A stretch of 54,399 bases of DNA from an uncultured Clostridia bacterium (lineage in GTDB: Bacteria > Bacillota > Clostridia > Christensenellales > Borkfalkiaceae), in the NCBI GenBank assembly GCA_944340905.1, contig CALVLT010000013.1:1-54399 (forward strand). The letters run 5' to 3'. A program made the position numbers and the translations under genes. Below, one piece after another: positions 1 to 54,399 of this stretch (position 1 is the stretch's first letter; the number at the start of each line of letters is the position of its first letter). A model generated the notes under the pieces. The model ran no database searches, was not told the origin of the DNA, and saw nothing but the letters and a program-made list of their open reading frames with translations.

Positions 1-1749
1 GAGCCGCAGTCCGAGACGGTGTGGCGCCAGGCGGACACCTATAAGGTGCCCCGCATCGCCTACGTCAACAAGATGGACATCAACGGCGCGGACTTTTTCC
101 GCGTCGAAAAGATGATCCGCGAGCGCCTGGGCGCCAATCCCGTGCCCGTGGAGCTGCCCATCGGCAAGGAAGATACCTTCCGCGGCATCATCGACCTGAT
201 CGCGATGGAAGCGGAGGTCTACTATGACGACCTCGGCAAGGACTTCCGGAAGGAGCCCATTCCCGAGGACATGATGGAGCTTGCCGAGGAGTACCGCAAC
301 AAGCTCGTGGAGGAGGCTGCCTCCGCCAACGACGAGCTGATGGAAAAATACCTCGAAACGATGGAACTGACGCAGGAGGAGATCATCGCAGGCCTCAGGG
401 AACGCTGCCTGAAGATGGAGGCGGTGCCCATGCTCTGCGGTTCCTCCTACAAGAACAAGGGCGTGCAGTTCCTGCTCGATTCCGTCATCCGTTTTCTTCC
501 CAGCCCTCTGGACGTCGATCACGTGAAGGGGATCAATCCCAAGACGGGTGAGGAAGAGGAGAGAAAGACCTCGGACGACGAGCCTTTTGCAGGTCTTGCG
601 TTCAAGATCGCTACCGATCCGTTCGTCGGCTCCCTTGCGTACTTCCGCTGCTATTCGGGTACGCTGTCCGCCGGTTCCTATGTGTATAACTCCACCAAGG
701 ACAAGAAGGAGCGCGTGGGCCGTCTCGTGCAGATGCACTCCAACGAGAGGAAGGACATCTCCGAGATCTGCTCGGGCGATATCTGCGCGATCGTGGGCCT
801 CAAGAACACGACGACGGGCGATACGCTTTGCGATGAGAAACATCCCATCATTCTCGAGCAGATGGAGTTCCCCGAGCCGGTCATCCAGCTCTCCCTGGAG
901 CCCAAGACCAAGGCGGGACAGGAAAAGATGACGGCGGCGCTCATCAAGCTTGCTGAGGAGGATCCCACCTTCAAGACGTATACCGATCAGGAGACGGGGC
1001 AGACCATCATCGCCGGCATGGGCGAGCTGCACCTGGATATCATCGTCGACCGCCTTCTCAGGGAGTTCCACGTCGAGGCGAACGTCGGTGCGCCGCAGGT
1101 CGCCTACCGCGAGACCTTCCGCAGGGAGGTGGACGCCGAAGGCATGTACAAGCGTCAGTCGGGCGGTAAGGGACAGTACGGCCATTGCAAAGTACGCTTT
1201 ATCCCCCTGGAACCGGGCGCAGGTTACGAGTTCGAGGACGTCACCGTCGGCGGCTCCATTCCCAAGGAATATATCCCCGCCATCGACAAGGGCATTCAGG
1301 AAGCAGCCAAGAACGGCTACCTTGCGGGCTACGAGATGGTGGACTTCAAGGCGCAGGTCTATGACGGAAGCTATCACGAGGTCGACTCCTCCGAAATGGC
1401 GTTCAAGATCGCAGGCTCGCTTGCGTTCAAGGACGGCATGGAGAAGGCGGGCGTTGTGTTGCTCGAGCCCATCATGAAGGTGCAGATCATCACGCCCGAG
1501 GACTACTTCGGCGACCTGATGGGCAACATCTCCGGCCGCCGCGGCACCATTGTCGGCACGGACGACAGAAACGGCGCCAAGGTCATCGATGCCGAAGTGC
1601 CTCTGTCCGAAATGTTCGGCTACGCCACCGACCTTCGTTCGCGCACGCAGGGCCGCGGTCAGTTCACGATGCAACCCGACCACTATGCCGAAGTACCCAA
1701 GTCGGTGTCAGAAAAGATCGTTACCTCCCGCGCAAAGAAGAATGCATAA
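1..1749 (+). CDS. fusA: Elongation factor G, 5' end cut by window
   Basis: Translational GTPase that drives ribosomal translocation and, with RRF, ribosome recycling in the cytosol. The frame is open from base 1 (EPQSETVW...), so the gene starts upstream; 582 codons remain of about 690. The missing N-terminus holds the P-loop and effector region. The visible part starts just before the G4 motif NKMD (fragment residues 23-26) and continues through domain II, domain III, domain IV (GGSIPKEY region) and the C-terminal domain ([19 protein letters not shown]). It is followed after 193 nt by tuf, the usual str-operon order. The first listed start codon, GTG at 19, is only the first possible start inside the window and not the true one. 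Identification is secure. Confidence 0.98.
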
Positions 1750-1802
1750 GGCCCCGCGCGGGGAAAAAGCGGAAAATTTTGCAAAAAAGTTCGGTAAAGT
1801 AA

Positions 1803-1831
1803 TTGCAAATTTTTGCGCAATCGGTTATAAT
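1803..1831 (+). promoter_or_regulatory. tuf promoter, TTGCAA-17-TATAAT
   Basis: TTGCAA at 1803-1808 and a perfect TATAAT at 1826-1831 are separated by 17 bp in the fusA-tuf gap. The predicted leader of about 100 nt contains a GC-rich hairpin with a GGAA loop at 1882-1904 and ends in a strong GGAGG before tuf. tuf can therefore be transcribed independently of fusA. Confidence 0.8.
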
Positions 1832-1942
1832 AGAGAACGCAAGCGTCAAGCTTGATATCATTGTCTGATAGATAGCTGCGCTTTCGGCCGGGAACGGCCG
1901 GAAAAAGTTATCAAAAAATAAAGAAATCGGAGGAAACCCAAA

Positions 1943-3157
<1,215 letters not shown>

Positions 3158-3170
3158 AATATCGAAACAA

Positions 3171-3201
3171 AAAAACACGGCGGCAACCGCCGTGTTTTTT
3201 T
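3171..3201 (+). terminator. Rho-independent terminator after tuf
   Basis: A-rich stem with AACACGGCGG paired to CCGCCGTGTT across a CAA loop and followed by a run of seven T. It sits 13 nt after the tuf stop. No clear consensus promoter is visible between it and the next gene, so uracil permease expression may use read-through or a weak promoter (a TGAGATAAT extended -10-like string lies at 3201-3209). Confidence 0.9.
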
Positions 3202-3233
3202 GAGATAATGAAGAAAAACGAGGGAGAGAAAAC

Positions 3234-4745
3234 ATGAAACTGATTTATGGCGTCAAGGACAGACCCAAACCCGGACAACTCGTGCTGTTCGCTCTGCAGC
3301 AGCTGCTTGCCATCCTGGCTGCAACCATCACGGTGCCCATGGTCGTCGGCAACGGCATGTCCATCTCGGCTGCACTGTTCGGGGCGGGCGCGGGCACGCT
3401 CGTCTACCTGCTCTTTACGAAGTTCAAAAGCCCCGTGTTCCTTGGCAGTTCGTTCGCGTTTATCGGCTCGATGTCCGCGGCGTTCGCGGGTGCGGTGTCC
3501 CTGTCGATGGGGTATTTGGGACTGCTGATCGGCGCCGTGTTTGCGGGCCTTGTGTATGTCATCATTGCCGTTGCCGTTCACTTTGCCGGCGTCAACTGGA
3601 TCGATAAGATCATGCCCGCCGTCGTCATCGGCCCCACGGTTGCCCTGATCGGGCTTTCGCTCTCGGGTAGTGCGGTTTCCAACGCGCTCAGCACGACGGT
3701 AAACGATGCAGGCAACTACGTGATGGATCTTCACGCCATCCTCTGCCTGATCTGCGCACTCGCCACGCTCGCCGTCACCATCATCTGTTCGGTGTACGGT
3801 AAGAAGATGCTGAAGATGATCCCGTTCATCATCGGCATCCTCTCGGGCTATGTGCTTGCCGCCATTTTTACGGCGTTCAGCTATATCCCGGGCGCGGAAT
3901 CCATGCGTATCATCGATTTCTCGCTCTTTGAGAGCATGCAGTGGGTGCCCGATTTCACCTTTGTGGAGGCATTCATCAACAACGATTTCAGCAACACCGG
4001 GAATTTCGGCGCCTATATCGGCACCATCGCGGTGGCGTATATCCCCGTCGCATTCGTCGTGTTCGCCGAACATCTTGCCGACCACAAGAACATTTCCTCC
4101 ATCATTGAACATGACCTGCTGCGGGATCCCGGCCTTCCCCGCACGCTGCTGGGCGACGGCATCGGCTCCATCGTGGGCGCCTTCTTCGGCGGCTGCCCCA
4201 ACACGACGTACGGCGAATCCATCGGCTGCGTCGCCATCTCGGGCAATGCCTCCGTCGTTACCATTCTGACGACGGCGGTCATGGCGATCGTGGCGTCCTT
4301 CATTGCACCCTTCGTCACCTTCCTTGCCACCATTCCCTCCTGCGTCATGGGCGGCGTGTGCATCGCCCTGTACGGCTTTATCGCGGTCAGCGGTCTTAAA
4401 ATGATCCAGAAAGTCGACCTCAACGAGAACAATAACCTGTTTGTTGTCTCCACCATTCTGGTCACGGGCGTGGGCGGCATGGCGCTCTCCTTCGGACAGG
4501 TCACAGTCACCGCCATTGCGTGCGCGCTCATTCTCGGCATTCTAGTCAATCTGCTCGTCAATGTCCGTACCAAGAAGGGCGCGGCGCAGGCTGACGGCTC
4601 CGTTGCTGCGCCCGAGGCGCTGCTTTCCGCACAGGAGGGAGACAGCGGCAGCGCTCCCGTTGAAGAGGAGATAGCGGCCCCCGCTCAGGAAGAGGCGGCT
4701 GCCGCACAGGCAGAGGAAGAGGAGGCGCCCCATGAAGGAGTATAA
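3234..4745 (+). CDS. uraA: Uracil/xanthine permease (NCS2 family) with acidic C-terminal tail
   Basis: Inner-membrane nucleobase:cation symporter, most likely for uracil because upp overlaps its end. The sequence shows about 12-14 hydrophobic segments between residues 20 and 440, the N-terminal permease signature around [19 protein letters not shown], and the NCS2 motif region [14 protein letters not shown], conserved in uracil permeases. At 503 residues it is longer than typical members (about 430): the last 65 residues are a hydrophilic Ala/Glu-rich tail that is probably cytosolic and whose role is unknown. A GAGGGAGAG ribosome-binding site precedes the ATG. The reading frame overlaps upp by 14 nt, which implies translational coupling and a uracil uptake-salvage operon. 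Confidence 0.93.
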
Positions 4746-5370
4746 GAACGTATTTATCTTCGACCATCCGCTCATCAAGCACAAGGTCTCCATCCTGCGC
4801 GATAAGCGCACGGGCATGAAGGAATTCCGCGAGCTGGTGGAGGAGATCACCACCATCATGACGTATGAGAGCATGCGGGACGTTGAATTGGTGCCCGTGC
4901 AGGTGGAGACGCCGCTCGAAGTCACCACGCAGTACCGCGTGCCCGAAGAAAGCGTTGCCATCGTGCCCATCCTGCGGGCGGGTCTCGGCATGGTGAACGG
5001 CGTCCACAAGGTCTTTCCCACGGCGCGGGTGGGGCACATCGGCATGTACCGCAACGAGGAGACGCTCGAACCCTGCGAGTACTACTGCAAGCTCCCCGAC
5101 GGCATCGAAAAAAAGACGGTGTTTCTGGTAGACCCCATGCTTGCCACGGGCGGCTCGGCGTGCGATGCGCTTGCCGCGCTCAAAAAGCGGGGCTGCAGGA
5201 AGATCAAGCTCATGTCCATCATCGCGGCGCCCGAGGGCATCGAAAAGGTGGCAACGGAGCACCCCGATGTGCCCGTCTACGTCTCCACGCTGGACAGGGA
5301 GCTGAACGAACACGGCTATATCCTGCCCGGGCTGGGCGATGCGGGCGACAGGCTGTTCGGCACCAAGTAA
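4732..5370 (+). CDS. upp: Uracil phosphoribosyltransferase
   Basis: Converts uracil and PRPP to UMP in pyrimidine salvage; cytosolic. The 212 residues match the family length. Visible features are [10 protein letters not shown], the PRPP-binding loop [10 protein letters not shown] near residue 132, and the C-terminal uracil-binding region [17 protein letters not shown]. The ATG at 4732 lies inside the end of the permease gene and an AGGCAGAGGAAGAGGAGG-like purine run gives its ribosome-binding site. A hairpin terminator follows. Pairing with the overlapping permease supports the assignment of both genes. Confidence 0.97.
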
Positions 5371-5390
5371 GAAATACAAATAAAGAGAGA

Positions 5391-5425
5391 GGCACGGCTT
5401 ATACATGAAAGCCGTGCCTTATTTA
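5391..5425 (+). terminator. Terminator after upp
   Basis: Inverted repeat GGCACGGCTT / AAGCCGTGCC (10 bp, 8-nt loop) followed by TTATTTAAT, 20 nt after the upp stop. Confidence 0.82.
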
Positions 5426-5439
5426 ATCGGTGAATGACG

Positions 5440-5600
5440 GGAAAGGAGTATACGTCATTCCGAGGGGGCGCAGCCCCGAAGGAATCCCCTTGCTAAGGGT
5501 TGAAAGAAATCCCCCCTGTCCTGAGGACATCCCCCCTTAAAACACTTATTAAGGGGGGGCGAATGACTGCGTTTTCATGCCCATAAGACAACACGCTTTT
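5440..5600. repeat. Repeat-like palindromic intergenic element
   Basis: A GC-skewed, C- and G-run-rich stretch with several nested palindromes: GGGGGCGCAGCCCC near 5463, CCCCTTGCTAAGGG near 5486 and CCCCCCTTAA / TTAAGGGGGG at 5531-5540 and 5549-5558. It has no convincing reading frame. The style (GTCATTCCGAGGG... then GGAATCCCC) resembles dispersed short repeats seen in Clostridia genomes. No second full copy is present in this window, so repeat status is inferred from its form. Confidence 0.5.
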
Positions 5601-5614
5601 GGGGGTTGCTCCCT

Positions 5615-5650
5615 TTTGAAAATGCTGCCCACCCGTCGGGCGGGTGGGCT
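5615..5650 (-). terminator. Terminator of the minus-strand tRNA-like RNA
   Basis: GCCCACCCG (5627-5635) pairs with CGGGTGGGC (5641-5649) across a 5-nt loop. Read on the minus strand the hairpin is followed by AGCATTTTC. It starts 5 nt beyond the encoded CCA of the RNA at 5655-5853, so the primary transcript would be about 240 nt. Confidence 0.65.
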
Positions 5651-5654
5651 GTGA

Positions 5655-5853
5655 TGGTCTGCCGAACGGGATTTGAACCCGCATTTGCGCTCTTCACGCA
5701 ATGCTTAGCGAATGAGGATGACCCGCTTCCCTACACGTTTCAGTCTGTCGGAACTTCCCCGACGTCGGCAGTGCCTTTCGGTGCCTCCGGAACCTCTCGC
5801 TTGCGACGGGCGTCCCAAGTTTTGCCCCGCTTTGTCCGTTAAGCTATCGGCAG
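5655..5853 (-). ncRNA. tRNA-like RNA, 199 nt, with a 120-nt insert in place of the anticodon arm
   Basis: Read on the minus strand, the ends form a perfect 7-bp acceptor stem (CTGCCGA with TCGGCAG), discriminator A and encoded CCA. TA at positions 8-9, a D arm (GCTT-AACGGACA-AAGC, with the conserved GG) and a T arm (GCGGG-TTCAAAT-CCCGT) are canonical. Directly 5' of the T arm is a long variable-arm-like hairpin (TTGCG-TGAAGAG-CGCAA), as in Leu/Ser/Tyr tRNAs. Between D arm and variable arm lie about 128 nt instead of 17-18, and no normal 5-bp/7-nt anticodon arm can be found. The insert can form several hairpins (GGGC/GCCC; a GAAA-capped GGCACC...; GTCGG-GGAAGTT-CCGAC), and two loops share complementary AACTT/AAGTT. 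A consensus promoter and a terminator flank it. It is too short for usual tmRNA and shows no group I intron core. Function unknown. Confidence 0.7.
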
Positions 5854-5863
5854 ATTTTCCGTT

Positions 5864-5893
5864 ATTATATCATAAGCGGCGCGGAACTGTCAA
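5864..5893 (-). promoter_or_regulatory. Promoter of the tRNA-like RNA, TTGACA-18-TATAAT
   Basis: On the minus strand TTGACA (5893-5888) and TATAAT (5869-5864) are separated by 18 bp. The expected start is near 5857, four or so nucleotides before the 5' end of the acceptor stem, as in stable-RNA genes. Confidence 0.85.
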
Positions 5894-5936
5894 CCCATTT
5901 CCAAAAAAACGCGCTGTCGTGCGATGAGAGCGAAGA

Positions 5937-5979
5937 GGGACGCGGGGGAATACGATCCCCTGTCCCGCATTTTTATTTT
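5937..5979 (+). terminator. Possible plus-strand terminator with no obvious upstream gene
   Basis: GGGAC-GC-GGGG pairs with CCCC-T-GTCCC around an AT-rich loop and is followed by GCATTTTTATTTT on the plus strand. No plus-strand gene is visible between upp and this site, so the transcript it would end is unknown. The remaining 6000-6311 sequence contains one more hairpin (AGCGGGGC...GCCCCGCT at about 6254-6273) and no credible gene. Confidence 0.45.
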
Positions 5980-6311
5980 GAAAAATATCAAATCATTATT
6001 TCGATAAAATTCTAAATAAAGAAAAACAGGATGAATTTTGAAAAACCAGAGAATGTACGGTAGGTGAAATATGATCTCGGGCAGACGGAACTACGTGAAT
6101 GTCAGGTCGTGCGTCTGTCGGGCATGGGCAGAAGCCGTAAAAGGGGTGTCGGGTGCAGTAAGGCGCCGGACATTATTCGTCCGACGCACTATTATTCGAT
6201 CGCTGTGCGCGAGGAGAAAAAGTAAGATACGTATTGCAAAAACGGGACATCGGAGCGGGGCAAATGCCCCGCTCTTTGCGTGAAGGCGGAAAAACTGCAC
6301 ACAATGGGGGT

Positions 6312-7115
6312 ATGCAGGAAAAGGGGGAAAACGCCGTCGCGCGCACGCTGCACCGCGGGCGGCAGGCATACCGCATCTTTGCGCAGCACCGCGCCACGAC
6401 CATCGCGGGCACGCTTGTCTTCTTTCTCATCATGTCGCTCGTGCCCTTTCTCTTCTGGCTGACGCTGCTTTTCGGCGGAATGCACGCCGTGCTCGACCGC
6501 CTTCTGGAACTCGAGCTGTTCGGCTGGGCGCGCGATCTTCTCACCTTTCTCAGGAGCAACGCGCAGGGGGCAACGGCGGGGGCGAGCGTCTTTCTGATCG
6601 CAACCACGCTGTGGTCCAGTTCGGCGTTCTTTTACCACCTCAGGCGGAGCGGGGAGATCATCTACGCCGAGCCGCGCCCGCGCAAGGGCTGGAAGGTGCG
6701 CCTTGCCGCCATCGGCATGACCTTCGCCCTGCTCGTGTTCTTCGCCGCCGCGGGCGGCGTGTTCGTGTTTGTCATGCTCGTCACGCGCTCTTTGTCGCGC
6801 CCGCTTGCCTATGTGCTCATCTATGCAGTTCTGCTCGTGTTCGGCTTTCTTGCGGCGTGGCTGCTCAACGCATACGTGTGTCCGCATGCGCACTGCGCTC
6901 GCGAGGTGGTGCTCGGCAGCTTTCTCACAGCGTTCGCGTGGCTGCTCGCCTCGGGCGCCTTCTCCGTTTATCTCAACTTTGCGAATCAGGAAAAGCTGTA
7001 CGGGGCGCTCGCGCTCGTCATCGTCTTTCTGCTGTGGTTGTACTGGCTGATGATCTGCTTTGTCGCGGGCGTCATTTTCAACAAACACCGCGTCAAAAAG
7101 CTGCGCTCCCCGTGA
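6312..7115 (+). CDS. YihY/virulence factor BrkB family membrane protein
   Basis: Integral membrane protein of the YihY/BrkB family; the molecular role of the family is not settled, and older 'RNase BN' labels are regarded as wrong. About six hydrophobic segments are visible (for example TTIAGTLVFFLIMSLVPFL near the N-terminus, ASVFLIATTLWSSSAFF, and the last segment ALALVIVFLLWLYWLMICF with GVIFN). The frame is open from 6234, but the first 26 codons lack family character and overlap a hairpin. ATG at 6312 gives 267 residues, close to the usual length, though its ribosome-binding site (GGGGG one base upstream) is poor. The stop codon lies in the loop of a GCGCTCCCC/GGGGAGCGC hairpin (7103-7125) that may end transcription. 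Confidence 0.85.
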   Translation: MQEKGENAVARTLHRGRQAYRIFAQHRATTIAGTLVFFLIMSLVPFLFWLTLLFGGMHAVLDRLLELELFGWARDLLTFLRSNAQGATAGASVFLIATTLWSSSAFFYHLRRSGEIIYAEPRPRKGWKVRLAAIGMTFALLVFFAAAGGVFVFVMLVTRSLSRPLAYVLIYAVLLVFGFLAAWLLNAYVCPHAHCAREVVLGSFLTAFAWLLASGAFSVYLNFANQEKLYGALALVIVFLLWLYWLMICFVAGVIFNKHRVKKLRSP

Positions 7116-7136
7116 TGGGGAGCGCGGCGCGCGTTG

Positions 7137-7415
7137 TTATAAGTCTTTCAGGTTTTGCAGCATGGTCTGCAGGTGGGCGTTGTTCTCTTCTTCGGAGATG
7201 GTGGGGTCGCGCATAAAGCGCCCGCAGGGGAGTTCGGGACAGGATTTGCAGGAACGTTGTCCCTTTTTTTCGACACAGCAAGCATATACGGGACAGCACT
7301 GCGCATGGGTATATTGCAGCCACCAGACCTTTCCCGCAATGGCGGCGCAGCCCGCGCATTGCGCAGGAAAGTGTCCGCATGCGTCGCAGTCGGCGCCGCA
7401 GGGGGAGATTGTCAT
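7137..7415 (-). CDS. Small cysteine-rich protein, DUF3795-like
   Basis: 92-residue cytosolic protein with ten or more cysteines arranged in short pairs (CGADCDACGHFPAQC, CAGC, CCPVYACC, CKSCPELPC), a pattern seen in DUF3795-type proteins that are thought to bind metal. Function is unknown. The start at 7415 is chosen because AGGAGG lies 6 nt upstream on the minus strand; the longer frame from 7454 adds 13 residues without a ribosome-binding site. The gene follows serC-serA in the same direction and could be co-transcribed with them through the small reading frame at 7426-7509. Confidence 0.75.
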   Translation of the reverse strand: MTISPCGADCDACGHFPAQCAGCAAIAGKVWWLQYTHAQCCPVYACCVEKKGQRSCKSCPELPCGRFMRDPTISEEENNAHLQTMLQNLKDL

Positions 7416-7425
7416 GCACGCCCTC

Positions 7426-7509
7426 CTATGCGCCGAAATCGGGATGTTCGGCAAGAAGATCTTCGTTGTGTAAAATGATGACGTCGGTTTTCCGTTTTTG
7501 ATTTGTCAT
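7426..7509 (-). CDS. Candidate 27-residue small protein between serA and the Cys-rich gene
   Basis: A minus-strand ATG at 7509 opens a frame of 27 codons with a plausible protein-like mix (basic start, then DVIILHNEDLLAEHPDFGA) that ends in TAG. The stop overlaps the AGGAGG ribosome-binding site of the following Cys-rich gene, a geometry typical of translational coupling. The upstream site is weak (ACGGAATC before ATG). It could equally be a chance frame in a 110-nt gap. No family recognised. Confidence 0.35.
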   Translation of the reverse strand: MTNQKRKTDVIILHNEDLLAEHPDFGA

Positions 7510-7525
7510 GATTCCGTCTCAACGA

Positions 7526-8677
7526 TCAGAGTTTTCTCACGCGGATAACGCCCGCGATATTGCTGATCATGGCAAGGCATTCGTCGGAGGGGACGTCGTC
7601 CAGCTCGAGAATGAGGTAGGCGTATTCGCCCTTGCTCTGATCCTGCATGTGCGCCACATTGATGCTCTGCGAGGAGACGACGGCAAGAATTTTGGAGAGG
7701 ATCTCCTTGATATTTTTGTGGTGGACGCACACGCGCGCCTCACTCGTGCGGGGCATGGAGACGGCGGGGTAGTTGACGCTGTTGGCGATGTTGCCGTTTT
7801 CCAGATAGTCCACCAGCTCCTTCGCCGCCATAAAGGCGCAGTTGTCCTCCGCCTCGGGCGTGCTCGCGCCCAGATGGGGGACGCAGAGAATGTTCTCCCT
7901 GCCCAGCAGCGTCTCGTCGGGAAAGTCGGTGATGTAACGGGAGACCTTGCCGCTCTCCACTGCCTGTACCATGTCCGCGCTGTTCACCAGTTCGCCGCGC
8001 GAATTGTTGATGATTACCACGCCGTCGCGGCAGCGCGCAAGCGTCTTCTGGCTGAACATGCCGCGGGTGTCGGGGGTGAGGGGCACGTGCACCGTAAGAA
8101 AGTCGCACGCAGCGAACAGGGCATTCAGGTCGGCGGTGAACTCCACGCGGCGGTCGATCATCCACGCGCTCCTGACGGAGAGGAAGGGGTCGTACCCCAT
8201 GACCTCCATGCCGAGCGCAAGCGCGGCGTTGGCGACCATCGCGCCGATGGCGCCCAGCCCGATGACACCCAGCTTTTTGCCCGCGATTTCCTGTCCGACA
8301 AACTTGCCCTTGCCCTTTTCCACGAGTTTGGAGATGTTCTCCTGTCCCTTCAGGGACTGCACCCAGTCGGCGCCGTCCACGATTTTTCTTCCGCCGAGAA
8401 AGAGTTCGCAGAGAACAAGCTCCTTGACGGCGTTCGCATTGGCGCCCGGCGTGTTGAACACGACGACGCCGCGCTGTGTGCACTGCTCGACAGGAATGTT
8501 GTTGACGCCCGCGCCCGCCCGCGCCACGGCGAGCAGGTGCTCGCCCATGGGGTAGTCGTGCATCGCAAAGGAGCGCAGGATGATGCCGTCGGGGTCCTGT
8601 ACGCTGTCCGAGTATTCGTAGCCCCTGAATACGCCGTCCGCGGCGGGGCTGATGGCATTGAGTTTCAGAATTTTCAT
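7526..8677 (-). CDS. serA: D-3-phosphoglycerate dehydrogenase with C-terminal ACT domain
   Basis: First step of serine synthesis: 3-phosphoglycerate to 3-phosphohydroxypyruvate with NAD+. The 383 residues comprise the split catalytic domain, the NAD-binding Rossmann region (VIGLGAIGAMV with YDP after it, around 140-170), catalytic Arg in NNSRGELVN, an acidic residue in TDFPDE and His in VPHLGAST. A C-terminal ACT domain (about 315-383) usually mediates serine feedback. The ATG overlaps the serC stop as TGATG; a GTG one codon upstream is an alternative start. It forms an operon with serC. Confidence 0.96.
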   Translation of the reverse strand: MKILKLNAISPAADGVFRGYEYSDSVQDPDGIILRSFAMHDYPMGEHLLAVARAGAGVNNIPVEQCTQRGVVVFNTPGANANAVKELVLCELFLGGRKIVDGADWVQSLKGQENISKLVEKGKGKFVGQEIAGKKLGVIGLGAIGAMVANAALALGMEVMGYDPFLSVRSAWMIDRRVEFTADLNALFAACDFLTVHVPLTPDTRGMFSQKTLARCRDGVVIINNSRGELVNSADMVQAVESGKVSRYITDFPDETLLGRENILCVPHLGASTPEAEDNCAFMAAKELVDYLENGNIANSVNYPAVSMPRTSEARVCVHHKNIKEILSKILAVVSSQSINVAHMQDQSKGEYAYLILELDDVPSDECLAMISNIAGVIRVRKL

Positions 8678-9750
8678 CACGCGTTCTCCCGTTCAAATTT
8701 CTGCATGAAGGCGATGAGCGCCCTGACGCCCTCGACGGGCATCGCGTTGTAGATGGAGGCGCGCATGCCGCCCACCAGGCGGTGTCCCTTCAGGGAGACC
8801 AGCCCGCACGCCGCCGCCTCCTTCACGAACGCCGCATCCAGCTCGGCGCTCGGCGTCACGAAGGGCACGTTCATGATGGAGCGGTACTTCTTCTCCACGC
8901 GGTTGGTGTAGAAGGGGGAATTGTCGATGAAGTCGTACAGCAGCTCCGCCTTGTATTCGTTGACGGCGTTCATCTCCTTTACGCCGCCCAGCTTTTTCAG
9001 CCGGCGCAGCACGAGCGTCGCCATGTAGATGGAAAAACAGGGGGGCGTGTTGTACAGGCTGTTGTTCTCGTCCTGCACCTTCCATCTGAGCATGGTCGGG
9101 CACATGGGCAGGGGATTTTGTATGAGGTCGCGGCGGGCGATGACGATGGTCACGCCGGCGGGGGCAAGGTTCTTCTGCGCGCCCGCATAGATGACGCCGA
9201 ATGATTTCACGTCCACTTCGCGCGACAAGATCTCCGAGGACATATCCGCCACGAGGGGCGCCTGCGTCTTGGGAAATTCCACGTAGCGCGTGCCGAAGAT
9301 GGTGTTGTTCGTGCAGATGTGCACGTAGTCGGTGTCCGCGCGGAAGGGGATGCTCCGAACGTCGGGGATGTAGGTGTACGTTCTGTCCTCGCTCGAGGCG
9401 ACGCAGGCGGCGTCCCCGTAAAGTTTGCCCTCCTGCCATGCTTTTTTGGAGAAGTTGCCCGTGACCACATAGTCCGCCCTGCCGCGGTGCATCAGGTTGA
9501 GGGGCACGGCGGCAAACTGCGTGGATGCGCCGCCCTGCACAAAGAGCACGGCATAGTCGTCGGGAATGCCCATCAGCTCGCGCAGGAGAGCTTCTCCCTC
9601 GTTCACGATCTCCTCGAACGCCTTGCTGCGGTGGGAAATTTCCGTGACGGACATCCCCGTTCCCGCAAAGTCGAGAAAGTCGCGCTGCGCCTCCTGCAGC
9701 ACCTCCAGGGGGAGGGCGGAAGGGCCTGCTGAGAAGTTGTAAGCTCTCAT
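8677..9750 (-). CDS. serC: Phosphoserine aminotransferase
   Basis: PLP enzyme that transfers an amino group from glutamate to 3-phosphohydroxypyruvate, giving phosphoserine (second step of serine synthesis). The 357 residues start with the typical RAYNFSAGPSALP. The PLP-lysine is in GVIYAGAQKNLAPAG, and VQGGAST and HICTNNTIFGT are phosphate/PLP-contact segments. The start at 9750 is set by GAGGTG 8 nt upstream; the frame extends 21 codons further but lacks family character and runs into the promoter. No phosphoserine phosphatase gene is seen nearby. Confidence 0.97.
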   Translation of the reverse strand: MRAYNFSAGPSALPLEVLQEAQRDFLDFAGTGMSVTEISHRSKAFEEIVNEGEALLRELMGIPDDYAVLFVQGGASTQFAAVPLNLMHRGRADYVVTGNFSKKAWQEGKLYGDAACVASSEDRTYTYIPDVRSIPFRADTDYVHICTNNTIFGTRYVEFPKTQAPLVADMSSEILSREVDVKSFGVIYAGAQKNLAPAGVTIVIARRDLIQNPLPMCPTMLRWKVQDENNSLYNTPPCFSIYMATLVLRRLKKLGGVKEMNAVNEYKAELLYDFIDNSPFYTNRVEKKYRSIMNVPFVTPSAELDAAFVKEAAACGLVSLKGHRLVGGMRASIYNAMPVEGVRALIAFMQKFERENA

Positions 9751-9784
9751 AGTAACACCTCGTTTTCGATGATATCTGCGTTCC

Positions 9785-9813
9785 ATTATATTCTTTTTTG
9801 CAGAATTTGACAA
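9785..9813 (-). promoter_or_regulatory. serCA promoter, TTGTCA-17-TATAAT
   Basis: On the minus strand TTGTCA (9813-9808) and TATAAT (9790-9785) with 17 bp between. The leader of about 30 nt is too short for a T-box or other riboswitch, so serine control at this point would have to be by a repressor or by enzyme feedback. Confidence 0.8.
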
Positions 9814-9894
9814 GTAATTGGGGAAATTTATCTATCAATATAACGCATTGCGGGGATTTTTTCGCGCAATCGGGAAAAAATCGGCGCCAAAGTA

Positions 9895-9923
9895 TTTACA
9901 TTTGTGCCGATTTGGTGTAAAAT
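9895..9923 (+). promoter_or_regulatory. Promoter TTTACA-17-TAAAAT
   Basis: TTTACA (9895-9900) and TAAAAT (9918-9923) with 17-bp spacing, 48 nt upstream of the ATG at 9972. It is divergent from the serC promoter. Confidence 0.65.
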
Positions 9924-9971
9924 GAATGCAAGATAAGTTCTATATGACGATCCGGAGGGAGAACCGCTGTT

Positions 9972-11534
9972 ATGGAAGAGATCAAACAGGCTGACAGAAA
10001 GAGCATGGTGATGGAGGGTATGTATCGCGGCGTGACGGGCAAGATCGACGAGGTCTGCCGTTCGGTCAGCAAAGAGCTGCAATTCACGTCCGCGCAGCAG
10101 GTCTCCGCTTACGAGGCGCTTGCCGGCACGTTCAAGGACGGGCTGGAGACGCTGCTTGCGGAATTCAGGTATCTCTCCCAGCAAAACAGCGCGATCTATG
10201 ATTACAACCGCAAGGAGCTGACCGCCGCCCGCGATTCGCTTGCCGAGACGGTGCGCGCCGGTGCGGAGCAGAGCGTCAAGACGCTTTCGCAGCAGCTGGA
10301 GCAGAGCATCAAGGAATTGCGCGAGGCGTTCGGGCAGCAGCTCACATCGCTGCGCGAGGAGCTGCTGGCAGACATGCACGCCGCCCTCGAGGAGGCCCTG
10401 CCCAAGCCCGTGCAGGAGGAGAGCGCCGCCGTGGAGACCGCCGCAGAGGAGGTTCCCGCAGAAGAGACGTTCGATTACGACGTGCTCGCCGAGAAGATCG
10501 CCTCCGTCCTGCCCGAACCCGATTACGACATGCTGGCGGATAAGGTGGTCGCGGCGCTGCCGCCCGTCGATGCGGACGCCATCGCCTCCGCCGTTGCCTC
10601 CGCCGTCCCCGCCGCGGACGAGAACGCCATTGCCGACAAGGTCGCCGAGAGCATTCCGCTCGTCGATTACGACCTGATCGCGGAGCGCGTTTCAAACGTT
10701 CTGGAGGGGGAGTTCGACGTCACGGTGGATGAAAACGGCGTGGAGAAGGTCGCCGCCGCCGTCGTCGAAAAGCTGGATTATGAAAAACTTGCCGCGCTCG
10801 TGGCGGAGCTGATTGCCGCGCGCGTTCCCGCGCCTGCGCCCGCCGCATACGAGGCGCCCGCCCCGCAGCCCGAGGAGGCGCCTGCGCCTGCGCCCGAACC
10901 TGTGCATGAAGAACTTGCGGCGACCGCCGCCCCTGCACCTGCGCCCGCTCCCGCTCCCGCTCCCGCGAAAAAGCTGGTCGTGCCGGCGCAGCCCAAGCCC
11001 GCGCCCAAGCCCGCCGCCGTGCCTGTACCCGAGGACCCCGCCATGACCACGCGCCTCAAGCGCAGTTTCAAGGCGAAGATCATCGAGAGCGACGAGGAAG
11101 TCAAGGGTTATTACTTCGATTTGAAGAACGCCTTCCTCTCCTACGCGCGCATCGCCTCGCAGGTGAGCTGGTCCAACGACCGCTTCACTTTTGCGGGCGA
11201 CACCATCGCGAAGATCGGCGTGCGCGGCAGAACGCTGTGCGTCTATCTCGCCCTCAATCCGGATGAATTCCCCTCGAGCGTCTATCACCAGAAGTTCGCG
11301 GGGGATACCAAGATGTATGAAAAGACCCCGATGATGGTCAAAGTCAAGAGCGGCGTCGCCTTAAAGCGCGCCATCCGCCTTGTCGAAATGCTCATGGAAA
11401 ATCTCGGGGCAGTCAAGGAGGACCGCGAACCCGTCGATTATTCGCAGGAATTTGCCTTCCGCAGCGAGGAACAGCTGCTCGCCGAGGGCTTGATCAAGAC
11501 GGCGATCGTGGAAAAATCCGACCTGGATTTCTGA
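9972..11534 (+). CDS. Unknown protein: coiled coil, short repeats, Ala/Pro linker, conserved C-terminal domain
   Basis: 520 residues, probably cytosolic (no signal peptide or membrane segment). Residues 1-150 are helical and rich in heptad-like Leu/Ala/Glu. Residues about 165-280 hold four or five degenerate repeats of 20-25 residues built on D-Y-D-x-L-A-x-K-I/V-A ending in LP (EPDYDMLADKVVAALP, LVDYDLIAERVSNVL, KLDYEKLAALVAELI). Residues about 285-360 are an Ala/Pro/Glu linker. The last 150 residues (from MTTRLKRSFKAKI) form a compact domain with SDEEVKGYYFDLKNA, RTLCVYLALNPDEF and KSGVALKRAIRLVEML; I have seen this kind of domain in uncharacterised clostridial proteins, sometimes in several copies, without a known function. 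A GGAGG site precedes the ATG. Confidence 0.8.
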   Translation: MEEIKQADRKSMVMEGMYRGVTGKIDEVCRSVSKELQFTSAQQVSAYEALAGTFKDGLETLLAEFRYLSQQNSAIYDYNRKELTAARDSLAETVRAGAEQSVKTLSQQLEQSIKELREAFGQQLTSLREELLADMHAALEEALPKPVQEESAAVETAAEEVPAEETFDYDVLAEKIASVLPEPDYDMLADKVVAALPPVDADAIASAVASAVPAADENAIADKVAESIPLVDYDLIAERVSNVLEGEFDVTVDENGVEKVAAAVVEKLDYEKLAALVAELIAARVPAPAPAAYEAPAPQPEEAPAPAPEPVHEELAATAAPAPAPAPAPAPAKKLVVPAQPKPAPKPAAVPVPEDPAMTTRLKRSFKAKIIESDEEVKGYYFDLKNAFLSYARIASQVSWSNDRFTFAGDTIAKIGVRGRTLCVYLALNPDEFPSSVYHQKFAGDTKMYEKTPMMVKVKSGVALKRAIRLVEMLMENLGAVKEDREPVDYSQEFAFRSEEQLLAEGLIKTAIVEKSDLDF

Positions 11535-11560
11535 ATTCAAGCTGCATGACGGGACACGCA

Positions 11561-11592
11561 AGAGAGCTGAGCAAATCGGCTCTCTCGTCTTG
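11561..11592 (+). terminator. Weak terminator before RNase J gene
   Basis: AGAGAGC (11561-11567) pairs with GCTCTCT (11579-11585), followed by CGTCTTGTTC, 27 nt after the preceding stop codon. The T-tract is interrupted, so termination may be partial and allow read-through into the RNase J gene. Confidence 0.45.
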
Positions 11593-11620
11593 TTCTATGC
11601 ACTGTTAAGGAGTGATATTT

Positions 11621-13603
11621 TTGAAGAACGACAACAAGACGACCCACGAAAGACATACCGATCCCGCCATCGAACTGGCCATCCTCAACGGCATCGAGGC
11701 GTATAACCGCAAGCAGCGCGCCGCCGGCACGGGCAGTACGGGCGAGACGCGCACGAAGGAGGCGATGGAGGAGGCGGGCTACAAGGCGCAGCGCCGCTCG
11801 CGCGCCAAGGGCAAGGGCACCAAGCTGCCCGCGCAGCCGGCCGAAGCGCAGCCCGCGCAAAAACAGGAAAAACAGCCCGCGCAAAAGCGCGCCGCCAAGG
11901 CAAAACCTGCCGCGCAGGAGCAGGGCGCGCCCGCACCCGAAAAGGGGAAGAAGAAAAGGCCCGTCAAGGTGCTCTTCTTCGGCGGCGTGGGCGAGATCGG
12001 CAAGAACATGACCGCCATCGAGTACGGGAACGATATCATCGTCATCGATGCGGGCATCATCTTCCCGACGGAGGAGATGCCGGGCATCGACCTCGTGTTC
12101 CCTGACATCACCTACCTCGTCAACAACCGCCAGAAGATCCGCGGCGTATTCCTGACGCATGGGCACGAGGACCACATCGGCGGCGTGCCCTACCTCATGA
12201 AGGAGCTCTTGCCCGCCACGCCCGTGTACGGCACCAGGCTCACGCTCGCGCTCGTGGACAACAAGCTGCGCGAGCACCGCATGAACAACGTCGTGGAGCG
12301 CACCGTCAAGCCGCGCGACAGCGTGAAGGCGGGCGCGTTCACGGTGAACTTTGTCAACGTCAACCATTCCATTGCCGGCTCGCTTGCGCTCGCCATTCAG
12401 ACGCCCTACGGCATCATCTTCCACAGCGGCGATTTCAAGATCGATCTGACGCCCGTGGCGGGCAGTCCCATCGACCTCGCCGAGATTGCCGAATACGGCA
12501 AGAAGGGCGTGCTGCTCTACCTGGGCGAATCCACCAACATCGAGCGCCCCGGCTACACGATGAGCGAAAAGGTGGTGGGCACCACCCTCGAGCACATCTT
12601 TGCCGAAAACGCGGACAGGCGGCTGATCATCGCCACCTTCGCTTCCAATGTGCACCGCCTGCAGCAGATCGTGGATATTGCGGTCAAATTCCGCCGCAAG
12701 GTCGCGCTCTCGGGCCGCAGCATGTTCAACGTCGTCGAGGCGGCGGCAAAGATCGGCGAGATCACCATTCCCGAGGGCGTCCTCGTGGACGTGGAAAAGA
12801 CCAAGAACTTTTTCGATCGGGAGATCGTCATTATCTCCACCGGCTCGCAGGGGGAGCCGATGAGCGCGCTCACGCGCATGGCGGCGGGCGAGTTCAACAA
12901 AGTCACCATCGGTTCCAACGATACGGTGGTCATCTCGGCAAGCCCCATCCCGGGCAACGAGCGCATGATCTACCGCGTCATCAACAATCTCTATCAGAAG
13001 GGCGCCAACGTCGTGTATGAGAGCCTGGAAAAGATCCACGTTTCGGGGCACGCCTGCCAGGAAGAGCACAAGATCATGCACACGCTCTTGAAGCCCAAGT
13101 TCTTCATTCCCGTGCACGGCGAATACCGCCATCTCAAGCGGCATGCGCTGCTCGCGCAGGAGCTGGGCATGAAGAGCGCGCAGATTCTGATCCCTGAGAT
13201 CGGCACGTGCGCCGAGGTCACGGACAATTCCTTGAAACAGGGCAGCAGTTTCCCCGCGGGCGCGCGCCTTATCGACGGCGCGGGTTTCGAGGATTACGGC
13301 ACGAGCGAGGTGCTCAAGGACCGCATCCGCATGTCGGAAGAGGGGCTGTTCGTGGTGTCCGCCGCCGTCTCGAACGGCGTGCTGCTGGGCGAAGTGCTCA
13401 TCGAGAGCCGCGGGTTCGTCTTTTCCGATGAGCGCGACTATATGCGCGATCTCAAGGAGGTCGCGGAAAAGGCGATCGAGGGCGCTCCCTCGCACGGGGG
13501 CACGGCGGAAATCGCCGCCGCCGTCCGCCGCGCACTCAAGAATTACCTGTTCAAAAAGACCAAGCAGTCGCCCATGATCCTGACGATGATTGAAGAAGTT
13601 TGA
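11621..13603 (+). CDS. rnj: Ribonuclease J with basic N-terminal extension
   Basis: Metallo-beta-lactamase/beta-CASP ribonuclease with 5'-3' exo- and endonuclease activity in mRNA decay and RNA maturation. Of 660 residues, about 1-110 form an Ala/Lys/Gln-rich basic extension; the core begins at KRPVKVLFFGGVGEIGKNM. The zinc motif HGHEDHIGG is near residue 180, followed by NHSIAGSLALAI and HSGDFKID; the beta-CASP part includes ATFASNVHR and SGRSM, and HVSGHA with PVHGEYRHL follows. The usual length is about 555, so the extension accounts for the excess. The start is TTG at 11621, 8 nt after AAGGAG; the GTG at 11612 overlaps that site. A strong terminator follows. Confidence 0.95.
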   Translation: MKNDNKTTHERHTDPAIELAILNGIEAYNRKQRAAGTGSTGETRTKEAMEEAGYKAQRRSRAKGKGTKLPAQPAEAQPAQKQEKQPAQKRAAKAKPAAQEQGAPAPEKGKKKRPVKVLFFGGVGEIGKNMTAIEYGNDIIVIDAGIIFPTEEMPGIDLVFPDITYLVNNRQKIRGVFLTHGHEDHIGGVPYLMKELLPATPVYGTRLTLALVDNKLREHRMNNVVERTVKPRDSVKAGAFTVNFVNVNHSIAGSLALAIQTPYGIIFHSGDFKIDLTPVAGSPIDLAEIAEYGKKGVLLYLGESTNIERPGYTMSEKVVGTTLEHIFAENADRRLIIATFASNVHRLQQIVDIAVKFRRKVALSGRSMFNVVEAAAKIGEITIPEGVLVDVEKTKNFFDREIVIISTGSQGEPMSALTRMAAGEFNKVTIGSNDTVVISASPIPGNERMIYRVINNLYQKGANVVYESLEKIHVSGHACQEEHKIMHTLLKPKFFIPVHGEYRHLKRHALLAQELGMKSAQILIPEIGTCAEVTDNSLKQGSSFPAGARLIDGAGFEDYGTSEVLKDRIRMSEEGLFVVSAAVSNGVLLGEVLIESRGFVFSDERDYMRDLKEVAEKAIEGAPSHGGTAEIAAAVRRALKNYLFKKTKQSPMILTMIEEV

Positions 13604-13610
13604 GAAGGCT

Positions 13611-13655
13611 CGGAGATTTTCTCCCGAACTGACGGGAGAAAATCTTCCGATTTTG
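13611..13655 (+). terminator. Terminator after RNase J gene
   Basis: AGATTTTCTCCCG (13614-13626) pairs perfectly with CGGGAGAAAATCT (13633-13645), with an extra CGG/CCG below it and TTTT after. Confidence 0.88.
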
Positions 13656-13827
13656 AGAGACAACCCATTGCACGCCGCAGAGCGGCTGACAATCGGTTTT
13701 CTCTCGCCGCCGCTATTTTCGCAACAGTATAGCCCGCGGCGGCTCACTCTTTCCGCGTGAGCGCAGGTATGCGCAAATGTGGGGCGCTGGCGCAAAATGC
13801 GATTTTGCTTGCGCGAGTATTTTATAG

Positions 13828-13851
13828 CAAGGACAGTAGGCTTCCCCCTTG
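13828..13851. repeat. Short palindromic repeat, copy A
   Basis: The core AGGCTTCCCCCTTGGGGG here closely matches AGGCTTCCCCTTGGGGGG at about 38099-38118. Both lie in intergenic sequence next to GGTGAGC or GGGAGCT. This is a probable dispersed repeat of the genome. Confidence 0.55.
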
Positions 13852-14297
13852 GGGGTGAGCCATGCGTAATGCGCATCAGCGCAGTGCGCTGTGCGCGCAT
13901 GGCGAACGGAGAAATCGCCATCTCAGCGGCGATTTCGTGCCCGCCCGACGCGGAGCGGCGCACGAGCGTAGCCGAAGTAGGCGGAACTCTCCCTTGGTGC
14001 CGCCAAGACGGTGGCAGGCGAGCTTGCGAGCCTGACGGATGATGGGTATGATCGTCTGAAACCGTCATAACTTCGCCTTTTCGAGGCTCGTGTGCCGCCT
14101 ACGGCGGCGAGCAGAGCGGAGTGAAAATGCGAATCCGCAGCACTCACAAAAAAGATTTGCTTGCAAAGCTTTTTTGTGAAAAGGAGCGGCAGGCGTTTCA
14201 AGCAAGGTATTTGGCGCAGTCAAATACCTGCAAAAGGCGCCTTGCCGCGACGCAGAGTCCCCTTGTACGTCGTCTTAGGGGCATAAAAAAACGGACA

Positions 14298-14345
14298 AGC
14301 CTCCCTCTTTGAGGGAGGTGCCGAGCGGGAGCGAGGCGGAAGGAG
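14298..14345. repeat. Short palindromic repeat, related type
   Basis: CAAGCCTCCCTC-TTT-GAGGGAGGTG is a perfect hairpin followed by GCCGAGCGGGAGCGAGGCGGAAGGAG. It is similar in design to the AGGCTTCCCC elements at 13828 and 38099 but not identical. The style matches dispersed repeats I associate with gut Clostridia. Confidence 0.5.
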
Positions 14346-14427
14346 TACTCCTGCAGTCACCTTTGGGGACAGGGGGCACATTCCGCAAGGGAAACCTGCG
14401 GGGCGCAAAGCGGGATAGGGTGAAAAA

Positions 14428-14700
14428 ATGGGTACACCAAAGCGTGTTGCATGCTCCATTGTCGAGGGGATCCCCGAGGTGCGTCTGCGCGCCATGATGG
14501 GCGAATGGCTCGTCTATTTCAGGGAGGTGCATGTCGGCACCATCGAGGGCGGCAGGCTGTACCTGAAAGACACGCCATCCGCCCGCGTGCTGCTCGTCGG
14601 TGCGCCGCTGCTGCCGCCGCATGCGGGCGCAAAGCCCTCCTTTCTGGTCGAAGAAAGGGGGCAGGAACTTTTCGATCTGCTGTTACGGTTGGTGAAATGA
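14428..14700 (+). CDS. TfoX/Sxy N-terminal domain-like protein
   Basis: A 90-residue protein resembling the stand-alone TfoX N-terminal domain: VRLRAMMGEWLVYF, then VGTIEGGRLYLKDT and the late PPHAGAKPSFLVEE segment match the family's order of conserved parts. Full TfoX/Sxy proteins regulate competence in Proteobacteria; short clostridial members have no known job. The ATG at 14428 has only a weak ribosome-binding site (AGGGTG). Its stop overlaps the next gene (ATGA), so it is probably the first gene of the 14428-17010 operon. Confidence 0.75.
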   Translation: MGTPKRVACSIVEGIPEVRLRAMMGEWLVYFREVHVGTIEGGRLYLKDTPSARVLLVGAPLLPPHAGAKPSFLVEERGQELFDLLLRLVK

Positions 14701-15278
14701 ACGCACAGGAACAACGGTTTGCCGCTCTGCGGGCGGCGGCGCTTTCGGAACGCGATCCCACGGCGAGCGACGATGTGCTCGCCGTTTTGCTCGATGAGGC
14801 AAACCGCATCGGGGCAAGGCGCGTGCTCGAAGTGGGAACGGGCAGGGGGCTGACCGCCATTGCCCTGCTGCTTGGCGGCGCGCAGCACGTGACGGCGATC
14901 GAACGGGACGCGGCGCGCATTGCCGCCGCAAAGGAAAATTTTGCCGCGTTCGGCGTTGCGGTGCGGGTGCAGCTCGAGGAGGGGGACGCGGCGGACGTTC
15001 TGCCCCGTCTGCATGAGAAGTACGATCTGATCTTTCTCGACTGCGCCAAGGTGCAGTACCGCCGCTTTCTGCCCGACTGCAAGCGGCTGCTGCGCGCGGG
15101 CGGGGTGCTGTGCGCGGACGACGTGTCCCTGTTCGCGGACGGCGTTCCCCCGAAGCGCAGAATGCTCGCGCAGCACATCGGCGAATTTTTGCAGGCGCTG
15201 CGCGAAGATGACGATTTTTCGGTGCGCGTGCTCGCCGTCGGAAGGGGGCTTGCCGTCGCCCGCAGGAGGGAGGAATGA
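14697..15278 (+). CDS. trmR: O-methyltransferase family protein, TrmR-like
   Basis: SAM-dependent methyltransferase of 193 residues. Motif I is RVLEVGTGRGLTAIALLLGG (about 42-61), the acidic ribose contact is in AIERD, and YDLIFLDCAKVQY is the post-I catalytic segment. In B. subtilis the homologous YrrM/TrmR methylates 5-hydroxyuridine at tRNA position 34 and is encoded next to U32 peptidases; the same arrangement here, with a U32 gene one gene away, supports this role over caffeoyl-CoA O-methylation. The start ATG overlaps the upstream stop (ATGA), and the frame's longer upstream part is a shadow of the TfoX-like gene. The symbol is assigned by context. Confidence 0.8.
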   Translation: MNAQEQRFAALRAAALSERDPTASDDVLAVLLDEANRIGARRVLEVGTGRGLTAIALLLGGAQHVTAIERDAARIAAAKENFAAFGVAVRVQLEEGDAADVLPRLHEKYDLIFLDCAKVQYRRFLPDCKRLLRAGGVLCADDVSLFADGVPPKRRMLAQHIGEFLQALREDDDFSVRVLAVGRGLAVARRREE

Positions 15279-15790
15279 AACGTCTCATCTTTGTCAACGG
15301 CGCAATGGGCGTGGGCAAGAGCGCGGTGTGCGCGCGGCTCAAAACGCTGCTTGCGCCCTGTGCCTATCTGGACGGCGACTGGTGCTGGGACATCACGCCC
15401 TTTTCCGTGACGGAGGAGAAAAAGGAGCTGGTCCTGACCAATGCGGCGCATCTGCTGCGCTCCTTTCTCCGCTGCAGCGGCGTGCGCAGCGTGCTCTTCG
15501 GCTGGGTGATGCCGCACCGCGCCATCGTGGACGAACTGCTTGCGCGTATCGGCTGCGCGGCACAGTTTTCCCTGTTCACCCTGACGGCGCGGGAGGAGAC
15601 GCTGCGCGCCCGCCTCGCTGCGGACATCGCTGCGGGCAGACGGGATGAGGGCGTGCTTGAGCGCTCGCTCGCATATCTGCCGCTGTACGAGGCGGACATG
15701 GGCGGGGTGAAGATCGCAACGGACGGCATGGGCGTGTCCGAGGTCGCGCAGACGATCGCGGACATGGTACGCACTTCGGAGGCGCTATGA
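15275..15790 (+). CDS. P-loop small-molecule kinase-like protein
   Basis: 171 residues with a Walker A motif GAMGVGKS (9-16) in an AAA/nucleotide-kinase style fold, LDGDWCWD as the likely substrate/Mg2+ segment and REETLRARLAADIAAGRRDEG as a lid-like region. The substrate is unknown; family members are annotated as AAA ATPases or kinases of nucleosides or shikimate type. It overlaps both neighbours by ATGA, so it belongs to the TrmR-U32 operon, but no link to tRNA modification is established for it. Confidence 0.75.
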   Translation: MKRLIFVNGAMGVGKSAVCARLKTLLAPCAYLDGDWCWDITPFSVTEEKKELVLTNAAHLLRSFLRCSGVRSVLFGWVMPHRAIVDELLARIGCAAQFSLFTLTAREETLRARLAADIAAGRRDEGVLERSLAYLPLYEADMGGVKIATDGMGVSEVAQTIADMVRTSEAL

Positions 15791-17010
15791 ACGAACTGCT
15801 TGCCCCTGCGGGCAATCTCAAAAAACTCAGGTGCGCGCTGCACTTCGGTGCGGACGCCGTGTATGCGGGCGGCAGGGCGTTCTCCCTGCGCGCGTTCGCC
15901 GATAACTTCACGCAGGAAGAACTTGCCGAGGGCATTTCCTATGCGCACGCGCTGGGGAAAAAGGTCTATGTCGCTGCGAACATCTTTGCGCGCAACGCCG
16001 ACCTTCCCGCGCTGGAGGTATACTTCGGCGCGCTGCAGGAGATGGGGGCGGACGCGGTGCTCCTCTCCGACCTCGGCGCGCTCGCGCTGTGCAGGCGCGC
16101 CGCGCCCCGTCTGCCCGTGCACATCTCCACGCAGGCGAACATCACCAACGCGGAGGCCGCCCGCGCCTGTCAGGCATTGGGGGCAAGCCGCGTCGTGCTC
16201 GCCCGCGAACTGTCCGTTGCGGAGATCGCGGACATCCACGCCGCCTGTCCCTCGCTCGAGCTGGAGGCGTTCGTGCACGGCGCCATGTGCATTTCCTACA
16301 GCGGCAGGTGCTATCTCTCCGACTATCTGGACGGCCGCCCCGCCAACCGCGGCGCCTGCGTGCAGGCGTGCCGCCGCGCCTACCGCATTCAGAGCAAGGG
16401 GCAGAGCGGCTGGTGCGATCTGGAGGAGGACGGACGGGGCACTTACGTCATGAACAGCCGCGACCTCAACCTGAGCGCACACCTTCCCGCGCTTGCGGCG
16501 GCGGGGGTGTGTTCCTTCAAGATCGAGGGCAGGATGAAGAGCGAGTACTACCTTGCGACCGTCGTCAACGCATACCGTCGCATTCTGGACGGCGGGTACA
16601 GCGAAGAAGTTGCCGCCGAACTGGACTGCATCGACCACCGCGCCTATACCACGGCGTATGCGCTCGGGGAAAACCACGGTACCGTGCTTGCGGACGGCTC
16701 GCAGGAGGCGGGCACGTGCGAGTTTGTCGCCGTGGTGCTGTCCTCAAAAGACGGATACGTATGCGCGGAGATGCGCAACCGCTTTTACGAGGGGGAGACG
16801 CTCGAGGCACTGTGTGCGCACGCAGAGACGGGAAGGAGCTTTGTGGTGAGCGGACTGCGCGACAGCTCGGGCGCACCCTGTCCGGACGCCAAGCGCGTGC
16901 AGGAGCACTACACCTTCGCCTGTCCCTTCCCGCTCGCGGCGGGGGACATTCTGCGCCGCCGCAAAATCCGTCCGCAAACGGCTTGCAAAAGTGCGCCGGA
17001 ACGGGTATAA
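15787..17010 (+). CDS. Peptidase U32 family protein (TrhP-like)
   Basis: 407 residues. The U32 signature is clear: EAFVHGAMCISYSGRCYLS, followed by further Cys in RGACVQACRRAY, which in related proteins ligate an Fe-S cluster. The N-terminus NELLAPAGNLKKLRCALHFGADAVYAGG is typical. In B. subtilis and E. coli such proteins (TrhP) make 5-hydroxyuridine at tRNA position 34 with prephenate as hydroxyl donor, and TrmR then methylates it. B. subtilis splits the function over two adjacent U32 genes (yrrN, yrrO), but here only one is present. ATGA overlap with the kinase gene. Confidence 0.9.
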   Translation: MNELLAPAGNLKKLRCALHFGADAVYAGGRAFSLRAFADNFTQEELAEGISYAHALGKKVYVAANIFARNADLPALEVYFGALQEMGADAVLLSDLGALALCRRAAPRLPVHISTQANITNAEAARACQALGASRVVLARELSVAEIADIHAACPSLELEAFVHGAMCISYSGRCYLSDYLDGRPANRGACVQACRRAYRIQSKGQSGWCDLEEDGRGTYVMNSRDLNLSAHLPALAAAGVCSFKIEGRMKSEYYLATVVNAYRRILDGGYSEEVAAELDCIDHRAYTTAYALGENHGTVLADGSQEAGTCEFVAVVLSSKDGYVCAEMRNRFYEGETLEALCAHAETGRSFVVSGLRDSSGAPCPDAKRVQEHYTFACPFPLAAGDILRRRKIRPQTACKSAPERV

Positions 17011-17011
17011 T
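16983..17011 (+). promoter_or_regulatory. Promoter TTGCAA-17-TATAAT inside the end of the U32 gene
   Basis: TTGCAA (16983-16988), 17 bp, TATAAT (17006-17011). The -10 overlaps the U32 stop codon. The expected start falls at about 17018, the first base of the next gene's GTG, so the transcript could be leaderless. Confidence 0.65.
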
Positions 17012-17017
17012 AGAGGG

Positions 17018-17923
17018 GTGGACTGCCTTTTTTTGTATCATCCGACGAGCGGCAGGGGCAAAGTCGCAAAGAAGATCGTCTATATCGAGCGGACGCTGCG
17101 CGCCCACTTCGATCACGTGGACATCATTGCCACCGAGAGCGGCGAGGACATGACGGAGCACGCCCGCGCGGGAGCGCAGAGGTATGACGTCATCCTGTTC
17201 TCGGGCGGGGACGGCACGTTCAACCGCGTGCTGCAGGGCATCGGCGAACGGGACGTGCAGCTTGGCTATATTCCGGGCGGCACCACCAACGATGTCGCCC
17301 GTTCCCTCGGCATTCCGCGCAACGTGAAGGGCGCGCTCAAGGTCATTCTCAAGGGGCATGAGGCGCGGCTGGACGTCATGCGTCTGAACGGCGGCAGATA
17401 CGCCATGTACATTGCAGCGGCGGGCGCGTTCACCCGCGCCACCTACACCGCCAAGCCCTCCAGCAAAAAGCGGTTCGGCATTCTCGCCTATGCGTTTGAA
17501 GTCATCCGCCGTGAATTGAAGCTCAAGGTGTTCCCGCTGAAGGTCACGTGCGCGGGGCAGGTGCTCGAGACGCACTCCGTCCTCATCATGGCAATGAACG
17601 GGTGCTCGGTCGCGGGCATGAAGGTGAACGCGCATGCGAGCATGGCGGACGGGCAGATGGAGCTTGCGCTCATCCGCCAGAATGAGCGCCCCGGGTTCTT
17701 TGCACGCATGGGGGCGTACGTCACGCTCGTCGCGCTCTTTCTCTTCCGCGGAAGGGTGCGCAAAAAACACCTTGCCTTTCTGCGCGGAGATCGGTTCGTG
17801 ATCGGAACGGCGGAGGACATCGTGTGGGACCTGGACGGAGAAGAGGGCATGCGCGGCGACCTCGAGGTGGAGCTGCTCCCCAAGCGCATGCGGCTGTTTG
17901 TCCCCCAAACAAAAAAATTATGA
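17018..17923 (+). CDS. Diacylglycerol kinase family lipid kinase, paralog 1
   Basis: YegS/DagK-type lipid kinase acting at the inner membrane face, phosphorylating diacylglycerol or a related lipid with ATP. Motifs: FLYHPTSGRGK at the N-terminus, nucleotide-binding FSGGDGTFNRVL near residue 63 and YIPGGTTNDVARSLGIP near 85, then the beta-sandwich domain ending in FVPQTKKL. About 301 residues. GTG at 17018 is chosen because conserved sequence begins immediately after it; AGAGGGG lies directly against it, so initiation is either leaderless or coupled to the U32 stop 8 nt upstream. A second paralog lies at 40788. Confidence 0.88.
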   Translation: MDCLFLYHPTSGRGKVAKKIVYIERTLRAHFDHVDIIATESGEDMTEHARAGAQRYDVILFSGGDGTFNRVLQGIGERDVQLGYIPGGTTNDVARSLGIPRNVKGALKVILKGHEARLDVMRLNGGRYAMYIAAAGAFTRATYTAKPSSKKRFGILAYAFEVIRRELKLKVFPLKVTCAGQVLETHSVLIMAMNGCSVAGMKVNAHASMADGQMELALIRQNERPGFFARMGAYVTLVALFLFRGRVRKKHLAFLRGDRFVIGTAEDIVWDLDGEEGMRGDLEVELLPKRMRLFVPQTKKL

Positions 17924-17941
17924 AAATCCGCACAAAAACGC

Positions 17942-17970
17942 TTGCATTTTCACGGGGTTTTTCATATAAT
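17942..17970 (+). promoter_or_regulatory. tRNA-Thr promoter, TTGCAT-17-TATAAT
   Basis: TTGCAT (17942-17947), 17 bp, TATAAT (17965-17970), 31 nt upstream of the tRNA 5' end. Confidence 0.8.
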
Positions 17971-18001
17971 GTATGAGCGTGTCTGTGTTGCGCACGGCAG
18001 T

Positions 18002-18077
18002 GCTTCTGTGGCTCAGTCGGTAGAGCGATTGATTCGTAATCAATAGGTCGCCGGTTCAAGTCCGGCCAGAAGCTCCA
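18002..18077 (+). tRNA. tRNA-Thr(CGT)
   Basis: 76 nt including encoded CCA. The acceptor GCTTCTG pairs with CAGAAGC; D arm GCTC-AGTCGGTA-GAGC; anticodon arm ATTGA-TTCGTAA-TCAAT with anticodon CGT (reads ACG); variable AGGTC; T arm GCCGG-TTCAAGT-CCGGC; discriminator T. All stems are perfectly paired. Its 3' end is repeated 217 bp downstream. Confidence 0.97.
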
Positions 18078-18079
18078 TA
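18059..18079 (+). repeat. Attachment-site-like direct repeat, copy 1 (tRNA-Thr 3' end)
   Basis: Twenty-one bases from the T arm through CCA to ATA are identical at 18276-18296. Duplication of a tRNA 3' end is the usual trace left by integrase-mediated insertion of a mobile element. Confidence 0.8.
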
Positions 18080-18137
18080 GACCCTATATATTGTGGTTTT
18101 TCTATCTGAAACTTACAATATATGGGGTCTTTTTTTG
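18079..18137 (+). terminator. Terminator directly after tRNA-Thr
   Basis: AGACCCTATATATTGT and ACAATATATGGGGTCT form an imperfect long stem around an AT-rich loop, followed by seven T. It is AT-rich, unlike core terminators here, and lies between the two att-like repeats, so it was probably brought in by the inserted element. Confidence 0.75.
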
Positions 18138-18275
18138 CGTTTTAAGATGTTTTTGTCCCTGTTTGGGGTGTAAATTGGGGTGTAAATCACGTTGGAAAAA
18201 CGACATTGTACATTTGCTTCCGCATGAAATCGTCTGAATAATGTATATAGACTATTCCGTCGCTGCGCTCCTTAC
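18138..18275. other. Remnant between the two tRNA-end repeats
   Basis: About 140 bp with a duplicated GGGGTGTAAATT/GGGGTGTAAATC string. Translated on the minus strand the string gives FTPQFTPQ-like or YTPIYTPN-like tails reminiscent of the C-terminal ends of tyrosine integrases. No complete gene. It is best read as what is left of an excised or deleted integrative element. Confidence 0.4.
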
Positions 18276-18296
18276 AGTCCGGCCAGAAGCTCCATA
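18276..18296 (+). repeat. Attachment-site-like direct repeat, copy 2
   Basis: Exact 21-base copy of the tRNA-Thr 3' end. It is followed at once by a perfect GC-rich hairpin that looks like the original tRNA terminator, as expected if an element inserted between the tRNA and its terminator. Confidence 0.8.
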
Positions 18297-18332
18297 ACAC
18301 AAAGAGCACCCGAAGCGGGTGCTCTTTGTGTT
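18296..18332. terminator. Perfect 17-bp hairpin, probable original tRNA-Thr terminator
   Basis: AACACAAAGAGCACCCG and CGGGTGCTCTTTGTGTT are perfect inverted repeats around AAG. Each arm ends in an A- or T-rich part, so it could act in both directions. The AT-rich island begins immediately after it. Confidence 0.75.
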
Positions 18333-18344
18333 ATACGGCAACTG

Positions 18345-18974
18345 ATGGAATATTTATGTTCGGGAAAATTCGGAGTCAAGGACACCATGTACTTGGGGGA
18401 CGATCGCAGAGAGGTGCTCGGAAACAAAAACACGATCGTTCAGGCTTTGAACATTTATCGTGGGGTCGAAGTCGCTTCCCATACCAGAAATCATGCGCCA
18501 TTGCTGAAATGCGACAGGGTTCGGGTACTTGAGGAGATTGTTTACGATTATCTGCGTTTAGAAGATATTTTCGGCCAAAAAATAGTAGGAATGGCTTATC
18601 CGGGGCGTATTCCGAATTATGACGAAGCGTTAGCGCAATTCATCGCACAGTATACCTCTGTTTGTTTTGCCCGTACGACGCTGTGTACCCATCGTTTTGA
18701 TTTTCCCGTTGATTTTATGCAATGGCACCCCACAATGCATATTTTAGACGTACAGGCAGAAGACATTGTGGAGAAATTTTCCGACTGTCAAGAAGATGCC
18801 TTGCTGTTCCTTTGGGGGCATGCCTTCGAATTGGATTACGATGAAACGCGCTGGAGCCGGGTTGAAAAATTGTTTGCGCGTATTGCGCAGATAGAGAATG
18901 CGGTTTGCCTTCCCTGCGGTGAGGTGTATCGTCGTTACCATGCGCGGACGACAGGGAGTCAAACGGATGGTTGA
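18345..18974 (+). pseudogene. 5'-truncated polysaccharide deacetylase
   Basis: NodB-type carbohydrate de-N-acetylase fragment. Family landmarks present are VASHTRNHAPL (the metal-binding H-x(3)-H motif), VGMAYPGRIPNYDE, CFARTT and LLFLWGHAFELDYDE. The first catalytic motif (T/S-Y/F-D-D-G) and about 40 N-terminal residues are missing; the open frame only begins near the 18296-18332 hairpin with unrelated-looking residues. The missing motif includes the catalytic aspartate, so the product should be inactive. No ribosome-binding site is visible at 18345. The truncation coincides with the left edge of the AT-rich island. Confidence 0.75.
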
Positions 18975-19271
18975 TGATAGAATGTTTGTTAAGAAGACTT
19001 TCCATTTTATCTCTTAGTATAATTGAAAATAGCAAAATTTGTCCCATTTATCCATAAAGTTGATACGATGTGTCCATGGACAGAGAGGGTGAAATTTGTT
19101 ATTCTGTATACGTCTTTTTTGGTTTGTTGTCAGGGAGTTCAGGCATACCCTCCCCGAAATGACCGAGGGGTGCGCCTTATTTCATGAATAATTTACATAA
19201 CTCATGAAAACAATGCATCATAAAAATGCGCTTGTATTGCGATTGCGTTTTGAACGTTAAGGAGGCAAATT
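18975..19271 (+). promoter_or_regulatory. AT-rich gap upstream of transporter genes with palindrome
   Basis: 297 bp without a gene. It contains the perfect 12-bp palindrome TGTCCATGGACA at 19071-19082, an imperfect GC-rich hairpin near 19149-19176 (CCCTCCCC...GAGGGG) and ends in AAGGAGG (19260-19266), the ribosome-binding site of the permease gene. It probably carries the promoter and operator of the transporter operon; the palindrome is a candidate operator, but no confident -35/-10 pair was found. Confidence 0.4.
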
Positions 19272-20272
19272 GTGCAGGATATTATCGAAAATACCGATGA
19301 AAAACACGATGAGGCGGAACGGTTCAGTTTACATAGAAAAAGGGCATCTTCTGCAAAAAAGTTAAATGGCAAGCATTCCTTGAAAAGTGATCTGCCCTTT
19401 TTTTGATATTGCTTCCGCCGCTTGTAATTGTAATTTTATTCCGTTATTTACCGATGATGGGGCTATTGCTTGCTTTTAAGGATTGGGAGGCAAGGTTGGG
19501 AATTTTTGGCAGCCCCTGGACTTCAGAATACGGATTCGGCAATTTTATTGAACTGTTCCGTACGCCTGATTTTTCTCAGGCAATTTGGAATACCCTGTAT
19601 TTTAATGCAGTTACGATTTTGATTGATTTCCCATTGCCCATTATTTTGGCGATCTTATTGACAGAACTCGGGAACAAGACGTTTAAAAAGGTAACACAGA
19701 CGATCAGTTATCTGCCGCATTTCTTATCCATTGCAGCGGTAACCGGTATCGTTTATAATCTGTTGAGCGAATACGGGCTTATCAATTCGATGCTTTATAA
19801 CGTTTTTGGCGTAAAGGAAGGGCAAACGTTGTTGGAAAATCCTTCAGCTTTTTTGCCCGTATATGTGATCACTTATGTGTGGAAAGGTCTTGGCTGGGGA
19901 TCTATTATATATCTTGCCGCTATTTGCGGGATCAGCAACGATTTGTATGAGGCGGCAAGAATTGACGGTGCGAATCGGTTTCAACAAATTCTTCATGTTA
20001 CATTGCCGGGAATTGCGCCGACGATCGGAATTTTATTGATCATGCGGATGGGGACGTTGTTCGCTTCTAATTTTGAATTGGTGTATGGCTTGCAAAATCC
20101 CATCGGGTGGAAAGATGAGGTTATTTCGACGGCGACATATAAATTCGGTATTCAGGGCGGTCAATATGCGCTTAGCACGGCACTGGGATTGTTACAGGGT
20201 GTGATTGCATTGATTCTGACTTTCGGAGCCAACTTTATTTCCAAAAAAGTAAGTGATATTTCCATGTGGTAA
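19272..20272 (+). pseudogene. ABC sugar transporter permease (LplB-like), frameshifted at a T7 tract
   Basis: Inner-membrane permease of the oligosaccharide/LplB type (ABC CUT1). A good AAGGAGG site and GTG at 19272 start a 44-codon frame (MQDIIENTDEKHDEA...LPFF) that stops at TGA 19404-19406. The rest of the protein runs in another frame from about 19403 (ILLPPLVIVILFRYLPMMG...), with six membrane spans and the EAA-loop sequence YEAARIDGANRFQQILHVTLPGI. One extra T in the T7 run (19398-19404) would join them as LPFFLILLPPL. It could be a real mutation, a sequencing error or slippage-based recoding. No solute-binding protein or ATPase gene is found nearby. Confidence 0.82.
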
Positions 20273-20286
20273 GGGGAGAAAGAATC

Positions 20287-20822
20287 ATGAAGAACGAACA
20301 AATCCTGCGTACATCTCGTTCCGGGAAAAAGAAATTCAAAATTAAATCCTCAGCGGGCTATGTTGTCTTTTCTGTTTTTAACGTGATTTTTATCACGCTG
20401 CTTACATTCACATTTATCGCACCTTATATCAATATTCTGGCGAAATCCCTCAATGCGGCCAGCGATACGATGCTTGGCGGCTTGACTTTTTGGCCGCGCG
20501 ATTGGACATTCGATAATTTTTGGCGATTCTTACCGATTCCTCCACGTGGTCGGGTCTGCTGGTCTCTGTAGCCCGTGTGATCGTGGGAACCGTCATTTCG
20601 GTGGGAATCAATTATATGGCGGCGTATGCGCTTCTGCGCAAGGGATTGCGCTTTAAGAAAGTAATCATCATTATTTTTACCATTCCGATGTTCGTAAGCG
20701 GCGGCCTTGTTTCGCAGTATATTATCTATGCTAAATTAGGTATTATCGATTCTTTTTGGGTATATGTTTTGCCTGCGGCATTCAGCTTTTACAATATGGT
20801 CATTATCCGCACTTATACACGA
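20287..20822 (+). pseudogene. ABC sugar transporter permease (LplC-like), frameshifted and 3'-truncated
   Basis: Partner permease of the LplC/MalG type. The N-terminus KKKFKIKSSAGYVVF...FIAPYINILAKSLNAASDTMLGGLTFWP is normal. Near 20517-20521 (TTTTTGGCG) a missing base shifts the frame; the following part AILTDSSTWSGLLVSVARVIVGTVISV...MFVSGGLVSQYIIY continues in the +1 frame and reads YNMVIIRTYTR at 20822. The last third, including the EAA loop, is absent: the sequence joins abruptly to an aldose-epimerase-like fragment. The gene is doubly inactivated. ATG at 20287 follows a GGGGAGAAAG site. Confidence 0.8.
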
Positions 20823-21271
20823 AAAGTATCAGCCTCGATGGGAAAACATTACGGATTGCACATTGTCTGGAAAATACAGGGGAACGGAAATGGAGCACGC
20901 TCTGGTATTCACATGCGTATGTTCCGCTGCCACAGGACCCTGTGCCGCTGCGTCTGTTTGTCCCGCCGCAGTGCCGTCTTTTTCGCGGCAAAGAAAACAC
21001 AACGTATAGACAGTTCGACGGGTGGACGGAGTACTCGATTATCAGAGATAAAACACAAGAAGGTTATTGCCTGAACTGGACGGCCGTTGGCGCACGCAAT
21101 CGTCAATCTTTGTTCGCCGGCGATCTGGCGATCTATCGGGCGGAAGGAAATTATCCTTTTGACGAGTTACAATTTCATACGAATTGCCGCGTTCTTTCAG
21201 TGGAACCGAAACTTAAACTTTTGTTGGAGCGCGGCGAAACGAAAATGTGGTCTACGATATATTATTTATAA
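20811..21271 (+). pseudogene. C-terminal fragment of an aldose-1-epimerase-like protein
   Basis: About 150 residues matching the second half of galactose mutarotase-like proteins: YTKSISLDGKTLRIAHCLENTG, then WSTLWYSHAYVPL and a late beta-sandwich region ending in STIYYL. The N-terminal half is gone, and residues upstream of HLYTKS are only the shadow of the permease in another frame. The junction lies at about 20811-20825, where TATACACG reads through both genes. A deletion of the 3' end of the permease, whatever lay between, and the 5' half of this gene best explains it. Confidence 0.72.
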
Positions 21272-21289
21272 GCAGGTGGAGAGGATATC

Positions 21290-22498
21290 ATGTGTATTGA
21301 TTCTAACATTAAAGTGGAGAACAGGATTCTCCCTAATCGTATTGTGGTGCAGCCTATGGAAGGTTGCGATTGTTTGGAAAACGGTTCTCCCAGCGAGGTT
21401 ACTGCGGCAAAGTATATGCGTTTTGCAACGATCGGCGCAGCCGTTATTTGGTTTGAAGCATGCGCTGTATGTAGCGAAGGGAGAGCCAACCCTCATCAAA
21501 TGCAAATTACGGAAGATAATTTGGAGGTGTTTCGCTCTTTGCTGCATGATATGCGCGAAACAAGTCTGCAAAAGTTTGGTTATGCGCCTTTGATGCTGTT
21601 GCAGTTGACTCATTCGGGACGGCAGAGCATACATCCTATTATTGCATACAATAATGCACTTTACGAAAAAACGCGGCCCGTGCCTCGTGACAGCATTGTT
21701 TCTGATGAATATCTTGACAACTTGCCTGAGGCTTTTGTGTCGGCGGCACAGCGTGCCTTCCGGGCCGGTTTTGACGGAGTAGATGTGAAATGCTGTCATG
21801 GATATCTGTTTCAGGAACTGCTTTCGGCTTATACCAGGGAGGGACGTTACGGCGGTAGTTTTGAGAATCGCATACGAGCATTTGTCAACTGTTATCGTGC
21901 CGTGCGCAGAGCTTTTCCGGCGAATTTTATCGTTGCGTCGCGCATTGGCTTTTCCGATGTAATTCCAAAGCCATATGGATTCGGAACGACCGAGGAAGGA
22001 ATTATTGATCTGACTGAAGCAAAATTATTACTAAAAATATTGCATGAATCAGGGTTGAATTTCGTCAATGTAACGATCGGAAATCCCTATTATAATCCGC
22101 ATGTCAATCGTCCTTTTCGCGTAGGGATGTACCGTGCGTCTGAAAATCCTGCCGTGAGTCTGCAGCGGTTTATTGATGTGGAACGTGAACTTAAGAAAAG
22201 TTTTCCTGATATATGTTTCGTTGGTTCAGGCATGTCTTATTATCGCGAAAATCTTATGGAAAAAGCGGAAGAATTGATCGCGGAAGGCGTGTGTGATCTG
22301 GTCGGGTTTGGCCGGGAATGTATTGCGTATCCCCAGTTTTATGAAGATTATCTTTCGGGAAAATACGATAGTTCAAAGAGCTGCGTGGCATGTTCAAAGT
22401 GTACAATACTTATGCGCAACAACCGTGTTTCCGGCTGTGCAACCTTCAATGAATATTATAAAAATATTTATCGCGAGGCATTGGCATGCAAAAAATAG
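21290..22498 (+). CDS. Old Yellow Enzyme-family NADH:flavin oxidoreductase with Cys cluster
   Basis: FMN-dependent TIM-barrel ene-reductase type, 402 residues. Family motifs: NRIVVQPMEGC, LQLTHSGRQS, HGYLFQELLSAYTREGRYGGSFENR, FVGSGMSYYREN and VGFGRECIAYP (FMN phosphate region). A CVACSKC followed after 11 residues by another Cys near the C-terminus matches the [4Fe-4S] site of the 2,4-dienoyl-CoA reductase subgroup, but the usual FAD/NAD(P) domains after it are missing, so another protein must supply electrons; the flavoprotein two genes on is a candidate. Its substrate is probably an activated C=C bond, identity unknown. GGTGGAGAGG precedes the ATG; it overlaps the SDR gene by 13 bp. Confidence 0.88.
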   Translation: MCIDSNIKVENRILPNRIVVQPMEGCDCLENGSPSEVTAAKYMRFATIGAAVIWFEACAVCSEGRANPHQMQITEDNLEVFRSLLHDMRETSLQKFGYAPLMLLQLTHSGRQSIHPIIAYNNALYEKTRPVPRDSIVSDEYLDNLPEAFVSAAQRAFRAGFDGVDVKCCHGYLFQELLSAYTREGRYGGSFENRIRAFVNCYRAVRRAFPANFIVASRIGFSDVIPKPYGFGTTEEGIIDLTEAKLLLKILHESGLNFVNVTIGNPYYNPHVNRPFRVGMYRASENPAVSLQRFIDVERELKKSFPDICFVGSGMSYYRENLMEKAEELIAEGVCDLVGFGRECIAYPQFYEDYLSGKYDSSKSCVACSKCTILMRNNRVSGCATFNEYYKNIYREALACKK

Positions 22499-23220
22499 CG
22501 TTGGTGACGGGAGCCTGTCGGGGGATCGGACGGGCGATAGCCGATTTGCTGAAACAGAATAGTTACCGAGTTGTATATTCCGATGTATTTGACAAAATGG
22601 ACGGCGAGGAGTATATTAAACTTGATATTTCAAACGGTGAAGACCGGAAAGCTGCGCTTCGTTTCATTGAAGAACGTTATGGACGTTTGGACGTACTTGT
22701 CAATAACGCAGGGGTATCGTGCAAGATCAGGTTGGATATTTTGGACACGACGGAAGAAAGTTTTGATCGTGTTCTCGGTATCAATACAAAAGGCACTTTT
22801 TTTATGTGTCAGACATTTGCAAATTATATGATTTCACGGCTGCGCGTGGCTGAAAATTATTCTCCCAGAATTATAAATATCGCTTCTAATTCAAGCTATA
22901 CTTCCAGCCCTTCGCGGGGAGAATACTGTATTTCCAAAGCCGGCGTTTCAATGATCACGGCTTTATTTGCCGATCGCTTGGGCGAGTACGAAATCCCCGT
23001 GTTTGAGGTCCGCCCGGGAATCATAAAAACAGCCATGACAGAAATTGTCGCGCAAAAGTATGATGATCTTATATTTAACCGGGGACTCACGCCCATCAAA
23101 CGTTGGGGAATTCCGGAAGATGTAGCGAAATGTGTGCTGGCAGCTGCAAGCGGTCTGCTTGATTTCGGCACGGGAACTGTACTCAATGCCGACGGCGGAT
23201 TCCATATAAGGAGACTATGA
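22486..23220 (+). CDS. Short-chain dehydrogenase/reductase
   Basis: NAD(P)-dependent carbonyl/alcohol oxidoreductase, 244 residues, cytosolic. Cofactor motif TGACRGIG (8-15), NNAG near 80, catalytic Ser in IASNSSY, Tyr-Lys in YCISK near 147-151 and the C-terminal VLNADGGFH. The cofactor-specificity site after beta-2 is VYSDVFDK, with an Asp that favours NAD(H). It overlaps the OYE gene by 13 bp and the flavoprotein gene by 4 bp, so the three are translationally coupled. The substrate cannot be told from sequence. Confidence 0.92.
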   Translation: MQKIALVTGACRGIGRAIADLLKQNSYRVVYSDVFDKMDGEEYIKLDISNGEDRKAALRFIEERYGRLDVLVNNAGVSCKIRLDILDTTEESFDRVLGINTKGTFFMCQTFANYMISRLRVAENYSPRIINIASNSSYTSSPSRGEYCISKAGVSMITALFADRLGEYEIPVFEVRPGIIKTAMTEIVAQKYDDLIFNRGLTPIKRWGIPEDVAKCVLAAASGLLDFGTGTVLNADGGFHIRRL

Positions 23221-25112
23221 GGGAACCGGCAATGAAAGTTCATACATATCGTGCAGTCGTCATTGGATCCGGATGTGCGGGGTATAACTGTGCGGACAGA
23301 TTGTTTGAATATGGTTGCCGCAGTGTTGCCGTAATCACAGAAGGCCGATTGATGGGGACATCGCGCAATACGGGCAGTGATAAACAGACATACTATAAAT
23401 TATCGCTTGCGGGGGATGCCGGTGATAGTGTATACGATATGGCGCAAACGTTATTTTCCGGCGGTGCCATGGACGGCAAAATCGCTTTGTGCGAAGCTGC
23501 AAATTCAGCTGAGAGTTTTTTCAGACTGGTTCATTTGGGAGTGGATTTTCCTACCAATGAATATGGCGAATATGTGGGCTATCGGACAGACCATGACGTA
23601 CACGGACGTGCGACTTCCATTGGCCCGTACACTTCCAAACGCATGACGGAAGTTTTGGAAGAAGCGGTAATTTCCAAGGGAATTCCGATTTATGACAATT
23701 GTCAGGCGATACGGATTTTGAAGGGCAACGGCAGGGTAGCCGGCGTTTTGTGTATCGATACGCTTACAGGCGAATATATTGCATTCAATACGCCGCATGT
23801 TATCCTGGCAACGGGCGGGCCGGCCGGCATTTATTTTGACAGCGTATATCCTCAAAGCCAGACAGGCTCATCGGCGCTTGCGTTACAGGCGGGCGCATCG
23901 GTTGTCAATCTTTCGGAATGGCAGTTTGGATTGGCGTCCGTTGATTTCCGGTGGAATGTTTCCGGAACGTACCAACAAGTGCTGCCGCGGTATTTTTCCG
24001 TCGACGCTCAGGGTGTTGAGCGTGAGTTTCTGAAGGAAGCGTTCCCAAGCAGAAAAGAAATGTTGAAAAACATTTTTCTGAAGGGATATGAGTGGCCATT
24101 TGACGTCCGCAAAATTTATGGTTCTTCTTATCTGGATCTGTTGATATACCGCGAGAGCGTTGTGCTTGGAAGATCGGTTTATATGGATTTTACGCGTGAG
24201 CCAAGCGGACTGGAAAAGGGATGGGGGGAATTGGATCGCGTCGTATATGATTATCTGAAACAATCGGACGCATTGATCCCTTTGCCGGTTGAACGTTTGC
24301 GCAGGATGAACGAAGGCGCGATCGAACTGTATGCCTCGCATGGGATCGATCTTACGTGCCGTCCTCTGAAAGTCGCTGTTTGCGCACAGCACAACAACGG
24401 CGGAATTCTTGTGGATACGAATTGGGAGACGGATGTTCCCGGATTGTATGCGTGTGGCGAAGCGGCAGGCACGCTTGGTATTTTCCGGCCGGGCGGTTCG
24501 GCGCTCAACTCCTGTCAGGTGGGAGGAATGCGCGCGGCGAGGCATGTCGCTTTTTTGAGCAAACAGATGCCGTTCGATGATTTTAACGCGGTGCTGCAGG
24601 AGGCAGTCGGACAGGAAGAGGAATTCCGGCAGGAGACGTATGCGGATAAAGCTGTATTGACGGTTTGGAGAGAACGTTGCCAAAAAGAGATGAGCGCACA
24701 TTTTTCATTTGTCCGAAAGGAAGAGGAAATGCGTAAAAGTCTTTGTCTGTTGCAGGCGATGGAATCACAATTTTCTGTGGAGAATAAATGGAATACTCCC
24801 CGTGAACTTTGTTTTTTATATAAAAATCGTGAGATTATACAGACGGCAGTACTTGTTGCAGAGTCCATGATCAAGGCGGCGGAACGGTATGGCTCGCGCG
24901 GTTCATCATTTGTGCTTACGCAAGGCGATTTTATGGAACGTAAGCCAACTCCTGAGCATGAATCGGGGAGGTATGAACGGCTTATCGTCAATCGCATGGG
25001 CGGGTGTACGGATTGGAAAGCGGAACCGGTCGATCCGATTCCCAATCGTGAATTATGGTTTGAGCGGGCATGGAACGCTTTTCTGAAGGAAAGAAAGGGA
25101 GGTCGCAAGTGA
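23217..25112 (+). CDS. Fumarate reductase/succinate dehydrogenase-like FAD flavoprotein
   Basis: 631 residues of the FrdA/SdhA/L-aspartate oxidase superfamily. FAD-binding VIGSGCAGYNCADRLFEYG (N-terminal Rossmann), HVILATGGPAGIYF, the catalytic-region motif CAQHNNGGI near 395, then GLYACGEAAGTLGIFRPGGSALNSCQVGG (second FAD contact) and a helical C-terminal domain. It lacks the signal peptide and heme or FMN domains of secreted reductases, so it is cytosolic. It lies between the SDR and two Gfo/Idh/MocA genes and could reduce a double bond or dehydrogenate a ring intermediate. ATG 23217 follows AAGGAG; ATG 23232 with GAGGGAA is an alternative. Confidence 0.87.
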   Translation: MREPAMKVHTYRAVVIGSGCAGYNCADRLFEYGCRSVAVITEGRLMGTSRNTGSDKQTYYKLSLAGDAGDSVYDMAQTLFSGGAMDGKIALCEAANSAESFFRLVHLGVDFPTNEYGEYVGYRTDHDVHGRATSIGPYTSKRMTEVLEEAVISKGIPIYDNCQAIRILKGNGRVAGVLCIDTLTGEYIAFNTPHVILATGGPAGIYFDSVYPQSQTGSSALALQAGASVVNLSEWQFGLASVDFRWNVSGTYQQVLPRYFSVDAQGVEREFLKEAFPSRKEMLKNIFLKGYEWPFDVRKIYGSSYLDLLIYRESVVLGRSVYMDFTREPSGLEKGWGELDRVVYDYLKQSDALIPLPVERLRRMNEGAIELYASHGIDLTCRPLKVAVCAQHNNGGILVDTNWETDVPGLYACGEAAGTLGIFRPGGSALNSCQVGGMRAARHVAFLSKQMPFDDFNAVLQEAVGQEEEFRQETYADKAVLTVWRERCQKEMSAHFSFVRKEEEMRKSLCLLQAMESQFSVENKWNTPRELCFLYKNREIIQTAVLVAESMIKAAERYGSRGSSFVLTQGDFMERKPTPEHESGRYERLIVNRMGGCTDWKAEPVDPIPNRELWFERAWNAFLKERKGGRK

Positions 25113-26269
25113 TCAGTGTCGCTTTTGTTGCTATTGGCGGCTACGCTGCCAAAGTGTTGAATGAAATTTTGTCTCATCCGTCGGAATCTTTCCGTATCGT
25201 GGCGGCAGTCGATCCGTTTGCGGAACAGTCGCCGTGTTATGCACGTTTAAAGCAATTGGGCGTGAAATTTTTTTCCTCACAGGAAGAGATGTACGCGGCC
25301 CTCGAGGAAAAGGAGTGGCCGCAGTTTACGATGATTTCAAGCCCCATCGCTTTTCACGTGAAGCAGATTGCCTGTGCTGTCGGACATGGTTCTCATGTTT
25401 TGTGTGAAAAACCGATGACGGGTAACATTGAAGACCTCACACAGCTCGATTCGCTAGCTCAAACGGGGAAACTAATTGCAATCGGATATCAATGGAGCTA
25501 TTCCGGTGCGATACAGCGCCTGAAAGCGGACATCATGGCGGGAAAATTCGGGCGTGCGATCAACATGAAGAGCCTCGTTTTCTGGCCGCGCGACAGGCAT
25601 TATTTTACGCGTTCGACCGGTTGGGCAGGCAAAATATATGCAAGCAACGGGGAGAAGATTTTTGACAGTATCGTCAACAATGCGACTGCACACTACATTC
25701 ACAACATCATGTATGTGTTAGGGAGCGAAACAGATGATGCCGCAATGCCCGGGCAGGTCGAAGCAACATTGCTACGTACCAATAAAATTGAGACGTTTGA
25801 CACTGCAACGATACGCTTTACGCTGCAACAGGGTACGAAGGGAATGTTTGTCGTTTCACATGTGACAAAAGAGGAAGTCGATCCTTGTTTTGAATATGAA
25901 TTTGAGCAGGCCAGAGTGGTATATCCCAATGCATTCGGAAATATCGTCGCCTATATGCGGGATGGCAGAGAAGTGGATTACGGTGATCCTTTTGCGGAGG
26001 GGATTTCTTATAAATTTGATTGCTGTATCCGTGCAATTGAACGGGGAGAATCGGGCGTATGTGGCGTGCGCGCCGCTTCGGCGCAGGTAAAATTCGTTGA
26101 TTTGTTACATCGTTGCAATAAGATCATCAATACAAGGGAAGACCATATTTTGCGTAGGGATGATTATCTTTATGTCGATGGGCTTCAGGAACTTTTGGAA
26201 CGCTGTTACCGGGAACAGAAATTGCTTAACGAGTTGAAAGAGTTTCAAGATATATGCATGGAGTCATGA
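25109..26269 (+). CDS. Gfo/Idh/MocA-family oxidoreductase, first copy
   Basis: NAD(P)-dependent sugar or inositol dehydrogenase family, 386 residues. N-terminal Rossmann region VAFVAIGGYAAKVLNEIL, the hallmark EKP in HVLCEKPMTGNIEDL near residue 100, and the substrate domain with GRAINMKSLVFWPRDRHYF and NNATAHYIHNIMYVLG (His in the active-site helix). The start is GTG 25109, overlapping the upstream TGA, with GGAGG 7 nt before it; the longer frame from 25070 is a shadow. Family members oxidise or reduce a sugar hydroxyl, often at C3. Confidence 0.9.
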   Translation: MISVAFVAIGGYAAKVLNEILSHPSESFRIVAAVDPFAEQSPCYARLKQLGVKFFSSQEEMYAALEEKEWPQFTMISSPIAFHVKQIACAVGHGSHVLCEKPMTGNIEDLTQLDSLAQTGKLIAIGYQWSYSGAIQRLKADIMAGKFGRAINMKSLVFWPRDRHYFTRSTGWAGKIYASNGEKIFDSIVNNATAHYIHNIMYVLGSETDDAAMPGQVEATLLRTNKIETFDTATIRFTLQQGTKGMFVVSHVTKEEVDPCFEYEFEQARVVYPNAFGNIVAYMRDGREVDYGDPFAEGISYKFDCCIRAIERGESGVCGVRAASAQVKFVDLLHRCNKIINTREDHILRRDDYLYVDGLQELLERCYREQKLLNELKEFQDICMES

Positions 26270-26271
26270 AT

Positions 26272-27333
26272 ATGTACGATTGTCTGCCCGATTCTGAACT
26301 TTGCAGACCTGTCAAACAACGCGGTGAGTTTGTGTTTGCTGCCGTCGGTTTGGCCCATGGGCATATTTTTCAAATGTGCCGCGGGTTGATTGAAGCGGGT
26401 GCAACATTGAAATGGGTGTATGATGATGACGCATCGCTTGTCGCAAATTTTTTGGTTCAATTTCCACAAGCAAAAACAGCGTGCAATGTGGAGCAGATAT
26501 TACTGGACAATGCGGTTCGCCTTGTCGCCAGTGCCGATATTCCTTCCCGTCGTGCTCCGCTCGGAATGCGCGTGATGCAGAGCGGAAAGGATTTCTTTTC
26601 AGCCAAAGCGCCCCTTATCAACGCCGAACAGTTAACGGCGGTGAAAAAAACCGTTTCGGAGACAGGCAGAAAATTTGCCGTCTTTTTTAGCGAAAGATTG
26701 GCAAGCGAAGCCGCGGTATATGCGGGAGAGCTGATTTCACGTGGCGTAATCGGAAGAGTGATCGGGGTAAATATTCTGGCGCCTCATAAGTTGGGCGGGG
26801 AACGCCCTGCATGGTTCTACCGCAGAGATACGGCGGGGGGAATTTTGATTGATATCGGAAGTCATCAGATCGAACAGTTTTTATACTTTACAGGAAATAA
26901 AAATGCGGATATCCTTTCTTCTGCTGTAGCCAACTTCGCGCATAAAGAACATGGCGAATTTGACGATTTCGGCTCGTGCAGCCTGTTGGGCGAAAACGGA
27001 GCCGTCGGTCATTTTGTTGTCGATTGGTTTACGCCTGACGGTATCGGGGCATTTGGCGACGGCAGGGTCTTTCTGACGGGAACGGAAGGAACGATCGAGC
27101 TGCGGAAATATTTAGATATTGGCGTGAGTGACGAAACGGACACGGTGATTGTAGCCACGAAAAGCGGGGTGGAAAAAGTGTGCGTTAGAGGAAAGATCGG
27201 ATTGCCTTATTTTGGGAGACTGATCGAAGACTGCTTGTATCGTACACAAAATGCGATGAGTCAGGAACATATTTTTTCGGTGATGCAGCTTGCACTTGCC
27301 GCGCAGGCGGGGGCAGTTCATCTTGAACATTGA
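26272..27333 (+). CDS. Gfo/Idh/MocA-family oxidoreductase, second copy with altered EKP motif
   Basis: 353 residues. The Rossmann start FVFAAVGLAHGHIFQM, the central DFFSAKAPLINAEQL and the substrate-domain helix AGGILIDIGSHQIEQFLYF are family features. The usual EKP is AKAP here: the lysine is kept but the glutamate is lost. The N-terminal glycine motif is GLAHGH rather than GxGxxG. Together this suggests a divergent cofactor site. The start at 26272 is chosen from GGAG 8 nt upstream; ATG 26266 and 26254 are also in frame. It follows the first copy by 2 nt, so the pair may work as successive or heteromeric dehydrogenases. Confidence 0.85.
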   Translation: MYDCLPDSELCRPVKQRGEFVFAAVGLAHGHIFQMCRGLIEAGATLKWVYDDDASLVANFLVQFPQAKTACNVEQILLDNAVRLVASADIPSRRAPLGMRVMQSGKDFFSAKAPLINAEQLTAVKKTVSETGRKFAVFFSERLASEAAVYAGELISRGVIGRVIGVNILAPHKLGGERPAWFYRRDTAGGILIDIGSHQIEQFLYFTGNKNADILSSAVANFAHKEHGEFDDFGSCSLLGENGAVGHFVVDWFTPDGIGAFGDGRVFLTGTEGTIELRKYLDIGVSDETDTVIVATKSGVEKVCVRGKIGLPYFGRLIEDCLYRTQNAMSQEHIFSVMQLALAAQAGAVHLEH

Positions 27334-27342
27334 GGGAAACGC

Positions 27343-28098
27343 ATGGAAGATCGCATCCAAAAGAGTAAATTCCGTCAAGTCCGGCAATATACGATCGAAA
27401 CGGCTGACGGGACGCAGCTTGAAGAACTCATTTATTTGCCGGACAATCCTCCCAGAGGGTGTGTGATATGTATCCACGGCGGCGGTTGGCGGAGCGGTTC
27501 CTGTCAAACATTGGCCGCTCAAGCGGCATATTTTGCTGCAATCGGAGCGGTAGGCGCGAGCATTTCTTATCGTCTGTTATCGGAGAAAACAGATGTGCGT
27601 GACGCGCTCGGCGACTGTATTGCCGCTGTGGAATTTGTGCGGGGATTTATACGGAAAAAATATGGCGAATTGCCCGTCGTGGCGTTGGGGGAGTCGGCGG
27701 GAGGATATTTTGCGGCGGCGCTTGGTTGTAAAGCGCTGATGCGGGAGATATGCTCAACTGCGCGGATTGTTGAATTTGTTGTCGATCTGAATGGAATCGT
27801 CGATCTGACAGGAAAATGGGGATACGGCATCCATGATCAAAACTGTTTGTTGCATCAGAAGTTTTCGCCGATCTTTCGTATTACAGAAGGCGATGCACCT
27901 GTACTGATTCTACATGGGGATTCAGATGCTACGGTTTCGCTTGAAGAATCTATCGCCTATTGCGCCGCTTTGAACGCACAGGGGGTGGCTTGTGATTTGC
28001 GTATATTAGAAGGCGTTGCACATGCATTTTTTTATTTGATTACAAGTATGATAACGAATACGTGGCCTCCGTTCTGGAATCTGTCGGTGCCGATCTGA
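27343..28098 (+). CDS. Alpha/beta hydrolase (esterase/lipase type), frameshifted in the last 30 residues
   Basis: 251 residues as read. Oxyanion segment CIHGGGWRSGS, nucleophile elbow ALGESAGGY, acid in LHGDSDATV and catalytic His in EGVAHAFF: the complete triad of the acetyl-esterase (HGGG) family. After the T7 run at 28027-28033 the frame ends in SMITNTWPPFWNLSVPI. One extra T gives LFDYKYDNEYVASVLESV...ERGYI ending at TAG 28116-28118, clearly the ancestral tail. The core may still be active. Probable role: removal of acetyl or other ester groups from a glycoside. Confidence 0.82.
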   Translation: MEDRIQKSKFRQVRQYTIETADGTQLEELIYLPDNPPRGCVICIHGGGWRSGSCQTLAAQAAYFAAIGAVGASISYRLLSEKTDVRDALGDCIAAVEFVRGFIRKKYGELPVVALGESAGGYFAAALGCKALMREICSTARIVEFVVDLNGIVDLTGKWGYGIHDQNCLLHQKFSPIFRITEGDAPVLILHGDSDATVSLEESIAYCAALNAQGVACDLRILEGVAHAFFYLITSMITNTWPPFWNLSVPI

Positions 28099-28215
28099 AA
28101 GAGAGAGGTTATATTTAGGGAGGGAAAAAAGAAGTCGTTCATATTAAAAGATAATTTACACCATTGGGCTTACAGTTGGCCCAAGACAGTTCTGCGCTAT
28201 CATTTCACGGGTAAA

Positions 28216-30639
28216 ATGCCGTACGATGGCAAAGATGTTCTGCTCATGGATGGGCAGCCTGTGCCCTACCAGACAGAATGCACGGGTGAAAACGCGTATG
28301 ATCTGCTTGTGTTGTCCGATCTTCCTACAGACGGATTGCATGAGTTTGATTGGAGGAAGGGAACGGAATGCTTTGATACTCTGGCAAAACTTCCCCTTGA
28401 TAACGGCATTTTACAGGTGACGAGCATAAAAAACGGTCTTGTTGAGGTGCGGCACAGAAACGGCGCCTGTTTTCGTTTTACTTTGTCCGGGCCGGCACCG
28501 TTGAGATCGGAAGAATCTGTTTCCGGCGGCAGTGTTGAAGCAAGATTGGAAAAGACGTTATATTTTCCGAATGGCGCGGTCTATCATTTTTGCATTAAAC
28601 TGAAACGGGAACTTGATTATGCGGAAATTTACGAAGAGATGCAGGGCTGGGAAGGGCAGGCTGCTCGGGTACGGATGCAATGGGAAAAATTTTCTCCGCG
28701 TTATCGCAATACACTGGATCGCGGAGAGGAAAAGATCGATGCATATTTGCGGGAGGACGGAAACTTCCCTTTTGTATTGAACCCGTATATGCCTGCGCGT
28801 TCTTGGTGGGATCAGAAACATGTGGCGTTTTTAGATAAAAAAAGCGGTTTCTGGGCGGGTTTACTGTTGCATGACATTGAACATTTTCATGACGGAAATT
28901 ATGAAATATGGGGCAGTCGGGATACGCTTGCGATCGCTCTTCATCCGCATGGAACAAGTGCTCCCCTGCAAGACGGAATGCGGGCATATATGTTGATCTT
29001 ATGTGACGACAAACCGGTCGAGGCAATCATGGAGCACTATCGCAAGTATTATAGTCATGCTTGTCTTGATTGTGTGAAGGATTGGGTACTGTCGTGGGAA
29101 GATGATCGTGACGAGTATCCAAAATATTACCGCATAGAACGGGATACCGTTTTTTCCTATTGGTATAACACCTGTGTCGGGAAACCGTCGCCCGAGGACA
29201 TGATGGAGGTGCTCGATCGGGAAAATACTATTTTTGCACATTTAGAAAGGGTATCTCCCGTATCTTGTCGTTCCTTCCGTGCGGCATGGGCTCCGTTGTT
29301 TGATCTGACGGCAAATCAAATGAGTCCGGAGCAGTTTGATCGTGTCCGCGCGGCGATGGCGTTCACCTGTTATGTTCTGATGGGGGAAAATTACTTCCCT
29401 ACGCGTACTATGCTGGCAGGGCATCCCAACTTTTTAACGGACGTCATATCTCCCATCGGGCTATTTGCCGCACTGCTTGGGAAACTTCATCCTATGTATC
29501 GGCAGTGGCTTGCCTATTATGAGATGACATTGGCACGGAATTTTAAATATCATATTCGTCCGGACGTTGCTGCCTGGGATGCGGAAGGCGGCCGTTGGAC
29601 TGAAAACGTCGGATGTTATATGATGGGTATGTTGCAGGCGGTCGTGCTTGATTGCAACATAATATATCGTCTTTGCGGAGAAAATCCCATGTTGTATCCG
29701 CACATGAAACCGTTATTGGGATTTTTGGTCAATAACCAAAATACAGCCAACGGGCAATTTCGCAGGCTGTATTCTGCGCAAGGAGCCCATTCGTGTACCG
29801 GTGAATTTGGCGTTATGGGACATGGCTATGCGCTGTTCATGTTGCAGTTGGCCGATTTGTGTAAGTATTACGAACCGCTGTATGCCGAATATTTGTTGCA
29901 CAATTTTCGCAAAGAAGAAAATTTTGCCGGTGTGTTACAGCCGAACGGGCAAAATGAGCATGGAGTGGACTGCGACAGTTATCGGCCTTATGCTGTAAAC
30001 AACAAGGGGACTTCGCCGGCACTGTATTCGTGTAAATATACGGGGCTGGGTTTTATGTTGCGCAGCCATACGAATTTGCCCGATGAAATGAATGTGTTTT
30101 TGCAGCAAATTGACGAAGGCCCGAATTACCGATGGGGAAGAGCCGCGCAGGGAGGCTGCGGCGAATTATATTATTATGCAAATCGCAGGCAATATACCGG
30201 ACATAGCTGGGCAATTATCAGCGGCGTGGCAGAGGGAGAAACCCTTCGGCAGTGTATTGCGCATATTAAAGAGTTGATTACCCCGTTTGGCGTTGTCGTT
30301 ATGAAAGAACCGTTCAGTGCTTGGAATGCAAAATTCGGAAAAATCAGTTTAAAAAAGGCAGGCAAAGATGAGAACGGTTCGGTATATGTGCATGCATGCA
30401 TGTTTGCAATCTATGCGCTGTTTTCATGCGGCGAACGGATACTTGCAGAACAATTATTGAAAAACGTTCTTCCGACTCATGAGTATTGTGCCGATTTTGA
30501 AATGCAGCCGCCTATTTTCTTGCCTAATTTCTACTTTGCAAAACCTTCGGGTGAATATGGAAGATCAAGTGCAAATATTTCTACGGGCAGCGCCGCGTGG
30601 TATTTAAAAATTTATCGGGATTTTTATCAGAACAGATGA
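28216..30639 (+). CDS. Large putative carbohydrate-active protein, start codon unclear
   Basis: 807 residues from the first standard start; no signal peptide. Residues 1-290 look like beta-sandwich sequence (KTLYFPNGAVYHFCIKL, AFLDKKSGFWAGLLLHD); 320-800 look like an (alpha/alpha) barrel with conserved-looking DAEGGRWTENVGCYMMGM, YSCKYTGLGFML and a final GRSSANISTGSAAWYLK, similar in style to the end of GH94/heparinase-like proteins. Family not identified. The frame remains open and protein-like upstream to 28123 (KKSFILKDNLHHWAYSWP...), after a good AGGGAGGG site, but no ATG, GTG or TTG occurs there; an AAG at 28129 stands where an ATG would fit. The real start may be lost. Confidence 0.65.
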   Translation: MPYDGKDVLLMDGQPVPYQTECTGENAYDLLVLSDLPTDGLHEFDWRKGTECFDTLAKLPLDNGILQVTSIKNGLVEVRHRNGACFRFTLSGPAPLRSEESVSGGSVEARLEKTLYFPNGAVYHFCIKLKRELDYAEIYEEMQGWEGQAARVRMQWEKFSPRYRNTLDRGEEKIDAYLREDGNFPFVLNPYMPARSWWDQKHVAFLDKKSGFWAGLLLHDIEHFHDGNYEIWGSRDTLAIALHPHGTSAPLQDGMRAYMLILCDDKPVEAIMEHYRKYYSHACLDCVKDWVLSWEDDRDEYPKYYRIERDTVFSYWYNTCVGKPSPEDMMEVLDRENTIFAHLERVSPVSCRSFRAAWAPLFDLTANQMSPEQFDRVRAAMAFTCYVLMGENYFPTRTMLAGHPNFLTDVISPIGLFAALLGKLHPMYRQWLAYYEMTLARNFKYHIRPDVAAWDAEGGRWTENVGCYMMGMLQAVVLDCNIIYRLCGENPMLYPHMKPLLGFLVNNQNTANGQFRRLYSAQGAHSCTGEFGVMGHGYALFMLQLADLCKYYEPLYAEYLLHNFRKEENFAGVLQPNGQNEHGVDCDSYRPYAVNNKGTSPALYSCKYTGLGFMLRSHTNLPDEMNVFLQQIDEGPNYRWGRAAQGGCGELYYYANRRQYTGHSWAIISGVAEGETLRQCIAHIKELITPFGVVVMKEPFSAWNAKFGKISLKKAGKDENGSVYVHACMFAIYALFSCGERILAEQLLKNVLPTHEYCADFEMQPPIFLPNFYFAKPSGEYGRSSANISTGSAAWYLKIYRDFYQNR

Positions 30640-30665
30640 AAAAGCCGCCGCCTGATGGCAGCGGT
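30636..30665 (-). terminator. Terminator of the AraC-family gene
   Basis: On the minus strand CCGCTGCCATCAGGCGGCGG forms a stem (CCGC/GCGG plus GCC/GGC, TGAT-type loop) followed by TTTTTTC. It lies between the convergent 807-residue and AraC genes. Confidence 0.7.
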
Positions 30666-30677
30666 ATAGAGTTGGTT

Positions 30678-31442
30678 TTATTGCGTTTGCGAGCGTGATT
30701 TATATTGTGTCGGCGAAACGCCCATCATTTTTTTGAATACTCTGGAAAAATAAAATTGATCGGAAAATCCACATTTTTCCGCAATCTCGTTGATGGAGAA
30801 GTCATTGTCTACGTGTTGAGACAAAAAATTTGCGGCATAATCGATTCTTGTTTGCATCAAAAATTGTGACGGAGAGATCCCATATTCTTTAATAAATAAT
30901 TTTTGTAAATATCGCTTGGCATAGGGTAGTTTTTCATAAACCGCATTCAGATTAAAATCCGTGTTGGAAAAACCGCTTATGATATTTGACTCAATCAGCT
31001 TTGAAGTCGTGGAAATTTTTTTCCCTGCGGTAAGCGAGTCAATGTATTTGACGATGAGGTCGGTAAGGCTGGCAAGAATTTCATTATTTCTGTTGAGGCT
31101 GTGAAACTGGCGGTAGGTAATGTCAAGAATATAGGAGAGATCGTTAATATAGTTCAGATCTTTGTTTGTCAGATCGGAAAATAATTTCGGCGTTTGAAAC
31201 TTAGGCTGCCAGTTACAGAGAGTAAGGTTGATATTCTGAAATCCTTTGCGCGGTGCATTGCTGTGATAAATTTCAGGCGGGATGCAGATCATATCTCCGG
31301 CTTTGTAGGAAATATCATTCAAATCGGAAAATTTGAAAGTTCCGCTGCCGGAAATCACGTAAATGATTTCCCAATAGGAATGATTGTGTAAACCCAAATT
31401 GCGGATAGTAGAATATTTTTCGATGAAGTTCAGTGTCGCCAT
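30678..31442 (-). CDS. AraC-family transcriptional regulator with cupin sensor domain
   Basis: 254 residues. The N-terminal cupin-like domain (HNHSYWEIIYVISGSGTFKF, YKAGDMICIPPEIYH) probably binds a sugar or glycoside; the C-terminal double helix-turn-helix (FSINEIAEKCGFSDQFYFSRVFKKMMGVSPTQYK) binds DNA. AAGGG precedes ATG at 31442. It is divergent from the beta-helix glycosidase-like gene and convergent with the redox operon, so it probably activates the island's carbohydrate genes. AT-rich codon use as in the rest of the island. Unlike most neighbours it appears intact. Confidence 0.92.
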   Translation of the reverse strand: MATLNFIEKYSTIRNLGLHNHSYWEIIYVISGSGTFKFSDLNDISYKAGDMICIPPEIYHSNAPRKGFQNINLTLCNWQPKFQTPKLFSDLTNKDLNYINDLSYILDITYRQFHSLNRNNEILASLTDLIVKYIDSLTAGKKISTTSKLIESNIISGFSNTDFNLNAVYEKLPYAKRYLQKLFIKEYGISPSQFLMQTRIDYAANFLSQHVDNDFSINEIAEKCGFSDQFYFSRVFKKMMGVSPTQYKSRSQTQ

Positions 31443-31481
31443 GGTAGGAATCCCTTTATCATAATGTTTGATATTGCCGGT

Positions 31482-31510
31482 ATTATATCAAAAAAGACCA
31501 TATATGTCAA
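31482..31510 (-). promoter_or_regulatory. Promoter of the AraC-family gene, TTGACA-17-TATAAT
   Basis: Perfect consensus on the minus strand: TTGACA (31510-31505), 17 bp, TATAAT (31487-31482). A perfect consensus for a regulator gene suggests high basal expression or repression by the product. Confidence 0.85.
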
Positions 31511-31555
31511 ATACGGATTTTTCCCGTTTCTCCATAAAAAAATACATTTTTCCTA

Positions 31556-31584
31556 TTGAAGATCGGGGTAGGATAGGATATAAT
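31556..31584 (+). promoter_or_regulatory. Promoter of the beta-helix gene, TTGAAG-17-TATAAT
   Basis: TTGAAG (31556-31561), 17 bp, TATAAT (31579-31584). The -35 boxes of the two divergent promoters are 45 bp apart, a space where the AraC protein could act on both. Confidence 0.7.
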
Positions 31585-31604
31585 TGATATGCCGATGCGC
31601 GTAC

Positions 31605-33239
31605 ATGAAAGTGAATCATGGAGATACGATAGTTTTTGAAGGTGATTGCCTGCTTACGCCGGAAGGGGCATTTCATGAAGAATTATATCCCTCGAATAAC
31701 GATGGCGGCATGCGTGCTGTTCCTGTCTATATCAAGGGGAGAAAAAATGTGACAATTGACGGACGGGGCAGTACATTGCTATTCGATGGCAAACTCTCGC
31801 CGATTGCAATCGAAGACTGTGAGGATGTTGTTCTGAAAAACATGACGATCGATTTTCTCAGGCCGCTTCTTTTTTAGGGAACCGTCCTGGCGTCCAATCA
31901 GGAGTATCTTGATCTTAAGATCGCTGATTCTGCGTATGAGATTGCGGGGCGAAATCTGGTTTGGCACGTCAACGGCGGCGACCTGGATGCAGAGCAGATT
32001 TATCTGTTTGACTATGATAATGACTGCATTACAGGTCGTAAGTACTATATTCTGCCTCATTTGGTCGTGGGTTCCCATACCGATAAATATACCGATTCGG
32101 TATGGTCGCGTACAACGTATGGCGCTGAGTATCCGCGCTATCTTCTGTGTGAAGTGCAACAGCTTTCTCCGGGGAAACTGCGTTTTGTATTTTTGGAACG
32201 GTCAATGCGGCTTGTTTATCCTGTTGGGGAGCGGTGTGTGCTTTATCTTACACAGAATAAACGGGAAAACGATACGATATTTTTGAATCGGTGCAGCAGA
32301 GTTACGATTGAAAATGTGACAATTCGCCGCGGTCCCTGCATGGGGATCATTGCACAGCAGTGCAGTGATATTACGGTTAAAAATATGAAGATCGCTCCTC
32401 TTCCCGGACGGGGAGATTTGATCACTACTACGACTGATTCCATGATGTTTGTGGATTGCAGCGGCCGGATTTGTATTAACGGCTGCTATATTTCTTGCAG
32501 CTTGGATGACGGGATCAACATACACGGCACCTATGTGCCAATAGACAGAAGCAATGACTCTGTGGTTTTTGCGCATATGGGGCATGCTCAGCAGAAAGGT
32601 TATAATCCTTTTTGTCCTGGCGATGAAGTACAGTTTATTGATGATATGGCGCTGACTACACTCGGAGTGCGCAGGGTAATAAAGAGCGTGATGGCCAAGG
32701 ATAAAGTCAGCCTGAATGTGTTTTTTGATAGAGCTGTCCCGACGGGAGTCCGGAAAGGCTGTCTCATGCAAAATCTTACCCGTCAGCCTGAGGTGGAGAT
32801 CGTCGACAGCGAATACTTTAACAGTACTTGTCTTATGATTTCTACTGCAAAACCTGTTTTATTTGCCCGTAATCGCGTACATACATTGTGTGAGGCGATT
32901 CGTTTCGTGGACGATACCTGTAAGTGGTATGAAGCCGGGAAGACGCAGGGCGTTGTAATAAAAGACAATGTGTTTGAACGTTGCGCCGAGTGGTCGGACG
33001 GATATTTGATCCGGTTTATTGTACATAGCAAGGGAGAACCGCAGGTAATTTCACATGAGAATATTCGCATTTCCAACAATGTATTTTTCGGCCGTAACTC
33101 TAAATTGTTGCAGGCTGAGGGGACGGATCATCTGACGTTTTCCGATAACGTTTATTCTTATACAGAAACTTCAACGCAGGAAGAGATGTTTTTGCTCAAT
33201 CGTTGCGGGAACAGTGTATCTCTTGAACCTCCGCGATAA
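31605..33239 (+). pseudogene. Right-handed parallel beta-helix glycosidase-like protein with in-frame amber stop
   Basis: The frame from ATG 31605 reads GDTIVFEGD...PEGAFHEELYPSNNDGG...KNVTIDGRGSTLLFDG...VTLKNMTIDFLRP-like sequence and then stops at TAG 31875-31877, but the same frame continues open for 453 codons to 33239 with matching sequence (GTVLAS..., VTIENVTIRRGPCMGIIAQQ, repeated short beta-strands). This pattern resembles GH110-type alpha-galactosidases, where a residue such as Gln stands at the TAG position, so a single-base change (CAG to TAG) is likely. It may also lack some 30 N-terminal residues and has no clear ribosome-binding site. A restart at 32061 would give an incomplete fold. 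Confidence 0.72.
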
Positions 33240-33316
33240 TGGGAAAACGGAAAATCGCCTGTGACTTTGCAGAATGAAAAAAATTGCAAAACGTTCTTCT
33301 TTTATCGTACAAATTC

Positions 33317-33348
33317 TTGACAAAGCAGGGAGGGGGGAGTTATATAAT
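33317..33348 (+). promoter_or_regulatory. Promoter for the 135-residue membrane protein gene
   Basis: TTGACA at 33317-33322 and TATAAT at 33343-33348 (20-bp spacing), or overlapping TATATA at 33341-33346 with 18 bp. The 150-bp gap 33240-33390 also marks the right edge of the AT-rich island; no copy of the tRNA-end repeat is found here. Confidence 0.6.
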
Positions 33349-33390
33349 AAATTCGATATTTTGAGACCATTCTGAAGAGGAGAGAATAAA

Positions 33391-33798
33391 ATGAAAGTGA
33401 TACGGTTTCTGATCACCATCATATGGCTGATCATGGTGCCGATCGCGGTGTACATGGTCGTCACCGCTGTGATGGGGCTGATCGGCGCCGATGAAATGAC
33501 GGTGAGCAACGGCATTATGGACGTGGTGATCGCGCAGGCGCTCTGCTATGCGCTGATCTGGCCCAACACGGTCGCCGTCAACTGCCGGCTGTGTTTCAGG
33601 TATGACGGCATCGCCGAGAGCATCGCGGCAAACAAGACGGACATTCAAAACAGCATGCAGAGCATTCTGAATGCGTTCGCGGCAGAGCTGTGCGGCGCGG
33701 CCTCGGATGCCTTTGAATCCTTTCGCAGCGGGCACACCGGCTATGACGGTGAATGGTATGTCAAGCCCGGAGACATCGAGGCACGATTTGAAGCGTAA
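33391..33798 (+). CDS. Small membrane protein of unknown function
   Basis: 135 residues with two hydrophobic segments (FLITIIWLIMVPIAVYMVVTAVMGLIG at 6-32 and MDVVIAQALCYALIWPNTVAVN at 43-64) and a soluble acidic C-terminus. GAAGAGGAGAG lies before the ATG. GC-rich codon use shows it belongs to the core chromosome beside the island. No family recognised. Its own promoter and a shared bidirectional terminator make it a single-gene unit. Confidence 0.75.
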   Translation: MKVIRFLITIIWLIMVPIAVYMVVTAVMGLIGADEMTVSNGIMDVVIAQALCYALIWPNTVAVNCRLCFRYDGIAESIAANKTDIQNSMQSILNAFAAELCGAASDAFESFRSGHTGYDGEWYVKPGDIEARFEA

Positions 33799-33828
33799 AA
33801 AAACGACCCCCGCGGGGTCGTTTTTTTG
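33796..33828. terminator. Bidirectional terminator
   Basis: AAAAACGACCCC and GGGGTCGTTTTT form a symmetric hairpin with A and T runs on both sides. It can end the gene at 33391 (plus) and the rpsF-ssb-rpsR operon (minus). Confidence 0.9.
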
Positions 33829-33842
33829 TTTTGTCTGATCTC

Positions 33843-34178
33843 TCAGTCTGCCTTGAAGGGCAGAAGAGCGGCAACGCGGGCGCGCTTGATGGCAACGGCA
33901 AGCTCGCGCTGGTGCTTTGCGCAGGTACCCGTCATGCGGCGGGGCAAAATTTTGCCGCCCTCGCTGATGAACTTTCTGAGCTTGTTCGTCTCCTTATAGT
34001 CGATCGTGCTCTTTTCCTGGCAGAAGAGGCAGACCTTCTTATAATTCTGGCGCTTATAGTTCTTTTTGGCGGGGCGCTCGCGCGTTTCCCGCGCCTCCGC
34101 TGCAGGAGCGGCAGGCGCTGCTGCGGGAGCTGCGCTCTCGGCAGGTTCTTCCTGCGTCACAACCGTATTCTCTTCCAT
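33843..34178 (-). CDS. rpsR: Ribosomal protein bS18 with Ala/Glu N-terminal extension
   Basis: Small-subunit protein that pairs with bS6 at the platform. The conserved part starts at about residue 44 ([24 protein letters not shown]...[34 protein letters not shown]). Three of the cysteines of zinc-type S18 are kept (CLFC and TGTC). The first 40 residues are a low-complexity Ala/Pro/Glu tail absent from standard 75-90-residue S18 proteins. Last gene of the rpsF-ssb-rpsR operon, 33 nt after ssb. Confidence 0.97.
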
Positions 34179-34211
34179 GTTCTTTACTCCTTATAAAATG
34201 GGGGGCATCGC

Positions 34212-34628
34212 TCAGAAGGGGATATCCCCGTCGTCGTCGAATGCCTCGAGCGCGGGCTTTTTCTTGGGCGCTGCGCTCGGCTGCGTAGCGGGCGCGTCAT
34301 AGAAGTCGTCGCCCTGCTGCTGTTTGGGTGTCAGGAATTCCACGTCCTGCGCAATGACGTCCACCGATGTGCGGCGGCTGCCGTCGTTTGCCTCGTACTG
34401 GCGGATCTGTAGGTCGCCGTACACGGCGATCTTGTTGCCCTTTTTGGTGTATTGGGCAACCTGCTCGCCCAGCCTGCGCCAGGCGGTCACGTTGTAGAAA
34501 TCCGTTGCCCGGTTCTCGCCGTACCCTCTGTTGACGGCCACGGCAAAGCGGCATACGGTCACGCCGCCCGCGGTTTCGCTCAGCTCGGGGTCGCGCGTCA
34601 GATTCCCGATCAGAAACACCTTCGTCAT
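34212..34628 (-). CDS. ssb: Single-stranded DNA-binding protein
   Basis: OB-fold protein that coats single-stranded DNA in replication and repair; active as a tetramer. N-terminal OB fold VFLIGNLTRDPELSETAGG...CRFAVAVNR...TDFYNVTAWRRLGEQVAQYTKKGNKIAVYGDLQ, a linker after residue 105, and the conserved acidic tip DDDGDIPF that recruits partner proteins. 138 residues. It starts 1 nt after the rpsF stop, as in many Bacillota. Confidence 0.98.
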   Translation of the reverse strand: MTKVFLIGNLTRDPELSETAGGVTVCRFAVAVNRGYGENRATDFYNVTAWRRLGEQVAQYTKKGNKIAVYGDLQIRQYEANDGSRRTSVDVIAQDVEFLTPKQQQGDDFYDAPATQPSAAPKKKPALEAFDDDGDIPF

Positions 34629-34629
34629 C

Positions 34630-34920
34630 TTACTTTTCCTCGACTTTTGTGATCATACGGCGCAGGACGACGTCGGAAATGCCGGCAATGCGGTCAAGTT
34701 CTTTGACTGCCGCGCCGCCTGCGTGGAACGTCATCAGTGCGTAGAATGCTTCCGACTTGAACGCGATGGGGTACTGCAATTTCTTGACGCCCCACTTGTC
34801 CGTCGCTTCGACGGAGCCGCCCATGCCTGTCACGATGTCGGCGTACTTCTTGAGTTCCGCCTCACGCGCCTCTTCCTCCATGTCGCTGCGAAGAAGAATG
34901 AGCATTTCGTACTTCTGCAT
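34630..34920 (-). CDS. rpsF: Ribosomal protein bS6
   Basis: 96-residue platform protein of the 30S subunit; binds 16S rRNA as a dimer with bS18. Typical N-terminus KYEMLILLRSDM and the central GVKKLQYPIAF. GGGAGGTG lies 7 nt before the ATG at 34920. First gene of the operon rpsF-ssb-rpsR with a promoter 80-110 nt upstream and a structured leader. Confidence 0.97.
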   Translation of the reverse strand: MQKYEMLILLRSDMEEEAREAELKKYADIVTGMGGSVEATDKWGVKKLQYPIAFKSEAFYALMTFHAGGAAVKELDRIAGISDVVLRRMITKVEEK

Positions 34921-34934
34921 ACTTTTTCACCTCC

Positions 34935-34998
34935 CGGTCTTATTCGGCATGCCACCCGCGGCATGCAAGGTAAATGCGGGTTTTCACCCGTGCACATT
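34935..34998 (-). promoter_or_regulatory. Structured leader of the rpsF operon, candidate S6:S18 autoregulatory site
   Basis: On the minus strand GCATGCC (34966-34960) pairs with GGCATGC (34953-34947) around a 6-nt loop and is followed by CGAA; just upstream CGGGTGAAAACCCG forms a second hairpin (about 34988-34975). Leaders of rpsF operons in many bacteria carry an RNA motif bound by the S6:S18 complex that mimics the rRNA site and contains a CCG-type element; position and hairpin fit, but the exact consensus was not verified. Confidence 0.5.
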
Positions 34999-35027
34999 AT
35001 TTTACTATATTTTGCCGCGCAAGTCAA
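34999..35027 (-). promoter_or_regulatory. rpsF operon promoter, TTGACT-17-TAAAAT
   Basis: On the minus strand TTGACT (35027-35022), 17 bp, TAAAAT (35004-34999). An overlapping TATAGT is an alternative -10 at slightly shorter spacing. Confidence 0.7.
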
Positions 35028-35063
35028 CGGCTTTTGACCGCTCAGCGGGTATTTTTTGCGAAA

Positions 35064-37685
35064 TTACGTGCCGATGTCCGTTCCCGTGTCGCCCGATTGA
35101 GAAGGATCGCCGAGATATTTGATATAGCGGATGACGCCGCCCACCGTGAGCTGGTTGAGGTTGGTATAGGTGGTATCTTCGTTGACCGGATAGTCAATCG
35201 TCTGATAGGGATTTTCGGCGATGATGCCGTGCAGCCAGAGCTTCCAAAGGGGCATCTGGTTGATGGCGTCCGTTGCGCCTGAAATTGTGGGTGCGATGTC
35301 GAGGATGGGGGTGTCCGTGTTGTCGATGACGGCAGTGATCGCACCCGTCTCGTCCACCGTTTCGCCGCCGAATATGATATACCAGATGCCGTCAAGGAAT
35401 CTGTCCACGGGTTGGTTTCTGATTTCCGTGCCGTCTGTCTCGTCCCAGTCTGCGCGGTACTTCGTTGCGATCGCCGCGCCGTCGGGCACGGGAACGATCG
35501 TCTCATTCTCCGTATAATAGTATTTTTGTTCGACGTCCTCCTCGGGAAGGATATAGTACGTCTGTGCGCCGCTCTCGTCCTTGCCCGTGCGCACGGCAAG
35601 CGTCTGTTCGTGATAGGTGATCGCGCCGTCCGCGTCTGGGATAAAGGTTTCGCTGTCCAGCGTGTATTCGGTGACGGTGCGCTCAAGGTCGATGCGCTCC
35701 ACGCGGGAATAATCGCTGCCCTCGTCGAGTACGCGCGCGTTGACATAGTAGCCGTTCCCGTCCTCCATCACAGGGTAGGCGACGAGCTGCTGCACCTGTG
35801 CGCCGTCCTGCACGATCGTGCGCTCGGTGTGGTAATAGAGTTGATCGTCGCCTTGCATGACGGGCGTGCCGCCCGTGCCGTTTGTTTCGGCGGTGTAGCC
35901 GTCCTGCAGCGTGGCGATCGTGACGCCTGCGGGAAGGGCGGCAAGCGCGCCGCCGTTGTCATAGTCCACCTGCTGCCACGTATAGGCGGAGGGTGTCAGA
36001 ACGACCTGCGGGCGGATAAAGGTGCGCACCGTCTCGGCGCCGTCCGTGCCCGTGACGATCACCCTGTGCACGGTCTCATTGTCCGAAACCTTCTGCCCGT
36101 CCGCAAAGAACCAGCCCGCAGTCACTTCATGTTTGGCGGAAGAACTATCCGTATAGAAGTACACTTCCCATGCTTTGAACGAGCCGTCGACATAATCGAC
36201 CGTCGGCAGCATGGCGTCGGGGCGCTCGACGTACCCTGCGCTGTCAGGGCCGTCGGGGTCGAGGAGATAATCGTAATTTTTGATATAGTCCTCATAGGTG
36301 CGCCCCTCGCCGTTCGTCCCGAGGTCGAGATAGGAATAGATCTGATCGCCGTATACCTGCTCGACGGTCAGATGTCTCACGTCGTAGGCGAGAGTGGAGA
36401 GGGTGCTTTCGGCAAGGTTTTCCAGCAGCAGATTGTTCTCAAAGGCTTTCTCTTCCAGGATGTCCGAAAGGCGCAGTTCCTGTGTTGCCTGCGCAAGGTC
36501 GCCCAACTGCGTTTCGGCAAGGGAGGAAAGCAGGGCGCTTCCCTCCGTGTTGATGACGTCTTTCAGGGTGAGCGAGTTGATCTTTTGCTGGTCGCTCATG
36601 TCCGCAATGCGCCAGTCGCGCATCGCCTGCATGATGCCCGAGGAGGAATCGTCAATGCTGACGACCTGCCCGAGGCGCAGCCGCTCGAGCTTTGCCTGGT
36701 TGCCCAGATCGTCCACCGTCCAGTCGCGGATGGCGCCCAGCAGCCCCGTGGCGTCGGGGGAAATGGAGATGACGTCGGCAAGGCTGGCGTCCGCCATCAC
36801 GTTGTCCGCGCCCGAAAGGGCACTCAGCCGCTTTTTCTGGTAGTATTTGCCTGTGAGGGGATCGCGGAGCATCTCCACCGTCTTTGTGCCGTCCGCATTC
36901 TCCGTAATTTGGTAGGTCTCGCCCTCCGTGCCGTAGGCAAGGTAGCGCATGGCGCTGTTGGAATCCGCCGTCACGTCGAGCGCCGCCTCCACCGTCAGCC
37001 TGTTGATGATCGTGCCATCCTCGCTTCCCTCGGTCAGGGTGCGGATGGTCGTCGCCTCCTTGCCCTCGTTCATCACGAACGTGCCGTCAACGACGGTGAA
37101 GTCGCCGCCCTCCTCGTTGGTGCCCTCTACGCCGTAGCACAGCGCGATGAGCAGGGGATCGGATTCGGGAGTGACGCTCAGCGCCGTACCCAGCTGTACA
37201 GATTGAATGGTCTCGGAAAAATATTCTCCCATGCCGGAGAAGAGAGTCGCCTTGAATTCGTCGGCGTCGAGGGTGACGCCCACGGCGGAGAGCTGTTCGT
37301 TCAGCTGCGAGATCAGCGTGTCCACATAGGGGGTGTACTCCGCCAGATCGCCGAGGCTGTCAACGCCGCCCGCAAGCTGTTGGGTGAGCTGCAGCACGCT
37401 CATGTCCGCCGCGGCGTCCGTCAGCCATGCGCTGTAATCGAGGCCGAACAGGTCAAAGGCATCGCGCAGGGGGCGGGTGCCCAGGTAAAAGCCCGCGCCG
37501 AACAGTCCGCCGAGGGCAAAAAAGATGCCCACGAGAAAGGCGAGCAGCACGGCAAGCACGCGCCCGACAAAATTGCGGGGCGCGTAGCGGGTGCGGGGGA
37601 AGATCTTTCCCTCCCTGACAAGCTGTTTTTCCAGCGCGATCTTCTGGGCATCCGATGCCCTGCGCGCCTTTTTGTCCTTTTTCAT
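35064..37685 (-). CDS. Large membrane-anchored protein with internal repeats, unknown function
   Basis: 873 residues. A basic cytosolic start (KKDKKARRASD...) is followed by one strong membrane segment at about 40-70 (VGRVLAVLLAFLVGIFFALGG...), after which the chain is acidic and probably extracytoplasmic. Residues about 300-470 show repeats of about 40 residues built around 'L-x-D-V-I/V-S-I ... G-x-L/M-x-A-x-R-D-W' (ISPDATGLLGAIRDWTVDDL; IDDSSSGIMQAMRDWRIADM) and continue as LKDVINTEGSALLSSLAETQL. The C-terminal half is Tyr/Thr/Asp-rich with beta-strand character. No signal peptidase or sortase motif. No family recognised. The ATG overlaps the stop of the upstream 106-residue gene (ATGA). 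Confidence 0.8.
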   Translation of the reverse strand: MKKDKKARRASDAQKIALEKQLVREGKIFPRTRYAPRNFVGRVLAVLLAFLVGIFFALGGLFGAGFYLGTRPLRDAFDLFGLDYSAWLTDAAADMSVLQLTQQLAGGVDSLGDLAEYTPYVDTLISQLNEQLSAVGVTLDADEFKATLFSGMGEYFSETIQSVQLGTALSVTPESDPLLIALCYGVEGTNEEGGDFTVVDGTFVMNEGKEATTIRTLTEGSEDGTIINRLTVEAALDVTADSNSAMRYLAYGTEGETYQITENADGTKTVEMLRDPLTGKYYQKKRLSALSGADNVMADASLADVISISPDATGLLGAIRDWTVDDLGNQAKLERLRLGQVVSIDDSSSGIMQAMRDWRIADMSDQQKINSLTLKDVINTEGSALLSSLAETQLGDLAQATQELRLSDILEEKAFENNLLLENLAESTLSTLAYDVRHLTVEQVYGDQIYSYLDLGTNGEGRTYEDYIKNYDYLLDPDGPDSAGYVERPDAMLPTVDYVDGSFKAWEVYFYTDSSSAKHEVTAGWFFADGQKVSDNETVHRVIVTGTDGAETVRTFIRPQVVLTPSAYTWQQVDYDNGGALAALPAGVTIATLQDGYTAETNGTGGTPVMQGDDQLYYHTERTIVQDGAQVQQLVAYPVMEDGNGYYVNARVLDEGSDYSRVERIDLERTVTEYTLDSETFIPDADGAITYHEQTLAVRTGKDESGAQTYYILPEEDVEQKYYYTENETIVPVPDGAAIATKYRADWDETDGTEIRNQPVDRFLDGIWYIIFGGETVDETGAITAVIDNTDTPILDIAPTISGATDAINQMPLWKLWLHGIIAENPYQTIDYPVNEDTTYTNLNQLTVGGVIRYIKYLGDPSQSGDTGTDIGT

Positions 37686-38002
37686 GCCCGTTCTCCTTTT
37701 ACGATCAGAAAGATGCCTGCGCCGTAGAAGTCATATTCGCCAATGTCGTCCGCCGCAAACACGTCGCCCCGGGCAAAGGGGAGTTCTCCCCGTTTCCATT
37801 TCAGGTGCCCGTAGCCGCGTTCGATGCGGATATATTCTCTGCCGCCGCAAAAGCGTTTGAACCTGCCGCCGCTCTCGATCAGCAATACGTTGTTGCAGGT
37901 GCGCACGCTGCCGCTCTGCACGCTGCGCGCCTCCCCGAATTCCTCCTGCGAGGCGGGCAGGGACAGCTCCTGCGGGAGTGCGCCGATTTTTTGAAGTTCC
38001 AT
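37682..38002 (-). CDS. Unknown 106-residue protein, possibly from a leaderless mRNA
   Basis: A small soluble protein, LQKIGALPQELSLPASQEEF...CNNVLLIESGGRFKRFCGG...FAADDIGEYDFYGAGIFLIVKGERA, with beta-rich, cupin-like alternation but no recognised family. ATG at 38002 is chosen; the frame goes 13 codons further but crosses the promoter. There is no Shine-Dalgarno sequence, and the -10 box ends only 6 nt before the ATG. It overlaps the following 873-residue gene by ATGA, so the two form an operon. Confidence 0.65.
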   Translation of the reverse strand: MELQKIGALPQELSLPASQEEFGEARSVQSGSVRTCNNVLLIESGGRFKRFCGGREYIRIERGYGHLKWKRGELPFARGDVFAADDIGEYDFYGAGIFLIVKGERA

Positions 38003-38008
38003 ATCCCT

Positions 38009-38037
38009 ATTATAATTTGCGCGCGCGCAAATTGCAA
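38009..38037 (-). promoter_or_regulatory. Promoter TTGCAA-17-TATAAT, next to ATG
   Basis: On the minus strand TTGCAA (38037-38032), 17 bp with a GCGCGCGCGC core, TATAAT (38014-38009). Transcription should begin at about 38002, the A of the start codon. Confidence 0.75.
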
Positions 38038-38097
38038 GCATTTTGCCGTGGAATAATTTTGCGTGCGGGCGCGATGCCTGCGCTCTTTACAGACATG

Positions 38098-38158
38098 CAA
38101 AGGCTTCCCCTTGGGGGGGAGCTCCGCCGCAGGCGGTGATGAGGGGGATTTCCGCCCT
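38098..38158. repeat. Short palindromic repeat, copy B
   Basis: AGGCTTCCCCTTGGGGGGGAGCT followed by CCGCCGCAGGCGG and GATGAGGGGGATTTCCGCCC. The first part matches the element at 13828. It fills the gap between rmuC and the convergent-side neighbour and may help end rmuC transcription. Confidence 0.55.
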
Positions 38159-39304
38159 TCATTCCTCGTCGGGAGGGAGGGTGCCGCCCACTGTGCGGAA
38201 GGATTCCAGCTTTCTGCCGATGGTCCCCGTGCGCTTTTCGGCGCTCTCCACGGTGTCCTGCGCCTCCTGCAGTTTCTTTCTCGTCTTTTCCAGAAGTTCC
38301 GCGAACTTTGCAAAGTCGGCGCGGAAGGAATCGAGCATGAGCCGCAGTTCTCCCGAGCGCTTTTCGATGGCCGCCGTGCGGAATCCCGTCTGCAGGGTGG
38401 AGAGCAGCGCGCCGAGGTTGGTCGGCCCCACGGCAAGGATGCGCTTTGCGCGCAGCCAGTCGGAGAGTCCGTCCGTGCGCACGACTTCGGCGTACAGCCC
38501 CTCGCTGGGCAGGTACATGATCGCAAAGTCCGTGGTGACAGGGGGAAGGATGTATTTTCTCGCAATGGACTCCGCCTGCGTCCGGACGGCGCGCTCCAGA
38601 TTTTTGCGCGCACGCTCCTCGCCCTCCTTGTCGCCCCGTTCAGACGCCGATACCAGCCGCTCGAATTCCTCTACGGGGAACTTGCTGTCAACGGGCAGGT
38701 ACATCTCCCCGTCCCGCGCAGGCAGGACGATCGCAAAGTCCACCAGCGAGTTGTCGAGGGGATTGAGCTTGACGCTGCGGCGGTACTGCTCGGGCGCGAG
38801 CATCTGCTCGAGCAGGGCGTCGAGCTGCGCTTCTCCCCACGTGCCGCGCAGCTTGACGTTGGAAAAGACGCGGCGGATATCGGCGACGGAGGAGGAAAGC
38901 CCCTTCATCTCGCCCACGCTCTCATACATTTTTTCCAGCCGCTCGGTGATGCGCGCAAAGGTATCGGAGAGCTTGCCGTCGATGGAGTTGGTGAGCTTTT
39001 CGTCCACCGTCCTGCGGATGCGCTCGAGGTTCTGCGCGTTGACGTCCACAACGTATTTGATGTCGTCCGCCAGCCTGTTCTGAATGTTGACGAGCCGTGC
39101 CTCCGTCGAGCGCTCCAACCGTTCGAGCGTGCGCGCGTTGTAGTCGGCAAGTTTTCCCACGGCGTCTGTCTTTTCTTCGAGGCGGCGCAGCTGTTCCTGC
39201 GCGGCGCCGCTGCCCGTTCTGCGCGCCTTTACAAGCAGCAGTACGAGCAGAATAAGGCAGAGGGTACACAAAATCGTGCATACGATGGCAAGAATTTCGG
39301 TCAT
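38159..39304 (-). CDS. rmuC: RmuC family DNA recombination protein
   Basis: 381 residues. An N-terminal membrane anchor (ILAIVCTILCTLCLILLVLLLVK) is followed by a coiled coil (about 35-150) and the RmuC nuclease-like domain (RGTWGEAQLDALLEQMLAPEQY, VDSKFPVEEFERL, KYILPPVTTDFAIMYLPSEGLYAEV, VGPTNLGALLSTLQTGF). In E. coli RmuC limits inversions between repeats; the biochemical activity is not settled. ATG 39304 overlaps the stop of cca (ATGA). The much longer open frame upstream is a shadow of cca. Confidence 0.94.
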   Translation of the reverse strand: MTEILAIVCTILCTLCLILLVLLLVKARRTGSGAAQEQLRRLEEKTDAVGKLADYNARTLERLERSTEARLVNIQNRLADDIKYVVDVNAQNLERIRRTVDEKLTNSIDGKLSDTFARITERLEKMYESVGEMKGLSSSVADIRRVFSNVKLRGTWGEAQLDALLEQMLAPEQYRRSVKLNPLDNSLVDFAIVLPARDGEMYLPVDSKFPVEEFERLVSASERGDKEGEERARKNLERAVRTQAESIARKYILPPVTTDFAIMYLPSEGLYAEVVRTDGLSDWLRAKRILAVGPTNLGALLSTLQTGFRTAAIEKRSGELRLMLDSFRADFAKFAELLEKTRKKLQEAQDTVESAEKRTGTIGRKLESFRTVGGTLPPDEE

Positions 39305-40656
39305 GATCTCTCCTTTGTGCAGTTTTTCAGGTGCTTGAAAAGTCTTTCGCGGGTGTTGCGCGTGCCGTCCTGCACGCAGTAGAGCAGCAGCTCGTGCAGC
39401 GTTTCTCCTGCCCGCCTTCCGCGGATGCCGAGGGCGGCAAGGTCGGTGCCGTTCACCGCCAGCTCCTTCAGGGAGAAGGGCACGCCCTCCGCGCGCATCT
39501 TGTCCAGAATGCGCCGCCATTTGACGACGCCGGGCGCGGGGGAGGTATCGTCCTTGCAGGCGGAATAGTCGGCTTGGCGCAGCGCGAGCAGATCGTCCAG
39601 CAGGGGATATTCTTCCAACAGTTCGCGGCGCACCTTGCTCTCCCGCATCGCCAGGTTGTAATCGCGCATGTGCAGGGCAATGAGCCGCACGGTGCGCTCC
39701 GCCGCTTTTTTGGGCGCTTTCAGGCGGGCGAGGATGTCCGCCGCGATGCGCGCGCCCTCCTCGGGGTGGGCGTAGAAGTTGCCGTCGCGCAGCATGCAGA
39801 AGGGCTTGCCCACGTCGTGCAGCAGCGCCGCCCAGCGGACGGAGGGGGGCGCATACAACACGCAGCGCAGGGAGTGCTCGAGCACGTCGTAGCGGTGGAA
39901 GTCGGCGCGCTGGGGCATGCCGCCGCCCGCCGCAAGTTCGGGCATCAGCTCGCTTAAGACCTGCGTATCGCGCAGAATGCACAGCCCGCGGTAAGGTCCC
40001 CGTTCTCCGCCCGCCTTTTTGTCGGCGTGCAGCAAAAGGTTCAGCTCGGCATAGATGCGCTCGGGCGCAATGTCACGGATGAGCGCATGGTGCCCGCGCG
40101 CGCCCGCCAGGCATTCCTCATCGGGGGCAAAGCCCGTCTGCGCGGCAAGGCGGGCGAGGCGCACAAGGCGCAGCCCGTCCTCCCCGAACACCTTTTTGGC
40201 GGGGGCGACGGTGCGCAGCTTTTTTGCGCAGATATCCGCAATGCCGCCCAGCGGGTCGCGGTATTCGCCCGCCGCAATGTCGTAGTAGACGGCGTTCGCG
40301 CAGAAGTCGCGCCGCCGCGCGTCGAGGGCGATGTCGTCGGTGAACGCGATCTCGGCGGGTGTGTGGATGCCGCGCACGTATTTGTCCGAGCGGAAGCGGG
40401 TGAACTCATATTCCGTGCCTTCCCCGTCGGCAAGTTTCACCGTGCCCGTGTTGCGGTAGACGGCGCGCACGGTAAAGCCGCACGCGCGCGCGGCGGCCTC
40501 CGCTTCGGCCTCGTCCGCGGGGGAACAGATGTCCCAGTCCGCACGTTCGGGGAAGTGACCGGCGAGAAAATCGCGCACGCTCCCGCCCACGGCGTAGAGG
40601 GGGGCGGGCAGCCGTGCGGCAAGTTCTTTGAGTGCGACCGGAATGACAGTGTTCAA
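39301..40656 (-). CDS. cca: CCA tRNA nucleotidyltransferase (class II) with HD domain
   Basis: Adds or repairs the 3' CCA of tRNAs using CTP and ATP. The nucleotidyltransferase head shows YAVGGSVRDFLAGH, DWDICS (catalytic Asp pair), EFTRFRSDKY and RRRDFCANAVYYD; the RNA-binding GEDGLRLVRLARLA follows. The HD domain (YDVLEHSLRC, LLHDVGKP) marks the bacterial HD-containing subgroup. 451 residues. Start TTG at 40656, 5 nt after GGAGG. It shares its promoter region with the divergent lipid kinase gene and precedes rmuC. Confidence 0.95.
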   Translation of the reverse strand: MNTVIPVALKELAARLPAPLYAVGGSVRDFLAGHFPERADWDICSPADEAEAEAAARACGFTVRAVYRNTGTVKLADGEGTEYEFTRFRSDKYVRGIHTPAEIAFTDDIALDARRRDFCANAVYYDIAAGEYRDPLGGIADICAKKLRTVAPAKKVFGEDGLRLVRLARLAAQTGFAPDEECLAGARGHHALIRDIAPERIYAELNLLLHADKKAGGERGPYRGLCILRDTQVLSELMPELAAGGGMPQRADFHRYDVLEHSLRCVLYAPPSVRWAALLHDVGKPFCMLRDGNFYAHPEEGARIAADILARLKAPKKAAERTVRLIALHMRDYNLAMRESKVRRELLEEYPLLDDLLALRQADYSACKDDTSPAPGVVKWRRILDKMRAEGVPFSLKELAVNGTDLAALGIRGRRAGETLHELLLYCVQDGTRNTRERLFKHLKNCTKERS

Positions 40657-40688
40657 AAAGGCCTCCGCGGAAAAATTTTTCTGAAATG

Positions 40689-40717
40689 AGTATAACAGAT
40701 TTGCAAAAAAATTGCAA
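40689..40717 (-). promoter_or_regulatory. cca promoter, TTGCAA-17-TATACT, sharing its -35 box
   Basis: On the minus strand TTGCAA (40717-40712), 17 bp, TATACT (40694-40689). The TTGCAA is palindromic and is also the -35 box of the plus-strand promoter. Confidence 0.75.
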
Positions 40718-40740
40718 TCGTGCGGGAAATATTGTATAAT
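40712..40740 (+). promoter_or_regulatory. Lipid kinase promoter, TTGCAA-17-TATAAT, sharing its -35 box
   Basis: TTGCAA (40712-40717), 17 bp, TATAAT (40735-40740). Leader of about 40 nt before the ATG at 40788. Confidence 0.8.
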
Positions 40741-40787
40741 GTTTCTCAGATTACATTTCGGATGATGGGGTACGGGAGAAAAACGGC

Positions 40788-41651
40788 ATGTTCAACGTCA
40801 TTGTCAACTGCCATGCTCGCAATTGCAAGAAGATCGCTGCCGAGATCGAAAAGAAGTTCCGCGCACGCGGGATCGCCTACCGTATGTTCTACACCGAGCG
40901 GACGGGCGATGCGGAAAAATATGCGCGCAGTCTGACGCAGGCAGGGGGCAGGGAGTTCCTCGTCGTGGGCGGGGACGGCACGCTGAACGAGGTGGTGAGC
41001 GGGCTTTCCGACCCCTCCTCCTGCACGCTCGGCCTCATCCCCGCGGGCACGGGCAACGATTTTGCCGCCGCCGTGGGCATTCCGCGCGGCGTCCGTGCCC
41101 TCGATCTCATTTTAGACGGCGAGCCGCGGCCGGTGGACTATATCGAATGCGGAACGCGCCGCAGCATCAACATCGTGGGAACGGGCATCGACGTGGAGAT
41201 CCTGCGCCGCTGCGCCGCCATGAAACACGGTACCAACAAGGGCAAGTACTTCTGCAGCCTCGTGGCAACGCTCTTCCATTACCGCGGCACAAAACTCACC
41301 GTCACGACGGGCGGCGAAACGAAGGAATACTTCGCGCTCATCGCCGCCGTATGCAACGGCAGACAGTTGGGCGGCGGCATTCCGCTCTGCCCCGCGGCAA
41401 GGGCGGACGACGGACAGCTCGAGCTGGTCGTGGTGGACAGCCCCAAACGCAGAAAGCTGCTGTTCGAGCTGATCCGCCTCATGCGCGGAAAGCTGCTGGA
41501 GCGGCCCATCACCCACCATATCCCCTGTTCGGAGGCGGTCATCTCCTCCCCCGACGGCCCCATTTTCGTGCAGTATGACGGCGAGATCGCACAGGCGGAC
41601 GCGCTGAATGCGCACCTTGTAAGCGGCAAACTCAAAATGTACCGAGGCTGA
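40788..41651 (+). CDS. Diacylglycerol kinase family lipid kinase, paralog 2
   Basis: 287 residues. VGGDGTLNEVVSGL near 58 and IPAGTGNDFAAAVGIP near 83 are the ATP-binding motifs; the C-terminal beta-sandwich contains GGGIPLCPAARADDGQLELVVV, which in the family helps to bind metal and substrate, and YDGEIAQ. It probably phosphorylates diacylglycerol to phosphatidate for lipid turnover. Differences from the 17018 paralog (GTGND here, GTTND there) suggest separate roles. The next gene begins 1 nt after its stop, so they form an operon. Confidence 0.92.
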   Translation: MFNVIVNCHARNCKKIAAEIEKKFRARGIAYRMFYTERTGDAEKYARSLTQAGGREFLVVGGDGTLNEVVSGLSDPSSCTLGLIPAGTGNDFAAAVGIPRGVRALDLILDGEPRPVDYIECGTRRSINIVGTGIDVEILRRCAAMKHGTNKGKYFCSLVATLFHYRGTKLTVTTGGETKEYFALIAAVCNGRQLGGGIPLCPAARADDGQLELVVVDSPKRRKLLFELIRLMRGKLLERPITHHIPCSEAVISSPDGPIFVQYDGEIAQADALNAHLVSGKLKMYRG

Positions 41652-41652
41652 T

Positions 41653-42705
41653 ATGAACCTTTACCGGGAAGTGCTCGACAATATCCCCACGGCTGCGGTC
41701 GTCGTGGATAAAAATATGAAGGTGCGGTATACCAACCGCGCCTTCCGCGAGCGCTTTCATGCGGCAAAGGCAAGGGGGACGCTCAAGGATACGACGGGCT
41801 GCACGTCGGAGGAGGTCTGCGGCGCGGGCGTGCGCTGCGCCTATTGCCCGATGCACACCCTCTTTATCGACGCATGGAAAAACGGCGGGCGGGCGTTCCG
41901 CAAGCTCATCATGCGGGGCGGGGAGGGGGATATCTCCTTCCGCATCCGCGTCACCCCCCTGGGGAAATATCTGCTCGGCGTCGTGGACGACGCCTATTCC
42001 ACCGAGATCGCGCGCGAGATGTATTCCGCGCAGGATATCCAGCAGCGCCTTCTGCCCCCCGCAGGGAGCGGTACGGGCACGCACTATTCCTTCATGTACA
42101 TTCCCTGCCGCGAGATCGGCGGCGACCTGCCCGACGTGTACGAGACGAAAGGCGAGACGATGGGCTTTCTTGCCGACGTCTCGGGCAAGGGCATTTCGGC
42201 GGGCATGCTCTCCGCGTTCGTCAAGGCGGGCTGGGACAGGAACGAACCTTCGCCCTCCAAGGCGCTCACGGGGCTGAACGCCAAGTTTCAGGAACTCAAT
42301 CTGGACGAGCGCTCGTACGTCACGGCGGTGGCGGTGCGCATCGACCGCAGCAGGCGGGAGATCGTGTACAGCGTGGCGGGGCACAATGCGCCCATGCTGC
42401 TCAAGAGCGCATTGGGCATCGACGAGATCGTCATGAACTCTCCGCCCATCTCGGGCTGGATCCCCGAATTCACCTATTCGGACAGGGCGATCGGGTATCG
42501 GGAAGGGGATATCCTCGTGCTGCTCACGGACGGCGTGACAGAGAGCAGGAACGCCGCGGGCGAGCAGTTCGGCATCGAACGCGTGGAGGAGGTGCTGCGG
42601 CGCTCGCAGAGCGCGGAACAGTTCATCGAGCGGCTCAAGGCAGTGCTCCGCGAGTTCTGCGGCACGTTTGACGACGACATCACCGCCGTTGCCTTCGATC
42701 TGTAA
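41653..42705 (+). CDS. PAS-domain PP2C-type serine phosphatase (RsbU/SpoIIE family) with Cys-rich insert
   Basis: 350 residues, cytosolic. Residues 1-125 form a PAS-like sensor (NIPTAAVVVDKNMKVRYTNRAF). It contains CTSEEVCGAGVRCAYCPM, four cysteines spaced as a possible Fe-S or metal site. Residues 135-350 are a SpoIIE/PP2C phosphatase: QDIQQRLLPP, REIGGDLPDVYE (metal-binding Gly-Gly-Asp), LADVSGKGISAGMLSA, SVAGHNAPMLL, LLTDGVTE and FDDDITAVAFDL (metal-binding Asp). Such enzymes dephosphorylate anti-sigma-factor antagonists in partner-switching systems; no partner gene lies in this window. Co-transcribed with the lipid kinase. Confidence 0.9.
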   Translation: MNLYREVLDNIPTAAVVVDKNMKVRYTNRAFRERFHAAKARGTLKDTTGCTSEEVCGAGVRCAYCPMHTLFIDAWKNGGRAFRKLIMRGGEGDISFRIRVTPLGKYLLGVVDDAYSTEIAREMYSAQDIQQRLLPPAGSGTGTHYSFMYIPCREIGGDLPDVYETKGETMGFLADVSGKGISAGMLSAFVKAGWDRNEPSPSKALTGLNAKFQELNLDERSYVTAVAVRIDRSRREIVYSVAGHNAPMLLKSALGIDEIVMNSPPISGWIPEFTYSDRAIGYREGDILVLLTDGVTESRNAAGEQFGIERVEEVLRRSQSAEQFIERLKAVLREFCGTFDDDITAVAFDL

Positions 42706-42766
42706 ACAGGGTGTTGCACGCAAAATTTTACGGCAAGTAAAATATTTACAATTTTTTGCCATAGTC

Positions 42767-42795
42767 TTGACATTTGTCTATGAAGTGGCTATAAT
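42767..42795 (+). promoter_or_regulatory. Promoter TTGACA-17-TATAAT
   Basis: Perfect consensus: TTGACA (42767-42772), 17 bp, TATAAT (42790-42795), 33 nt before the ATG of the 74-residue membrane protein. Confidence 0.9.
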
Positions 42796-42828
42796 ATATG
42801 GTAGAAAATCTTTGAAGGAGAATTTGAT

Positions 42829-43053
42829 ATGGCAAAAAGCAAAGGCGATTATTTCGGTCTTGGACGGCTGGTCAGCATTATTCTTGCGATTATCCCCGTT
42901 ACATCGTGGATCCTCGGATTTATTACGCGTTTTTCGGAAGGAAAGATTCTTGCGGGTATCCTGCGCATTATTCTCGGCTGGAATATCATCTGGATTCTTG
43001 ACATTATCCTGATGGTTCTCAGCGGAAGGATTCTTCGCATTATTCCCCTGTAA
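42829..43053 (+). CDS. Small membrane protein, 74 residues
   Basis: A basic, soluble start (AKSKGDYFGLG) is followed by two hydrophobic segments (VSIILAIIPVTSWILGFITRF and ILAGILRIILGWNIIWILDIILMVLSG), so it is a two-span or hairpin inner-membrane peptide. GAAGGAG lies 8 nt before the ATG. A perfect-consensus promoter and a strong terminator isolate it as a highly expressed single-gene unit. The start of the protein and the FITRFSEGKILAGILR loop may be a conserved pattern of small clostridial membrane proteins; function unknown. Confidence 0.8.
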   Translation: MAKSKGDYFGLGRLVSIILAIIPVTSWILGFITRFSEGKILAGILRIILGWNIIWILDIILMVLSGRILRIIPL

Positions 43054-43064
43054 AACAACAAAAT

Positions 43065-43098
43065 AAAAAAACCTGCGGGCAACCCCGCAGGTTTTTTA
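43065..43098. terminator. Bidirectional terminator
   Basis: AAAAAACCTGCGGG and CCCGCAGGTTTTTT pair around a 4-nt loop. It serves the plus-strand small membrane protein and the minus-strand phosphodiesterase gene that ends at 43101. Confidence 0.92.
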
Positions 43099-43100
43099 TA

Positions 43101-43634
43101 TCAAAGAATTTCTTTTCTGAACATTTCGCCCGTCTCCACGTCCTTCCAGGTGAGCACGCCGTCCTCCAGAACGAGGTAGGAGTGGGGGGAATTTTCCTTG
43201 GGAATGGAAACCGAGCCGCAGTTGACGTAGGTGCACCTCTCCCGCTCCTCAAAGGCGGGCACGTGGAAGTGCCCGTTCACGAGCACGTCGCCCTTCTTCA
43301 GGTGCGTATATTCGTTGTGCCCGTGCGTCAGAATGAGCGTCCTGCCTGCTGCGGGCAGGATGGCGAACGCGGCGGTGATCGGAAATTCCAGCACCATCGT
43401 GTCCACGTCCGAATCGCAGTTGCCGCGCACGCATACAATGTCCTCCTTCATGGAGTTGAGGATGGCGGCGGTCTCCAGGGTGGAATATTCCCTCGGCAGC
43501 GCGTTGCGCGCGCCGTGGTATAAAAGATCGCCCAGCAGAATCAGCTTTTGCGCCCCCTCCTGCAAGTAGCGCTCTTTCAGCAGGCGGCAGTAATATGCCG
43601 AGCCGTGGATGTCCGATGCGATGACGTACTTCAT
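43101..43634 (-). CDS. yfcE: YfcE/MJ0936-type metallophosphoesterase
   Basis: 177-residue phosphodiesterase of the calcineurin-like fold that uses two metal ions. Metal ligands are visible in ASDIHGS, LLGDLLYHG, RGNCDSD, LTHGH and NGHFHVP. E. coli YfcE hydrolyses artificial phosphodiesters; its natural substrate is unknown. Start ATG 43634 overlaps the HAD gene stop (ATGA), with GAGGAGA upstream; the longer open frame beyond it is a shadow of the HAD gene. Confidence 0.93.
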   Translation of the reverse strand: MKYVIASDIHGSAYYCRLLKERYLQEGAQKLILLGDLLYHGARNALPREYSTLETAAILNSMKEDIVCVRGNCDSDVDTMVLEFPITAAFAILPAAGRTLILTHGHNEYTHLKKGDVLVNGHFHVPAFEERERCTYVNCGSVSIPKENSPHSYLVLEDGVLTWKDVETGEMFRKEIL

Positions 43635-44437
43635 TCTGTCTCCTCGAGTTCTGCAATGATTTCTTTGAGCTTGGTGATCACGCCGCCCTGCGTATTGGCT
43701 GGAATGACGCGCCCGACCAGCTTTTTCAGGGGCGGATAGGCGTTTTCCGGCACATAGGCGCGGCCGCATTCGCCCAGCATTTCGTAGTCGTTCATGTGGT
43801 CGCCGAAGGCGACGCACTCTTCTTTTTCCAGTTGAAACGCCCTGCGCAGAAAGCGGATCGCCTCACCTTTGTTGGCGTCGGGGGCGGACACGTCGCACCA
43901 GTCGTAGCCTGAAAGGATGGTCCTTAAGTGCGGCAGCCGCTGCGGCAGCACCTTGATGCAGTTCTGAGCCGCGGCGATCTCGTCGTAGACGGCGATCTTG
44001 CAGATGTCCTCTTTGCCGATGATCTCGTCCAGGTCGGGCACCTTCTTGCAGTTGGTGTAAGAGAGCATCGCATGGCGGAAAAAGGGCATCTCGTTGTTTT
44101 CGATATATGCCCAGTCGGCGCCGCTCAGCAGGGGGTACAGGTGGGGGAGGGCGCGGATCTCGTCGAGCGCGTCCTTCAGGTAGCGGTCGCGGATGGGCGT
44201 CAGGTGCAGCGTCCTGCCGCGGTATTTGACGAGCGCGCCGTTTTCGCAGATAAAGACGACGTCGTCCGCCACGGGGGCGAACAGTTTGCGGATGTTGGCA
44301 TACTGCCGCCCGCTTGCGGGGGCGAACAGCACGCCCAGCGATTTGAGCTTGCGGATCAGGGGGAAAATTTCTTCGGGGAGTTTGCGCTCGCCGTCCAGAA
44401 GCGTCCCGTCCAGATCGGATGCGATGAACTTGACCAT
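43631..44437 (-). CDS. HAD-superfamily hydrolase, Cof type
   Basis: 268 residues. Motif I ASDLDGTLLD (nucleophile Asp near residue 8), motif II Ser in FAPASGRQY, motif III Lys within PDANKGEAIRFL, and motif IV FGDHMNDYEML give a complete catalytic set of the Cof/YidA subfamily (type IIB cap). It removes phosphate from a sugar phosphate, nucleotide or flavin precursor; the substrate cannot be told. Middle gene of a three-gene minus-strand operon. Confidence 0.92.
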   Translation of the reverse strand: MVKFIASDLDGTLLDGERKLPEEIFPLIRKLKSLGVLFAPASGRQYANIRKLFAPVADDVVFICENGALVKYRGRTLHLTPIRDRYLKDALDEIRALPHLYPLLSGADWAYIENNEMPFFRHAMLSYTNCKKVPDLDEIIGKEDICKIAVYDEIAAAQNCIKVLPQRLPHLRTILSGYDWCDVSAPDANKGEAIRFLRRAFQLEKEECVAFGDHMNDYEMLGECGRAYVPENAYPPLKKLVGRVIPANTQGGVITKLKEIIAELEETE

Positions 44438-44511
44438 ACGTTATCGATGTGTTTTCTGCGGCTGCGCCGCGGACATGGTGCCTTCCTTTTGCGTCGGTCC
44501 CCGCGCGGGCG

Positions 44512-45516
44512 TCAGATCATGGTCACCACGTTGATGGTTTTCAGGTCGTGCGATTCGCCGGGATAGTCCGCAAGCAGCTGCGCCACGTTTTCCGCCTTGA
44601 CGGTGTGCATGTCGAAGGGGGAGACGTCCACCGCCCCGCTCACCACAAGGTTGATCGCCGCCTCCAGGTTGTCCGAGCGGTGGGTGACGCAGAACACCGA
44701 GAGCTGTTTGCGGAAGGGAACGGAAAAATCGAGGGAGAGCTGTTCGCCGGATCCGCACAGCACGACATTCGCATGCTGTGCGCAGACCGAGAAGGGGACG
44801 GAGGGGGTGTTGCGGCGGGAGGACGCAAGGTAGACCGCGCCGCTCACCAACCTGCCGCCCGTCACGTTCGCCACATTTGCGAGCAGCGCATCGTCCGCCG
44901 CCATCGTGTAATAGATGCCGCAGCTCCTGGCAAATTCCAGCCGCGCCGGTTCGGAATCGATGAGGATGGGCGCCGCCTGCTGGTAGATGAGCAGCTGGCA
45001 CAAGAGAATGCCCAGAAGGTTGGCGCCGACGACCGCCACATGCTGCCCCTTCTTCACGCCCAGCTTGTCTGCCGCCGCCTTGGCAAGGGCAACGTGGTGC
45101 AGAAGGAGCGCCTTTTCATCGTTCACCGAATCGGGCAGGGCGGTCACGTTTTCGGGGGAGAGGTTGATAAGGTCGCGCAAAAAGCCGTCCGCCGTGCGCC
45201 CGCACAGCAGAAAGTCGTCCTCCGAAAAATCTTTGGGGCTGGTACCCGTGTCGGGCGCGTTCACCACCGCATGCAGCAGCACGCGCGTGCCCTTGGGCAG
45301 GTAGCTCACGCCGCCCTCCTCCGCCACCATTCCCACGGCATACCGCCCCGGGATGAGCGGACGGCGCACGCCGACCGCGCCCGAATAGATGGCGGCGTCC
45401 GTGCCGTTGAGAAAGACCTTTGTGACGCGCACGCGCACCTTGCCCTCTTCGCGGGCGGGATTTTCCGTCTCCAAGCGTTCGAGCTTTGCGGGAGCGGTAA
45501 GTTTCCACACGTTCAT
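44512..45516 (-). CDS. Zinc-type alcohol dehydrogenase-like protein (MDR superfamily)
   Basis: 334 residues. GroES-like N-terminus with GTDAAIYSGAVGVRRPLIPGRYAVGMV, and a Rossmann half with VAVVGANLLGILLCQLLI and ILIDSEPARLEFARSCG. Several zinc-ligand positions of classical dehydrogenases are replaced (GTDAAIYSG has no Cys, and no GHE motif is seen), so catalytic zinc may be missing and the substrate is unknown. ATG 45516 follows GAGGT by 9 nt; the longer open frame upstream crosses the promoter. It ends 74 nt before the HAD gene. Confidence 0.82.
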   Translation of the reverse strand: MNVWKLTAPAKLERLETENPAREEGKVRVRVTKVFLNGTDAAIYSGAVGVRRPLIPGRYAVGMVAEEGGVSYLPKGTRVLLHAVVNAPDTGTSPKDFSEDDFLLCGRTADGFLRDLINLSPENVTALPDSVNDEKALLLHHVALAKAAADKLGVKKGQHVAVVGANLLGILLCQLLIYQQAAPILIDSEPARLEFARSCGIYYTMAADDALLANVANVTGGRLVSGAVYLASSRRNTPSVPFSVCAQHANVVLCGSGEQLSLDFSVPFRKQLSVFCVTHRSDNLEAAINLVVSGAVDVSPFDMHTVKAENVAQLLADYPGESHDLKTINVVTMI

Positions 45517-45571
45517 AGATTCATACCTCTTCGCGCCGTGCAAAAAAGCATCTTGCATGCGCTTCATCCGT

Positions 45572-45600
45572 ATTATACCGCACACGGCATGATTTTGCAA
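45572..45600 (-). promoter_or_regulatory. Promoter of the MDR-HAD-yfcE operon, TTGCAA-17-TATAAT
   Basis: On the minus strand TTGCAA (45600-45595), 17 bp, TATAAT (45577-45572). Confidence 0.82.
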
Positions 45601-45705
45601 GTGTTTCGCGCAAATCGGCGGGAGCGGCTTTTGCGCGGCGCTCTTCCGCCCGCGGGCAAAAGGGGTACGGCGGCACAATAATTTGCGTTTGCCTTTGAAA
45701 ATCAG

Positions 45706-45734
45706 TTGACGGGAGCGCAAAAAATGCGTATAAT
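45706..45734 (+). promoter_or_regulatory. rpmE promoter, TTGACG-17-TATAAT
   Basis: TTGACG (45706-45711), 17 bp, TATAAT (45729-45734). The 33-nt leader contains GCGAGGTGA before the ATG. Confidence 0.85.
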
Positions 45735-45773
45735 AGCAAGCGTACTTTCCATTATAAGCGAGGTGAACGAAGA

Positions 45774-45977
45774 ATGAAGCCTGACATTCATCCGAAATAT
45801 CACGAGGTGACGGTGGTCTGCGCCTGCGGCGAGACGTTCAAGACGGGCACGACGAAGGACGTGGAAGTCATGAAGGTGGATATTTGCAGCAAGTGCCACC
45901 CCTTCTTCACGGGCCGTCAGAAGCTCGTCGATACCGGCGGACGCGTCGATAAGTTCAAGAAAAGATACGGTATCTGA
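45774..45977 (+). CDS. rpmE: Ribosomal protein bL31, zinc-binding type
   Basis: 67-residue large-subunit protein that bridges to the 30S head. [19 protein letters not shown] and [16 protein letters not shown] contain the four cysteines (C16, C18, C37, C40 by count) of the zinc-containing form. GAGGTG precedes ATG 45774. Followed by its own terminator and then the DUF1385-PrmC and prfA genes, the usual Bacillota neighbourhood. Confidence 0.97.
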
Positions 45978-45986
45978 CGCCTTTGC

Positions 45987-46018
45987 AAAACAGCTCCGCA
46001 CAGGGGGAGCTGTTTTGT
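45987..46018 (+). terminator. Terminator after rpmE
   Basis: AAAACAGCTCC pairs with GGAGCTGTTTT around an 8-nt loop, followed by GTCT. The A and T flanks are part of the stem. Confidence 0.82.
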
Positions 46019-46116
46019 CTATCATGCACAAAATACGCAGCGCGCGCAGGCCGCGCGCTTTGCGTGCACCCGCGCGGGCGCGGGGCGCACGCGCATAACC
46101 GCGGGACAGGGATGTT

Positions 46117-47946
46117 ATGAGGAAAAAGACACAGCGCACTTATATCGGCGGACAGGCCGTCATCCAGGGCGTCATGATGCGCTCGAAATGCGGCATGGCG
46201 ACCGTCGTGCGCGACGACAACGGAGAGCTGCAGACGGAGGCAAAACGCATCACGCCGCCCGAAAAGCGGAAAAAGTGGCTGCGCTTTCCCTTTGTGCGCG
46301 GGGTGGTGAGCTTTGTCTCCTCCCTCGTGCTGGGCATGAAGTCGCTTCTGCGCAGTTCGGAGGTCGCCGTCTCGGACGACGAGGAACCTTCCAAGTTCAC
46401 CAAGTGGATCGCGGAACACTGGAAAATTTCCGTCGGGGAGATCGTCACCACGATCGCGACCGTTCTGGGCGTTGCGCTCGCCGTGGTTTTGTTCATGTTC
46501 CTGCCCAACTACTTCGCCGCGCTCATCTCGGAGGCGGCGCCCGCCGTGGGCGGCGCGGGCAGCATCTGGTACAATCTCCTCGAAGGGGCGTTCCGTTTCG
46601 CCATTTTCCTGCTGTACATCCTGTTCACGCTGCTGTTTGCCTCCCTGCGGGAGACCTACCGCTATCATGGGGCGGAACACAAGACCATCAACTGCTACGA
46701 ATACGGCGACGAGCTGACCGTCGAGAACGTGAAAAAGGCGTCCCGTCTGCACGACAGGTGCGGCACGACGTTTATTTTCCTGGTGCTCGTCATTTCCATC
46801 TTCGTGTTTGCGCTCGCCAACTGGCTGCTCGCCCTGACGGGACTGACGGGTATCTCCTGGGTGGATTTTCTCATCTCCTTCCTCGTCAAGATCGCACTGC
46901 TGCCCGTCGTGGCGGCGATCTCCTATGAGATCCTGCGTCTTTTGTCCAAGACGGATTCCGTGCTCGTTTTGCCCCTCAAGGCGCCCGGGTATCTTCTGCA
47001 GATGCTCACCACCAAGGAGCCGGACGAGAAGATGATCGAGTGTGCCGTGCTCGCCTTCAAAAAGGCCAAGGAGATGGACGACGACCCCGATTCCCCCGAA
47101 AAGACGTTCGCGACGGAGACCAAGCTCTCCTCCCTGCTCGAAATGATGAAAAAGAGCTTTGCGGAGAAGGACATCGACGCCTCGGACGCCGAATGGATCG
47201 CCAGCCTAGAGCTGGATATCCCGCGCAGCGCGCTCTCCAGCGAGCGCGTTGTCACGCGCAAAGAGTGCAAAAAAATTCTTGACGTGTTTGAACAGCGCAT
47301 GACGGGCAGGCCGCTCTGGTACGTCTACGGCAACGCCGAATTTTACGGCTACACGTTCAAGGTGGACGAGCGCGTGCTCATCCCCCGCCCCGAGACGGAG
47401 CTGCTCGTGCGGCAGGCGCTCGCCTCTTTGAAGAACGGCGACAGCATGCTCGATCTTTGCACGGGCTGCGGCGCCATCGCCGTGGCGGTCGCGTGCGAGG
47501 CAGCCAAGGACAGGAACGTTGCCGTGACGGCGACGGACGTCTCGGAAGGGGCGCTCGAAGTGGCGCGCGAGAACGCACGGCTCAACAAGGCGAACGTCGC
47601 CTTCGTCAAGGCCGACCTCTTCGAGGGCGTGCGCGGCAGGTTCAACCTGATCACCGCCAACCCGCCCTATGTCAGGAGTGCGGAAATTTCCTCCCTTCCC
47701 AGGGACGTGCGCGAATTTGAGCCGAGCATCGCCCTGGACGGCGGCGTGGACGGGCTGGACTATTACCGGCGCATCGCCGCAAAGATCAACCGCTATATCG
47801 TGCGCGGGGGCATGTGCATCCTCGAGTGCGGCGAGGGACAGGCGCAGGAGATCATCCGCATCTTCCGCACCGTCGCCCGCTGTGATTTCGCCATGGTCGT
47901 AAGGGACCTTGCGGGCGTGGAGCGCATCGTCAAGATCGGGTTCTGA
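46117..47946 (+). CDS. prmC: DUF1385 membrane protein fused to release-factor glutamine methyltransferase
   Basis: 609 residues in one uninterrupted frame. Residues 1-320: a YqhQ-type DUF1385 membrane protein (IGGQAVIQGVMMRSK start, four or so membrane spans, YRYHGAEHKTINCYEYG, HDRCGTTFIFLV), of unknown function and possibly metal-binding. Residues about 345-609: PrmC/HemK, which methylates the Gln of the GGQ motif in RF1/RF2 (RPLWYVYGNAEFYGYTF, RVLIPRPETELLV, LDLCTGCGAIAVAV SAM site, catalytic ITANPPYV). These are normally two adjacent genes; the linker at about 305-345 is acidic. The substrate gene prfA starts 1 nt downstream. A frame-fusing assembly error is possible but no shifted or duplicated junction is visible. 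Confidence 0.93.
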   Translation: MRKKTQRTYIGGQAVIQGVMMRSKCGMATVVRDDNGELQTEAKRITPPEKRKKWLRFPFVRGVVSFVSSLVLGMKSLLRSSEVAVSDDEEPSKFTKWIAEHWKISVGEIVTTIATVLGVALAVVLFMFLPNYFAALISEAAPAVGGAGSIWYNLLEGAFRFAIFLLYILFTLLFASLRETYRYHGAEHKTINCYEYGDELTVENVKKASRLHDRCGTTFIFLVLVISIFVFALANWLLALTGLTGISWVDFLISFLVKIALLPVVAAISYEILRLLSKTDSVLVLPLKAPGYLLQMLTTKEPDEKMIECAVLAFKKAKEMDDDPDSPEKTFATETKLSSLLEMMKKSFAEKDIDASDAEWIASLELDIPRSALSSERVVTRKECKKILDVFEQRMTGRPLWYVYGNAEFYGYTFKVDERVLIPRPETELLVRQALASLKNGDSMLDLCTGCGAIAVAVACEAAKDRNVAVTATDVSEGALEVARENARLNKANVAFVKADLFEGVRGRFNLITANPPYVRSAEISSLPRDVREFEPSIALDGGVDGLDYYRRIAAKINRYIVRGGMCILECGEGQAQEIIRIFRTVARCDFAMVVRDLAGVERIVKIGF

Positions 47947-47947
47947 T

Positions 47948-49015
47948 ATGTTTTCCAAGTTAGACACCGTCGCCGCGCGCTACGACGAACTCACGCAGAT
48001 GCTCTCGCAGCCCGATGCGCTCTCCGACATGGAGCGCTGGCGGGCGCTCTCGCGCGAACATGCCGAACTGGAGCCCATCGCCCGCAGCTATCGGGCATAC
48101 CGCAAAAAGCAGGAGGAGCGCGACGCGGCGCTCGCCGAGGCGGAAAAGGAGACGGGCGAAATGCGCGCGCTCCTTCTGGACGAGGCGCAGGAATGCAGAC
48201 AGCAGCTCGCCGCCATGGAGCGCGAACTCAAAGTGCTGCTCCTGCCCAAGGACAAGAACGACGAGGGCGGCTGCACGCTGGAGATCCGCGCGGGCGCGGG
48301 CGGCGAGGAGGCGGCGCTGTTCGCCTACGATCTGTACCGCATGTATCAGGGTTACTGCGAAAAGCACCGCTTCCGCTGGGAGATCGTGGACCTGAACGAG
48401 ACGGAGCTGGGCGGCATGAAGGAGGCCATCGTCAACATCGACGGCAAGGGCGCCTACGCCCGTCTCAAGTATGAGAGCGGCGTGCACCGCGTGCAGCGCG
48501 TGCCCGAGACGGAGTCGCAGGGGCGCATCCACACCTCCACGGTGACGGTCGCCGTCCTGCCCGAGGCGCAGGAGGTGGATGTGACCATCGATGAAAAGGA
48601 CGTGCGCGTCGATCTGTTCCGTTCGTCTGGCGCGGGCGGGCAGAAGGTCAACAAGACGGAGACCGCCATCCGCCTCACGCACTTCCCGACGGGCATCGTC
48701 GTGACCTGTCAGGATGAGCGCAGCCAGCTCAAAAACAAGGAAAAGGCGTACAGGGTGCTCAGAAGCCGCCTGTACGATTACTATAACTCGCGCGCGGTCA
48801 GCGCCGAGGCGGCAAACAGAAAGAGCCTTGTGGGAACGGGGGACAGGAGCGAACGTATCCGCACCTACAACTTTCCGCAGAGCCGCATCACCGATCACCG
48901 CATCGGGCTGAGCCTGCACAGCATGGAGGCGTTCCTTGCGGGCGACCTCGATGCAATGATCGACGCACTCGCGCGCGCCGACACCGAGCGCCGGCTGTCG
49001 CAGGCAGACGAATGA
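47948..49015 (+). CDS. prfA: Peptide chain release factor 1
   Basis: 355 residues. Recognises UAA and UAG: the codon-reading PxT motif is PET in VQRVPETESQGRIHTS, and the catalytic GGQ is in RSSGAGGQKVNKTETAIR, the target of PrmC encoded directly upstream. The N-terminal helical domain (1-100) and the C-terminal RTYNFPQSRITDHRIGLSLHS are typical. Start ATG 47948 is 1 nt after the prmC stop; the ribosome-binding site would lie inside prmC and is weak, so coupling is likely. A working RF1 is relevant to the amber codon at 31875. Confidence 0.98.
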   Translation: MFSKLDTVAARYDELTQMLSQPDALSDMERWRALSREHAELEPIARSYRAYRKKQEERDAALAEAEKETGEMRALLLDEAQECRQQLAAMERELKVLLLPKDKNDEGGCTLEIRAGAGGEEAALFAYDLYRMYQGYCEKHRFRWEIVDLNETELGGMKEAIVNIDGKGAYARLKYESGVHRVQRVPETESQGRIHTSTVTVAVLPEAQEVDVTIDEKDVRVDLFRSSGAGGQKVNKTETAIRLTHFPTGIVVTCQDERSQLKNKEKAYRVLRSRLYDYYNSRAVSAEAANRKSLVGTGDRSERIRTYNFPQSRITDHRIGLSLHSMEAFLAGDLDAMIDALARADTERRLSQADE

Positions 49016-49039
49016 AAACTTTTTTACCGAGGTAACGAT

Positions 49040-50242
49040 ATGGAACGACTGGCAAAACGCATCTGCACCATCTCTCCTTCGCAGACGCTTGCGATCAGCG
49101 CCAAGGCCAAGGCGATGAAGGCGGCGGGGGAGAACGTCATCAATTTCGGCGTCGGCGAACCCGATTTTCCCACCCCCGATTATATCGTGGCGGCGGGGGT
49201 CCGCGCGCTGGAGAACGGCAGGACCAAGTATACGCCCTCGGCGGGGCTGCCCGAACTGCGCCGCGCCGTCTGCGATAAATTCATGCGCGACAACGGCGTC
49301 GCGTATGAGCCGTCACAGGTCATCGTCTCCAACGGCGCCAAGCACTCCATTTTCAACGTGTGCTATGCGCTCGTGGACGAGGGGGACGAGGTCATCATCC
49401 CCGCGCCCTACTGGCTGACCTATCCCGAGGTCGTCAAGACGTGCGGCGGCGTGCCCGTCTTTGTGGAGGGCAAAAAGGAAAATAACTTCAAGATCACGGC
49501 GCAGCAGCTCGAGGCGGCGATCACGCCTAAGACAAAGCTGCTCATCTTCAATTCCCCCTGCAACCCTACGGGCGCCGTCTATTCGGAGGCGGAGGTGCGT
49601 GCGATCGCCGCGGTGTGCGAAAAGCATTCCGTCTTCGTGCTCTCCGATGAAATTTACGAAAAACTCGTCTACGGCGAGACCAGGCCCTTCTCGATGGCGG
49701 CGGTCTCCGACAGGATGAAGGAACTGACCATCACCGTCAACGGCGTATCCAAGACGTATGCGATGACGGGCTGGCGCATCGGCTATCTTGCCGCCCCCAA
49801 GGACATCGCCAAGGCGATTGATTCTTTCCAGAGCCACGCCACGAGCAACGCCTGCTCGGTGTCGCAGTACGCCACGCTCGAGGCGCTCACCTCGCCCCAG
49901 TCCGATGCGCGCATCGAGGAAATGCGCCAACGCTTTGCACAGCGCCGCCTCGCCATGCTCGAGCGCATCGCCAAGATGAAGAACGCCTACTGCATCGTGC
50001 CCGAGGGCGCCTTTTACGCGATGCTCGTCGTGTCGGGTGTGTACGGCAAGGCGTGCGCGGGACGCATTATTTCCGATTCGCTCTCCTTTGCCGACGCCCT
50101 GCTCGAGAACGCAAAAGTGGCGGTGGTGGCGGGCGCGCCCTTCGGCGCGGACGACTGCGTGCGCATCTCCTATTCGCTCTCGATGGAGGACATGCTCGAA
50201 GGGCTTGACCGGATCGACGCCTTCCTGAACGGGCTTGTATAA
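49040..50242 (+). CDS. Class I pyridoxal-phosphate aminotransferase (aspartate aminotransferase type)
   Basis: 400 residues of fold-type I, close to the AspB/AspC Ibeta group (KAKAMKAAGENVINFGVGEPDFPTPDY start). PLP contacts: NGAKHS (phosphate), PYWLTYPE, NSPCNPTGAVYS (Asn), SDEIYEKLVYG (Asp/Tyr) and Lys in VNGVSKTYAMTGWRIGY. It probably interconverts aspartate and oxaloacetate with glutamate/2-oxoglutarate; prephenate or other acceptors cannot be excluded. ATG 49040 follows GAGGTAACGAT. It could be part of the prfA transcription unit, 24 nt downstream. Confidence 0.92.
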   Translation: MERLAKRICTISPSQTLAISAKAKAMKAAGENVINFGVGEPDFPTPDYIVAAGVRALENGRTKYTPSAGLPELRRAVCDKFMRDNGVAYEPSQVIVSNGAKHSIFNVCYALVDEGDEVIIPAPYWLTYPEVVKTCGGVPVFVEGKKENNFKITAQQLEAAITPKTKLLIFNSPCNPTGAVYSEAEVRAIAAVCEKHSVFVLSDEIYEKLVYGETRPFSMAAVSDRMKELTITVNGVSKTYAMTGWRIGYLAAPKDIAKAIDSFQSHATSNACSVSQYATLEALTSPQSDARIEEMRQRFAQRRLAMLERIAKMKNAYCIVPEGAFYAMLVVSGVYGKACAGRIISDSLSFADALLENAKVAVVAGAPFGADDCVRISYSLSMEDMLEGLDRIDAFLNGLV

Positions 50243-50272
50243 AATTTTTTCGGGGAAATTTCGCAAATCCCC

Positions 50273-50301
50273 TTGAAAAGTACACGAAAACTTGGTAGAA
50301 T
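50273..50301 (+). promoter_or_regulatory. Promoter TTGAAA-17-TAGAAT
   Basis: TTGAAA (50273-50278), 17 bp, TAGAAT (50296-50301), 49 nt upstream of the ATG at 50351. GCCGCCTGCGGGCGG in the leader can fold as a small hairpin just before the GGAGGAGAGG ribosome-binding site. Confidence 0.65.
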
Positions 50302-50350
50302 AGATATATAAGAAATAAAAGCCGCCTGCGGGCGGGTCAGGAGGAGAGGA

Positions 50351-50758
50351 ATGGTAAAGGTCATCTGCGGTCCCAAGGGGAGCGGCAAAACAAAGCGCAT
50401 CATCGCTGCGGCAAACGAGGCAGTCGCCGTCGCCAAGGGCAATCTGATCTTCATCACCGATACAAAGCGGTATATGTACGATCTGAAGCGGGAGATCCGT
50501 TTCATCGATACGAGCGATTATTCCATTGCGGGCGAAGACGCGCTGTGCGGGTTCATCAAGGGCGTCATCGCGGGCGGCTATGACAACGAGTACGTCTATG
50601 TGGACGGCATCGCGCGCATCGCGGGTAAGGCGATCAAGGACATGGCGCAGTTCTTCTACATGATGGAGAAGGTAGCCCAAATGCGCGATCTCAAGCTCTA
50701 CATCACGTGCAGCTGCGCGGAGGAAGAGCTGCCCGACTTCGCAAAGAAGTATCTGTAA
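50351..50758 (+). CDS. Small P-loop protein of unknown function
   Basis: 135 residues. Walker A GPKGSGKT (7-14) and a Walker B-like stretch EYVYVDGIARI near 80. No kinase lid and no AAA sensor motifs; related short proteins in Clostridia are annotated as ATP-binding or 'twitching motility PilT'-like without evidence. GGAGGAGAGG precedes the ATG. Own promoter; a hairpin terminator follows. Confidence 0.78.
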   Translation: MVKVICGPKGSGKTKRIIAAANEAVAVAKGNLIFITDTKRYMYDLKREIRFIDTSDYSIAGEDALCGFIKGVIAGGYDNEYVYVDGIARIAGKAIKDMAQFFYMMEKVAQMRDLKLYITCSCAEEELPDFAKKYL

Positions 50759-50793
50759 GCGGGAAAAAAGCGGAACTCCTTTTCCGCGGCAGG

Positions 50794-50823
50794 CCGTCCC
50801 TTGTTCAAGGGACGGTTTCCCCG
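50794..50823 (+). terminator. Terminator-like perfect hairpin before thrC
   Basis: CCGTCCCTTG / CAAGGGACGG with TT between, followed by TTTCCCCGTATTTTT. It ends the P-loop gene or attenuates transcription into thrC; no separate thrC promoter is evident, which would favour attenuation. Confidence 0.6.
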
Positions 50824-50869
50824 TATTTTTCAGAACACACATTGCCGCCGAGCGCGGCGGGGAGGCATT

Positions 50870-52366
50870 ATGCAATTTATCAGCACGAGGGGAGAGGAAA
50901 AGGCCACGGGCGCGCAGGCGATCGTGGAAGGGATCGCGCGCGACGGCGGGCTGTTCGTGCCCTCCTTCTTTCCGCAGGTCCCGCGGGAGGAGCTGGAGGG
51001 GATGCTCACGATGGACTACCCCGAGCGCGCCGCCTTTATCCTGCACAAATATCTCGACGAATATGACAAAGACGAGCTGCTCGAGGCGCTGAAAAAGGCG
51101 TATTCGCAGTTCGAGGGCGGCGACGCCGCCCCCCTTGTGCGCGTGGAGAACGGCATGTACATGCTCGAGCTGTTCCACGGGCCGACGTGCGCGTTCAAGG
51201 ACATGGCGCTCACCGTGCTGCCCTATCTTTTGCGCAAGGGGTGCGATATCGTCGGCATCAAAGAAAAGATCCTCATCCTCGTTGCCACCAGCGGCGATAC
51301 GGGCAAGGCGGCGCTCGAAGGGTTCAAAGATGCCGATGGCATCAAGATCATGGTGTTCTATCCCGACGACGGCGTGTCCAAGATGCAAAAGCTGCAGATG
51401 TGCACGCAGGAGGGGAGCAACGTCAACGTGGTCGCCGTGCGCGGCAACTTCGACGACTGCCAGACGGGCGTCAAGAAGATTTTCGGCTCGGAGGAGTGCA
51501 AAAAACAGCTTGCGGAAAAGGGGTATCTGCTCTCTTCGGCGAACTCCATCAACTTCGGCAGGCTCGCCCCGCAGATCTGCTACTATTTTTCGGCGTACTG
51601 CGATCTCGTCACGTCCGACCAGATCAAAATGGGCGACAAGGTGAATTTTACCGTACCCACGGGGAACTTCGGCAACATCCTTGCGGCGTATTACGCCAAG
51701 AAGATGGGACTGCCCGTCGGCACGCTCGTGTGCGCCTCCAACACCAACAACGTGCTCACCGACTTCTTCGAGCGCGGCACGTACGACGCAAAGCGCCCCT
51801 TCTACAAGACGATGTCTCCCTCGATGGACATTCTCGTCTCCTCCAATCTCGAGCGGCTCATCTTCGAGCTGTCGGGCAGGGATGCGGCGCTTACGAAGGA
51901 GCGCATGGCGTCGCTCGCCGCCACGGGGAAATATTCGGTGCGCGCCGAGGAACTCAAGCAGATGCACTCGGAATTTTTCGCCGCCTATGCGAGCGAGAAC
52001 GACACGGTGGACTGCATCTACGAATTTTTCGAGGAGTACGGCTACCCCATGGATACGCATACGGGCGTGGCGATGAGCGTCGCCGCCCGCTACGAGGAAA
52101 AGGTGAAAAAGGCTGACTCCAAGGCGGAACTGCCGCCCATGGTGGTCGTCTCCACGGCAAGTCCCTACAAATTCCCGCAGGCGGTGTACTACGCGCTTAC
52201 GGGCAACGACGTCAAGGATAGTTTCAAGGGCATCAAGCGCATCAACCTTTTAACGGCAATGAAGGTGCCCGAGGCGCTCAAGGCCATCCGCTACAAACCC
52301 ATCCTGTTCAAACAGACCATCTCCCCGGGGGACATGTTTGAAGAGGTGCTGAAGTTTGTATCGTAA
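50870..52366 (+). CDS. thrC: Threonine synthase
   Basis: PLP enzyme that converts O-phosphohomoserine to threonine. 498 residues of the long (yeast/E. coli-like) type: FISTRGEEKATGAQAIVEGIARDGGLFVP start, PLP-lysine in HGPTCAFKDMALTV, ATSGDTGKAAL (phosphate loop), VPTGNFGNILAAYYAKKMG and SNLERLIFEL. GGAGG lies 4 nt before ATG 50870; the 23 extra codons upstream are not protein-like and cross a hairpin. No homoserine kinase or dehydrogenase is seen nearby. Confidence 0.96.
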   Translation: MQFISTRGEEKATGAQAIVEGIARDGGLFVPSFFPQVPREELEGMLTMDYPERAAFILHKYLDEYDKDELLEALKKAYSQFEGGDAAPLVRVENGMYMLELFHGPTCAFKDMALTVLPYLLRKGCDIVGIKEKILILVATSGDTGKAALEGFKDADGIKIMVFYPDDGVSKMQKLQMCTQEGSNVNVVAVRGNFDDCQTGVKKIFGSEECKKQLAEKGYLLSSANSINFGRLAPQICYYFSAYCDLVTSDQIKMGDKVNFTVPTGNFGNILAAYYAKKMGLPVGTLVCASNTNNVLTDFFERGTYDAKRPFYKTMSPSMDILVSSNLERLIFELSGRDAALTKERMASLAATGKYSVRAEELKQMHSEFFAAYASENDTVDCIYEFFEEYGYPMDTHTGVAMSVAARYEEKVKKADSKAELPPMVVVSTASPYKFPQAVYYALTGNDVKDSFKGIKRINLLTAMKVPEALKAIRYKPILFKQTISPGDMFEEVLKFVS

Positions 52367-52374
52367 CTGAAATG

Positions 52375-52406
52375 CGCAGCCCGCCGTCTGTTGACGGCGG
52401 GCTGCG
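52375..52406 (+). terminator. Terminator-like hairpin after thrC
   Basis: CGCAGCCCGCCGTC pairs perfectly with GACGGCGGGCTGCG (14 bp, loop TGTT) 8 nt after the stop codon. Only a poor T-tract follows (TGCGTATCTGAATTTT), so it may act mainly in mRNA 3'-end stability. Confidence 0.7.
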
Positions 52407-52486
52407 TGCGTATCTGAATTTTGTCCTTTGTGAAAGACTTGCACAGATACTTCACAACATTTTTATCGCCGTAAAGCATTCAACCA

Positions 52487-52515
52487 TTGCAATTTACGGG
52501 CGGATGTGGTATAAT
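52487..52515 (+). promoter_or_regulatory. trpS promoter, TTGCAA-17-TATAAT
   Basis: TTGCAA (52487-52492), 17 bp, TATAAT (52510-52515), 31 nt before the trpS ATG. No room for a T-box leader. Confidence 0.85.
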
Positions 52516-52546
52516 TATCGTGAAATTTTATTTTTCGAGAGAACCT

Positions 52547-53542
52547 ATGGAAGAAAAAGTCCTATACTCGGCGGTACAGCCGAGCGGAAACCTGACCATC
52601 GGCAACTATGCGGGCGCCATCCGCAACTGGGTGAGCCTGCAAAACCAATTTACCTGTTTCTACGCGATCGCGGATATGCACGCCATCACGGTGCGCCAGG
52701 AACCCGCGCAGCTGCGCCGCCGCACGCTGGAGCTTGCCGCGCTCTATATCGCCTGCGGCATCGATCCCGAAAAATGCACGCTCTATGTGCAGTCCAACGT
52801 CAGCGCGCACGCCGAACTTACCTGGGTGCTCAACACGCTCACCTATGTGGGCGAAATGGAGCGCATGACGCAGTTCAAGGATAAGAGCGCCAAACACCCC
52901 GAAAATATCAACATGGGTCTGATGGACTACCCCGTGCTGATGGCGGCGGACATCCTGTTGTATCAGGCGGACGTGGTGCCCGTGGGCGTCGATCAGCGCC
53001 AGCATCTGGAGATCACGCGCGACATCGCCATCCGTTTCAACAACCGCTACGGCGAGACCTTCCGCGTTCCCGAGGGGTATATCCTGAAGGAGGGCGCCAA
53101 GATCAATTCGCTGCAGGACCCCATGCACAAGATGAGCAAGTCGGACGAAAATCCCAACGCCTCCGTCTACCTTTCGGACGACAGGGACACCATCCTGCGC
53201 AAGTTCCGCCGCGCCGTGACGGACAGCGACAACCGCATCGTCGCCGCCGACGACAAGCCGGGCGTCACCAACCTGCTCAACATCTACGCCTGCTTTCGCG
53301 GCTGCACCGTCGCCGAGGCGGAGCGTACCTTTGAAGGCAGGGGCTACGGCGAATTCAAGACGGCGGTCGGGGAGACGGTCGCCGACGTGCTCGCGCCCAT
53401 TCAGGCGGAACAAAGGCGCCTGCTTGCCGACAAGGCATACCTTGCCGACGTGCTGGGGCGGGGCGCGGAGAACGCCTTCCGCTCGGCGCGCAGGACGCTC
53501 TCCAAGGTGTACCGCAAAGTGGGCTTTTACAGAGGAGAATAG
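52547..53542 (+). CDS. trpS: Tryptophanyl-tRNA synthetase
   Basis: Charges tRNA-Trp; class I synthetase of 331 residues. The HIGH-equivalent is TIGN in PSGNLTIGNYAGAI and the second signature is KMSKS in HKMSKSDENPNA; GLMDYPVLMAADILLY and DQRQHLEITRDIA bind tryptophan and ATP. Start ATG 52547 chosen because conserved sequence begins there; the 20 upstream codons lie over the promoter. TCGAGAGAA is a weak ribosome-binding site. Confidence 0.98.
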   Translation: MEEKVLYSAVQPSGNLTIGNYAGAIRNWVSLQNQFTCFYAIADMHAITVRQEPAQLRRRTLELAALYIACGIDPEKCTLYVQSNVSAHAELTWVLNTLTYVGEMERMTQFKDKSAKHPENINMGLMDYPVLMAADILLYQADVVPVGVDQRQHLEITRDIAIRFNNRYGETFRVPEGYILKEGAKINSLQDPMHKMSKSDENPNASVYLSDDRDTILRKFRRAVTDSDNRIVAADDKPGVTNLLNIYACFRGCTVAEAERTFEGRGYGEFKTAVGETVADVLAPIQAEQRRLLADKAYLADVLGRGAENAFRSARRTLSKVYRKVGFYRGE

Positions 53543-53545
53543 AGC

Positions 53546-54399
53546 GTGTTCGGATATGTTCGCTACGATCTGCCCAACCTGCTGATCAAGGACTTTATGC
53601 TCTACAAGGCGCTCTACTGCGGGCTGTGCAAGTCCATCGGCGCATCGTGCGGGCAGCGCGCGCGCCTGAGCCTCACCTACGACGTCACATTCCTGTCCGC
53701 ACTCCTGCACAACATGACGGGCACGGACATTCGGGTGGAGCGGCAGAACTGCTTCGAGCACACCATCCGCAAGCGGCCCATTGCCGCCGTGGACGAACTC
53801 ACCAAGGAGCTGGGCGCCCTCAATACCGTGCTCGCCTACTACAAGCTTTCCGACGACATTGCGGACGGCAGCGGCGGCAGGATCAAGCGCGCCTGGTTCA
53901 GAAAGGGGTACAAGCGCGCCAAAAAGCGCTACCCCGCCCTTACCGCGCTCGTGGCGGAATATGCCGCCGCGCAGGCAGAAGTGGAAAACAAGCGCTCTTC
54001 CTCCCCCGACGAGGCGGCAGAACCGACGGCGCAGCTCATGCGCAAGGTGTGCGTCCACTTCATGCAGGAGAAGGCAGGCGAGGCGGCGCAGGAACTGTTC
54101 TATGCCGTCGGCAAGTGGGTGTATCTCATCGACGCGCTCGACGACTATGAAAAGGACGGCCAGAAGGGGCGCTACAATCCCTTCGTGCTCGCCTACGGCG
54201 CGCACACGCGGCAGCAGCTCATGCAGCAAAACGGGCAGGAGATCGCCTTTTTGTTCGATACGCTGTTTTATTCCATGCGCGAAGGGCTTGCGGGGGTTAA
54301 GTTTTTCTTCAATCGTGACCTTACCGACAACGTCATTCTGCGCGGGATTCCGCTTGAGACGGCACGCGTCATGAAGGGCGAGCCGCGCAAAGAGACGAC
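53546..54399 (+). CDS. DUF5685 family protein, 3' end cut by window
   Basis: Open frame of 284 codons with no stop before the window end. VRYDLPNLLIKDFMLYKALYCGLCKSIG with its Cys pair (CGLC), LTYDVTFLSALLHNM and the late YLIDALDDYEKDGQKGRYNP (Asp-rich motif) match a clostridial family annotated DUF5685, of unknown function, often followed by a DnaJ-domain gene. The Asp-rich helices recall polyprenyl-synthase-like folds, but this is speculative. Start GTG 53546, 3 nt after trpS, with AGGAG upstream, so probably co-transcribed with trpS. Confidence 0.8.
   Translation, partial: MFGYVRYDLPNLLIKDFMLYKALYCGLCKSIGASCGQRARLSLTYDVTFLSALLHNMTGTDIRVERQNCFEHTIRKRPIAAVDELTKELGALNTVLAYYKLSDDIADGSGGRIKRAWFRKGYKRAKKRYPALTALVAEYAAAQAEVENKRSSSPDEAAEPTAQLMRKVCVHFMQEKAGEAAQELFYAVGKWVYLIDALDDYEKDGQKGRYNPFVLAYGAHTRQQLMQQNGQEIAFLFDTLFYSMREGLAGVKFFFNRDLTDNVILRGIPLETARVMKGEPRKET

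Follow-up and report, generated by a model that had tools for sequence, protein, structure and literature searches.

Among the RNAs described so far, the closest case that we found is tRNAOther, a pseudo-tRNA of Bacillus cereus. According to the accessible part of the report (PMC3399842) it carries a Trp anticodon, whereas the RNA presented here has another domain where the anticodon arm would be and uses the tRNA body as its outer frame. The transfer-messenger RNA (tmRNA, ssrA) likewise combines an acceptor and a T arm with an extensive insert that stands in for the anticodon arm, but our RNA differs from it by a true D stem, a variable arm and the absence of a conserved tag frame. Similarly, the bacterial Y RNA YrlA joins a tRNA-like module with D and T arms to another module, and its 5' and 3' ends form a large stem that tethers Rsr, as far as the accessible text of PMC8394870 describes it; the present RNA lacks such a terminal Y stem and has an acceptor stem with CCA instead. 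The accessible part of a review of non-canonical tRNAs (PMC7609411) mentions no replaced anticodon arm, and a literature search, whose coverage left out most subscription journals, returned no report of such an RNA.

The window, i.e. the whole stretch of 54,399 nt of clostridial DNA that was analysed, encodes a tRNA-like RNA of 199 nt on its minus strand (5655-5853, where RNA position p corresponds to window position 5854 - p). Its ends are those of a tRNA. The 5' strand of the acceptor stem, CTGCCGA (5847-5853, minus strand as for all features of the RNA, starting with C1-G72), is invariant among the five copies known to us except for one extra C in genome G013, and it forms 7 bp with the 3' strand TCGGCAG (5659-5665). 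A73 and the encoded CCA follow (5655-5658) and are kept in all five copies. The D arm, GCTT-AACGGACA-AAGC with G18, G19 and A20, lies at 5829-5844, the variable arm of 6 bp with a GAAGA loop at 5685-5701, and the T arm, GCGGG-TTCAAAT-CCCGT, at 5666-5682. One pair of the variable arm shows a double change and the second pair of the T stem occurs as C-G, U-G or U-A among the homologs. Acceptor, D and T arms and CCA are in place, and the canonical 5-bp anticodon stem with its 7-nt loop and U33 is absent. This confirms the first-pass annotation, which had listed intact tRNA ends, D arm, T arm, long variable arm and CCA without an anticodon arm. It had also placed 128 nt between the D arm and the variable arm; the large insert is real, and its length was measured as 127 nt (RNA positions 26-152), with the D arm ending at position 25 and the variable-arm stem beginning at 153.

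The RNA falls outside the families searched, as had been proposed. In a comparison with Rfam none reached its cut-off on the window RNA, the only match being a piece of 13.6 bits on the T arm. The Rfam tRNA model aligned the acceptor, D and T parts of the copy in G013 and skipped 126 nt, with a score of 19.3 bits against a cut-off of 29. A variant of tmRNA, suggested by tRNA ends that enclose an insert replacing the anticodon arm, is extremely improbable: a normal tmRNA above cut-off is encoded elsewhere in three of the five genomes (G004, G013 and G246), the D stem is real, the length is 199 nt, and the reading frame of the insert is open in the genome of the window (G000) and shifted by indels in G013. 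The earlier statement that the RNA is not a tmRNA therefore holds. In addition, the tmRNA model RF00023 gave no listed match at the locus, in a search that reports only the higher-scoring matches within a clan. Hardly more can be said for a bacterial Y RNA of the YrlA type, i.e. a tRNA-like domain with a stem that binds Ro/Rsr. The modular build with D and T arms would fit, but the two ends of the RNA are joined in an acceptor stem with CCA, which leaves no terminal Ro-binding stem, and no Ro/Rsr gene was found: TROVE (Ro) proteins were detected in none of the five genomes, two of which are at least 90% complete and all of which are incomplete. Unless an Rsr gene is found, the Y RNA reading is refuted.

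Copies of the RNA in G004 and G013 were detected by a nucleotide search of 101 relatives, and a sequence model run over 398 genomes of the family added those in G113 and G246, which brings the number of genomes with the RNA to five out of 398. The same five were recovered when the copy of G013 served as query against these 398 genomes. Within the genus the RNA is rare (4 of 103 genomes), and one homolog, that of G113, resides in another genus and at another locus. Pairwise identity among the five RNAs ranges from 77.7 to 95.0%. Variation is lower in the tRNA body than in the insert: the 5' tRNA part has 0.015 substitutions per site and the 3' part 0.067, compared with 0.094 for the variable arm and 0.128 for the insert. 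Nevertheless, 86 of the 132 alignment columns of the insert are invariant. The tRNA-like RNA goes beyond chance because it is conserved in four full-length homologs. Folding energy alone provides no evidence for a structured RNA (z of -1.62 for the window RNA; three single folds at -1.62, -0.44 and -1.32). The five host genomes are metagenome assemblies that are 83 to 96% complete, so that absences of genes from them, be it of tRNAs, of Ro or, in G000 and G113, of tmRNA, are weak evidence.

The conservation also bears on the view that the locus is a tRNA gene in decay that received an insertion by chance. Such decay would agree with the rarity of the RNA and with the fact that it is extra to the Arg tRNAs of the host, but it is highly improbable and is refuted by the conservation: the same architecture is found in five genomes of two genera, a promoter-like site and paired changes are kept, and the gene appears to have been transferred as an intact unit. 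Beyond the five copies little was recovered. The sequence model gave 56 weak matches, and the six of these that were inspected by eye contained no tRNA-like unit. A structural model run over 396 genomes of the order yielded 13 weak hits besides G000 and G004, seven of which contain ordinary tRNAs and six none; we judged all 13 to be tRNAs or noise despite E-values down to 8e-6. The E-values of purpose-built models are rough, and hits near 1e-5 turned out to be ordinary tRNAs or noise. A scan of genome contigs for an 18-nt motif of the insert returned nine stretches, of which four are the homologs and five, by eye, lack the RNA. In viral contigs the 18-mer matched once, without the RNA, four other patterns did not match, and the pattern of acceptor plus D arm gave nine matches, one of them a tRNA. 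Phage records contained pieces of the T arm in six cases and one further match of 23 nt; with the 3' part of the RNA alone 369 phage records were matched, and none of the best 40 covers 80% of the query. The plasmids searched gave no match.

The gene seems to have its own promoter. A consensus scan revealed the sigma-70 promoter TTGACA-18-TATAAT at 5864-5893 (minus strand), 10 nt before the 5' end of the RNA, with 12 of 12 consensus bases where 0.2 such sites are expected by chance. Promoter-like sites occupy the same place in all five copies, with 12 matching bases in G000, G113 and G246, 11 in G004 and nine in G013, the last being the minimum of the scan, for which 0.5 sites are expected by chance. 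The 12/12 match supports the earlier claim of a consensus promoter and a dedicated gene, and the position of the site suggests that the transcript probably starts a few bases upstream of the mature 5' end. The terminator fared less well. A possible terminator lies downstream of the RNA, the GC-rich hairpin GCCCACCC/GGGTGGGC (5627-5649, minus strand), but it is weaker than had been stated, its T tail is poor, and a terminator scan of 5560-6010 reports none. Hairpins with T-rich tails directly after the RNA and on the same strand were reported by the scan in G113, G246 and G013, and the one reported in G004 points the opposite way. Given that T-tailed hairpins arise 0.5-0.9 times per region in shuffles, those of the homologs may lend weak support to a terminator. 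Further downstream, the intergenic region contains a GC-rich palindrome, CCTTCGGGGCTGCGCCCC (5465-5482), which occurs once in the window and may be a dispersed genomic repeat.

The first-pass annotation had considered a tRNA with a small unknown intron. An intron, a minimal group I or another one, that is spliced out by a single excision to leave a working tRNA is very unlikely in our view. We tried the removal of single segments of at least 15 nt (20 nt in a narrower first try), in class I and class II layouts and with up to 12 nt allowed ahead of the variable arm. None of them yielded an arm with a 5-bp stem, a 7-nt loop, U33 and a purine at position 37 in any of the five homologs. In favour of an intron, G000 alone gives class I arms with four of the five pairs, U33 and a purine at 37; these are built from bases of the variable arm, and none of the other four homologs has an equivalent arm with U33. 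Excisions that are consistent with the alignment columns and leave at least three pairs in all five copies number 25, and among the best eight of these none has U33 together with a purine at 37. When the insert was shuffled, at least one full anticodon arm appeared in 13% of 60 trials; the lack of an arm is the chance expectation, and a real spliced tRNA would need one in every copy. ARAGORN did not call the RNA in default mode, and in intron mode the matches listed included a tRNA-Glu(CTC) in the window and a tRNA-Arg(CCT) in G004. These calls can be counted for an intron, but they disagree on both anticodon and junction between homologous genes, and at lowered thresholds the intron mode produces many false genes. 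Moreover, the insert is far shorter than the smallest natural group I introns, which measure roughly 200 nt, and Rfam gave no match to an intron. The earlier view that the RNA does not look like a group I intron is in line with the lack of a group I match, and neither a group I core nor exons that could be joined into an anticodon arm were seen in the RNA. Since a canonical anticodon arm does not result from any single excision of 15 nt or longer, splicing to a tRNA is unlikely, and the intron reading can be considered largely refuted.

The insert itself has several conserved elements. At the position of the anticodon arm one structure model places a helix GGGC/GCCC with a 12-nt loop, AAAACUUGGGAC (5808-5827). 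G013 lacks its 5' strand, one pair is broken in G004 and one pair shows a double change, and the helix competes with a longer hairpin over 5785-5819. A stretch of 18 nt, GTCGCAAGCGAGAGGTTC (5790-5807), is identical in all five copies. It is followed by a small hairpin, GGC-ACU-GCC (5767-5775), kept in all five with one G-U, and by a hairpin of 5 bp with a 7-nt loop, GUCGG-GGAAGUU-CCGAC (5747-5763), in which U-A and C-G replace each other in a double change. At 5707-5732 we drew by hand a putative H-type pseudoknot, AGGG/UCCU plus AGCG/CGCU, which could pair in all homologs and is weakly tested, as seven of its eight pairs never vary across the five sequences. Its loop includes an invariant CCUC (5714-5717), which holds a CCU outside any normal anticodon arm. 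Any role assigned to the near-invariant CCUC and the pseudoknot is a guess. A sequence CGAGAGG, which we take to resemble the sarcin-ricin loop, was rejected as a candidate: the bases on either side are different, and G013 and G246 do not keep the longer similarity.

A structure model of 50 pairs, which includes the hand-drawn pseudoknot, was compared with versions in which the partners had been slid. In the model 99.2% of the cells are paired, against 34.7-47.2% with slid partners, and four cells show double changes, against 0-1; the model was derived from the same five sequences, which favours it over the slid versions. The double changes affect three pairs, in the hairpin at 5747-5763, the variable arm and the T stem. 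Shuffles reached the covariation score of this model in six of 500 cases and its number of double-change pairs in 63 of 500. An alternative model with the GGGC/GCCC helix adds a fourth double-change pair, and here one of 500 shuffles reached the score and 18 of 500 the number of pairs. The check for compensatory changes that had been proposed reveals double changes in the T stem, the variable arm and the insert helices and is silent on the acceptor and D stems, all 11 pairs of which are invariant in the five sequences. Every structural statement made here is limited by this small number of sequences (n=5). Two hairpin loops of the insert had been described as complementary (AACTT/AAGTT). A pairing between them is not conserved, since a one-sided change breaks it in G013 and another in G246.

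A comparison with ordinary tRNAs points to arginine. A20 and A73 are present in all five RNAs, and the accessible part of PMC9976931 names A20 as the foremost determinant of arginine identity in E. coli; with A20 and A/G73 the RNA carries two of the features of an arginine-accepting tRNA. Another such feature is C35 in an anticodon loop; the CCU of the RNA stands in the CCUC, outside a normal anticodon arm. Among the 32 tRNAs that ARAGORN found in G004, A20 occurs in all four Arg tRNAs and in none of the 28 others, where Val(tac), printed with an A because the last GG of its GGG loop had been taken, was counted as G20. This set has gaps, since tRNAs for Asn, His, Ile and Lys are missing from the 32 (33 tRNA matches in Rfam). 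When the G113 copy was scored against it, Arg(CCU) came out best, by a small margin (36, followed by Met with 34, Arg(ACG) and Gly(GCC) with 33 and Arg(UCU) with 32). The Arg(CCU) of G004 shares A20 and a D loop of 8 nt with the RNA and, unlike it, has an ordinary anticodon arm. The same difference applies to a viral tRNA-Arg(UCU) (L157, 545-619), which agrees in 24 of the first 25 nt; it was retrieved with a pattern of those same letters, as the only tRNA among nine matches. Arg tRNAs are present in G004 and, among the 15 of 25 tRNA matches examined, in G000; therefore, the tRNA-like RNA is extra to them. The pair C1-G72 is unlike the Arg tRNAs of G004, where only Pro(CGG) has it. Together with A73 and a UUGGGA loop it hinted at kinship with Pro(UGG). 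A guessed Pro(UGG) stem-loop had no exact match in 20 genomes, in a search that would miss a Pro(UGG) with another stem. We dropped this relation, which is not disproved, considering that 18 genomes share two Pro tRNAs regardless of the presence of the RNA. Pro(AGG), observed in all 20 genomes, and Pro(CGG), observed in 18, seem to serve the proline codons, a single TGG-bearing match with two mismatches to the Pro(UGG) arm was seen in G245 (C25, 20471-20487, minus strand), and G004 also has a Leu(AAG). If it holds, such an A34-rich tRNA set is unusual.

The genomic context differs between the carriers. The RNA adjoins a gene of the BrkB family in G000 and G246 (assigned by Pfam for G000), is convergent with tuf in G004 and G013, and lies near jag, yidC and dnaN in G113, where tuf, jag, yidC and dnaN were identified by reading their translations and not by a family search. 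Out of 83 genomes with BrkB, 30 BrkB neighbourhoods were put through a strict scan, which retrieved the RNA in G000 and G246 only; the copies of G004 and G013 lie outside the stretches covered, and a bulged acceptor would be missed. The RNA of G113 is the closest to that of the window, with 95.0% identity. By contrast, the DnaN of G113 is 47% identical to that of the host of the window and 46-48% identical to those of five genomes of the same genus as the window, as against 65-86% for six genomes of its own genus (G013 gave no DnaN match). Because the RNA is 95% identical although DnaN is only 47% identical, the comparison implies that the promoter and the RNA would have moved horizontally between genera. 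Of the flanking 100 nt, the upstream part aligns above all 200 shuffles in two of ten genome pairs (G000 with G113 and with G246) and the downstream part in one of ten (G013 with G246). The part that G000 and G113 have in common upstream is the promoter. The boundaries of the conserved unit are sharp.

The RNA is probably a non-coding RNA with a job other than codon reading, and the suggestion that it is a tRNA mimic or a regulatory RNA names the class that we prefer. More specifically, we tentatively favour, as an account that falls somewhat short of probable, an accessory, horizontally moving gene for an unspliced RNA that derives from tRNA-Arg and has a structured effector domain capped by the tRNA body. 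The ancestor would have been an arginine tRNA, of which the acceptor, D, T and variable arms were retained while about 127 nt of structured RNA took the place of the anticodon arm. The RNA would be transcribed from its own strong promoter, the ends would probably be trimmed as in a tRNA, and it would act without splicing. The tRNA-shaped body may confer stability and access to tRNA-binding proteins, and the inserted domain, with one hairpin backed by covariation and a predicted pseudoknot that exposes the invariant CCUC, may be the effector. C-rich loops of Gram-positive small RNAs are known to pair with Shine-Dalgarno-like sequences, and the CCUC could likewise pair with the GAGG of ribosome-binding sites in target mRNAs. 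As expected of a trans-acting small RNA, the gene has a promoter of its own as judged by the consensus scans.

The main rival, unlikely but well ahead of the others, holds that the RNA is an arginine-tRNA mimic that acts through its body: it would bind ArgRS or be charged by it, or would be a bait, i.e. a decoy for an enzyme that attacks or modifies tRNA-Arg, such as an anticodon nuclease, and the insert would serve to block its use in translation. A20, A73 and the 8-nt D loop like that of Arg(CCU) agree with this, as do the CCU within the invariant CCUC, the low variation of the tRNA body, and the patchy distribution and apparent horizontal transfer. On the other hand, 86 invariant columns out of 132 are more than a mere block needs, C1-G72 sets the RNA apart from the Arg tRNAs of G004, and a proper anticodon loop for ArgRS is lacking.

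It is possible, though on balance doubtful, that the five copies represent a new class of natural tRNA-scaffold RNAs, with a tRNA-Arg body, a conserved effector fold, a mobile gene consisting of promoter plus RNA, and a non-translational task. Such a class would make use of tRNA maturation and perhaps of arginylation. Bench workers use tRNA scaffolds to stabilise RNAs, and a natural, unspliced scaffold gene would, if true, be a clean case of a tRNA recruited as chassis. It would also mean that a bare RNA gene spreads between genera, and that genes of this kind can be missed by a default tRNA finder together with Rfam.

A weak model hit in G013 drew attention to a further conserved element, which is intergenic, about 300 nt long and equipped with a perfect T arm. 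It is found in G245 (L181:178-475, plus strand), where no copy of the tRNA-like RNA was found, in G013 (L039:279-580, minus strand) and in G004 (L038:8650-8910, minus strand). The elements of G013 and G245 are 97% identical, and that of G004 is 70% identical. ARAGORN and Rfam gave no match to the element, and it has no match in the window at an E-value of 1. In the copies of G013 and G245 a complementary strand, a D region like that of tRNA-Ser and an arm resembling an anticodon arm with GCU come directly after the T arm and a GGGAGA strand, an order of parts as in a circularly permuted tRNA-Ser; the element of G004 is without the GCU loop. A part of 130 nt folds at a z of -4.85, and the covariation term of the three sequences is unfavourable. 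In G004 the element ends about 170 nt from the RNA homolog, in the opposite orientation, and in G013 the two share a contig at a distance of about 1.9 kb; if the scaffold proposal is true, its proximity would point to a locus of tRNA-derived RNAs.

Another tRNA-like unit, of 175 nt, was seen in a genome of the same order and another family (G066, L040:5880-6054, minus strand). It gave no Rfam match over cut-off and no clear sequence kinship with the RNA of the window. It has a 7-bp acceptor stem, GGAGCGG/CCGCTCC, a T arm and an insert of roughly 110 nt, has no CCA, and lies among small ORFs in a region that we read as prophage-like.
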